In this document: one piece after another, positions 1 through 40,371 of the stretch
Numbering within the stretch: the first letter of the stretch is position 1
How the letters are laid out: each line of letters opens with the position of its first letter
Source: Truepera sp. bin119
GTDB taxonomy: Bacteria > Deinococcota > Deinococci > Deinococcales > Trueperaceae
Reading direction: 5' to 3'
DNA length: 40,371 bases
NCBI GenBank assembly: GCA_002239005.1
Contig: MPNL01000030.1
Span: 1-40,371 of the forward strand
Notes under the pieces: model-generated
Told to the model about the DNA's origin: nothing
The model's input: only the letters and a program-made list of their open reading frames with translations
Databases searched by the model: none
Made by a program: the position numbers and the translations under genes

Positions 1-134
1 GACCGGATAAGGCGAACTGGTTGTTGTATTAGGCGGAAACCCGACTTACGGGCTTCCAGCTAATGTCTCCTAAAGGATAGTATAGGGCTACGCGTCTAAG
101 GGGTCAAGCCCCTAACCGCTCATTCCGATTAGAT

Positions 135-1088
135 ATGGGAAGCAACTACCAGAAAAGCGCACCAGGAAAGCATTATCGCACAGGCTTAACGGTCTTTGAG
201 TTGTTCGAGATGTTCCCCGATGAAGCGGCAGCTAGGGAGTGGTTCGAGAATATCCGCTGGGGTGAAACGGGTCGCTACTGCGGACACTGTGGGTCCACCA
301 AAACCCGCCCCGTACCCTCCGGTAAGCCGATGCCCTACTGGTGTACCGACTGCCGGTCCTACTTCAGCATCAAGACCGGTACCCCGATGGAGAGTAGCAA
401 GCTCGGTCTCCGCAAGTGGGTAGTGGCTATGTACCTGATGATTACCAGTCTCAAGGGTGTCAGCAGCATGAAGCTACACCGTGACCTGGGCGTTACCCAA
501 ACGACCGCCTGGTTCATGATTCACCGTATCCGCAAGGCATGGGAAGAGGTCGGCTTTACAGGGTTCTCAGGTCCAGTAGAGGTCGATGAGACCTACATGG
601 GCGGTAAGGAGCGCAACAAGCACGAGAGTAAGAAGCTCAAAGCGGGTCGCGGCACCGTAGGCAAGGTTGCCGTAGTCGGCATGAAGGATAGAGACTCGAA
701 CAAAGTGAGCGCCGCGCCCGTTGCCAATACCGACGCTGCTACCCTCAAAGGCTTCGTACAGGAGCGCGTAGAGCCTGGGGCGACCGTCTACACCGATGAG
801 AACCGCGCCTACCAGGGCTTGCCCAACCACCAAGCGGTGAAACACTCTGTCGGTGAGTACGTCAAGGAGATGGCAAGCACGAATGGCATAGAGTCCTTCT
901 GGGCCATGCTCAAGAGAGCGCACAAGGGCGTCTACCACAAGATGAGCTTCAAGCACCTTCACCGCTACGTTACCGAGTTTGCGGGGCGTCACAATGCCCG
1001 GGAGTGGGACACCATCAAGCAGATGGCAGCGTTGGCCGCTGGGATGGTCGGGAAGCGGCTCAAGTGGCGAGACTTGATAGCGGATTAG
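135..1088 (+). CDS. IS1595-family transposase, apparently intact
   Basis: A 317-residue DDE transposase of the ISXO2/IS1595 type, which would cut and rejoin the ends of its own insertion sequence. The N-terminus has a zinc ribbon with Cys pairs at about residues 49/52 (CGHC) and 70/73 (CTDC). A helix-turn-helix stretch follows at about 105-135, then the catalytic domain with D151 (VEVDETYMGGKE), D221 (VYTDENRAY) and E253 (NGIESFWAMLKR). The order and the roughly 30-residue D-E spacing fit the family, and no stop or frameshift is seen, so the gene may be active. No Shine-Dalgarno precedes the ATG. I could not pair terminal inverted repeats: the left end would lie in 1-134 and the right end near the tandem repeat at 1123. 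A truncated relative lies near 30.1-30.3 kb on the other strand. Family assignment is confident; activity is inferred. Confidence 0.9.
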   Translation: MGSNYQKSAPGKHYRTGLTVFELFEMFPDEAAAREWFENIRWGETGRYCGHCGSTKTRPVPSGKPMPYWCTDCRSYFSIKTGTPMESSKLGLRKWVVAMYLMITSLKGVSSMKLHRDLGVTQTTAWFMIHRIRKAWEEVGFTGFSGPVEVDETYMGGKERNKHESKKLKAGRGTVGKVAVVGMKDRDSNKVSAAPVANTDAATLKGFVQERVEPGATVYTDENRAYQGLPNHQAVKHSVGEYVKEMASTNGIESFWAMLKRAHKGVYHKMSFKHLHRYVTEFAGRHNAREWDTIKQMAALAAGMVGKRLKWRDLIAD

Positions 1089-1122
1089 GTCTGATGCAAC
1101 CCCACGATAGACTAAAGAAGGG

Positions 1123-1198
1123 GCAACCCCGCAACCCCGCAACCCCGCAACCCCGCAACCCCGCAACCCCGCAACCCCGCAACCCCGCAACCCCGCAA
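1123..1198. repeat. 8-bp tandem repeat, 9.5 copies
   Basis: The unit GCAACCCC is repeated nine times without error from 1123 to 1194, followed by a half unit GCAA. A related single copy sits just upstream at 1095-1102. The array lies 35 bp beyond the transposase stop, between the insertion sequence and the methyltransferase gene. The unit is not a multiple of three, so open reading frames running through it on either strand are artefacts. Such perfect short arrays usually expand by slipped-strand replication and may vary between strains. Confidence 0.97.
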
Positions 1199-1282
1199 GA
1201 GGTCACGGACTCGAAGAGACTGGGCTTGTGTACGGGACCAGGCCAACTGCTTTGAGCTAGCAAACAATACGACCGAACTTAG

Positions 1283-1308
1283 GGGAGGGCGCTTGTGAGC
1301 GCCCTCCC
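1283..1308 (+). promoter_or_regulatory. Perfect 11-bp hairpin covering RBS and GTG start
   Basis: The arms are GGGAGGGCGCT (1283-1293) and AGCGCCCTCCC (1298-1308), with a four-base loop TGTG. The left arm contains the only plausible ribosome binding site (GGGGAGGG, 1282-1289), and the loop contains the GTG start codon (1295-1297) of the methyltransferase-HNH gene. Two T residues and CTAA follow, so it is a poor intrinsic terminator. The seen geometry would hide the ribosome binding site in mRNA. Translational control is an inference. Confidence 0.75.
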
Positions 1309-2794
1309 TTCTAATGCGCCAAATTGGAAGAATCAGACCATCTGGACAGGCGACAACCTCGACATCATGCGAGGCATGAATAGCGAGTCGGTAGACCTGA
1401 TTTACCTGGACCCGCCATTCAACTCGAAGGCTAACTACGCAGCCCCCATAGGCTCCAAGGCTGCGGGTGCTGCGTTCAAGGATACCTGGGGGCTAGACGA
1501 CATCAACCTAGCTTGGCACGGGCTTATCAAGAGTGAGCATCCGGGGCTCTATGACCTACTGACCGCTGTTCAGAAGGTGCATGGGGACAGCATGATGAGC
1601 TACCTCATCTATATGGCAATTCGGGTCATGGAGATGAGGCGACTGCTCAAGAATACGGGAAGCATCTATCTGCACTGCGACCCGACCGCCTCTCACTACT
1701 TGAAGACGCTTATGGATTCCATCTTCGGACCTAGCTGTTTCAAGAATGAGATTGTATGGAGACGCACAAAGGGGAGAAGTGACGCGCAACGCTTCGGACG
1801 GGTCCATGATGTGATTCTCTTCTATTCACGGCCCGGTGCCACCTGGAATACGCAGTATCTACCCCACGACCCCGAGTACATTAAGGTCAAGTATCGAAAT
1901 TCAGATGCACGCGGCCGCTGGCGGTCAGCTGATCTGACCGCCAGCGGCCTATCTTCTGGGGAATCTGGTGGGTCGTGGCAAGGATTCGACCCCAGCAGCA
2001 TAGGTCGACACTGGGCAGTGCCAGTCAAGGGCGGTATGAACGACTTCATCATCAGGCACAATCTGATTCCAGGGTGGCCCGATGCCTACCCTACGGTTCA
2101 TGTACGACTTGATGCCCTAGCCGAAGCCGACCTGATTCATTGGTCACCGAGGGGTGGCATGCCCAGTCTCAAGCGTTATCTTGACTCTACGAAGGGAATC
2201 GCTTGTGACGATGTGGTAGTGGACATTCCCCCAATCAATTCCCAGGCGAAGGAGCGCATCGGCTATCCCACTCAGAAGCCACTAGCCCTCCTGCAACGCC
2301 TTATCAGGGCAAGTACCAATGAGCATGACATTGTGTTCGACCCCTTCTGCGGCTGCGCTACGGCTTGCATAGCCGCAGAACAGCTACAGCGCCAATGGGT
2401 GGGCATCGACATATCACCCAAGGCCGCTGACCTTGTACGGTCACGCATGCAAGAGGAGGTGGGCATGTTCTTTACGGGAGCCCACCGTACCGATATCCCG
2501 AAGCGCACAGACTTGGGTAAGGTCATGCCCTACAACGACATTCGCAACAAGAGATATCTCTATGGCGAGCAAGGCGGCTACTGCAATGGCTGTGGAACCC
2601 ACTTCGAGATGAGGCACTTAACTGTTGACCACATCATCGCAGAGAGCAAGGGTGGCACCGACCATGTAAGCAACCTGCAACTGCTATGCGGGTCGTGCAA
2701 CTCTATCAAGGGCACAAAGTCTCAAGCGGAATTACTGGTTCTGCTGACGGATAAGGGGTATATAAAGCGCCATCGGACAGCGGGCTCATCATAG
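1295..2794 (+). CDS. DNA methyltransferase fused to C-terminal HNH nuclease
   Basis: A 499-residue two-domain protein. Residues 15-400 are a beta-class (N4-cytosine or N6-adenine) DNA methyltransferase: TGDNLDIM at 18-25, catalytic DPPF at 39-42, and the SAM-binding motif DPFCGCATA near 349-357, a variant of the usual DPFxGSGT. Residues 420-490 are an HNH endonuclease: zinc Cys pair YCNGC near 429-433, VDHII near 444, and a second pair CGSC near 464-467. Methylation and cleavage in one chain is compatible with a modification/restriction or homing-like role. The start is the GTG at 1295, since the next in-frame start would remove the conserved TGDNL segment. It lies between an IS1595 transposase and a 49-residue gene with its own strong ribosome binding site, 37 bp downstream. 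Specificity and nuclease activity are not predictable from the sequence. Confidence 0.88.
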   Translation: MSALPSNAPNWKNQTIWTGDNLDIMRGMNSESVDLIYLDPPFNSKANYAAPIGSKAAGAAFKDTWGLDDINLAWHGLIKSEHPGLYDLLTAVQKVHGDSMMSYLIYMAIRVMEMRRLLKNTGSIYLHCDPTASHYLKTLMDSIFGPSCFKNEIVWRRTKGRSDAQRFGRVHDVILFYSRPGATWNTQYLPHDPEYIKVKYRNSDARGRWRSADLTASGLSSGESGGSWQGFDPSSIGRHWAVPVKGGMNDFIIRHNLIPGWPDAYPTVHVRLDALAEADLIHWSPRGGMPSLKRYLDSTKGIACDDVVVDIPPINSQAKERIGYPTQKPLALLQRLIRASTNEHDIVFDPFCGCATACIAAEQLQRQWVGIDISPKAADLVRSRMQEEVGMFFTGAHRTDIPKRTDLGKVMPYNDIRNKRYLYGEQGGYCNGCGTHFEMRHLTVDHIIAESKGGTDHVSNLQLLCGSCNSIKGTKSQAELLVLLTDKGYIKRHRTAGSS

Positions 2795-2831
2795 ATAGTG
2801 TGTGCTAGGTTGAGACTACAGGAGGTAGAGC

Positions 2832-2981
2832 ATGGCAAAAACTGAGACCAAGAAAGCGCCTCGCCCTATGCCCAAAGACCCGGCAGACTTGGCAAGGGCT
2901 ATGTTTGCGGTTGCAGACAAGAAGATAGAAACCGGGAAAAGAAAGGGCGAGAAACGGAAGAACCCTAGTACCGGGTCTTAG
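2832..2981 (+). CDS. Small basic protein, 49 aa, beside methyltransferase-HNH
   Basis: A short ORF starting MAKTETKKAP and ending NPSTGS. Its ATG is preceded by a strong Shine-Dalgarno GGAGG at 2821-2825 with ideal spacing, the best evidence that it is real. The protein is Lys/Arg-rich, with a central amphipathic stretch (DPADLARAMFAVADKKI, residues 16-32) flanked by flexible basic tails. No membrane segment or zinc motif is seen. It follows the methyltransferase-HNH gene by 37 bp in the same direction, so co-transcription is likely. I do not know its function; a nucleic-acid-binding or partner role is a guess from charge and position. Confidence 0.7.
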   Translation: MAKTETKKAPRPMPKDPADLARAMFAVADKKIETGKRKGEKRKNPSTGS

Positions 2982-2993
2982 CGAAAACGCCCG

Positions 2994-3278
2994 TTAACCT
3001 CCCGAGCCAACAAATACCGCCACAAACCTGGCAAGGGCAAATAGTATTCCGGCCCCAGCCCCCACCAAACCAATTACAGTGCCTATTGTCCACACAATCA
3101 TTTGCCTATGCTTTTTCTCGATATATTCACGAGTGGCAAGCTGCTTGATGGTGACCTCTATTTCCTTTAGTCTGCCCTCAATCTGCAAATCGCTAAGGCC
3201 GTTGGTTGGACGTGGCAGAGGTCTTTCTGGCGGCCTCTCTCGAGGCCCTCGATCTTCGTGGAATGTCATTCGTTCCAA
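2994..3278 (-). CDS. Small membrane protein with coiled coil, unknown function
   Basis: A 94-residue protein on the minus strand. The N-terminal 30 residues are Pro/Arg-rich. Residues 30-60 (SDLQIEGRLKEIEVTIKQLA) look like an amphipathic or coiled-coil helix. A single transmembrane helix follows near 64-90 (IGTVIGLVGAGAGILFALA). This layout resembles phage- and plasmid-type small anchored proteins, in which a coiled coil precedes one membrane span, but I recognise no named family. It overlaps the end of the next upstream minus-strand gene by 13 bp, suggesting one transcript. Base composition here is lower in GC than in the surrounding core genes, in keeping with acquired DNA. Confidence 0.55.
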   Translation of the reverse strand: MERMTFHEDRGPRERPPERPLPRPTNGLSDLQIEGRLKEIEVTIKQLATREYIEKKHRQMIVWTIGTVIGLVGAGAGILFALARFVAVFVGSGG

Positions 3279-3556
3279 GCTTTAAGCTTGTTCCATAAGT
3301 CAGCGTAATAGTAGCCGCTATAATCGCTGCCTAATTTCAGTACAAATACTACATCTTCTCCTTTATGACCGTTGGATACGCCCAACACTTCCCCAACATC
3401 ATATGAGGTGGTGTAATCTCCACCTATGACCCAGGCGTTCTTAGTAATCTCGTGGCGATGTTCGAACTTATCTCGGATTAAATCGCCATTTATGACGCTA
3501 TTGCTAGACGGAAAAATAATTACGAAGGTTTTCAAGATAAAGAATGAGTATAGCAC
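3266..3556 (-). CDS. Hypothetical protein, 96 aa
   Basis: A minus-strand ORF with a GTG start (complement of 3554-3556). The protein has a hydrophobic N-terminus (FFILKTFVIIFPSS), then a mixed, mostly beta-predicted body with aromatic-rich patches (SDYSGYYYADLWNKLKAWNE at the end). The first 18 residues could be a membrane anchor or a core strand. I recognise no family. It overlaps the following small membrane protein gene by 13 bp, so the two are probably co-transcribed. The locus is AT-rich compared with its neighbours, typical of horizontally acquired DNA. The start is uncertain because no clear Shine-Dalgarno is present. Confidence 0.5.
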   Translation of the reverse strand: MLYSFFILKTFVIIFPSSNSVINGDLIRDKFEHRHEITKNAWVIGGDYTTSYDVGEVLGVSNGHKGEDVVFVLKLGSDYSGYYYADLWNKLKAWNE

Positions 3557-5688
<2,132 letters not shown>

Positions 5689-6122
5689 CCCCGCAGGCGG
5701 CTCCGACTGCCCGGGCTGCGGAACCCTCTCGCAGCACCGCCCTCCGTGGCCGTGACGGGCCCCTCTCAGGGAGGATATCCAGCAAGACCCAACAGCCCTA
5801 ACGAGAGCAGCTACGCCCGGAAAGGTTACGTAGTCCGTCGTGGTCGGATGCGACCTCGAGCACCAAGCTGCTTCCCCGAGGGCCGCTCCTTCAACCTAGT
5901 GGATGCCTGCCACTGAAGTTGGTGGTGCCTGACCAAGCCGAAGATATGATGTCTCGCTACCCAAGAACTACCGCAGATACCGGCCGCGGGTCACGAGTTA
6001 GCCTAGGGAGCCCGCGAACTGGTGACCTGTTCTCTTCGGGTGTCCGGCGGAGCTCTACCGGTACTGTCCGGCCATCCGCCTCGCGCGCAGATAGTGCGTT
6101 TCTTGGTGCCATACTGAACGCC
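5689..6122. other. Gap between proS and sialidase-like gene
   Basis: About 430 bp with no gene, RNA or mobile-element signature that I can recognise. An open frame runs from 5919 into the sialidase-like gene, but its first 68 residues are Ser/Arg-rich low-complexity sequence and the family-like protein begins at 6123. A CATACT at 6110-6115 lies 7 nt before that ATG and may be an imperfect -10. Confidence 0.5.
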
Positions 6123-7397
6123 ATGACAACAGTGGAATTCCTGCCCACGATCACGGCGGGCGGTAAGGAGATCCCCTCAACCTCTCCGCCGCAGGGACTC
6201 GTCCTCAGAGAGGGGCTGGGGATTCTGGCGCACGAGTCGGTGGACGGAACGCTGGTGCACCAGGCGGAGGGCTCGCTTTTCGAGTGTCGCGCCACGAAGA
6301 CCCCTAGAGGCGACTACCTCGTGATGTTCCCGACGGACACGGAGGGGAGGGATCCTGCCTTGGTTGGGAACGCTCACTACGGCAGGAAGGGCGAGAAGGT
6401 CAACGATCTGGTAGCGTACCGCTCGCCGGATGGGGGAGCCACCTGGAGCGGGCCGGTCGTTGCTTTCGATATCGACTACAACCAGCACGGCTTCATCCCG
6501 CTGATTCCGAGGGGCTCTACCCGGATCTACGCCTTCGGCACCCAGCCGATCTGGGGCATGTTTTCGATGGAACGCGGGCTTCACGAGAACGCGCCCATCG
6601 GCTATCGTTATTCCGATGACGACGGGCACTCCTGGTCGGAGGTCCGCCTGATCCGACCGGTGAATGACCCTGGTTACCTGGGGATGTCGGTGATGCGCAT
6701 GTGCGAAACGGACGCCGGAACCTGGCTCCTGGGAACGCACGAGGGTGACTGGTCGTACAGGCCGCTCATGACGCGGGCGTACGTCCTTCGATCAGAGGAC
6801 CAGGGCAAGTCCTGGAAGCTCCTGCCGGGGCCTCGCCACGGCGGGTTCTATGTGCCCGGATTCAACCGCCTGGATGAGCCGAGGCCTATCAACCTGGGTA
6901 ACGGCCACGTGCTCCTGATGATCCGCACGGCGGAGGGACATCTGTGGCAGAGTTGGAGTGAGGACGACGGCAGGAACTGGAGCGAGCCCGAACCCTCGAG
7001 CCTCGTCCATCCCGACGCGCCCCCCATGGTGTTTCACCTGTCGGACGGAGAGACGTTGATCGGGTTCCATCACAACCGCCACCACGATCTCGACTACAGC
7101 GGCTTGCGCAGCACGAAACCCGAGAGCATGAAGGACCGATCAGAAATCTGGTTCTCCCTGTCGACGAACGGCGGTCGCATCTGGAGTGGGCCTCGGTTCG
7201 TGTTCGCCAATGCCCTCACTGAGACGCTCGATTCGCCCTTTCGCAACCACCAGTGCTCGTATATGGATGTGTTCACGGACGACGGGGTCCTGAACCTCTT
7301 CGTGCCGCACCGCTGGCAGCGGGTGCTGCACCTCCGCGTGCAGGAGAGCGATCTGGCAAGCATGCCCTCGGCCGAGGATCTTCGGTCAGGGCATTAG
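6123..7397 (+). CDS. Sialidase-superfamily six-bladed propeller protein
   Basis: A 424-residue protein with five Asp boxes (S-x-D-G-G-x-T-W type): SPDGGATW at about 101, SDDDGHSW at 164, SEDQGKSW at 224, SEDDGRNW at 279 and STNGGRIW at 347. Their regular 55-68 residue spacing defines a sialidase-type beta-propeller. The FRIP motif of true exo-sialidases is not evident, so the substrate may be another sugar or a sugar acid. No signal peptide is seen from this start, suggesting a cytosolic enzyme. I prefer ATG 6123 over the longer frame from 5919 because the extra 68 residues look non-coding. It stands alone between proS and the ankyrin cluster. The fold is confident; the reaction is not known. 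Confidence 0.85.
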   Translation: MTTVEFLPTITAGGKEIPSTSPPQGLVLREGLGILAHESVDGTLVHQAEGSLFECRATKTPRGDYLVMFPTDTEGRDPALVGNAHYGRKGEKVNDLVAYRSPDGGATWSGPVVAFDIDYNQHGFIPLIPRGSTRIYAFGTQPIWGMFSMERGLHENAPIGYRYSDDDGHSWSEVRLIRPVNDPGYLGMSVMRMCETDAGTWLLGTHEGDWSYRPLMTRAYVLRSEDQGKSWKLLPGPRHGGFYVPGFNRLDEPRPINLGNGHVLLMIRTAEGHLWQSWSEDDGRNWSEPEPSSLVHPDAPPMVFHLSDGETLIGFHHNRHHDLDYSGLRSTKPESMKDRSEIWFSLSTNGGRIWSGPRFVFANALTETLDSPFRNHQCSYMDVFTDDGVLNLFVPHRWQRVLHLRVQESDLASMPSAEDLRSGH

Positions 7398-7480
7398 GTG
7401 AACCGCTCGTCGCCCTCGAGTTCTGCTGAAACGAGCCACCTCCCTACGTAGTGATGTGCAGTACCGAAAGGAGGAAGACC

Positions 7481-8281
7481 ATGAGGCTTAGATACCTGCT
7501 GGTCGCCGCGAGTGTACTCGCATTAGTGGGGTCAGGTCTTGCTCAGGACTGTGCAGAGTGGAACTCGTCGACCTTCTTCAGATCGCCCACGCCAGAGATG
7601 GTGAGCGCTTGCCTTGAAGTTGGGGCAGAGGTGGGCGCACGGAATCCGGTTGGTATGACCCCTCTGCACTTCGCAGCTATGAGGAGCACCCACCCCGCCG
7701 TCATCAGAGCCCTGGTGGAAGCTGGGGCAAGGGTGGCTGCCAGAAATGTAACCGGTAGGACCCCCTTACACCTTGCGGCTCAGGCTAACGACAGCCTCCC
7801 TATCATCGAAGCCCTGCTGGAGGCTGGTTCATGGGTGAATGCCCGGGATGAGAACGGCTGGACTCCCCTACACTCTGCGGCTACTGGCAGTGATAACCCC
7901 GCCATCATCAAGACCTTGCTAGCGGCTGGTGCAGATATAGCAGCTTGGAACTGGGACGGTCACAGCCCCCTGCACCTGGCAGCCCGATCCAATCACAACC
8001 TCTCGATCATCGAAGCCCTGCTGGCTGCCGGAGCAGAGGTGAATGCACCGGTTGAGGGTGGGCCCACCCCCTTGCACCTGGCAGCTGCGCATAGCGGTAA
8101 TCCCGCTATCATCGAAGCCCTGCTCGATGCTGGGGCAGACGGAGCGGCTCGAGACAGCGCTGGCCTGACTCCCTGGGACTACGCTGAGGCCCGAGAAGCG
8201 CTCAGAGGTAAGGAGGTCTACTGGCGACTGAACGAGGCACGCTTTCGAGCCGGCCCCCACTGCCACTATAGTGAGCTGTGA
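7481..8281 (+). CDS. Secreted ankyrin-repeat protein
   Basis: A 266-residue protein with a clear signal peptide (MRLRYLLVAASVLALVGSG, cleavage after LAQ near residue 22). A short Cys-containing cap (DCAEWNSSTFFRSPTPEMVSACL) precedes about six ankyrin repeats of 34-36 residues, each with a TPLHxAA core and an IIEALLEAGA helix. The start ATG 7481 has a good ribosome binding site (GGAGG, 7470-7474), whereas the frame from 7451 would mask the signal peptide. Ankyrin repeats bind proteins, and exported ankyrin proteins are common in symbionts, where some act on host cells. The target here is unknown. The stop overlaps a second, incomplete copy of the same Cys cap plus one ankyrin repeat, so the gene probably once encoded a longer multi-module protein or belonged to a duplicated family. 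Confidence 0.9.
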   Translation: MRLRYLLVAASVLALVGSGLAQDCAEWNSSTFFRSPTPEMVSACLEVGAEVGARNPVGMTPLHFAAMRSTHPAVIRALVEAGARVAARNVTGRTPLHLAAQANDSLPIIEALLEAGSWVNARDENGWTPLHSAATGSDNPAIIKTLLAAGADIAAWNWDGHSPLHLAARSNHNLSIIEALLAAGAEVNAPVEGGPTPLHLAAAHSGNPAIIEALLDAGADGAARDSAGLTPWDYAEAREALRGKEVYWRLNEARFRAGPHCHYSEL

Positions 8282-8483
8282 GGGATGGAACACGGCAGAG
8301 TCCTTTGAGTCGGCCACGCCTGCGGAGGTGACCACTTGCCTTGCGGCAGGGTCCGATGTGAATGCCCAGGGAGGGAATGGCTGGACCCCTCTGCACCTTG
8401 CGGCTTGGGTAACTGACAACCCTGGCGTCATCAGAGTCCTGTTTGAGGCTGGGGCGGCGGAAATCTCAAGGCTTCAAGGCTGA
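8271..8483 (+). pseudogene. Truncated second ankyrin module
   Basis: In another frame, overlapping the end of the preceding gene, sequence encodes SCEGWNTAESFESATPAEV followed by one ankyrin repeat (GWTPLHLAA, VIRVLFEAGA). This closely parallels the first 65 residues after the signal peptide of the upstream ankyrin protein. No signal peptide or ribosome binding site is present, and the repeat ends abruptly at about 8455. It is best read as the remains of a duplicated or fused ankyrin gene cut off by a frameshift and deletion. Confidence 0.7.
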
Positions 8484-8984
8484 TGAGCAGTTGTCCGTGT
8501 CGGACTCCCCCGCCACCGCGTCTACACACGCGCCATAGTAGTACGGTCCTCCGGTAGATAGCTGCACATCCATTCTCTGGTGACTAATCCCGTCAGCAGC
8601 AAGTCCGGGCAAGGGATCCGTGCCTTCCACTGTGTCTGCTGTCGTGATCGTCGCGTCCGTCGATCGGTAGTAGCGTAGCGTCGTGGCTGGTGAGGCACCT
8701 TCCCCCCGGTTTTTTACAGATACCGATAAGGTGATCGTACACCCGGGATCAAGACACCAGGGGTTGCTACTAATAAAGACTGTTCGAATTACCAGATCCG
8801 GGCTCGGTTGTGGGTCGGTAATCCTCGGTGGTTGTGGGTCGGTAATCGGCGTTTGCTTTGGATCCGGCCTTGGATCCGGCACTACGGGAGCAGGCGGGGC
8901 TTGCGGTCTCGAGAGTGGGGCACTAGGTGAATCGAGACAGCCCACAAGGTAGACAAGAAGGATAAGGATGGCTAGGTGCTTCAT
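8466..8984 (-). CDS. CARDB-domain lipoprotein
   Basis: A 172-residue minus-strand protein starting MKHLAILILLVYLVGC. The LVGC lipobox puts the acylated Cys at about residue 16, so it should be a membrane-anchored lipoprotein. A Pro-rich spacer with imperfect DPQPxxITDPQP repeats, visible in the DNA as an 18-bp near-direct repeat around 8806-8850, is followed by one CARDB-like immunoglobulin-fold domain (DLVIRTVFISSN, then LSVSVKNRGEGASPATTLRYY, CVDAVAGESDTDNC). CARDB domains are adhesion or protein-binding modules on cell surfaces. I chose ATG at 8984 because the longer frame adds nine residues before the signal sequence. It converges on the ankyrin relic and overlaps its last 18 bp. No function can be assigned beyond surface protein. 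Confidence 0.8.
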   Translation of the reverse strand: MKHLAILILLVYLVGCLDSPSAPLSRPQAPPAPVVPDPRPDPKQTPITDPQPPRITDPQPSPDLVIRTVFISSNPWCLDPGCTITLSVSVKNRGEGASPATTLRYYRSTDATITTADTVEGTDPLPGLAADGISHQRMDVQLSTGGPYYYGACVDAVAGESDTDNCSSALKP

Positions 8985-9004
8985 GACACGTTGCCCCTGT
9001 AGCA

Positions 9005-9090
9005 TCCCCAATCATCCGGTTGAACAGACCGCTGTCTCTCCAGTTGCAGAAGTAGTTCCGGACGGTAGAGAGGGGTGGGACCCGAAGAGT
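9005..9090 (-). mobile_element. IS5-type transposase fragment
   Basis: Read on the minus strand, this segment encodes PPLSTVRNYFCNWRDSGLF and is closely similar in DNA to 30765-30835, which encodes PPFSTVQNHFYNWRDSG in the broken IS5-type transposase. Only about 85 bp survive. It lies directly before the truncated excalibur-domain gene and probably marks the insertion or deletion that removed its 5' part. Confidence 0.75.
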
Positions 9091-9107
9091 CCGATCCTAC
9101 ACCCGGG

Positions 9108-9285
9108 TCTGACCAGGTTGCCCAACCCCCCACAGGGCAACCCGCTCGAGCTGTGGGACAGCAACGGTAACGGACGAATCGGTTGCGCTGAGGCCCAGGA
9201 GCATGGCACCGCCCCGGTGCACAGCGACCACCCAGCCTATCAGTTCATGCGTGACGCGAATGCGGACGGGGTGGTCTGTGAGTAG
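9108..9285 (+). pseudogene. C-terminal fragment of excalibur calcium-binding protein
   Basis: The last 55 or so codons encode a Ca-binding excalibur-like tail: WDSNGNGRIGCAEAQEHG, then FMRDANADGVVCE at the C-terminus, with the two Cys typical of the family. Upstream the frame runs straight into the IS5-type fragment, with no start codon or ribosome binding site of its own. The domain usually ends secreted nucleases or surface proteins, so the missing part was probably the catalytic or anchoring region. I read it as a gene truncated by mobile-element activity. Confidence 0.65.
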
Positions 9286-9451
9286 CCTGATCAAGCGGGG
9301 CTTGAGGCCCTCGAGGGCACGCCGAAGATTACGACGTATGGCATCACACAGGTGTATCTGGTCACGCTCAAATCAGGATCCAGGGCCCTACTTGGGAGTC
9401 CCCTCTCGCAACCGCTACCAAGCATCTGCACCTCTGGGGGCCTCATTAGTC

Positions 9452-9660
9452 CTAGACGTAGTCCCAGGGGGTCTTGCCCTGGGCGTCCAGGGCGGTCGCG
9501 TCTGCCCCGGCCTCGAGTAGGGCTGTAATGGTTGCGCGTCTGAAGCCGTACTTAGCTACCCAGTGCCGGGGGTCCGGCCGTATTCGTCTCGGGCATTCAC
9601 ATCGGCCCCGGCGTCCATCAGGGCTGTGCCGATGGTGAAAAATGCGGTTGTACATAGCTG
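9452..9660 (-). pseudogene. Frameshifted ankyrin-repeat remnant
   Basis: On the minus strand one frame encodes TIGTALMDAGADVNARDEYG and ends at a TAG. After a shift the next frame continues with TITALLEAGADATALDAQGK and TPWDYV, then a stop. TPWDY also occurs at the end of the ankyrin array at 7481-8281, so this is the C-terminal repeat of a related gene in opposite orientation. It has a frameshift and no start. It is the third ankyrin relic or gene within 2.2 kb. Confidence 0.7.
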
Positions 9661-9700
9661 CACCGTTCCCGGCAGTCGCCCCCTCTCAGGGCCACCGTTC

Positions 9701-9709
9701 TGCTATACT
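9701..9709 (+). promoter_or_regulatory. Extended -10 promoter of metG leader
   Basis: TGC followed by TATACT (9704-9709) matches an extended -10 element, which does not need a strong -35, and none is seen. Transcription would start near 9716, giving a leader of about 110 nt before metG. An ATG (9717) lies 7 nt after the box, so transcription could start at a leader ORF. Confidence 0.6.
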
Positions 9710-9716
9710 CCTGGCA

Positions 9717-9758
9717 ATGGACTGCCGAATGATTCATCCTAGCCCTATACCTGGCTGA
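9717..9758 (+). CDS. Possible 13-aa leader peptide of metG
   Basis: An ATG 7 nt after the -10 box opens a 13-codon frame, MDCRMIHPSPIPG. Its TGA stop (9756-9758) lies inside the first hairpin of the leader (9755-9774). A second, terminator-like hairpin follows. The geometry resembles transcription attenuation, in which ribosome position decides between RNA folds. The peptide has only one internal Met, so methionine sensing is weakly supported. It may instead be a chance ORF. Confidence 0.3.
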   Translation: MDCRMIHPSPIPG

Positions 9759-9774
9759 GCGACCGCACGCTCAG
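9755..9774 (+). promoter_or_regulatory. First hairpin of metG leader
   Basis: Perfect 7-bp stem CTGAGCG / CGCTCAG with a six-base loop. It overlaps the stop codon of the possible leader peptide and precedes the terminator-like hairpin by 7 nt. Confidence 0.5.
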
Positions 9775-9781
9775 GCCGAAC

Positions 9782-9815
9782 GGGGCGCCGCGCAATCACG
9801 GCGCCCCCTTATTTT
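9782..9815 (+). terminator. Terminator-like hairpin just before metG
   Basis: Perfect 9-bp G/C stem GGGGCGCCG (9782-9790) / CGGCGCCCC (9799-9807), with an eight-base loop and the T-rich run CTTATTTT. The metG ribosome binding site GGAGG (9816-9820) follows at once. Placed between the promoter at 9701 and metG, it would act as an attenuator. No T-box signature is visible. Confidence 0.6.
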
Positions 9816-9826
9816 GGAGGAGAGCT

Positions 9827-11785
<1,959 letters not shown>

Positions 11786-11906
11786 CGCCGGCCAGGCCAA
11801 GCCCCGTTGAGCCACCGGTACCTGTGAAGATTCGCGAACCCACACGCCTCTGGGGCGATATGCTCGACCTGACGCCCGTCGGCGAGGCGGCAGAGCGGAT
11901 CGCCGG

Positions 11907-14102
11907 TTAACCGTCCAGCACGGCCAGTGCGCACTTGAGTTGCAGATAGGTGTAGCGCCCCTCGAAGGTCTCGAAAAGTAGCCGCAGGCGGCTGCGAGCT
12001 GCGGGCGGCAGGGTCTCGCGGGCCCGCTCGATCTCCTCGACCTGATCCGGTCCCAGGCCACCCGCCTCCTCAGGGGTCAGCTCGCCGCGCCGTACCAACT
12101 CCGAGAGATGACCCTCGACGGTACGCAGCTTGAGGTTGCGCTCCCGGGCGATCGCCTCGAGTGGGACGCCCACCAGAAACAGCTCGAGGGTCCGCTCCGC
12201 TGAGTCAGAGTGATCGTCCGTGGAGGCCGGGAAGGGAGGCCGGTCGGACCCCGCCGGGACCGGAGCGGCCCTGGGCTCCTCGCCCAAGTGATCCAGGACC
12301 TTTTCGAGGAAGGTAGCCCCGTAACGCTCGAGCTTGGCCTCCCCCACCCCGGAGATGCCGGAGAGTTGCCGGAGGTTGCGAGGTCTAGCCCTGGCCATCT
12401 GGCGCAGGGTGGCATCGTGGAAGATGATGTAGGAGGGCACCCCCTGCCCACGGGCCAACTCGCTGCGGAGGTCACGGAGTGCCTCGAACAGATCCCGTTC
12501 GCCCTCGCTAAGATCTGTCAGAGCGGCAGGCGACCTCCCGTCCTTCCCAGACCTAGTGACGATCGGGTCGCGACGCAGAAGCACGGTGGCTTCCCCCCTG
12601 AGCACAGCGGCACTCCTGCCGCTGAGCTTCAGCGAGCCGTGCCCGGCGGCGTCGGTGGTGAGATAGCCGGCCGCCACCAACTGCCGGGCGACCGATCGCC
12701 ACTGGCGCCCGTCAAGTTCACCGCCGACGCCGAAGGTGGTGAGCCGATCGTGGCCGAAGCGGGTCATCCGCGGGGTCTCTTTGCCGAGCAGCAGGTCGAC
12801 CAAGTGGCTAGCGCCGAAGCGCTGGCCGGTACGGTACACCGCCGACAGGAACTTCTGGGCGGCGACCGTCCCGTCCCAGGTGGCGACCGGGGTGAGGCAG
12901 GTGTCGCAGTTCCCGCACGGCTGCTCGAGCGTCTCGCCGAAGTAGGCCAGCAGCACCTGTCGGCGGCAGCGGGGAGACTCGCAGTAACCTAGGAGGGCGT
13001 CCAGCTTCTGCCGGGTGATGCGCTTATGCGCATCATCAGCGTCGGAGCTCTCGAGCAGCCGGCGCAGCGCCACGACATCGGCGAGGCCGTAGGTCATGAA
13101 GGCGCTAGCGGGAAGACCGTCGCGGCCCGCCCGCCCCGTCTCCTGGTAGTACCCTTCGAGGCTGCGGGGGAGGTCGAGGTGGACCACGAAGCGGACATTG
13201 GGTTTGTCGATCCCCATACCGAAGGCGATGGTGGCGACGACCACCAGACCCTCTTCCCGGAGGAATCTCTCCTGGTTCTGCCTCCGCGTCGCACTGTCGA
13301 GGCCGGCGTGGTAGGGGATGACCGGGAGACCTCTCTCCCTAAGCCAAGCGGCAGTGTTGTCGACGCTGCGGCGCGAGAGGCAGTAGACGATACCGGCATC
13401 TCCCTGGTGTTCGCTCCGGTAGAAGTGGAGCAGCTGCTGGCGGGCGCTCCGCTTCTCCACCAGCCGGTAGCAGATGTTGGGGCGGTCGAAGCTCGTCAGG
13501 AAGCGCTCGGCGCGCTGGAGGCGGAGCTTTTCAACGATCTCGCTCCTAGTCCTCTCGTCGGCGGTGGCCGTCAGGGCGATGCGGGGGACCCCAGGGTAGC
13601 GCTCGGCCAGCACCCCGAGCCCCAGGTACTCGGGGCGGAAGTCGTGGCCCCACTGCGAGACGCAGTGAGCCTCGTCGATGGCGAAGAGCGCAAGGTCGCA
13701 CCCGTCCAAGAGGGTCAGGCACCGCTCGGTAAGGAGCCGCTCTGGAGCCACGTAGAGCAGGTCGAGGTGGCCGTCGAGAAGCGCCTGCTCCACGCGCCGC
13801 ACCTCCGCCAGACCGAGCGTCGAGTTGAGGTAGGCGGCCTGCACCCCAAACTGCTTGAGGGCGTCCACCTGATCCTTCATGAGCGCGATCAGAGGCGAGA
13901 CCACCACCCCCACACCCGGTCTCATCAGGGCCGGGAGCTGGTAGCAGAGCGACTTTCCCCCGCCCGTCGGCATCAGTATCAAGGCGTCTCCGCCGGCGCT
14001 CACGTGGTCGACGATGGCGGCCTGCCGGTTGCGGAAGGTGTCATAGCCGAACACGCTCCAGAGCAAGCGCTCCGCCTGGTCGAGTCCGGGGGCTCCCTGC
14101 AC
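11907..14102 (-). CDS. recQ: ATP-dependent DNA helicase RecQ
   Basis: A 3'-5' superfamily 2 helicase of about 731 residues acting in recombinational repair and fork restart. Walker A is MPTGGGKS (near residues 44-51), the DEAH box is DEAHC near 142, and the later motifs include [20 protein letters not shown]. The zinc-binding RQC region shows [12 protein letters not shown] and CGNCDTC near 380-405, followed by a winged helix. An HRDC domain follows near 540-620 ([32 protein letters not shown]). The C-terminal 110 residues hold a helix-turn-helix ([20 protein letters not shown]). I chose the GTG at 14102: the open frame continues to 14252, but the added 50 residues are Arg/Ser-rich and unlike RecQ. 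It ends 121 bp from metG, convergently. Its upstream region is shared with the riboflavin riboswitch. Confidence 0.93.
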
Positions 14103-14394
14103 CGCTAGCCGACCGCTCTCACCAGGGGCCCCAGAGCGCCGTCGGTGCCGACGCCACCAAGATCGACCCCGGCCAACCCGACAAGGACGGGGCCGACTCG
14201 CACTGCGCAGCGACCGGGGCGCCGCTCGCACTCCCTGCCCACAAGCCTCCATGCTACCCCGGAGCCTGGACCCTGACCATCAGAGATCCTGCCAGGGCCT
14301 GAGGGCTCGACCGGGACATTCGGCCTACAGTCCTGACCTTCACAATCCGTAATACTTAGGGTTAAGCGGACGCCTGCCGTCCGTTACAACCGAG

Positions 14395-14545
14395 CATCCT
14401 TCGGGGCAGGGTGGAATTCCCGACCGGCGGTGAGGCGCGAGTGGACCGAATGTGTCCGCCCGCGACCGAGTCCGCGAAGTCGCTGCAGCGACCCGAGCCG
14501 GTGAGAGACCGGCACCGACGGTGACAGTCCGGATAAGAGAAGGAG
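14395..14545 (+). ncRNA. FMN riboswitch (RFN element)
   Basis: The RFN core is recognisable: CCTTCGGGGCAGGGTGGAAT at its 5' end (14398 on), CCCGACCGGCGGT, the variable arm to about 14485, GCGACCCGAGCCGGTGAGAG, then CACCGACGGTGACAGTCCGG and GATAAGAGAAGGAGG. It lies directly upstream of ribD-ribE-ribBA. FMN binding would shut off the operon. The element ends in a GGAGG (14542-14546), so ribosome-binding-site sequestration is possible, although the likely ribD start is 80 bp further on. A weak -10 (AATACT, 14351-14356) precedes it. Confidence 0.95.
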
Positions 14546-14625
14546 GTGAGGCTCGGCGCGGTGCCATGCGACCGCTCCGCGCTCAGATCCGTGAGCAGAC
14601 GCCGCAACAGTCCGCAGGGCCACTC

Positions 14626-15792
14626 ATGAGCCGGAGTGAGCACGAGGTCTTCATGGAGCAGGCCCTCAGTCTGGCCGAGCGGGGCCGGGGCACGACCGCC
14701 CCGAACCCGATGGTCGGCTGCCTCCTCGTGAAGGGTGGTCAGATCGTAGGCGAGGGCTGGCACCGGCGCGCCGGCGAGGCTCACGCGGAGATTCGCGCCT
14801 TGGCGGCGGCCGGCGAGGCCGCCCGCGGCGCCACCGTCTATGTCACCCTCGAACCTTGCAACCATCATGGTCGCACCCCCCCCTGCACCGAGGCGCTGAT
14901 CCGCGCCAGCGTCGACCGGGTGGTGGTGGCTGCCCTCGACCCCAACCCGAGGGTCGACGGCGCGGGCGTGCGCCAGCTCACCGAGGCGGGCATCGAGGTG
15001 GTCACCGGAGTCCTCCAAGCCGAGGCGGAGAGGCAGAACCAGGTATTCCGAACCGTCCAGCTCAAGCGGCGCCCGTTCGTGCTTTACAAGACGGCCATGA
15101 CCTTAGACGGCAAGATCGCCACCCGCACCGGCCGATCCCGTTGGATCACCGGCGAAGCTGCCCGTGCCCGGGTCCAGGAGTGGCGGAGTGAATTCGAGGC
15201 CGTGGCGGTCGGGATCAACACCCTGCTCCTCGACGATCCGCTGCTCACAGCACGGGTCGAAGGGGGCCGCACCCCTATCAAGGTGATCTTCGACTCACTG
15301 GCGCGCACCCCGCCGGCCGCGCGCCTGTTCGAACCCGACGCGAGCGGCGTTGCCGCCCGGGTCGTCATCTTCGTCACAGCCGCAGCGGCTCAGGAGCGGG
15401 TCGATGCGCTCAGAGGCCGGGGGGCCGAGGTGACCGAGGTGGCCGCAGTCCAGGGGCGACCGGAGATCAGCTCCGCCCTGAACCGGCTGCGCGAGCGCGG
15501 TGTGAGCAGCCTCCTACTCGAGGGGGGCGGGACCCTCGCCTGGTCGTTCTTCGAGGCCGACGCCGTCGACCGGGTAGCCTGGTTCATCGGGCCTAAGCTG
15601 CTCGGCGGTGCCGGCGCCAGCCCCCTCAGCGGCCTCGGCGTAACCAATCTAGAGGCGGCTATCCGGCTCGACATCGAGGCGACCGAGATCCTGGCTGAAG
15701 ATCTGCTCATCACCGGCCGGGTGAAGCGCACCCGGCCGGAGGGAAGCGGGAGGGTAGCTGGCGAGGTGGAGCATGTTCACGGGCATCGTTGA
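14626..15792 (+). CDS. ribD: Bifunctional pyrimidine deaminase/reductase RibD
   Basis: Carries out the second and third steps of riboflavin synthesis: deamination of the GTP-derived pyrimidine, then NADPH-dependent reduction of its ribosyl group. The 388-residue protein has a cytidine-deaminase-like zinc domain (HAEIRAL near 50, PCNHHGRTPPC near 78-88, with His/Cys ligands and catalytic Glu) and a reductase domain from about residue 145 (KTAMTLDGKIATRTGRSRWI, LLLEGGGTLAWSFF). I start it at ATG 14626, where the family-like EVFMEQALSLAERG begins. The frame is open upstream to 14452 through riboswitch sequence, and ATG 14566 is an alternative. It overlaps ribE by 20 bp and is controlled by the FMN riboswitch. 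Confidence 0.95.
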   Translation: MSRSEHEVFMEQALSLAERGRGTTAPNPMVGCLLVKGGQIVGEGWHRRAGEAHAEIRALAAAGEAARGATVYVTLEPCNHHGRTPPCTEALIRASVDRVVVAALDPNPRVDGAGVRQLTEAGIEVVTGVLQAEAERQNQVFRTVQLKRRPFVLYKTAMTLDGKIATRTGRSRWITGEAARARVQEWRSEFEAVAVGINTLLLDDPLLTARVEGGRTPIKVIFDSLARTPPAARLFEPDASGVAARVVIFVTAAAAQERVDALRGRGAEVTEVAAVQGRPEISSALNRLRERGVSSLLLEGGGTLAWSFFEADAVDRVAWFIGPKLLGGAGASPLSGLGVTNLEAAIRLDIEATEILAEDLLITGRVKRTRPEGSGRVAGEVEHVHGHR

Positions 15793-16417
15793 GGGGGTCG
15801 GTAGCGTCCGTTCGGCCGAACCGACGGGTGGTGACCTGCGGGTCCGCATCGAAGCGAGAGGGGTCGTCGAGGGGCTCAAGCCGGGCGATTCAGTAGCGGT
15901 CTCCGGCTGCTGCCTCACCGCCGTAACGGTCTCCGATACCGGCTTCGAGGCGGAACTCTCACAGGAGACCGTCGCCAAGACAGCACCCCGCTGGCACGAG
16001 GGGGCCCGCGTCAACTTGGAGCGGGCCATACGGCTAGGCGACCGGCTCGGCGGCCATATCGTCACCGGCCATGTCGAGGGGGTCGGCAGCGTCCTCGATA
16101 TCCGCCGCGACCCCGGTGCCTTCGTGGTAGCGGTGCGGGCACCGGAGGCGCTGGCCCGCTATCTTGTCCCCAAAGGGAGCGTCACGGTGGACGGGGTGAG
16201 TCTCACCGTCGTGGATGTGGGAGGTCCTGCAGGATCCCGTTCCGAACTGAGTGCTGAGGAGTTCACCCTGTGGCTCGTGCCCCACACCCTCGAGCTGACC
16301 ACGCTGGGCGATCTCAGATCCGGCTCTCTGGTCAACCTCGAGGCCGACCCGCTGGCCAAGTACCTAGAGAGGCTTACCCTGATGAGGGAGGGATCCCATG
16401 CCGGGCAAGGCAACTGA
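15773..16417 (+). CDS. ribE: Riboflavin synthase alpha subunit
   Basis: Dismutates two 6,7-dimethyl-8-ribityllumazine molecules to riboflavin and a pyrimidine. The 214-residue protein shows the two lumazine-binding repeats of the family: [14 protein letters not shown] at the N-terminus and [16 protein letters not shown] at about 88-103, with a [20 protein letters not shown] stretch in the second half. The start overlaps the last 20 bp of ribD and has a GAGGTGGA ribosome binding site. Its own end overlaps ribBA by 20 bp, so the three genes are translationally coupled. Its substrate is normally made by lumazine synthase (RibH), which is not encoded next to this operon. Confidence 0.97.
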
Positions 16418-17627
16418 ACCCGATATCGCCCCGGTCGAGACCATCATCGGTGACCTCCGGCAAGGCAGGGCGGTCATCATCGTGGACGACGAGGACCGGG
16501 AGAACGAAGGGGACATCGTCGTCGCGGCCGAGCACGCCGACGCCGAAAAGATCGCCTTCACCATCCGCTATACCGGCGGGGTGGTCTGTCTGGCAATGAG
16601 CAACGCCCTGGCCGACCACCTCGCGCTCCCGCCGATGGTAGAGCACAACACCGCCCGACGTTCGACCGCCTACACCGTCTCCATTGAGGCGCGCGAGGGG
16701 ATCGACACCGGCATCAGCGCCAAGGACCGCGCCACCACCATCCGGGCCACCGTGCGCGACGGCGCCACCGCCGACGAACTCGCCCGGCCAGGCCACGTCT
16801 TCCCCTTGCGTGCTCGCGACGGCGGCGTCCTGAGACGCGCCGGACATACTGAGGCTGCGGTCGACCTGTGCCGCTTAGCGGGACTCAAACCTGCGGCTGC
16901 CATCTCCGAACTTATGCACGACGACGGCACCATGATGCGGCTGTCCGCCATCCTCAAGTTCGCCCGGGAGCACAGCCTGCACGTAGGCACCATCGCCGAC
17001 CTGATCGCCTACCGGCTCGATTCGGACGGCTTCGTGAAGCACACCGGCTCCGCCCTCCTGCCCACCCCCTGGGCCGAGTTCAGAGTCCATGGCTACAAGG
17101 ACGAACTGAACGACAACGAGCACCTCGCTCTGACGCTCGGCGACATCTCCGACGGGGCGCCGGTGCTGGTGCGAATGCACTCCGAGTGCCTCACCGGCGA
17201 CGCACTCCACAGCCTCCGCTGCGACTGCGGCTTCCAGCGCGACGCTGCGCTCAAGGCGATCGCGGACCAGGGTCGTGGGGTGCTCGTCTACCTGCGCCAG
17301 GAGGGACGGGGGATCGGCTTGCTGAATAAGATCAGGGCCTACGGCCTCCAGGATGATGGGGTCGACACCGTCGAGGCGAACCGCAAACTCGGCTTTCCGG
17401 CCGACCTGCGCGACTACGGCATCGGCGCCCAGATTCTCTACGACCTCAGCGCAAAGAAGCTCAGGCTCCTGACCAACAACCCCCGCAAGGTGGCCGCTCT
17501 CCAGGGGTACGGTATCGAGATCGTCGAGAGGGTACCCCTCCACGCAGGTGAGAATCTCTACAACGAGAGGTATCTGGCGACGAAGCGGGAGAAACTAGGG
17601 CATCTGGGAGCTGACCAAAGCTCCTGA
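16398..17627 (+). CDS. ribBA: Bifunctional DHBP synthase / GTP cyclohydrolase II
   Basis: Supplies both branch precursors of riboflavin. The N-terminal half (about 1-205) is 3,4-dihydroxy-2-butanone-4-phosphate synthase, with the acidic [10 protein letters not shown] loop and the [20 protein letters not shown] and HTEAAVDL segments. The C-terminal half is GTP cyclohydrolase II, with the zinc ligands [25 protein letters not shown], and [20 protein letters not shown]. All catalytic motifs look intact, so both activities are expected. It has 409 residues, a usual length. The ATG 16398 lies inside the ribE end and has a GAGGGAGG ribosome binding site. It is the last gene of the riboswitch-controlled operon; a short gap separates it from an SDR gene. 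Confidence 0.97.
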
Positions 17628-17683
17628 CACAGCCCGCAGCCGACCCTTGGCGCCCTAATAGCTCGGCAAGGAGTAGTCTCTAA

Positions 17684-18541
17684 GTGGCAGCAGTATCGGG
17701 AGAGGAAACAGTCGTCAAGGGCACCAGATTAGCGGGAAAGGTCGCCATCGTGACCGGTGGTGGGAGCAGCGGTGAACTGGTCGGCACCGGACAGGCCGCC
17801 GCCATCCTGTTCGCCCGGCAGGGTGCCAGGGTGCTGGTGGTCGACCGCGACTCCGCCAACGCCGGGGAGACGGTGGCGACCATCGAAGCCGAGGGCGGGC
17901 AGGCATCGCTACTCGAGGCCGATGTTACCGACAGCGAGGCCTGTCAAGCGATGGCCGACTCGGTCGTGGCTCGCTACGGAGCCCTGAACATCCTGTTCAA
18001 CAACGTCGGCCTTGGGGGGCCCCGGGCCACGGTCGTCGAGGTCGACGAGGAGGCCTGGGACCAGACGCTGAAGGCCAACCTGAAGAGCACAATGCTGGCC
18101 AGCAAGTACGCCATTCCGAAGATGATCGAGGCGGGCGGGGGCTCCATTATCAACATCGCATCGGTCGACGGCATTCGCGCGGGCGTCTGGGAGAATGTCC
18201 CTTATGCCGCCGCCAAGGGGGCTATCGTCAATCTGACCTCCCACATGGCGGTCCACCACGGGCGGGACAACATCCGGGTCAACAGCATAGCCCCCGGCAT
18301 GATCCACGCACCATTCGTGAGCTCGATCCCACCTCAACTCCGCGAACTTCGCCGTCGGGGTTCGCCGCTCGGTATCGAGGGGACAGCCTGGGATGTCGCC
18401 TGGGCCGGGGTGTTCTTCGCCAGCGACGAGTCTCGCTACATCTCCGGCGTAACCATGGCCGTCGACGGCGGCCTGCTCGCCGCCACCCCCCTTTCGATGC
18501 GCTTTCACCTCGGCTTCGGCGAGGGTCGGGGCCAGCAATAA
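17684..18541 (+). CDS. SDR-family oxidoreductase
   Basis: A 285-residue NAD(P)-dependent short-chain dehydrogenase. The dinucleotide fold shows TGGGSSGELVGTGQA near 24-38, a longer glycine loop than the usual TGxxxGIG, followed by the acidic VVDRDS that favours NAD. NNVG replaces the usual NNAG near residue 105. The catalytic residues are a Ser in INIASVDG and the Y-A-A-A-K pair (PYAAAKGAIV). The extended glycine loop belongs to a recognised subgroup of SDRs with diverse hydroxy-acid and cyclic alcohol substrates, so the substrate cannot be named. The GTG 17684 start has GGAG 10 nt upstream and is 56 bp after ribBA, so read-through from the riboflavin operon is possible but not evident. Confidence 0.92.
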   Translation: MAAVSGEETVVKGTRLAGKVAIVTGGGSSGELVGTGQAAAILFARQGARVLVVDRDSANAGETVATIEAEGGQASLLEADVTDSEACQAMADSVVARYGALNILFNNVGLGGPRATVVEVDEEAWDQTLKANLKSTMLASKYAIPKMIEAGGGSIINIASVDGIRAGVWENVPYAAAKGAIVNLTSHMAVHHGRDNIRVNSIAPGMIHAPFVSSIPPQLRELRRRGSPLGIEGTAWDVAWAGVFFASDESRYISGVTMAVDGGLLAATPLSMRFHLGFGEGRGQQ

Positions 18542-18729
18542 TTCCTAGGAAGGCGTCGGTGGCCGTTCGACCCTAGAAGCGAATCCTTTGAACCTCACCG
18601 GCCGGGCAGCGAGGGTCGCGACCGCGCCGCAGAACAGTGCCGCTCCTCACAACCGACCTTGGCGCTCTCCCGGCCGGGAGCTGATCCTGGGTTAAGGAGA
18701 GAGTTCCCCAGAGTCGGGGCCGGCCGACC

Positions 18730-20058
18730 TCACTTGGGGAGCAGCGCCTCGGTCAGCAGCGCCTGGGGGTCGATCTCCCCCATCTCAAGCTGGTACTCGT
18801 AGGCGCGCGCCAGCACCGCGGAGAAGTTCCTTTCGTCGGGCGCGCTAGGCTCATCGGCGTGCCGGAACCCCGCCGCGACCAGATGCCTCCCCTTCAGGGC
18901 CGGCTCCAGTTCAGCCCGGGGCAGCGGTTCAAACAGCCGGGAGACGGCCGGGGTGGTGGGGCCGTGCGCTCGGTGCAGAGTCCGCAGGTCGGCAAGGTAC
19001 ACCCCGAGGGCCACCTGAAAGCGCCTCCTCTCCGCATCGGTGGGGAAGCGCCCCAAGGCCGCCATCCTGAACGGGATGCCGTGGTGACGGGTGACGACCT
19101 CAAGGCTGGTCGAGAGTGCCCGGTCCAACTTCAAGCGACGGGCAATCAATCGAACCTGCCGGGCTCCGACCTCCTCATGATCCGGGTAGCAGTGCCAGGG
19201 CCCGCGCGAACTCGATCGGGCGCTCACAACTTTGCCTATGTCGTGGAACAAAGCGTGCCAGCGGTGTGATGGAGGGGACTCGCCGATCACCCTGGCAATA
19301 TGCTCGAGCAGCGAGCCTTCGGGGTGCCGGTCCGGATCGAGACGCAGACCGTCTACCCCCGCCAACTCCGGCACCACCCGGCGCTGAATCAACAGGCCCG
19401 CCCCGTATAGATCGGCAATATAGGCCCCCGCAGCCGGATCCTCGAAGGCCCGGTCGAACTCGGCCACTATCCGCTCGATGCTGACCCGGTCTGGGACCTC
19501 CGCTGCGTAGCGGAGCATCGCCGTGCGCGTGGGTCCATCGATTTCGAGATCGTAGCGGCGGGCGAAGCGGAACCCTCTCAGCACCCGCAGGTAATCCTCG
19601 CGCACCCGGGTCCCGGGATCGCCGACGAAGCGGAGTCGGCGGTAGCGGATGTCACCGACCCCACCGAACGGATCGATCACCCCCCCATCAGGCCGCATCG
19701 CCACCGCGTTAATGGTGAAATCGCGGCGTGAGAGGTCCTCTTCGATCGTAGAGGCAAAGGCCACCGTAGCCCGCCTCCCGTCGGTGCTCAGATCCCGGCG
19801 GAAGGTCGTTACCTCCACAGGCCCGAACCGCGGGTGGATCACTTTCACGGTGCCGTGTCCCTCCCCTACAGGCACCACCGTCCAGCCTCGCGCCGCAACC
19901 AACGAAGACAGCTCCGCTGGCCGCGCGCGGGTCGCTAGGTCGATGTCGCTCGGTTCGAGCCCGAACAGCAGATCCCGGATCGCCCCACCCACTGCGTGAA
20001 CAGCAGGCAGAAAGGCGAAGCCGTTCAGGTGAGCGAGGAGGCGAGCGTGTCGCAGCAT
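18730..20058 (-). CDS. cca: CCA-adding enzyme / poly(A) polymerase family nucleotidyltransferase
   Basis: A class II tRNA nucleotidyltransferase of 442 residues that builds or repairs the 3' CCA end of tRNAs. The polymerase head shows GGAIRDLLFG (near 25), the catalytic DIDLAT pair (near 38), EEDLSRRDFTINAVAMR (near 107-123), and RVREDYLRVLRGFRFARRYD (near 150-170). An HD domain follows (HALFHDIGK near 267), which often adds phosphohydrolase activity. Some bacteria split the work between CC- and A-adding enzymes, so the exact product is uncertain. The ATG at 20058 has a GGAG 9 nt upstream. It lies 58 bp downstream of the PD40 gene on the same strand and is probably the last gene of a gldC-PD40-cca transcript. 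Confidence 0.92.
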   Translation of the reverse strand: MLRHARLLAHLNGFAFLPAVHAVGGAIRDLLFGLEPSDIDLATRARPAELSSLVAARGWTVVPVGEGHGTVKVIHPRFGPVEVTTFRRDLSTDGRRATVAFASTIEEDLSRRDFTINAVAMRPDGGVIDPFGGVGDIRYRRLRFVGDPGTRVREDYLRVLRGFRFARRYDLEIDGPTRTAMLRYAAEVPDRVSIERIVAEFDRAFEDPAAGAYIADLYGAGLLIQRRVVPELAGVDGLRLDPDRHPEGSLLEHIARVIGESPPSHRWHALFHDIGKVVSARSSSRGPWHCYPDHEEVGARQVRLIARRLKLDRALSTSLEVVTRHHGIPFRMAALGRFPTDAERRRFQVALGVYLADLRTLHRAHGPTTPAVSRLFEPLPRAELEPALKGRHLVAAGFRHADEPSAPDERNFSAVLARAYEYQLEMGEIDPQALLTEALLPK

Positions 20059-20116
20059 GCTTCAGATCTCCACAACCCGCGGCACCCACCGAGCGGTGCA
20101 GGTAGACCCCGCAACC

Positions 20117-21373
20117 CTACCTCTGGTTCCAGAAGGGCGAGTCCCCCGGAGCGATGGTGGTCACGGCCCCGTCCAGGGTGACGACCGCTACCTGGGGAAC
20201 ACCCTCTTTGTCGATGAGCGGCAGAGTCAAGGCGCTGCTGTCGGGTGCCCACAACTGATGCGAGAGTGCGTACTGACCGAAGAAGGGCAGGAACTGGGTT
20301 ACGAACGACACGGTCGGCTGGAAGGTTGTGAGTAGCCACGTATCGCCTGTAGCGATATTGGCAACGTGCAACTCTAGCAGCGTGAGACGCTGCTGGACCC
20401 TCTGCTCTCCTGCCCCTCCTAGGGGTCGCTGCCCCCCATCCGCTGAAGCGACCCGACCACCGCCGACAGCGACCCTGGTGAAGTAGGCCAAGTGGCGCCC
20501 GTCGGGTGACCAGAAAAAGGCGATGGCCGGGCCGTCTATAAGGGGCTTGAGCAATCCCGACTCGGCCTCGAGGAGGTCGATGGCACCGGCAAAGGTGGCC
20601 ACATCCCGACGGGGGCTCATCACCGCCAAGAGATCCTCAGCCGGGCTCCAGCCCAGCGCCACGAGCCCCCGGTGCGGAAGCTCCCGCTCGATCGACTCAT
20701 CGATGTCCACCCCCTTGAGCACCACTCGCCTACTCCCTAAGGGTCCGTACCGCCCATAGGCGATGAAGCGGCCGCTGGGCGAGATCCCTGGGGTCTGGAA
20801 AAAACCGGGGGTGTCGAGGTTCTCCGATAGCGTATCCGTAACCACCTCGGAGAAGCCGAGGCGCGCGCCCACACCGGCAAAGCCTATGTGGAGAAGTAAC
20901 CGGCGACTGTCGGCCGTCCACTGCCAGTAGAAAGGGCTGCCACCGGTCAGGACCCGCTCCGATCCATCGTCGGGCGAGGCAAGGTGTAACGCCAGGACAC
21001 GCTCATTATCATTGGCCAGGAAACTCACCACCCGACTGTCCGGTGACCAGTACAGGTAGAAGGGGGGCTCGAAGGCACTCGAGTAGAGGACCGACTCCTC
21101 GGCACCCTCCCCGGTAAACCTGTAGACCACTACCGCACCGCCGTCGCGGCGGCTTCGGATCGCCGCCAAGCTCCGGCCGTCTGGCGACCAAGCGGGAAAT
21201 TGGAAGAACTCCGCCTCATCTTTGCTCAGCAGCATCAGGTCGCTTCCGTCCGGCCCAATGGTGGCAAGGCGGCCGTCGAGGGTGACGAACGCGATGCGGG
21301 CAAAGATATCGGATTGGGCCAGCGCGGACGCCATCAGCGCAAGACCGAGCACCCATACCAGGAGGTGTGCCAT
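20117..21373 (-). CDS. Exported PD40/TolB-like beta-propeller protein
   Basis: A 418-residue protein with a signal peptide (LLVWVLGLALMASALAQ, cleavage near residue 20), so periplasmic or outer-surface. The rest is a beta-propeller of PD40/TolB-type blades, recognised by repeated WSPDGR/WSPDS/WTADS motifs (FPAWSPDGRSLA, LYWSPDSRVVSF, GISPSGRFIAYG, FFWSPDGRHLAYF, LWAPDSSALTL). It lacks the N-terminal domain of true TolB, so a Tol-Pal role is not supported; ligand or protein binding is likely. A TAGACT box 6 nt before the ATG, with no Shine-Dalgarno, suggests a leaderless transcript. It lies between the gldC-like gene and cca. Confidence 0.88.
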   Translation of the reverse strand: MAHLLVWVLGLALMASALAQSDIFARIAFVTLDGRLATIGPDGSDLMLLSKDEAEFFQFPAWSPDGRSLAAIRSRRDGGAVVVYRFTGEGAEESVLYSSAFEPPFYLYWSPDSRVVSFLANDNERVLALHLASPDDGSERVLTGGSPFYWQWTADSRRLLLHIGFAGVGARLGFSEVVTDTLSENLDTPGFFQTPGISPSGRFIAYGRYGPLGSRRVVLKGVDIDESIERELPHRGLVALGWSPAEDLLAVMSPRRDVATFAGAIDLLEAESGLLKPLIDGPAIAFFWSPDGRHLAYFTRVAVGGGRVASADGGQRPLGGAGEQRVQQRLTLLELHVANIATGDTWLLTTFQPTVSFVTQFLPFFGQYALSHQLWAPDSSALTLPLIDKEGVPQVAVVTLDGAVTTIAPGDSPFWNQR

Positions 21374-21379
21374 GGTCCG

Positions 21380-21385
21380 AGTCTA
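21380..21385 (-). promoter_or_regulatory. Putative -10 of leaderless PD40 gene
   Basis: On the minus strand TAGACT ends 6 nt before the ATG at 21373, with no ribosome binding site between. It fits the TANNNT leaderless pattern seen elsewhere in the window. Confidence 0.5.
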
Positions 21386-21433
21386 GAGCACGAATCAGGG
21401 GGGATGGGTCGTCCGGCTGAGCTCCCCGACCCC

Positions 21434-21781
21434 TCAGGCTGGCGGCGGCGGCCGCGACTCCGCCCGGTTCGCCCTCTCGACAAACTCGCGGGCGAACATC
21501 TTCAGCTCTGCCGAGACGGCCTTGTTACCGGTGGCGTCGCTGTAACTGTCGGCCATGGAGAAGAGGGTTTGGAACACGAAATCGTTCATGTCCTCGACAG
21601 TCATGTCGACGGTCCACAGATCGATCCGCATGGCGTTCCGCACCTCACCGTCCCACAGGGAGAGGATCATCGCCTTGGCCTGCTGAAGGCCCGGCTCGGG
21701 GGCATCGTCCGCCTCCCAACGAATATCCTGAATGCCCTCGTCGTCCATGGAGACCGACAGGCGGATGTCGGAGGTGGTCAT
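21434..21781 (-). CDS. gldC: GldC-like protein
   Basis: A 115-residue soluble protein matching the layout of gliding-motility protein GldC of Bacteroidota: an N-terminal beta segment (SDIRLSVSMDDEGIQDIRWEA), GLQQAKAMILSLWD near 30-44, MRIDLWTVDMTVEDMNDFVF near 51-70, and a helical end. In Flavobacterium, GldC is required for efficient gliding, but homologues occur in non-gliding bacteria, so motility should not be inferred. No signal peptide or membrane segment is present. A TAAGAT box 6 nt upstream of the ATG, without a Shine-Dalgarno, suggests leaderless transcription. The PD40 gene follows 60 bp downstream on the same strand. The family call is from motif recognition and is fairly confident. 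Confidence 0.8.
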   Translation of the reverse strand: MTTSDIRLSVSMDDEGIQDIRWEADDAPEPGLQQAKAMILSLWDGEVRNAMRIDLWTVDMTVEDMNDFVFQTLFSMADSYSDATGNKAVSAELKMFAREFVERANRAESRPPPPA

Positions 21782-21787
21782 GGCGGC

Positions 21788-21793
21788 ATCTTA
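21788..21793 (-). promoter_or_regulatory. Putative -10 of leaderless gldC-like gene
   Basis: On the minus strand TAAGAT ends 6 nt before the ATG at 21781. No Shine-Dalgarno is present. It fits the window-wide TANNNT pattern. Confidence 0.5.
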
Positions 21794-21979
21794 TCCTGTT
21801 AGGCGCCTCTCCAGGGAGCGCCATGACCGGTTGCAGCCCAACCCTTATAGGTTCTGCAAGGACCGAGCGCTTAGGTCCAGGGAGTTGCGACCCCCTTACA
21901 AGGGTGCAGGGCAGCCCAGGCAGACCTGCGGCTAGTGGTTCAATCACAGCGAACCCACTTCCCAGGCCCGCCGCCGACT

Positions 21980-22095
21980 GCACAAGGTGGCTTCGGAAGT
22001 CTTCCCCATCCCGCCTGGGGTAACCCATGGGTTAACGGCGCTTAACACTACCGCCCACTCCCTGCTCGTACTCTCCCAGAAGCTTTCGCGAGGTG
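21980..22095 (+). pseudogene. Possible cupin C-terminal remnant
   Basis: A plus-strand frame encodes VASEVFPIPPGVTHGLTALN and then HSLLVLSQKLSRG, resembling the last strands of a cupin barrel (PPGVxHGxxAL). No start, ribosome binding site or upstream cupin motif is visible, so it would be a decayed fragment. The remainder of 21794-22260 shows nothing else I can name. A perfect 14-bp palindrome TAACCCATGGGTTA (22021-22034) lies within it and could be chance or an operator. Confidence 0.35.
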
Positions 22096-22260
22096 CTTTA
22101 GACGATGGAACCACTTGTCGACAGGGTGATCGCAGCGCCGGAACAGTACGATATCCCCGAAGCCGGGACCCCCGCGGAGACGGATCGTGGACCTTTTCAT
22201 GCCCCCCCACCGGCCGCTCCGCTAGACTCTGCTTACATCTGGCTTTATTGGGGGATCCTC

Positions 22261-22926
22261 ATGAGCGAACTCGATCTGGTCCAGCTTGCGGAGAATCCAG
22301 ACCCGCGCGCACCCTGTCTGTTGCTCCTCGACACTTCGGCTTCGATGTCGGGCGAGCCGATCCGGGCACTGAACGAAGGATTGACGCTGTTTAAGCAGGA
22401 CGTCATGGGCGATGCCCTTGCCCGCCGACGCGTCGAGGTGGCGGTCGTCGGCTTCGGCAACGGCGGGGTGCGCACGGTTCAGAACTTCATTACGGTGGAG
22501 CAGTGGGATCCGCAGGAGCTTCGGGCTGGCGGTTCCACCCCGCTGGGGCAGGCACTCAAGGTCGGCCTGACACTTCTCCGCGAGCGCAAGGACATGTACA
22601 AGCGGGCCGGTCTCCAGTACTACCGTCCTTGGCTCTTGCTGATCACTGACGGTGAGCCGACCGACTCCTGGGAGGATTCGGCACGGGCGGCTCAGGATGA
22701 GGATTTCCGCCGCGGCTTGCTGTTCTTTGTAGTTGGGGTCGAGAGGGCGAACATGGAGAAGATCGGGCGCATCGCGCCAGCCGAGCGGCCCCCCTTGAAG
22801 CTCAAGGGACTTCGGTTCGGCGAGCTATTCCTCTGGCTGTCGCAGAGCCAGCAGGCGGTATCGCACTCTCGTGTCGGCGACCAACTGGCCCTGCCCCCGA
22901 TCGGCTGGGCGGAGGTCGACACGTAG
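22261..22926 (+). CDS. VWA-domain protein, TerY type
   Basis: A 221-residue single-domain von Willebrand factor A protein. The metal-ion-dependent adhesion site is intact: DTSAS at 24-28, a conserved Thr in the GGSTPLGQAL segment near 98, and the Asp of LLITDGEPTDSW near 130. No signal peptide or membrane span is present, so it is cytosolic. The pattern MSELDLVQLAENPDPRAPC followed by the MIDAS motif is that of TerY-like proteins, the VWA member of the TerY-P triads described with tellurite/stress systems. I start at ATG 22261 (GGGGG ribosome binding site); the open frame reaches 22105 but the extension is not family-like. The PP2C phosphatase gene starts 5 bp after its stop, so the two are an operon. 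Confidence 0.9.
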   Translation: MSELDLVQLAENPDPRAPCLLLLDTSASMSGEPIRALNEGLTLFKQDVMGDALARRRVEVAVVGFGNGGVRTVQNFITVEQWDPQELRAGGSTPLGQALKVGLTLLRERKDMYKRAGLQYYRPWLLLITDGEPTDSWEDSARAAQDEDFRRGLLFFVVGVERANMEKIGRIAPAERPPLKLKGLRFGELFLWLSQSQQAVSHSRVGDQLALPPIGWAEVDT

Positions 22927-22931
22927 GACCG

Positions 22932-23684
22932 ATGATCGCCGCAGCAGATACCGCCTGGCAAGTGGTGGCGGCTTCGAAGCCTAGCGTCAACCACCGGAAG
23001 GGCCACAACGAGGATGCCTGGCTGGCCTGCTCGCGCCTCGACCGGAGTCTGATCCTCGCCATCGCCGATGGTGCCGGTTCGGCCCGCTGCGCCTCTGCGG
23101 CCTCGCGCCTGGCAGTCGCCCGCGCCCGAAACCTCCTCGCAACTGGCCCACTCCCCTTCGGAGAGCCCTGGCATGAGCGGCTCCTTACCCTCCTCTGGGG
23201 GGTCCGCTCGACCCTGCTCTGGGAGGCGGAGCGTGGCAATGGACAAGCCCACGACTACGCCACCACACTACTCCTAACGGTCGTGACGACCGGCGAACTC
23301 GCCACCCTTCAACTCGGCGACGGTGCGATCGTGGTTCGCCACCGAGACGGTCTGCTAGAGCGACCGCTCCAGCCAGTCCGGGGCAGGCACGCCAGCGAGA
23401 CAGTTTTCGTGACGAGCGACGGTGCCATGGAAGCGGCCCGCACCGCAGTCCTCCCTGCTAGAGAGTTGGTTGGGGTGGCGCTGCTTACCGATGGGCTCGA
23501 GCCGGTCGCAACCTCGGTTGCGACCGGCGCACCCCACGACCCTTTTTTCAGTCCACTTTTCGCATTCGCGGGCGGTGACGCTCCCGTGAGGAGGAGTCGC
23601 GAACTAGGCGCTTTCCTCGACACTCCAGATCTGAACGAGCGCACCCAGGACGACAAGACCCTTATCCTGGCGGTGCGCTCATGA
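22932..23684 (+). CDS. PP2C-type Ser/Thr protein phosphatase
   Basis: A 250-residue metal-dependent phosphatase that would remove phosphate from Ser/Thr residues, probably those placed by the kinase encoded next to it. Metal-binding motifs are visible: HNEDAW (residues 25-30), IADGAGSA (44-51), LLTDGLE (near 187), and the C-terminal DDKTLILAV (near 242). It lacks membrane segments and extra domains. It starts 5 bp after the VWA gene and overlaps the kinase gene by 4 bp (ATGA), so the three genes are translationally coupled. This kinase/phosphatase/VWA set is the TerY-P triad arrangement. The substrate is unknown. Confidence 0.92.
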   Translation: MIAAADTAWQVVAASKPSVNHRKGHNEDAWLACSRLDRSLILAIADGAGSARCASAASRLAVARARNLLATGPLPFGEPWHERLLTLLWGVRSTLLWEAERGNGQAHDYATTLLLTVVTTGELATLQLGDGAIVVRHRDGLLERPLQPVRGRHASETVFVTSDGAMEAARTAVLPARELVGVALLTDGLEPVATSVATGAPHDPFFSPLFAFAGGDAPVRRSRELGAFLDTPDLNERTQDDKTLILAVRS

Positions 23685-25180
23685 CCCCCCTCTTCGATCA
23701 TCACCGGCGACCGCTTCGACTGGGGCCGGAGTTGGGGCGGGGCGGTGAAGCGGTCGTCTATGCCCTGTCTGAAGATCCGGGCCGCGCGGCAAAGCTCTAC
23801 CTCGCACCCGACCCAGGCCGGGCTGAGAAACTCGAGCTGATGATCGCCTACGCCCCTCGCGACCCGGCCAGGGAGGGGGGGCATGTGGCGATCGCCTGGC
23901 CGGAGGCGTTGGTGCGCGATACCGAGGGGGGTGTCTGCGGATTCACCATGCCCCGGCTCGACCTCTCGACCAGCCTACCCCTGCACCAGCTCTATCATCC
24001 CGGGACCCGGCGTCGACGGGCACCCGGAATCAACTGGCTCTTCCTGGTACGGGCCGCCCGCAACCTGTGCGCGATCCTGGCCACGCTGCACCGCTCGGGC
24101 TACGTTGTAGGCGACCTCAATGAGAGCAACATCCTGATCGACGATAGAGCGCTCGTTACGCTGGTCGATCTCGACTCCATCCAGGTGCAGCAGCGAGGCC
24201 GGACCTACCGCTGCCCCGTCGGCAAGGCGGAGTTCACACCGCCCGAACTCCTGGGCCGCGACTTCCATTCGGTCACCCGGCTGCCGCGCCACGACCGTTT
24301 CGGCCTAGCAGTACTGATCCATCTCCTACTCATGGAGGGCGTTCACCCCTTTGCGGGCGTCTACCGTGGCGAGGCCGATCCACCAAGCCTTGTCGACAAC
24401 ATTGCGGCCCGTCGCAGTCCGCTGCTAGGGAGTGCGCTGCTGGTGCCCTCGCCAACTGCCCCATCTGCGACCCTCCTCCCCCCTCAGCTGAGGCGACTGC
24501 TGCGCCGAGCTCTCGGCGGGCCGCCTAGCTTTCGACCAAGCGCCGAACGATGGCAACAGACCCTGGAGGCCGTCGAGGACGCGCTCGCGACCTGCCCGAA
24601 GGTGCCCACCCATGTCTACCGTCGGCACCTCGACCACTGCCCCTGGTGCGATAGGAGCGAGGCCCTGGGCATCGACCCATTCCCAGGAGGAAGCGGTCCC
24701 GCCCCAGCAAAGAGGACGATCCCCATTCCAGAGGCCCCACCGCCACTCCTCGCCTTCCGAGGCACTCTGCGGAATCTCGTAAGGAGCCTGCCGCTAATGA
24801 CGCTGCTGGCCCTAGCAGCTCCAGCGACCGTCGGGGGCCTCGGGACCGTTGTGCTGCTGAGGTGGCTCGCCATCGACTGGCCTCCTGCCCTCGCACTGAC
24901 CAGCACCTTTGTCCTCCTCTTGGCGTCACCCCTAGCGGCCCTCGCAACGCTCTACTGGGCGGCTAGGGTCTCTCCTACGGTCTACCGGATCCTGCGACGC
25001 TCTGAGCGGGCCGCGCGCTCCGTTCTGGGTGCCTCCGCCCTAGCATTCGCAGCGAGCCTGGCTCTGGGGGAGTTGATCGGAAGCGGTTCGATCCTGGACG
25101 GGGATTGGCTGCTTCTGCCGAGCCTCTGGCTGCTGGCCTTTCTAATCTGGCGGCGGTTTGAGCGCGCCGACCGAGCGTAA
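23681..25180 (+). CDS. Membrane-anchored protein kinase with zinc knuckle
   Basis: A 499-residue protein. Residues 10-310 form a eukaryotic-like kinase domain with a Gly-rich loop (ELGRGGEAVVY), ATP-binding K38 (AAKLY), an atypical catalytic loop (VVGDLNESNILID, Asp145 and Asn150, with G in place of the HRD Arg), and DLD (163-165) in place of DFG. A CPWC pair near residue 325 (HLDHCPWCDRSE) is a short zinc-binding-like motif. The C-terminal 125 residues carry three to four transmembrane helices (LPLMTLLALAAPATVGGLG, LALTSTFVLLLASPLAALAT and others). It is coupled to the PP2C gene by a 4-bp overlap. Family knowledge: such kinases pair with PP2C and VWA proteins in TerY-P triads. It should be an active but divergent kinase at the inner membrane; targets are unknown. 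Confidence 0.88.
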   Translation: MTPLFDHHRRPLRLGPELGRGGEAVVYALSEDPGRAAKLYLAPDPGRAEKLELMIAYAPRDPAREGGHVAIAWPEALVRDTEGGVCGFTMPRLDLSTSLPLHQLYHPGTRRRRAPGINWLFLVRAARNLCAILATLHRSGYVVGDLNESNILIDDRALVTLVDLDSIQVQQRGRTYRCPVGKAEFTPPELLGRDFHSVTRLPRHDRFGLAVLIHLLLMEGVHPFAGVYRGEADPPSLVDNIAARRSPLLGSALLVPSPTAPSATLLPPQLRRLLRRALGGPPSFRPSAERWQQTLEAVEDALATCPKVPTHVYRRHLDHCPWCDRSEALGIDPFPGGSGPAPAKRTIPIPEAPPPLLAFRGTLRNLVRSLPLMTLLALAAPATVGGLGTVVLLRWLAIDWPPALALTSTFVLLLASPLAALATLYWAARVSPTVYRILRRSERAARSVLGASALAFAASLALGELIGSGSILDGDWLLLPSLWLLAFLIWRRFERADRA

Positions 25181-25341
25181 AGCAAGTCACTTTGGATCAC
25201 CCTCGTCCGCCCCTGCTACCGTGGACCGGCCGTGTCCTCAATCTTCTCGTTTCCGAAACCGCTTAGCCCTTCGAACCCCGTGCACGGAGACGCTATTCGC
25301 CCGAGCGTTCAGGTATCGTTAGACATTGTGAAGGGGCAGAC

Positions 25342-26409
25342 ATGAAAGGACTCATCCTCGCGGCAGGGCTGGGCACCCGGCTGCGGCCTATAACCAGCCT
25401 GAGGCCGAAGCCCATCATCTCAGTGGCCAACAAGCCGCTCATCCACTACGCAGTCGAGGACCTAGTCGACACCGGGGTAACCGAAATCGGAGTGGTGGTC
25501 GGCCACGGCACCGCCGATTCCTTCCAGGAGACCCTAGAAGGGATCGGTGGCGTGAGTTTCGAGTACATCTACCAGAATCCTCCACAGGGGCTTGCGCACG
25601 CCGTGAAGGTGTCGCAGGACTTCTTAGGGGACGACCCGTTCGTGATGTATCTGAGCGACAACATCTTCGAGAACGGGGTCCGGGACTTCGTCCGCGCCTT
25701 CGACCGGGAGGACGGCATCAGCGCGGTGCTGGCGCTGGCTCCGGTCGAGGATCCGCGGACGCTAGGGGTGGCGGTGGTCGAGGGCGACCGTATCACCCGG
25801 CTAGTGGAGAAGCCGGAGGTACCACCCAGCAATCTGGCGGTGGCGGGGGTGTACGTTTTCAATCGGTCGATCCACGACGCCATTGAGGTGCTGCAGCCAG
25901 GTGCCAAGGGTGAATACCAGATCACCGACGCAATCCAGCTGCTGATCGAAGCAGGGCATTACATTAAGCCGGTGCAGATTAGGGGCTGGTGGAAGGACAC
26001 CGGCCAGGCTGAGGACATCCTCGACGCCAATCGACTGCAGCTTCTCAAGCTGCGGCGACGCATTGAGGGGGAGGTCGAGAACGCTGAGGTGGTGGGCGAC
26101 GTGGTGATCGAGCCAGGGGCGGTGGTGCGCAACACTACCGTGTTCGGGCCAGCGCTCATCGCAGCAGGGGCCGTGGTTGAGGAGGCTTACATCGGCCCGT
26201 TCACCACTGTCGGCTGCGAGGCAATCATCTGTAACGCGGAGTTGGAGTACACCGTGGTCGGCGCCCGCTCAAAGATCGAAGGGGTCCGGACGCGTCTCCA
26301 GGAGAGTCTGATCGGCGAGGAGGTAGTCATCTGTGGCCATAACGGTCGGCCCAGCACCCACCGCCTGATCGTGGGTGACAAGAGCCAGGTGGTGTTGCAG
26401 CAACTCTGA
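25342..26409 (+). CDS. rmlA: Glucose-1-phosphate thymidylyltransferase, long form
   Basis: Joins dTTP and glucose-1-phosphate to give dTDP-glucose, the entry to dTDP-rhamnose and related sugars for surface polysaccharides. The 355-residue protein has the nucleotidyltransferase signature LAAGLGTRLRPIT with downstream KPIISVANKPLI, and the catalytic region VMYLSDNIF (near 95-103), GEYQITDAIQ and WKDTGQAEDIL. The C-terminal 110 residues form a left-handed beta-helix of hexapeptide repeats (GDVVIEPGAVVRNTTVFG). This long form is common in actinobacteria, archaea and Thermus relatives. No rmlB/C/D gene is near, so the sugar product is inferred. ATG 25342 is supported by AAGGGG upstream. The 160 bp before it hold a possible TATCGT -10 at 25314-25319. 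Confidence 0.93.
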   Translation: MKGLILAAGLGTRLRPITSLRPKPIISVANKPLIHYAVEDLVDTGVTEIGVVVGHGTADSFQETLEGIGGVSFEYIYQNPPQGLAHAVKVSQDFLGDDPFVMYLSDNIFENGVRDFVRAFDREDGISAVLALAPVEDPRTLGVAVVEGDRITRLVEKPEVPPSNLAVAGVYVFNRSIHDAIEVLQPGAKGEYQITDAIQLLIEAGHYIKPVQIRGWWKDTGQAEDILDANRLQLLKLRRRIEGEVENAEVVGDVVIEPGAVVRNTTVFGPALIAAGAVVEEAYIGPFTTVGCEAIICNAELEYTVVGARSKIEGVRTRLQESLIGEEVVICGHNGRPSTHRLIVGDKSQVVLQQL

Positions 26410-26569
26410 GGCACCGGGGGTCGGCCGGCATACCCTCCAGAATCGGCAGGCGATGTGGAGCGGGCATTGGCACACTCCGTACTCGGTCCGGTTGGGGCTT
26501 GCGACCTACATCCCGAGGGGGCACAGGCGGCAATCCGACCACGATGACCAGGGCGGACCCATGGCGGGT

Positions 26570-26719
26570 CTACGTATACGGGGCGAACAGCAAAGCCAGC
26601 AGCCAGAAACTCGCGAACAGCATTGACAGGACCCTCAGCCTACGTTTCCGGCCCGGGGCGACCGACACAACGTCATCGGGAACAGCTTCAGCAACCCCTT
26701 CGTTGCAGTATCCGGACAT
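26570..26719 (-). CDS. Possible small single-span membrane protein, 49 aa
   Basis: A 49-codon minus-strand ORF begins MSGYCNEGVAEAVPDD, has a basic stretch (GRKRRLRV, residues 29-36), and ends in one hydrophobic helix (LSMLFASFWLLALLFAPYT). Basic residues before a C-terminal helix resemble small inner-membrane proteins. There is no clear Shine-Dalgarno and no family I recognise. The clean membrane helix in an otherwise empty stretch is the main support, so it is tentative. The rest of 26410-26808 shows no other gene. Confidence 0.35.
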   Translation of the reverse strand: MSGYCNEGVAEAVPDDVVSVAPGRKRRLRVLSMLFASFWLLALLFAPYT

Positions 26720-26808
26720 GAGTTAGCCGCTTTGCAACCTACAGAGGGCCGGTAAGCGGGTGTCAGGTACCGACGAGCACCGGGGTTGCCTCGTCAGCAT
26801 CCTCTTCA

Positions 26809-27051
26809 CCAGTACGGATCCGGTACACCGAACGACAGGGGCAATATCTGGCGTTCATTCATGCCTATACCAAGGTTAACGGGCACCCACCGGCCCAGGC
26901 CGACCTGCAGCGGTTCTTCACAGTCACCGCGCCGAGTGTTCACCAGATGCTGCCGGGCCTGGAGCGCCGGGGGCTCCTTCGCCGCACTCCGGGACGGCCC
27001 CGCAGTCTCGAAGTGCTCATCGCCCCAGAGGGCCTTCCGGTCTTGCAATAA
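26809..27051 (+). pseudogene. LexA-type winged-helix protein without start codon
   Basis: From 26815 one frame encodes RIRYTERQGQYLAFIHAYTK, then PPAQADLQRFF, SVHQMLPGLERRGLLRR and RPRSLEVLI, ending at TAA 27049-27051. This is a LexA-like winged-helix DNA-binding domain as a stand-alone protein of about 80 residues, a family of small regulators without the protease domain. No ATG, GTG or TTG start is in frame upstream; the codons before it read as sense with no ribosome binding site. I infer a start codon lost by mutation, or a fragment. It lies just outside the 3' end of the autotransporter gene. Confidence 0.6.
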
Positions 27052-27091
27052 CCGACCTGTTCCAATCGGTCAGAATTACTGTGCAGAGGTA

Positions 27092-30001
27092 CTAGAAACG
27101 TACACTGAAGTAGAAGAGGCCGGAGTACTCCATGGTTCTAGAGCCCAACGCCGCTCCCACCGACAGTTCCGTACCGAGTGAGAAGCGGCCCTCGCGATAG
27201 CTACCGCTCAGATCCAGCAGCATGCTGCTCCGGGCAGAACTCGACCGTAATTCCTCTCCAGATACCTGCGCAATCGTCTCCGCGCCGCCAAACATCCGCT
27301 CAAAGCCCAGCGAGCCACGGAGTGAGAACTCCCCGCTAGCCCAGGCGTGTGCGGTCTCGGCCATCATCCCGAAGCCGCCGCTGAAGCGACCTGAATTGGG
27401 GAACGAGACTCGAGAGTTCACCGCATCGGTGAAGCTGCCTATGGAGACCCCGGTATGAGCCAGCCAGGCCCGAGGGGTTACCCTCATTCGTTCGCTCAGC
27501 GCCAGCTGCCGACCTACCTCGAGACCCAGCGAGGAGCCGTGGCCGGCAACCCCCGCTCTGAGCAGGTACCGTTTGTCTGAGAAGAGGTCGACCTGGTAGC
27601 CGGTAAAGGAGAGGCAGCCAGCCGCGTAGAAGTCGCTCGCGTCCTTCCATTGGAGGCCGAGTGCGGGGCCCGCCCCCCGCACCTTGATCTCCCCACCACC
27701 GGTAGGTGAGGAGACAGTGGCAGAACTGGACACATGATGCACGGAGAGCCGGCCGTCGACCTCTTCGCCGAGCTCGAGGTTCAGGCCGCCCGCCGCGTAG
27801 AAGCGTTCAAAACTATAGCCCGCGCCCGCGGTCGAGGCTTCGGGTTCATACCTCCCCGTCCCGCCCGAGAGCTGGGCCTGGGCGGGAGAGTCGGGCGAGG
27901 GGAAACACTCTCTGGTCGCCGTCAGCCGCTGCAGGAAGTCGGGCAGGATCTCGTAGAGGGAGGCTCGGGGCGCATACTTCTCTACGACAACTTTTCTCTT
28001 TACTTTAACTTCCTGAGGCTCGTTTTCTCTCTGAGGCTCGTCCGGGTCGGGTCTCGGAACTTCGTCGAAGTCTGCGGCAGAGAAGTCCCGATCGGCGATG
28101 ATCCCTGCCTGCCTCTCGGAGATGGTCCACGGAGTCGTGCTGGTATCGACGGTGACCCCGTCCTCCCGCAGGGAGACGTCCCAGGCCCCGTTCGGAGCCC
28201 TACTACCGGTGTTGCCGGTCGCACCATCGTGCAGTTTCACTCCATTGACTACGATCGTGGTCTCGCCGCCGCCGTTCAGGATGTAGTCATCACCGATGAC
28301 CTCCCCCACCCGGCGACCGCCAAGATTCATGTCGACCAGGAGTTTGGGAGCCTCTCCCGCTGCGCGAATTGCGATGCCGGATGCTGCGCCGACGGTTCCC
28401 TGGGGTCCGATGAAGACTTTACCGCCGCCGGCAAGGAAGATGCCCGCCGCCTCGCCGGTGCCGCCGAACACCCGGCCGTTCACCCTAACCGTCTGTTGGC
28501 GGTAACCGTCTTCTCCTACCTCGGCCACGTACTCTTCCGTGCCATCGGGGACACTGTCTGTATCGTTCGTGTTGAGGAGGCCTATCCGAACGCCGTCCGC
28601 GTTCTCCCCGCTCGCTTCGACCTTGCCCCTCTGGATAAGGATGCCGATAGTCCCCAGGCCTTGAGAGTGATAGACAAGGATGCCATGGGCGGCCAACTCG
28701 CTGGTGTAGATCCCTCCCCCCCCAACCAGGATGTCGATATCCCCCGTGCCGGTATGCCAGGCAAATATACCAAGGCTTCCCGGGCCACGCGTCGTGATGC
28801 CGCTCGCTCTCATTTTGATGTCGAGGTTGCCGCTGTTATCGCCGGCGGGGGCGTAATGACGGGCATGGATGCCGTGCGAACTGGTGCCCTCCGTAGTGAT
28901 CTGGCCCTCTCTCACTTCGATGTGAACATTGCCGGTGTTTCCGCTGTCGGGGTTGTAATTCCAGGCAAAGATTCCATGAGAGGCCGTGAGGCCTTCGTCG
29001 TCGAGCGCCGTCGCTTCTGTTCTGATGATGAGGTTGTGGAGGTTAACGCGAAGGAGGTTGGGACCATAATTCCAGGCATAGATGCCTATACCTCTAAAGC
29101 CCTTCGTGATGACGGTGCTATCTCTCATGTCGATGTTGAGGTCGGTCTCACTAGGGCTGCTGTTTTCTAAGTGATTTCTCGTATAGATACCGAGGGCGTA
29201 ATCACCCACAGCGGTGATGCTGACATCGCTAAGGTCGAGTTCGACCTTGCCAGAACCTAGCTTCCAGGCGCTGATGCCGTGACTTTCCTCGCCCATGGTG
29301 GTGATAGTGGCTTTTGTCGCGTCGATGCGGATATCGCCTTCGTCGGCGACCTGATTAATAGCGTAGATGCCTAGGGAGTCTTCACCCATAGTGGTGATAG
29401 TGGTGCGCTGCTCAGCCTCCTGTATCTCGATGAGGATGTCGCCTCTGCCACCCTCAGAGATAAGGCCAAAGAGACCGTTGCCGTACCTGCCTGACGAGGT
29501 GAAGCTCAGGCCCCGAACGTAGGTGTTGGCATCGCCGGCGGTACCCTCATGCCAGTTGTGGATACCGTAGCCTTTCTCTTCCAATGTCTTGATGGTGCTT
29601 GTGTCGACCTCTACGGTGATGTCGCCCGTGCCGTCATGCCTTGCGAGGATGCCGAAGGCGCCCGAGCCGGTCGTATCGATAGTGCTACGGGTGACGGTTT
29701 GGCTGGCGATGCTGGGGCCGACGTCGATGTCGATGTCCCCTTCGCCTTCATGGAAGGCGTGGATGCCGTGCTCCCTGAGGGCCGTCGTATCGATGTCGAT
29801 CCCTTGAGCGTCGATATTGATGTCATCAGTAGAGGTATTGTCCTCTATGCACTCGATTCTCTCTCCGCTTCCGGGAGTATTGCTGCAGACGGCTGTGGCT
29901 TGGGCCCGGGTGTCTCCCAGGCCCAAGCTGAGCGCGGCAGTCAGCAGGAGCGTCAGGGCGATGGTGCTCAGCGGCAGCCGCGCAAAGGCATGTGACCTCA
30001 T
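27092..30001 (-). CDS. Large autotransporter (type V secretion)
   Basis: A 969-residue surface protein. A signal peptide (LPLSTIALTLLLTAALSLGL, cleavage near residue 34) is followed by a passenger of about 600 residues with some twelve imperfect repeats centred on (S/A)xGIxAxN/H, then GDIxIDV and TITTxG. This suggests a beta-helix, one coil or pair per repeat. A charged linker (about 645-675) leads to the translocator, introduced by PRASLYEILPDFLQRL near 678, a hallmark of autotransporter barrels, and ending in the outer-membrane signature YFSVRF with C-terminal Phe. The barrel should insert in the outer membrane and expose the passenger. Upstream on the same strand are TAGACT (-10-like, 30029-30034) and AAAGAGG. 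The start abuts a truncated IS1595 transposase, so its native promoter may have been replaced. Function is unknown; adhesion is typical. Confidence 0.92.
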   Translation of the reverse strand: MRSHAFARLPLSTIALTLLLTAALSLGLGDTRAQATAVCSNTPGSGERIECIEDNTSTDDINIDAQGIDIDTTALREHGIHAFHEGEGDIDIDVGPSIASQTVTRSTIDTTGSGAFGILARHDGTGDITVEVDTSTIKTLEEKGYGIHNWHEGTAGDANTYVRGLSFTSSGRYGNGLFGLISEGGRGDILIEIQEAEQRTTITTMGEDSLGIYAINQVADEGDIRIDATKATITTMGEESHGISAWKLGSGKVELDLSDVSITAVGDYALGIYTRNHLENSSPSETDLNIDMRDSTVITKGFRGIGIYAWNYGPNLLRVNLHNLIIRTEATALDDEGLTASHGIFAWNYNPDSGNTGNVHIEVREGQITTEGTSSHGIHARHYAPAGDNSGNLDIKMRASGITTRGPGSLGIFAWHTGTGDIDILVGGGGIYTSELAAHGILVYHSQGLGTIGILIQRGKVEASGENADGVRIGLLNTNDTDSVPDGTEEYVAEVGEDGYRQQTVRVNGRVFGGTGEAAGIFLAGGGKVFIGPQGTVGAASGIAIRAAGEAPKLLVDMNLGGRRVGEVIGDDYILNGGGETTIVVNGVKLHDGATGNTGSRAPNGAWDVSLREDGVTVDTSTTPWTISERQAGIIADRDFSAADFDEVPRPDPDEPQRENEPQEVKVKRKVVVEKYAPRASLYEILPDFLQRLTATRECFPSPDSPAQAQLSGGTGRYEPEASTAGAGYSFERFYAAGGLNLELGEEVDGRLSVHHVSSSATVSSPTGGGEIKVRGAGPALGLQWKDASDFYAAGCLSFTGYQVDLFSDKRYLLRAGVAGHGSSLGLEVGRQLALSERMRVTPRAWLAHTGVSIGSFTDAVNSRVSFPNSGRFSGGFGMMAETAHAWASGEFSLRGSLGFERMFGGAETIAQVSGEELRSSSARSSMLLDLSGSYREGRFSLGTELSVGAALGSRTMEYSGLFYFSVRF

Positions 30002-30330
30002 GCTGAGATGCTGAGATGCCTCTTTCTCAGTCTATCGCCAGACCCGAAGAGTCCGACCTTGGGGCTCGGGGCAGTTTCGTTTCGAAATAAGCAGTTCTGG
30101 ATAGCGATAGCCCACTTCTGGTAGCCGATCTTCGAGCACTCCATGACCGAGCCGATACGGACGCTGAAGTTGCGACGGCAGTCCGAGCACCAGCAGGGCG
30201 TCGGTTTACCAAAGGGTACGGACCGAATCCGATTGCCGCCACAGCGGGGGCAGTGGAGGTCTTCCCGATTGACACCCCAGCGCTGGGTCTTGAACCAGCG
30301 TTCGGCGGTCGCGTCATCGGGGAACATCTA
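29998..30330 (-). pseudogene. Truncated IS1595-type transposase
   Basis: The minus strand encodes MFPDDATAERWFKTQRWG, a zinc ribbon with two Cys pairs (CPRC, CSDC), and CSKIGYQKWAIAI. It aligns with residues 26-100 of the intact transposase at 135-1088 (MFPDEAAAREWF, CGHC, CTDC). After YQKWAIAI the similarity stops and the catalytic DDE domain is missing. The codon before the first Met reads TAG where the intact copy has GAG, so a nonsense mutation also cut the N-terminus. It is dead. It ends at the autotransporter start codon, and its insertion may have changed that gene's promoter. Confidence 0.85.
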
Positions 30331-30539
30331 GAACACCTCCAATCAGACTGAATACCCTTGCGGAAGTGTTTGCCGGGTGCGTTATCTAGCCATGCCTTAT
30401 CGTACTTAAGAGTCTACCCCCTAAATCGAGGGGCCGCCCAAGGTGTAGTATTCCAAGTGGTTCCACATACCAGACTTGGAGGACCACCTGGCTTGGAACA
30501 GGACCACTCGCAAGCAGTATGAGCGTGAAGCAGCATGCT

Positions 30540-31094
30540 ATGGAGAGTGACCTTACCGCTGCAGACTGGGCACTCATTGAACCACTGGTCCCCAGGCAGG
30601 GCCGGCTGGGCCGTCCTCGAGAGCGGGGTATCAGGGAAGTCTTCAACCCAGTCCAGTACCAACTGGCAACCGGTTGCCAGTGGTGGGCACTTCCCAACAG
30701 TTAAGGGCGGACAAGGGCGACTTCGTTGGGCCCGTAGAGCACGTTCTTGCTTCAGCCCCCCCTTCTCCACCGTCCAGAACCACTTCTACAACTGGAGAGA
30801 CAGCGGTCAGTTCGACCGGATGATGGAGGCGTTACGAGCTCTGGCACGAGCTGAGGCGGGGCGGGATCTGGAGCCGACAGCAGCGGTCCTAGACAGCCAG
30901 TCGGCGAAGACAACCGAGACCCGAAGAGTCCGTCCTCGCGGTGGTCCTCGAGACTATGACGCTGGCAAGAGGATCAAGGGCTGCAAGCGCCAGCTAGCGG
31001 TCGACATCGAGGGCTCACTGATCGTGGGCTAGGTAGCTGCAGCCAAGGACGGATTCTTCGGATCAGTCCAGGACCGGGACAGTGCCCCGGACCC
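30540..31094 (+). pseudogene. Broken IS5-family transposase
   Basis: The N-terminal part (30540-30704) encodes MESDLTAADWALIEPLVP and TGCQWWALPNS, then stops. A later frame (from about 30765) continues with SPPFSTVQNHFYNWRDSGQF, then VLDSQSAKTTETRRV, DYDAGKRIKGCKRQLAVDIE and, after another stop at 31030, VQDRDSAP. These are the N-terminal helix-turn-helix and first catalytic Asp region of an IS5/IS1031-type transposase. The C-terminal half with the remaining catalytic residues is absent. Between the two parts lies one arm of a 51-bp inverted repeat, whose other arm begins at 31095 where the homology ends. The element is non-functional. Confidence 0.85.
30703..30753 (+). repeat. 51-bp inverted repeat, left arm
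   Basis: Begins AAGGGCGGACAAGGGCGACT and ends GTTCTTGCTTC. It is a perfect reverse complement of 31095-31145, 341 bp downstream. It interrupts the transposase reading frame between LPN and PPFSTV. Confidence 0.95.
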
Positions 31095-31145
31095 GAAGCA
31101 AGAACGTGCTCTACGGGCCCAACGAAGTCGCCCTTGTCCGCCCTT
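31095..31145 (-). repeat. 51-bp inverted repeat, right arm
   Basis: Begins GAAGCAAGAACGTGCTCTAC and is the exact reverse complement of 30703-30753. It replaces the 3' half of the transposase after VQDRDSAP. Beyond it, GGGGTACC (31174-31181) and GGTACCCC (31199-31206) could form a small hairpin. Confidence 0.95.
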
Positions 31146-31286
31146 TAAGGAGTTTCAGGCTACCCTGGTCCATGGGGTACCTCCAGGCCAATGAGTTGGG
31201 TACCCCCTTATCATCGACACAATTCGTGACACAGAAAAGCTTACGCTACCGCCGCCGACAGGACGGAAGGGACCGTCGCGTATCGG

Positions 31287-31292
31287 TAGAAT
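31287..31292 (+). promoter_or_regulatory. Putative -10 of leaderless pepF operon
   Basis: TAGAAT matches TANNNT and ends 8 nt before ATG 31301, with no ribosome binding site between. Same geometry as proS. Confidence 0.5.
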
Positions 31293-31300
31293 GCGGGGCC

Positions 31301-33019
31301 ATGCCAAACACAGTTAACACCACCGACCAACTGCAGTGGCCCGAAAGGGCCACCTGGTCTCAGTTTGAGGCGAGATTCCGGGCACTGCTAAACAGCGACC
31401 TCAAGGTCGAAGGGGTCGAATCCTGGCTCAGGTGTTGGAGCGAACTCGAAACGGATATCTACGAGGAGGAGGCCCAATTGTACCGGGCCAAGGACGAGAA
31501 CACGGCCGACCGGTCGGCCGAAGCGGCCTACCTGGAGTTCTTGCTGGAGGTCCTCCCTGAGGTGGAGCGGGCCTCCCAAAGGCTCAAGGAACGGCTGCTA
31601 GCGCTCGAGGGCTACACCCCACCACCGGATCAGGAGGAGCTGCTGAAGGCGTGGCGCAGCGACGCAGCTCTCTTCACCGAGGCGAATGTCGGTGTGAAGG
31701 CAGAGGAGCGAGCGCTAGCCAACGAGTTCAACAAGCTCAAGGGTAGCCTCTCGGTAGAGTTCGACGGAGAGACCCTCACCATCCCCCAGGTACAACTCGT
31801 ACTGCAGCGGCCCGACCGGGAGGCGCGCGAACGTGCCTGGCGCGCCATCCAAGCCGCCGAGGCGAGCGTCTCCGATCAACTCGGGGATCTGTTCGAGCGG
31901 CTGCTGGCCAACCGCCGCCTCCAGGCGGAGAACGCGGGCTTCACCGACTACCGGGCGTTCCGCTGGCGGGAGTTGGGCCGCTTCGACTACACCCCCGAAG
32001 AGAGCTTGGCGCTTCACGACGCCATCGCCACAGAGGTAGTGCCCCGGGCAACTGAGTTGGCTGCGCGGCGCCGACGCACCCTCGGGCTCGACAGCCTGCG
32101 CCCCTGGGATCTCGCCTGCGACGTGCGCGGCCGCCCCCCGCTCGCGCCCTTCGTCTCCACCAGCGAGCTCGAGGAGGGCCTCGAGCGCATGTTCCGGCGG
32201 CTCGACCCGGTCCTAGGCGAGCAGTTCGCCTCGCTGCGGGACGGCTGGCTCGACCTCGAAGCACGCTTGGGGAAGGTCCCGGGGTCAGGCTACCAGCTCA
32301 CCTTCCCTCGCTCCGGCAAGCCCTACATCTACTGGAGCGCGGTCGGCAGCGACGACGACCTAGTCACCATGCGACACGAGGCGGGCCACGCCTTCCACGC
32401 CCTAGCGGCCCACGAGCGGCAGTCGCTCCTGTGGAATCAGAGGGCCGGCGCCGAATTCAGCGAGGTCGCCTCAGAGGCCATGGAGCTACTCACCCTCCCC
32501 CACCTCACGCGCGAGGCGGGCGGCTTCTACACTACGGAAGACGCCGACCGCTCCAAGGCGGAACTGATCGAGCGAATCCTCAACCTGCTGCCCACCCTCG
32601 CTCTGCGCGATGCCCACCAGCACTGGATCTACACGCAGGCACCAGAGGGGGTCACCGCCGACGACATCGGCGAGCGCTGGGGCGAACTCTACAAGCGCTT
32701 CCTTCCCTTTGTGGACTGGTCCGGTCTCGAGGCCGAGCAGGCCCGCGCCTGGAAGGTCATCCACCTGTTTGGCTACCCGTTCTACATGCTCGAGTACGGC
32801 ATCGCCTACCTCGGCGCCATCCAGATCTGGCGCGCCTCCCTCGAGGACCCTGAGGGGACCCTGGCGCGCTACAGGGAGGCGTTAGCACTTGGCGGAACCC
32901 GACCTCTCCCGGAGCTATTCAGCGCAGCTGGCGCACGACTCGTCTTCGACCGGAAGGGTGTCGCCGAACTCATGGACTTCGTCATGCAACAGTTCCCCGC
33001 GGGCGAGGCACCGCAGTGA
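31301..33019 (+). CDS. pepF: M3B oligoendopeptidase (PepF type)
   Basis: A 572-residue cytosolic zinc metallopeptidase that cuts oligopeptides internally. The helical N-terminal half carries the substrate channel. The catalytic site is HEAGHAFH with His359, Glu360 and His363; a third ligand Glu lies about 27 residues on (SEVASEAMELL). Later family motifs (DWSGLEAEQARAWKVIHLFG, FYMLEYGIAYLGAIQIW) are present. I chose ATG 31301 rather than the longer frame from 31082, whose extra residues fall in inverted-repeat DNA. A TAGAAT box lies 8 nt upstream. Its stop overlaps the M32 gene start by 4 bp, so it heads a three-gene peptidase operon (M3B, M32, M29) that could degrade peptides completely. Confidence 0.94.
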   Translation: MPNTVNTTDQLQWPERATWSQFEARFRALLNSDLKVEGVESWLRCWSELETDIYEEEAQLYRAKDENTADRSAEAAYLEFLLEVLPEVERASQRLKERLLALEGYTPPPDQEELLKAWRSDAALFTEANVGVKAEERALANEFNKLKGSLSVEFDGETLTIPQVQLVLQRPDREARERAWRAIQAAEASVSDQLGDLFERLLANRRLQAENAGFTDYRAFRWRELGRFDYTPEESLALHDAIATEVVPRATELAARRRRTLGLDSLRPWDLACDVRGRPPLAPFVSTSELEEGLERMFRRLDPVLGEQFASLRDGWLDLEARLGKVPGSGYQLTFPRSGKPYIYWSAVGSDDDLVTMRHEAGHAFHALAAHERQSLLWNQRAGAEFSEVASEAMELLTLPHLTREAGGFYTTEDADRSKAELIERILNLLPTLALRDAHQHWIYTQAPEGVTADDIGERWGELYKRFLPFVDWSGLEAEQARAWKVIHLFGYPFYMLEYGIAYLGAIQIWRASLEDPEGTLARYREALALGGTRPLPELFSAAGARLVFDRKGVAELMDFVMQQFPAGEAPQ

Positions 33020-34536
33020 CCTCGACCATAGCGAGCCTTAGAGCCTACCTGGTGGAGACCGCCGATCTCACCTCGGCAACGGCACTGCTGTCGTGGGATC
33101 AGAACACCCACATGCCTCCCGCAGCGGCGGCCGAACGGGGGCGGCAACTGGCCGCCCTTCACAGGGTGATTCACCAGCGACTGATCGATCCCGAACTCGG
33201 GCGCATCCTGGACGAACTCGAGGGGCTAGAGGACCGACACCCTGCCAATTCGGATGTCGTCAGCCTGATCCGGGTCGCCCGCTACCGACATCAGCACTCC
33301 CTCCGGGTCCCGACCGAGTTCAGGGTGCGCCAGGCCGAACATCAGGCGGGCTCCTACCAGAACTGGCTCGAGGCGTGGGAGGCGAGCGATTTCGGCGTGG
33401 TGGAGGAAACGCTCGAGACCACTCTGGACCTCTCGCTCGAGTTCTCCTCATTCTTCCCCGAAGCCGACCACCCTGCCGACCCCCACATCGCTACGGCCGA
33501 TACGGGCCTCACCGCAACTGAGGTCTCAAGGGTCTTCGGCGAACTGCGCGCCTCCCTGGTCCCGCTCGTCCAGCGTGTCGTAGAGAGGCCCGGGCCCGAC
33601 AGTAGCGTCCTCTACGGCCCCTTTCCACGGGAGGCGCAAGTAACCTTCGCACTCGACGTAGCCCGTGACTTCGGCTTCGACTTCGGACGGGGCAACTGGG
33701 CCTGGACCCACCACCCGTTCGCCACCAAGATCTCCCCCGACGACGTGCGGATCACCACTCGCGCCAGCGAACGCCACCTCGGGGACGGAGTGTTCGCTAC
33801 TCTGCACGAGGTCGGACACGGTCTGTACAACCAGGGTGCCAAGGCTGCCGGGCCGATTCTCGACGGCGGCCTGGGTCGACCCGGCGGCTTCTCCACCGCG
33901 ATTCACGAGAGCCAGTCGCGGCTGTGGGAGAATCTCGTCGGCCGCAGCCTCCCCTTCTGGCAACACTACTATCCCACTCTCCAGGACACTTTCCCCGAAG
34001 CTCTCCACAACCTCCCCCTCGAACACTTCTACGCCGCTATCAACAAGGTCGAACCCTCTCTTATCCGAACCGGTGCCGACGAATTGACCTACAACCTACA
34101 CATCATGATCCGGGTCGAGCTCGAGCGGGCCTTGCTCGAGGGCTCGCTGCCGGTTCGGGAGCTCCCCGAGGCGTGGCGGGCCTTGTACCTGAGGGACCTG
34201 GGGATTGAGCCGGAGAGGGATCGAGAGGGGGTGTTGCAGGACGTGCACTGGTACTCGGGGCTTATCGGGGGCGCGTTTCAGGGATACACATTGGGGAATG
34301 TACTGGGTGCACAGTTTTTCGAGGCTGCCAAGGGGGCCGACGTGGAGGTCGAGGGGGGTGTTGGACGTGGGGAATTCGGCTCTCTGCTGGGCTGGCTCCA
34401 GGACACCATCTACCGCCACGGCATCCGCTTCTCCACACCTGAACTGGTGGAACGGGTTACGGGAAAGCGTATGACGACCGCGCCGTACCTCCGTTACCTG
34501 ACGGAGAAGTTCGGTCGCCTGTATGGGTTGGACTGA
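33016..34536 (+). CDS. M32 carboxypeptidase (Taq type)
   Basis: A 506-residue metallocarboxypeptidase that removes C-terminal residues from peptides. The M32 fingerprint is clear: N-terminal WDQNTHMPPAAAAERGRQLA, the zinc motif HEVGHGLY with His264, Glu265 and His268, and HESQSRLWEN (His297, Glu298), which supplies the third ligand. Further family segments are LIRTGADELTYNLHIMIR and HWYSGLIGGAFQGYTLGNVL. Length is typical of the Thermus aquaticus enzyme and its relatives (about 500). The GTG start at 33016 overlaps the pepF stop (GTGA), so translation is coupled. The aminopeptidase gene follows 13 bp after its stop. The protein should be cytosolic, as no signal peptide is seen. Confidence 0.95.
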   Translation: MTSTIASLRAYLVETADLTSATALLSWDQNTHMPPAAAAERGRQLAALHRVIHQRLIDPELGRILDELEGLEDRHPANSDVVSLIRVARYRHQHSLRVPTEFRVRQAEHQAGSYQNWLEAWEASDFGVVEETLETTLDLSLEFSSFFPEADHPADPHIATADTGLTATEVSRVFGELRASLVPLVQRVVERPGPDSSVLYGPFPREAQVTFALDVARDFGFDFGRGNWAWTHHPFATKISPDDVRITTRASERHLGDGVFATLHEVGHGLYNQGAKAAGPILDGGLGRPGGFSTAIHESQSRLWENLVGRSLPFWQHYYPTLQDTFPEALHNLPLEHFYAAINKVEPSLIRTGADELTYNLHIMIRVELERALLEGSLPVRELPEAWRALYLRDLGIEPERDREGVLQDVHWYSGLIGGAFQGYTLGNVLGAQFFEAAKGADVEVEGGVGRGEFGSLLGWLQDTIYRHGIRFSTPELVERVTGKRMTTAPYLRYLTEKFGRLYGLD

Positions 34537-34549
34537 GCGTTAAGCCGCC

Positions 34550-35797
34550 ATGAGCGATACCAGCGACAGGAGGTTTCAGGAGCAGCTCGCGGTCTACGCC
34601 GAGGTCGCTGTGCGGATAGGGTTGAACCTTCAGCCGGGGCAGCAACTCCTAGTCAACGCCTCGACCGACGCCGCACCGCTGGCGCGACTCATTGCTGCGG
34701 AGGCGTATCGGGCCGGCGCCGAGTTAGTCGACGTACTCTGGAGCGACCCTGGGGTGACGCTGGCGCGATTCCGGCACGCCCCTACCGAGAGCTTCGACCT
34801 TCACCCCACCTGGCGGGGCGAGGCCTTCCGTCAGGTAGGGGAGCGAGGCGACGCCGTGCTCTACCTGCACTCGCCCAATCCCAACCTGCTAGCCGGACAG
34901 GACCCTGAGAAGCTCCGCCTCCACCAGCGCGCTACCGACCGGGCGATGCGGCCTTACAACGAAGCCCGCGACCGGCAGAGGAGCAACTGGACCATCGTGT
35001 CAGTCCCCAACTACGCCTGGGCGGCCAGCGTCTTCCCCGACCTCCCCACAGAGGCGGGGAGGCGACGCCTCTGGGAAGCGATCTTCGAGGCAGTTCGCCT
35101 CAACGAGGGCGACCCGGTGGCTGCCTGGAACAATCATATCGCCGACCTGAACAGGGTCCTCGTCCACCTCAACGGGCGCCGCTACGCCCGCCTGCACTAC
35201 CGCGCACCAGGCACCGACCTCGAGGTCGGACTGCCGGAGGAGCACCGCTGGATGAGTGCCCGCTTCCTCACCGACCGGGGCACACCCTACATCGCCAACC
35301 TGCCCACGGAGGAGGTATTCACCAGCCCTCACAGCGGCCACACCGAGGGCACCGTCGCCGCCTCACTGCCGCTCAGCTACGGCGGCATCCTGATCGAGAA
35401 CTTCGGTCTCAGATTCGAGGCCGGACAGGTCGTCGAAGCGTGGGCAGAGAGCGGCTATGAGACCCTCATGGGTATCCTCGCGACCGATGAGGGCGCTCGC
35501 CGTCTGGGCGAGGTGGCGCTCGTCCCCCACGCAAGCCCCATCTCACAGTCAGGATTGCTCTACTACGATACCCTGTTTGACGAGAACGCCGCCTGCCACC
35601 TCGCCCTCGGCCGCGGCTTCACCTTCACCGTTGACGACTGGCAGGGAAAGAGCGACGAGGAGATTGCCGCTGCCGGCATCAACAGGAGCCTGACCCACAT
35701 CGACTTCATGGTTGGATCGAGTGAGATGGATATAGATGGAGTGCGTGCGGACGGCTCGGTAGAGGCGATTATGCGCGGTGGGGAGTGGGCATTCTGA
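34550..35797 (+). CDS. M29 aminopeptidase (AmpS/AmpT type)
   Basis: A 415-residue metal-dependent aminopeptidase that releases N-terminal residues. M29 features include the N-terminal YAEVAVRIGLNLQPGQQLLV and DAVLYLHSPNPNLL. Metal-site segments are NLPTEEVFTSPHSGHTEGTV (near 242-262), LGEVALVPHASPISQSGLLY with DTLFDENAACHLALG (near 324-360), and THIDFMVGSSEMDIDG near the end (385-400). The Glu/His/Asp ligands expected in these stretches are present. It starts 13 bp after the M32 gene and completes the peptidase operon. No signal peptide is present, so it is cytosolic. Aminopeptidase T of Thermus belongs to this family, another hint of Deinococcota relationship. Confidence 0.94.
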   Translation: MSDTSDRRFQEQLAVYAEVAVRIGLNLQPGQQLLVNASTDAAPLARLIAAEAYRAGAELVDVLWSDPGVTLARFRHAPTESFDLHPTWRGEAFRQVGERGDAVLYLHSPNPNLLAGQDPEKLRLHQRATDRAMRPYNEARDRQRSNWTIVSVPNYAWAASVFPDLPTEAGRRRLWEAIFEAVRLNEGDPVAAWNNHIADLNRVLVHLNGRRYARLHYRAPGTDLEVGLPEEHRWMSARFLTDRGTPYIANLPTEEVFTSPHSGHTEGTVAASLPLSYGGILIENFGLRFEAGQVVEAWAESGYETLMGILATDEGARRLGEVALVPHASPISQSGLLYYDTLFDENAACHLALGRGFTFTVDDWQGKSDEEIAAAGINRSLTHIDFMVGSSEMDIDGVRADGSVEAIMRGGEWAF

Positions 35798-36062
35798 GTT
35801 AGCTCCCCGGCGGGTCGTAGAGGTTGGCAGGTCTGATAATCGGCATCCTGCGTACCGTTCCATCGCCAACACCATGCCTGACCCAACTAACCGACCAGCC
35901 TGTATGGTCCATATCTTACAGCCTAGAGCACTCCGCCACAAATCAGAGTTGATGAGCATGGTGTTTTTGCGTTGGGCTTAGGGACGGTACCACAGAGTCT
36001 CCTCTCAAACAGGTCGGGGATTGCTCTCGGCGTAGAGTCCTCTGGACCCAGCACCCCCCGAC
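35798..36062. other. Convergent gap between ampS-like gene and lysS
   Basis: About 265 bp. I see no gene, RNA or clear terminator hairpin. The middle (35840-35970) is lower in GC than its neighbours, which may mean acquired or decayed sequence. Confidence 0.4.
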
Positions 36063-37550
36063 TCATTCCGGCCGCAGCAGCGGAAACAGGATCGCGTCGC
36101 GGATTGAGGGTGCGTCGGCTAGCAGCATTGCCAGTCGGTCGATGCCGAGGCCGAGGCCGCCAGTCGGGGGCATGCCGTACTCGAGGGCGACGAGGTAGTC
36201 CTCGTCGAGCGGGGGGACCTCCTCGTCGCCCGCCTCTCGCAGCGCCCGCTGCACCTCGAAACGACAACGCTGGTCGAGGGGATCGTTCAGCTCTGAGAAG
36301 GCGTTGCCTAGCTCCATACCCACCGCGACCGGCTCGAAGCGCTCAACTAGACCGGGGCGCGAGCGGTGTCTCTTGGCCAGTGGACTGATCGCCTGGGGGT
36401 GATCCATGACGAACACCGGACCGGTCAGGTGTGGCTCGAGGTAGATGTCATAGAGCTTGCCCAGCATCCGGTTGAAAGGCTGGTCTGCGAGCGCCTCCTC
36501 ACCGGGGGTAGGTGCGTGGCGCTCGGCGGCCCAGGCACGGAGCCTGCTCTCGTCAAGGAGGTCGAAGTCGAGCCCCGCGCGCTCCGCGAGCTCGCCCGTG
36601 TAGTCGATCCGAGGCCAGGGGGGTGTGAAGTCCAGCACCTCCCCTTGGTACGAGATCTTCATCGAGCCGGTGAGCTCCTCGATCAGTCTCGAGTACATGT
36701 CCTCGACCAACTCAAGGATGTCGATGTAGTCGCGGCCAGCCCAGTAGAGTTCGAGCATCGTGTACTCCGGGTTGTGCTTGTGGCTGATCCCCTCGTTGCG
36801 GAAGTTGCGGCCGATCTCGTAGACCGCCTCAAAGCCGCCGACAATGAGCCTCTTGAGGTAGAGCTCGAGCGAGATCCGCAAGTGGAAGTCGAAGTCGAGT
36901 GCCTTGTGGTGAGTTTGGAAGGGGCGCGCCTCGGCACCGCCGGGGACCGACTGGAGCACCGGGGTCTCAACCTCGATGAAGCCTAGGGCGTCGAGGTGGC
37001 GCCGCATGAACGACACCGCCCGGCCGCGGAGCACAAACGCCTCCCGGACCTCGGGGTTGACCATCAGGTCGAGGTAGCGCCGACGGTAGCGCACCTCTTT
37101 GTCGGTCAGACCGTGGTGTTTGTCGGGAAGGGGCCGCAGCGACTTCGCCAGCGGCCGGAACGCCTCTGCCCGGACGGTCAGCTCTCCCGTCCGGGTGACG
37201 AAGAGCGATCCCTCGACCTCGAGCCAGTCGCCCAAGTCAACCTCCTTGAGGGCCCCGTAGCGCTCGAGCGCATCCCGTTGGAAGTAGATCTGGATCCGCC
37301 CTGAGGCGTCCTGCAGAGTGGCGAAGGTGACTTTACCCATGCTCCGAAGGAGCATCACCCGGCCGGCGACCACGACCCGCTCATCGGGGTATTCCGACCC
37401 GGCCTCGGCCTCGGGGTAGGCGCAGTGCAACTCGGCGACGTGGTGGCTGGGGCGGTAGCTGTAGGGGTAGGCCTCGAAACCCCACTCCCGGAGGGAGTCG
37501 AGGCTCCTAAGCCGCTGCTCACGCTGCTCCTGGAGCGACTTCTGCGACAT
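36063..37550 (-). CDS. lysS: Lysyl-tRNA synthetase, class II
   Basis: Charges tRNA-Lys with lysine in the cytosol. It has 495 residues, the usual bacterial class II length. An N-terminal OB-fold anticodon-binding domain (about 55-155; [35 protein letters not shown]) is followed by the catalytic core: [15 protein letters not shown] near 170, motif 2 [15 protein letters not shown] near 255, [13 protein letters not shown] near 420, and motif 3 [16 protein letters not shown] near 465. TACACT on the minus strand lies 7 nt before the ATG, with no Shine-Dalgarno, so the mRNA is probably leaderless. It converges with the peptidase operon and diverges from the decayed gene and lyase to its right. Confidence 0.97.
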
Positions 37551-37557
37551 GAGCGCC

Positions 37558-37563
37558 AGTGTA
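37558..37563 (-). promoter_or_regulatory. Putative -10 of leaderless lysS
   Basis: On the minus strand TACACT ends 7 nt before the lysS ATG (37550). No ribosome binding site is between. It matches TANNNT. Confidence 0.5.
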
Positions 37564-37592
37564 CGTCAATTCCCGAGCAACGGGCCCATGCT

Positions 37593-38022
37593 ATGATGGC
37601 ACCGGCAGTTCGCTTCCAGGGAGCCCTCACCGCCCTCATGGTCGGCCTCATCGCCACCCCACTCGTCGCACCTCACCCGGCTCGAGGCTCCAGGATCCTT
37701 TGCCGAGGGGATAGGAACTGCCGAGCTACCCGGTGCGTTCCTAAATCTTGAACCCGAGTACTCCAGGGGGCGCCGCATGCTCGGAGACCGGGGCGGTCCT
37801 AGCCCTCCTCGCGGCCGAGGCCCCCATTGCTACACCCCTAGCTCCGGACGAGGCCAGCGCAATTGCCCTTGAGTGCTCAGACGGAGGAAGGAGCCTATCC
37901 TGGCGGACACCGCCGTATTCGGCCTGACAGGTGCCAGTCCGCACACCGAGGTGGTCGATCTGGATTCGCTCAAGATCCTGACCCACACCCTGATCACAAC
38001 GGTGGAGGCGTTCCGTGGCTGA
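37593..38022 (+). pseudogene. Decayed gene coupled to the downstream lyase
   Basis: A start-like segment (MAPAVRFQGALTALMVG, from about 37596) soon hits a stop. Codons in other frames then encode AVLALLAAEAPIATPLAPDE and, at the end, ADTAVFGLTGASPHTEVVDL followed by DSLKILTHTLITTVEAFRG with a TGA at 38020-38022. That stop overlaps the GTG of the lyase gene (38015), the usual look of a tightly coupled operon partner. At least two frameshifts are needed to read through. The C-terminal end vaguely recalls an M20-type hydrolase (HTxxxxxDLDSL), but this is weak. I infer a broken first gene of a two-gene amino-acid-catabolism operon. Confidence 0.45.
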
Positions 38023-39169
38023 GGAGCCCCGCTGGGTCATCCGGCCTATGGCCGATCCGACCGCGGTCGCCGAACCCTTCCCCAGGGGGCCGCTCGCGCT
38101 GCACCGAACGCTGCCCGCCTACGCGGTCTCGCCGCTTACCGAGCTACCGGGGGTCGCTCAGCGTCTCGGAGTCGGCCGGGTCTACCTTAAGGATGAGTCG
38201 AACCGCTTCGGGCTCCCCGCCTACAAGATGTTGGGCGCGAGTTGGGCCGGCGTCATGGCGCTGGAGGCGCGCCTCGGCACGTCGCTGTCGCCGTGGAGCA
38301 ACCTCGACGCGCTCCGCTCGCGCCTCTCCGCACTCGGCCCCTTAACGCTGGTCGCAGCGACCGACGGCAATCACGGCCGCGCTGTGGCGCGCCTAGCCCG
38401 GTGGCTCGGGCTCGAGGCCCACATCCTGGTTCCCGACGACATGACCCCCGCCCGCACCGACGCCATCCGCAGCGAGGGTGCCAAGGTCACCACGGTCGCC
38501 GGCGGCTACGACGAGGCCGTGGCACGATCTGCCGCCCTCGAGAACGAGCGCACGCTGATCTTCTCCGACACCGCCTGGGAGGGATACGAGCAGATCCCGC
38601 GCTGGGTAGTCGAGGGCTACTCCACCATCTTCCTGGAGGCTGAGTCCCAGCTCGAGGCTCGTTCCACCCCCCTCCCCAACCTGATCGGGGTCCAGATCGG
38701 CGTCGGAGCCCTCGCCGCAGCGACCGTCCACGCCGCAGCCCGCTGGGGAGCACGGGTCGCCGCGACAGAACCCGCCGGCGCCGCCTGCATGCTCGCCTCA
38801 GCCGAAGCGGGGCAGATCGTAAACCTCCCCCACACCCCCACCTCTATCATGGCGGGGTTGGTGGCAGGACGCCCTTCACTCACCGCCTGGCCGACCGTCA
38901 GCCGGGGAATCTCCCTGTTTATCGCCGTGCCCGACGACCGCGCCCAGGAGGCCATGAGACTCCTCGCTGCCGAGTCGGTCGTCGCCGGCGAGAGCGGCGC
39001 AGCCGGACTGGCTGGCCTCCTCGAAGCGACCTCAGACCCCGCCTTGCGGACAGCTCTCGGCCTCTCGAGCGACACCCGCCTGTTACTGCTCAACACCGAG
39101 GCCGACACCGACCCCGACAGCTACGCAGCGACTGTGGGCCGTCCCGCCTCCGAGGTCCGAGGCACCTGA
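38015..39169 (+). CDS. PLP-dependent lyase, diaminopropionate ammonia-lyase-like
   Basis: A 384-residue fold-type II pyridoxal-phosphate enzyme. The lysine that binds PLP is in KDESNRFGLPAYKMLGASWA, the pattern of 2,3-diaminopropionate ammonia-lyase, which yields pyruvate and ammonia. The phosphate- and substrate-binding ATDGNHGRAVA is near residue 112, and ATEPAGAACML and IMAGLVAGRPS appear in the C-terminal half. Related threonine/serine dehydratases share the fold, so the exact substrate is open, though the FGL-A-K-LGAS layout favours diaminopropionate ammonia-lyase. The start is GTG 38015, overlapping the stop of the decayed upstream gene. It converges with greA. A small GGTGG/CCACC hairpin lies near 39213-39225, possibly a weak terminator. 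Confidence 0.85.
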   Translation: MAEEPRWVIRPMADPTAVAEPFPRGPLALHRTLPAYAVSPLTELPGVAQRLGVGRVYLKDESNRFGLPAYKMLGASWAGVMALEARLGTSLSPWSNLDALRSRLSALGPLTLVAATDGNHGRAVARLARWLGLEAHILVPDDMTPARTDAIRSEGAKVTTVAGGYDEAVARSAALENERTLIFSDTAWEGYEQIPRWVVEGYSTIFLEAESQLEARSTPLPNLIGVQIGVGALAAATVHAAARWGARVAATEPAGAACMLASAEAGQIVNLPHTPTSIMAGLVAGRPSLTAWPTVSRGISLFIAVPDDRAQEAMRLLAAESVVAGESGAAGLAGLLEATSDPALRTALGLSSDTRLLLLNTEADTDPDSYAATVGRPASEVRGT

Positions 39170-39273
39170 CGTTGCAGACGCGCCACCCCCTTCCCACAGC
39201 GTCAGGCCTGGGAGGTGGTACCCACCCTTAAGCGCCTAGTCCTCAGGATCGGATAATGGAGCAAGGGTCCCCG

Positions 39274-39744
39274 TCACTCGATCGACATCAGCACATATTC
39301 CGTCGTCTTGTCATTGATCGTGACCTTAACGTGTTCCCCCGCCTTCCGCCCCATCACGGCCTTGCCCAAGGGCGACTCGTCACTCACCTTGGGGATATCC
39401 CCTTCCAAGACGCCGGCCTCGAGCGGCGCGACGATCTGCACTGAGAACGCCTCCTTAGAGAGTGTCTCCTGCAGGGTCACCACGGCGCTCAACTCCACCG
39501 AGTCCATCTTGTGCTTCTCGATGATGACGGCGCGACTGAGCTGGTCCTCGAGATTATCGATGCGCTGTTCGATCCGGGCCTTCTCGCGCTTGGCGTCCTC
39601 GAGGCCGGAATCATCGTAGTCGTCGGAAGAGCCGATAAGCTCCTGCAGGATCGAGGAGGCCTCTTCGAACCGCCGGTACTCCTGATCGAGGGTGCCCTGA
39701 AGGCGGTCGAATCCTTCCTGCGTCAATCGGACTTGCCTTCGCAT
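39274..39744 (-). CDS. greA: Transcription elongation factor GreA
   Basis: A 156-residue factor that enters the secondary channel of RNA polymerase and stimulates cleavage of backtracked RNA. The N-terminal antiparallel coiled coil (about 1-75) carries the acidic tip region SSDDYDDSGLEDAKREKARI, with the functional acidic residues. The C-terminal FKBP-like globular domain has the family end (VSDESPLGKAVMGRKAGEHV). I start at ATG 39744 with a strong GGGGAGGGG ribosome binding site; the frame is open to 39828 but the extra residues are not GreA-like. Upstream is a perfect 8-bp inverted repeat (ACTTGCCC / GGGCAAGT, 39778-39802), possibly an operator. It converges with the lyase and diverges from the XRE regulator. 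Confidence 0.95.
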   Translation of the reverse strand: MRRQVRLTQEGFDRLQGTLDQEYRRFEEASSILQELIGSSDDYDDSGLEDAKREKARIEQRIDNLEDQLSRAVIIEKHKMDSVELSAVVTLQETLSKEAFSVQIVAPLEAGVLEGDIPKVSDESPLGKAVMGRKAGEHVKVTINDKTTEYVLMSIE

Positions 39745-39777
39745 ATCCCCTCCCCTATTTCGCCCAATTATGAAGTG

Positions 39778-39802
39778 ACTTGCCCCCGTCCTGAGGGCAA
39801 GT
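39778..39802. promoter_or_regulatory. Inverted repeat upstream of greA
   Basis: ACTTGCCC (39778-39785) and GGGCAAGT (39795-39802) form a perfect 8-bp inverted repeat with a nine-base spacer, 34 bp before greA and in the region shared with the XRE regulator. It could be an operator or a short transcript hairpin. Confidence 0.4.
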
Positions 39803-39902
39803 AAGCTGAAGCTTTCCGTTTGACCCACTACCTTAGCATAGAGACGCTCCGGTCCCCTCTAACCACCGCTACGAACGGGAGCCCTTCCGCCCCCGCACAA
39901 TC

Positions 39903-39931
39903 TTGACCCGCTGAAATCGTTTCACTATACT
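39903..39931 (+). promoter_or_regulatory. Sigma-70-type promoter of XRE-cupin gene
   Basis: TTGACC (39903-39908) and TATACT (39926-39931) are separated by exactly 17 bp, the best -35/-10 pair in the window. It faces the XRE-cupin regulator, whose start is 35 bp downstream behind a G/A-rich ribosome binding site. Confidence 0.8.
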
Positions 39932-39965
39932 TGAAAAATATCTCATCGAGTTCGGGAGAGGGAGG

Positions 39966-40371
39966 GTGGCCCTGGTCGGTCAGAAGATCCACGCACTTCG
40001 CAAGGCCAAGGGCCTGACCCTGAAACAGGTCAGCGACCTGTCGGGCCGCTCGGTGTCGTTTCTGTCGCAGGTGGAGCGCAACCTCACTTCACCCACCGTC
40101 ACCTCCCTGGCACAGATCGCTCACGCCCTCGGCGTGGGCGCCTCCTACTTCTTTACCCCCCCCCCGAGAGAGGGCCAAGTGGTGCGGAGCTACGCCCACC
40201 AGCCCTTCCGGCTCGAGGATGGTGAGGTGGTCTACGCCCGACTCGGCGCCGAGTTCGAGGGGCGCACCCTCGAGCCCTTGCTGGTTGCCTACCCACCTCA
40301 CTTCGCCAGCGAGACCTCCACCCACGAGGGTGAGGAGTTCCTGTACCTGCTCGAGGGGCAGGTAATGATCT
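39966..40371 (+). CDS. XRE-family regulator with cupin domain, 3' end cut by window
   Basis: The first 135 codons of a transcription regulator. Residues 4-60 are an XRE/lambda-repressor-type helix-turn-helix (GQKIHALRKAKGLTLKQVSD, SFLSQVERNLTSPTVTSLAQ). From about residue 70 a cupin barrel begins, with THEGEEFLYLLEGQV near the window edge. Such regulators bind a small metabolite or metal in the cupin and often control neighbouring amino-acid or polyamine genes. The start is the GTG at 39966, right after a GGGAGAGGGAGG stretch that serves as ribosome binding site. A clear promoter lies 35 bp upstream, where self-repression is common in the family. The neighbouring diaminopropionate lyase-like gene is a possible target, but nothing proves it. 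Confidence 0.93.
   Translation, partial: MALVGQKIHALRKAKGLTLKQVSDLSGRSVSFLSQVERNLTSPTVTSLAQIAHALGVGASYFFTPPPREGQVVRSYAHQPFRLEDGEVVYARLGAEFEGRTLEPLLVAYPPHFASETSTHEGEEFLYLLEGQVMI

Follow-up and report, generated by a model that had tools for sequence, protein, structure and literature searches.

The three genes at positions 22261–25180 of the window (the whole analyzed stretch of 40,371 nucleotides) encode a VWA protein, a PP2C phosphatase and a Ser/Thr kinase, and probably (at roughly 0.65) act on their own as a switch for reversible phosphorylation, with a kinase anchored in the membrane; within the TerY-P class, they belong to the YegL-PphC-YegI subfamily. The family is widespread and the triad unremarkable within it; what is new here is its place in a junction that is either occupied or empty among related genomes. 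The host genome amounts to 3.2 Mb in 91 contigs, and its nearest named relatives are Trueperaceae (Deinococcota).

According to the ORF map of the window, the three genes are tightly packed on one strand in an operon-like arrangement, in agreement with the original prediction of a tightly coupled set: all are co-directional, 5 nt separate the VWA stop from the PP2C start, and the kinase ATG at 23681 shares a 4 nt overlap with the PP2C stop. The YegL/TerY-like VWA gene (22261..22926, +; 221 aa) was called from the ATG at 22261 to the stop at 22926, as its relatives begin at the equivalent of this position, even though a longer frame opens at 22105. It is followed by a PP2C_2 phosphatase gene resembling PphC, also named YegK (22932..23684, +; 250 aa; Pfam and alignment), and by a YegI-like Ser/Thr kinase gene (23681..25180, +; 499 aa). 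The Pfam matches to VWA (E = 7.5e-09), PP2C_2 (E = 9.4e-40) and Pkinase (E = 3.9e-08) were all above their own curated cut-offs. A scan for promoters and terminators returned no convincing element. Elsewhere in the window, an IS1595-type transposase gene (135–1088) lies directly ahead of a gene (1295–2794, +) for a single 499 aa protein in which an N6/N4 DNA methylase is joined to an HNH endonuclease domain at the C-terminus. At 27092–30001 (−), a gene of this Deinococcota genome encodes 969 aa with an autotransporter beta-domain at the C-terminal end, and three metallopeptidase genes of the different families M3, M32, and M29 follow each other at 31082–35797 (+).

When compared with E. coli, the VWA protein shares 44% identity with YegL over 212 aa (4e-52), the phosphatase 31% with PphC (4e-25), and the kinase 36% with YegI over 318 aa (2e-54). 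Judged by sequence similarity, the triad belongs to the YegL-PphC-YegI subfamily of the broad TerY-P class, and its closest specific relative is E. coli yegL-pphC-yegI. The label "TerY-P type" given to it originally is thus right for the broad class, which PMC11090510 describes as combining a VWA protein and a PP2C with a Ser/Thr kinase that has a zinc-type motif behind it, but it misses this more specific kinship.

The residues expected at the active sites are in place. The MIDAS of the VWA protein (DTSAS at 24–28, T93, D130) is complete and kept in 50–51 of 51 aligned sequences. The metal-ligand motifs of the phosphatase are NED (26–28), DGAG (46–49), GDG (129–131), TDG (186–188), and DDKT (240–243), and their D28, D46-G47, D130, D187, and D240-D241 are kept in 55–57 of 57 sequences. 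In the kinase, K38, D145, N150, and D163 recur in 84–85 of the 85 aligned kinases, and D165, C305, H311, C320, and C323 in all 85. The DLD that had been predicted in place of DFG was indeed seen (residues 163–165), but it does not set this kinase apart as divergent, since DxD in place of DFG is invariant across the 85 family kinases. The predicted zinc-like CPWC pair is likewise present (320–323), but not as a lone pair: the kinase core is followed by C-x5-H-x8-C-P-W-C and, because C305 and H311 are equally invariant, the four residues C305, H311, C320, and C323 (24593..24649, +) probably form one putative C-H-C-C zinc site.

The multi-span C-terminal membrane anchor was recovered as a prediction, with four hydrophobic segments beyond the CPWC and four predicted transmembrane helices at residues of about 355–498 (24743..25174, +), modeled by AlphaFold with moderate confidence as long helices (355–395, 402–430, 432–466, and 478–498). 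The kinase lobe was modeled with a pLDDT mostly > 90, and its closest solved fold is PknB. No C-terminal OB-fold was found in the kinase, either by Pfam or in the AlphaFold model, which shows only helices past residue 321. Searches against solved structures found no relative of the VWA protein or of the PP2C and matched the kinase only to general kinases. A membrane tail is not new in itself, because YegI is already known to be a Ser/Thr kinase bound to the membrane, which phosphorylates itself and is dephosphorylated by PphC, as summarized in PMC13232886, which cites Rajagopalan et al. 2018 and 2020 as the primary YegI/PphC papers.

The likely role of the triad is that of a putative kinase/phosphatase switch in which the kinase would be anchored in the membrane and the VWA protein would be a metal-binding adaptor. 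The kinase would autophosphorylate and/or phosphorylate a partner, and the soluble PP2C would reverse this phosphorylation. The VWA protein, binding metal through its MIDAS, could act as an adaptor or gate between the PP2C and the kinase, or with the target. The zinc site and the membrane tail would keep the kinase at the inner membrane and, probably, help to provide its input, and the switch as a whole would add a niche-specific, non-essential response. The lack of any FHA gene in the genome that could read the phosphorylation counts against such a switch. A membrane-embedded kinase may tie the system to an envelope signal, as was suggested. Quite doubtful is a more detailed version, in which the Trueperaceae triad is a membrane-input module: its four-helix tail would sense an envelope condition or phage entry and so adjust kinase against phosphatase, and the family would change its input by swapping tails.

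In order to place the triad within its family, the GTDB species were scanned sparsely with two short kinase motifs, which gave 289 confirmed places, the best 80 of which were read. The loci span Cyanobacteria, Acidobacteria, Verrucomicrobia, Armatimonadota, and other phyla, and this widespread family includes the E. coli genes. Among the best 80 of the 289, all 53 loci with the three homologs on one strand share the order VWA-PP2C-kinase, so the order is not due to chance. No conserved gene other than the triad was found across phyla, as the remaining clusters resembled antisense frames or cyanobacteria-specific genes. Three relatives have a gene for an ammonium transporter close to the triad, but it was rejected as a conserved partner because its copies share only about 33% identity and differ in position. 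At least one hydrophobic segment follows the CPWC in 71 of 75 complete kinases (range one to eight). The tails vary further: WD40 repeats occurred in five and an FGE-sulfatase domain in one of the ten kinases scanned, and the tail of YegI gave a weak helix-hairpin-helix match below the cut-off. The four-helix tail of the window kinase is thus one among several kinds. At loci L057, L022, L025, L066, and L082, an FGE-sulfatase domain or WD40 propellers stand behind the same CHCC site and a membrane segment. A second, distant family kinase (28% identity, CPWC shared) was seen in a related genome (L017, G001:C565, 452–2329), preceded by a partial PP2C-like frame, and the same genome carries a full triad besides.

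The triad sits inside a conserved divergent junction, with a gldC-like gene on its left (21437..21781, −) and an rmlA-type nucleotidyltransferase gene on its right (25342..26409, +). We compared 25 genomes of the family in which these two genes lie close together and divergent. The junction is empty (66–468 bp) in 22 of them, among which is G002, the nearest relative, with 284 bp. In G000, G004, and G016 it measures 3.4–4.5 kb and holds the triad, always in one orientation. Two genomes (G001 and G017) carry the triad elsewhere, outside the junction, and its overall distribution is patchy (5/39 family genomes). Because the same junction is empty in 22 genomes and occupied in three, the three genes move as one dispensable unit, lost or gained together. 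In the RmlA tree, the three junction carriers fall among non-carriers in one supported clade of 11, and the triad tree, ((window, G016), G004) with supports of 94/91 and 94/94, agrees with the RmlA phylogeny. One arrival followed by about three clean losses would fit this carrier pattern well; repeated insertion of the triad at the same site and in the same orientation may also have occurred and would need one change fewer. Together, the swappable kinase tails and a junction occupied or empty in close relatives offer natural comparisons for finding the job of the switch.

The main rival explanation is phage defence, because protection against T7-like phages is known for TerY-P triads (Gao et al. 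2020, as reported in PMC7699616; see also PMC11090510): the triad would be an anti-phage module that senses infection, phosphorylates host or phage targets, and halts the infection. Its patchy presence and its clean presence or absence at one junction would suit an accessory defence set, but the adjoining genes are housekeeping genes with no further defence genes among them, the placement is stable in three genera and not in an island, and the kinase-OB-fold fusion that PMC11090510 describes for defence-proven triads is absent here. In PADLOC, the VWA protein and the PP2C had no match, and the matches of the kinase were all generic kinase ones; this would be weak evidence against defence, and since E. 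coli YegI, PphC, and YegL likewise gave no TerY-P-specific match, the result speaks neither for nor against it. Overall, we regard a defence role as unlikely. A pseudokinase within a triad that serves for scaffolding or binding is very improbable: DxD replaces DFG in all relatives, but the catalytic and metal-ligand residues K38, D145, N150, and D163 are all present and near invariant, YegI is reported to autophosphorylate without the equivalent Asn (summary in PMC13232886), and the conserved PP2C partner argues for a real phosphate. The Ter-type tellurite/metal-response signaling proposed originally is hardly credible, as membership in the broad TerY-P class, the metal ligands suggested by the MIDAS and CHCC sites, and a single generic TerC-family gene on another contig (C48) are set against a genome devoid of TerD and TerB, a VWA protein without the TerY_C metal-binding domain (VWA-type families only in the Pfam scan) and with about 28% identity to plasmid TerY against 44% to YegL, and the finding that one TerC-family copy says nothing, because 9 of 14 control genomes also match. 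The absence of TerC and TerD genes at the triad, correctly noted beforehand, is not peculiar but expected, because the neighborhood of E. coli yegL-pphC-yegI is also free of ter genes.

Among the known systems, TerY of the plasmid ter operon has the VWA domain in common with the window protein, but its annotation includes a metal-binding TerY-C domain. The TerY-P triads of CoCoNuT systems, with a kinase fused to a zinc ribbon, resemble the window in their TerY-like VWA, PP2C, and kinase with a zinc-type motif (PMC11090510), whereas no CoCoNuT core gene was recognized among the main genes of the window and the window kinase has a membrane tail. The stand-alone anti-phage TerY-P of Gao et al. 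2020 is likewise a three-gene VWA/PP2C/kinase cassette that needs no other genes; where its kinases end in an OB-fold, that of the window has a CHCC site and membrane helices. E. coli K-12 yegL-pphC(yegK)-yegI shares all three families and their order with the window, and YegI matches the window kinase in the position of its CHCC/CPWC motif, in DxD for DFG, and in membrane segments past the CPWC. The differences are that in K-12 pphC and yegI are separated by an inserted yegJ, and that YegI lacks the catalytic-loop Asn (GDVNQNS) present in the window kinase (N150). YegI also has a C-terminal helix-hairpin-helix-like region, whereas the window kinase has none and ends in four membrane helices; the input or output of the Trueperaceae switch may therefore differ from that of its E. 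coli relative.
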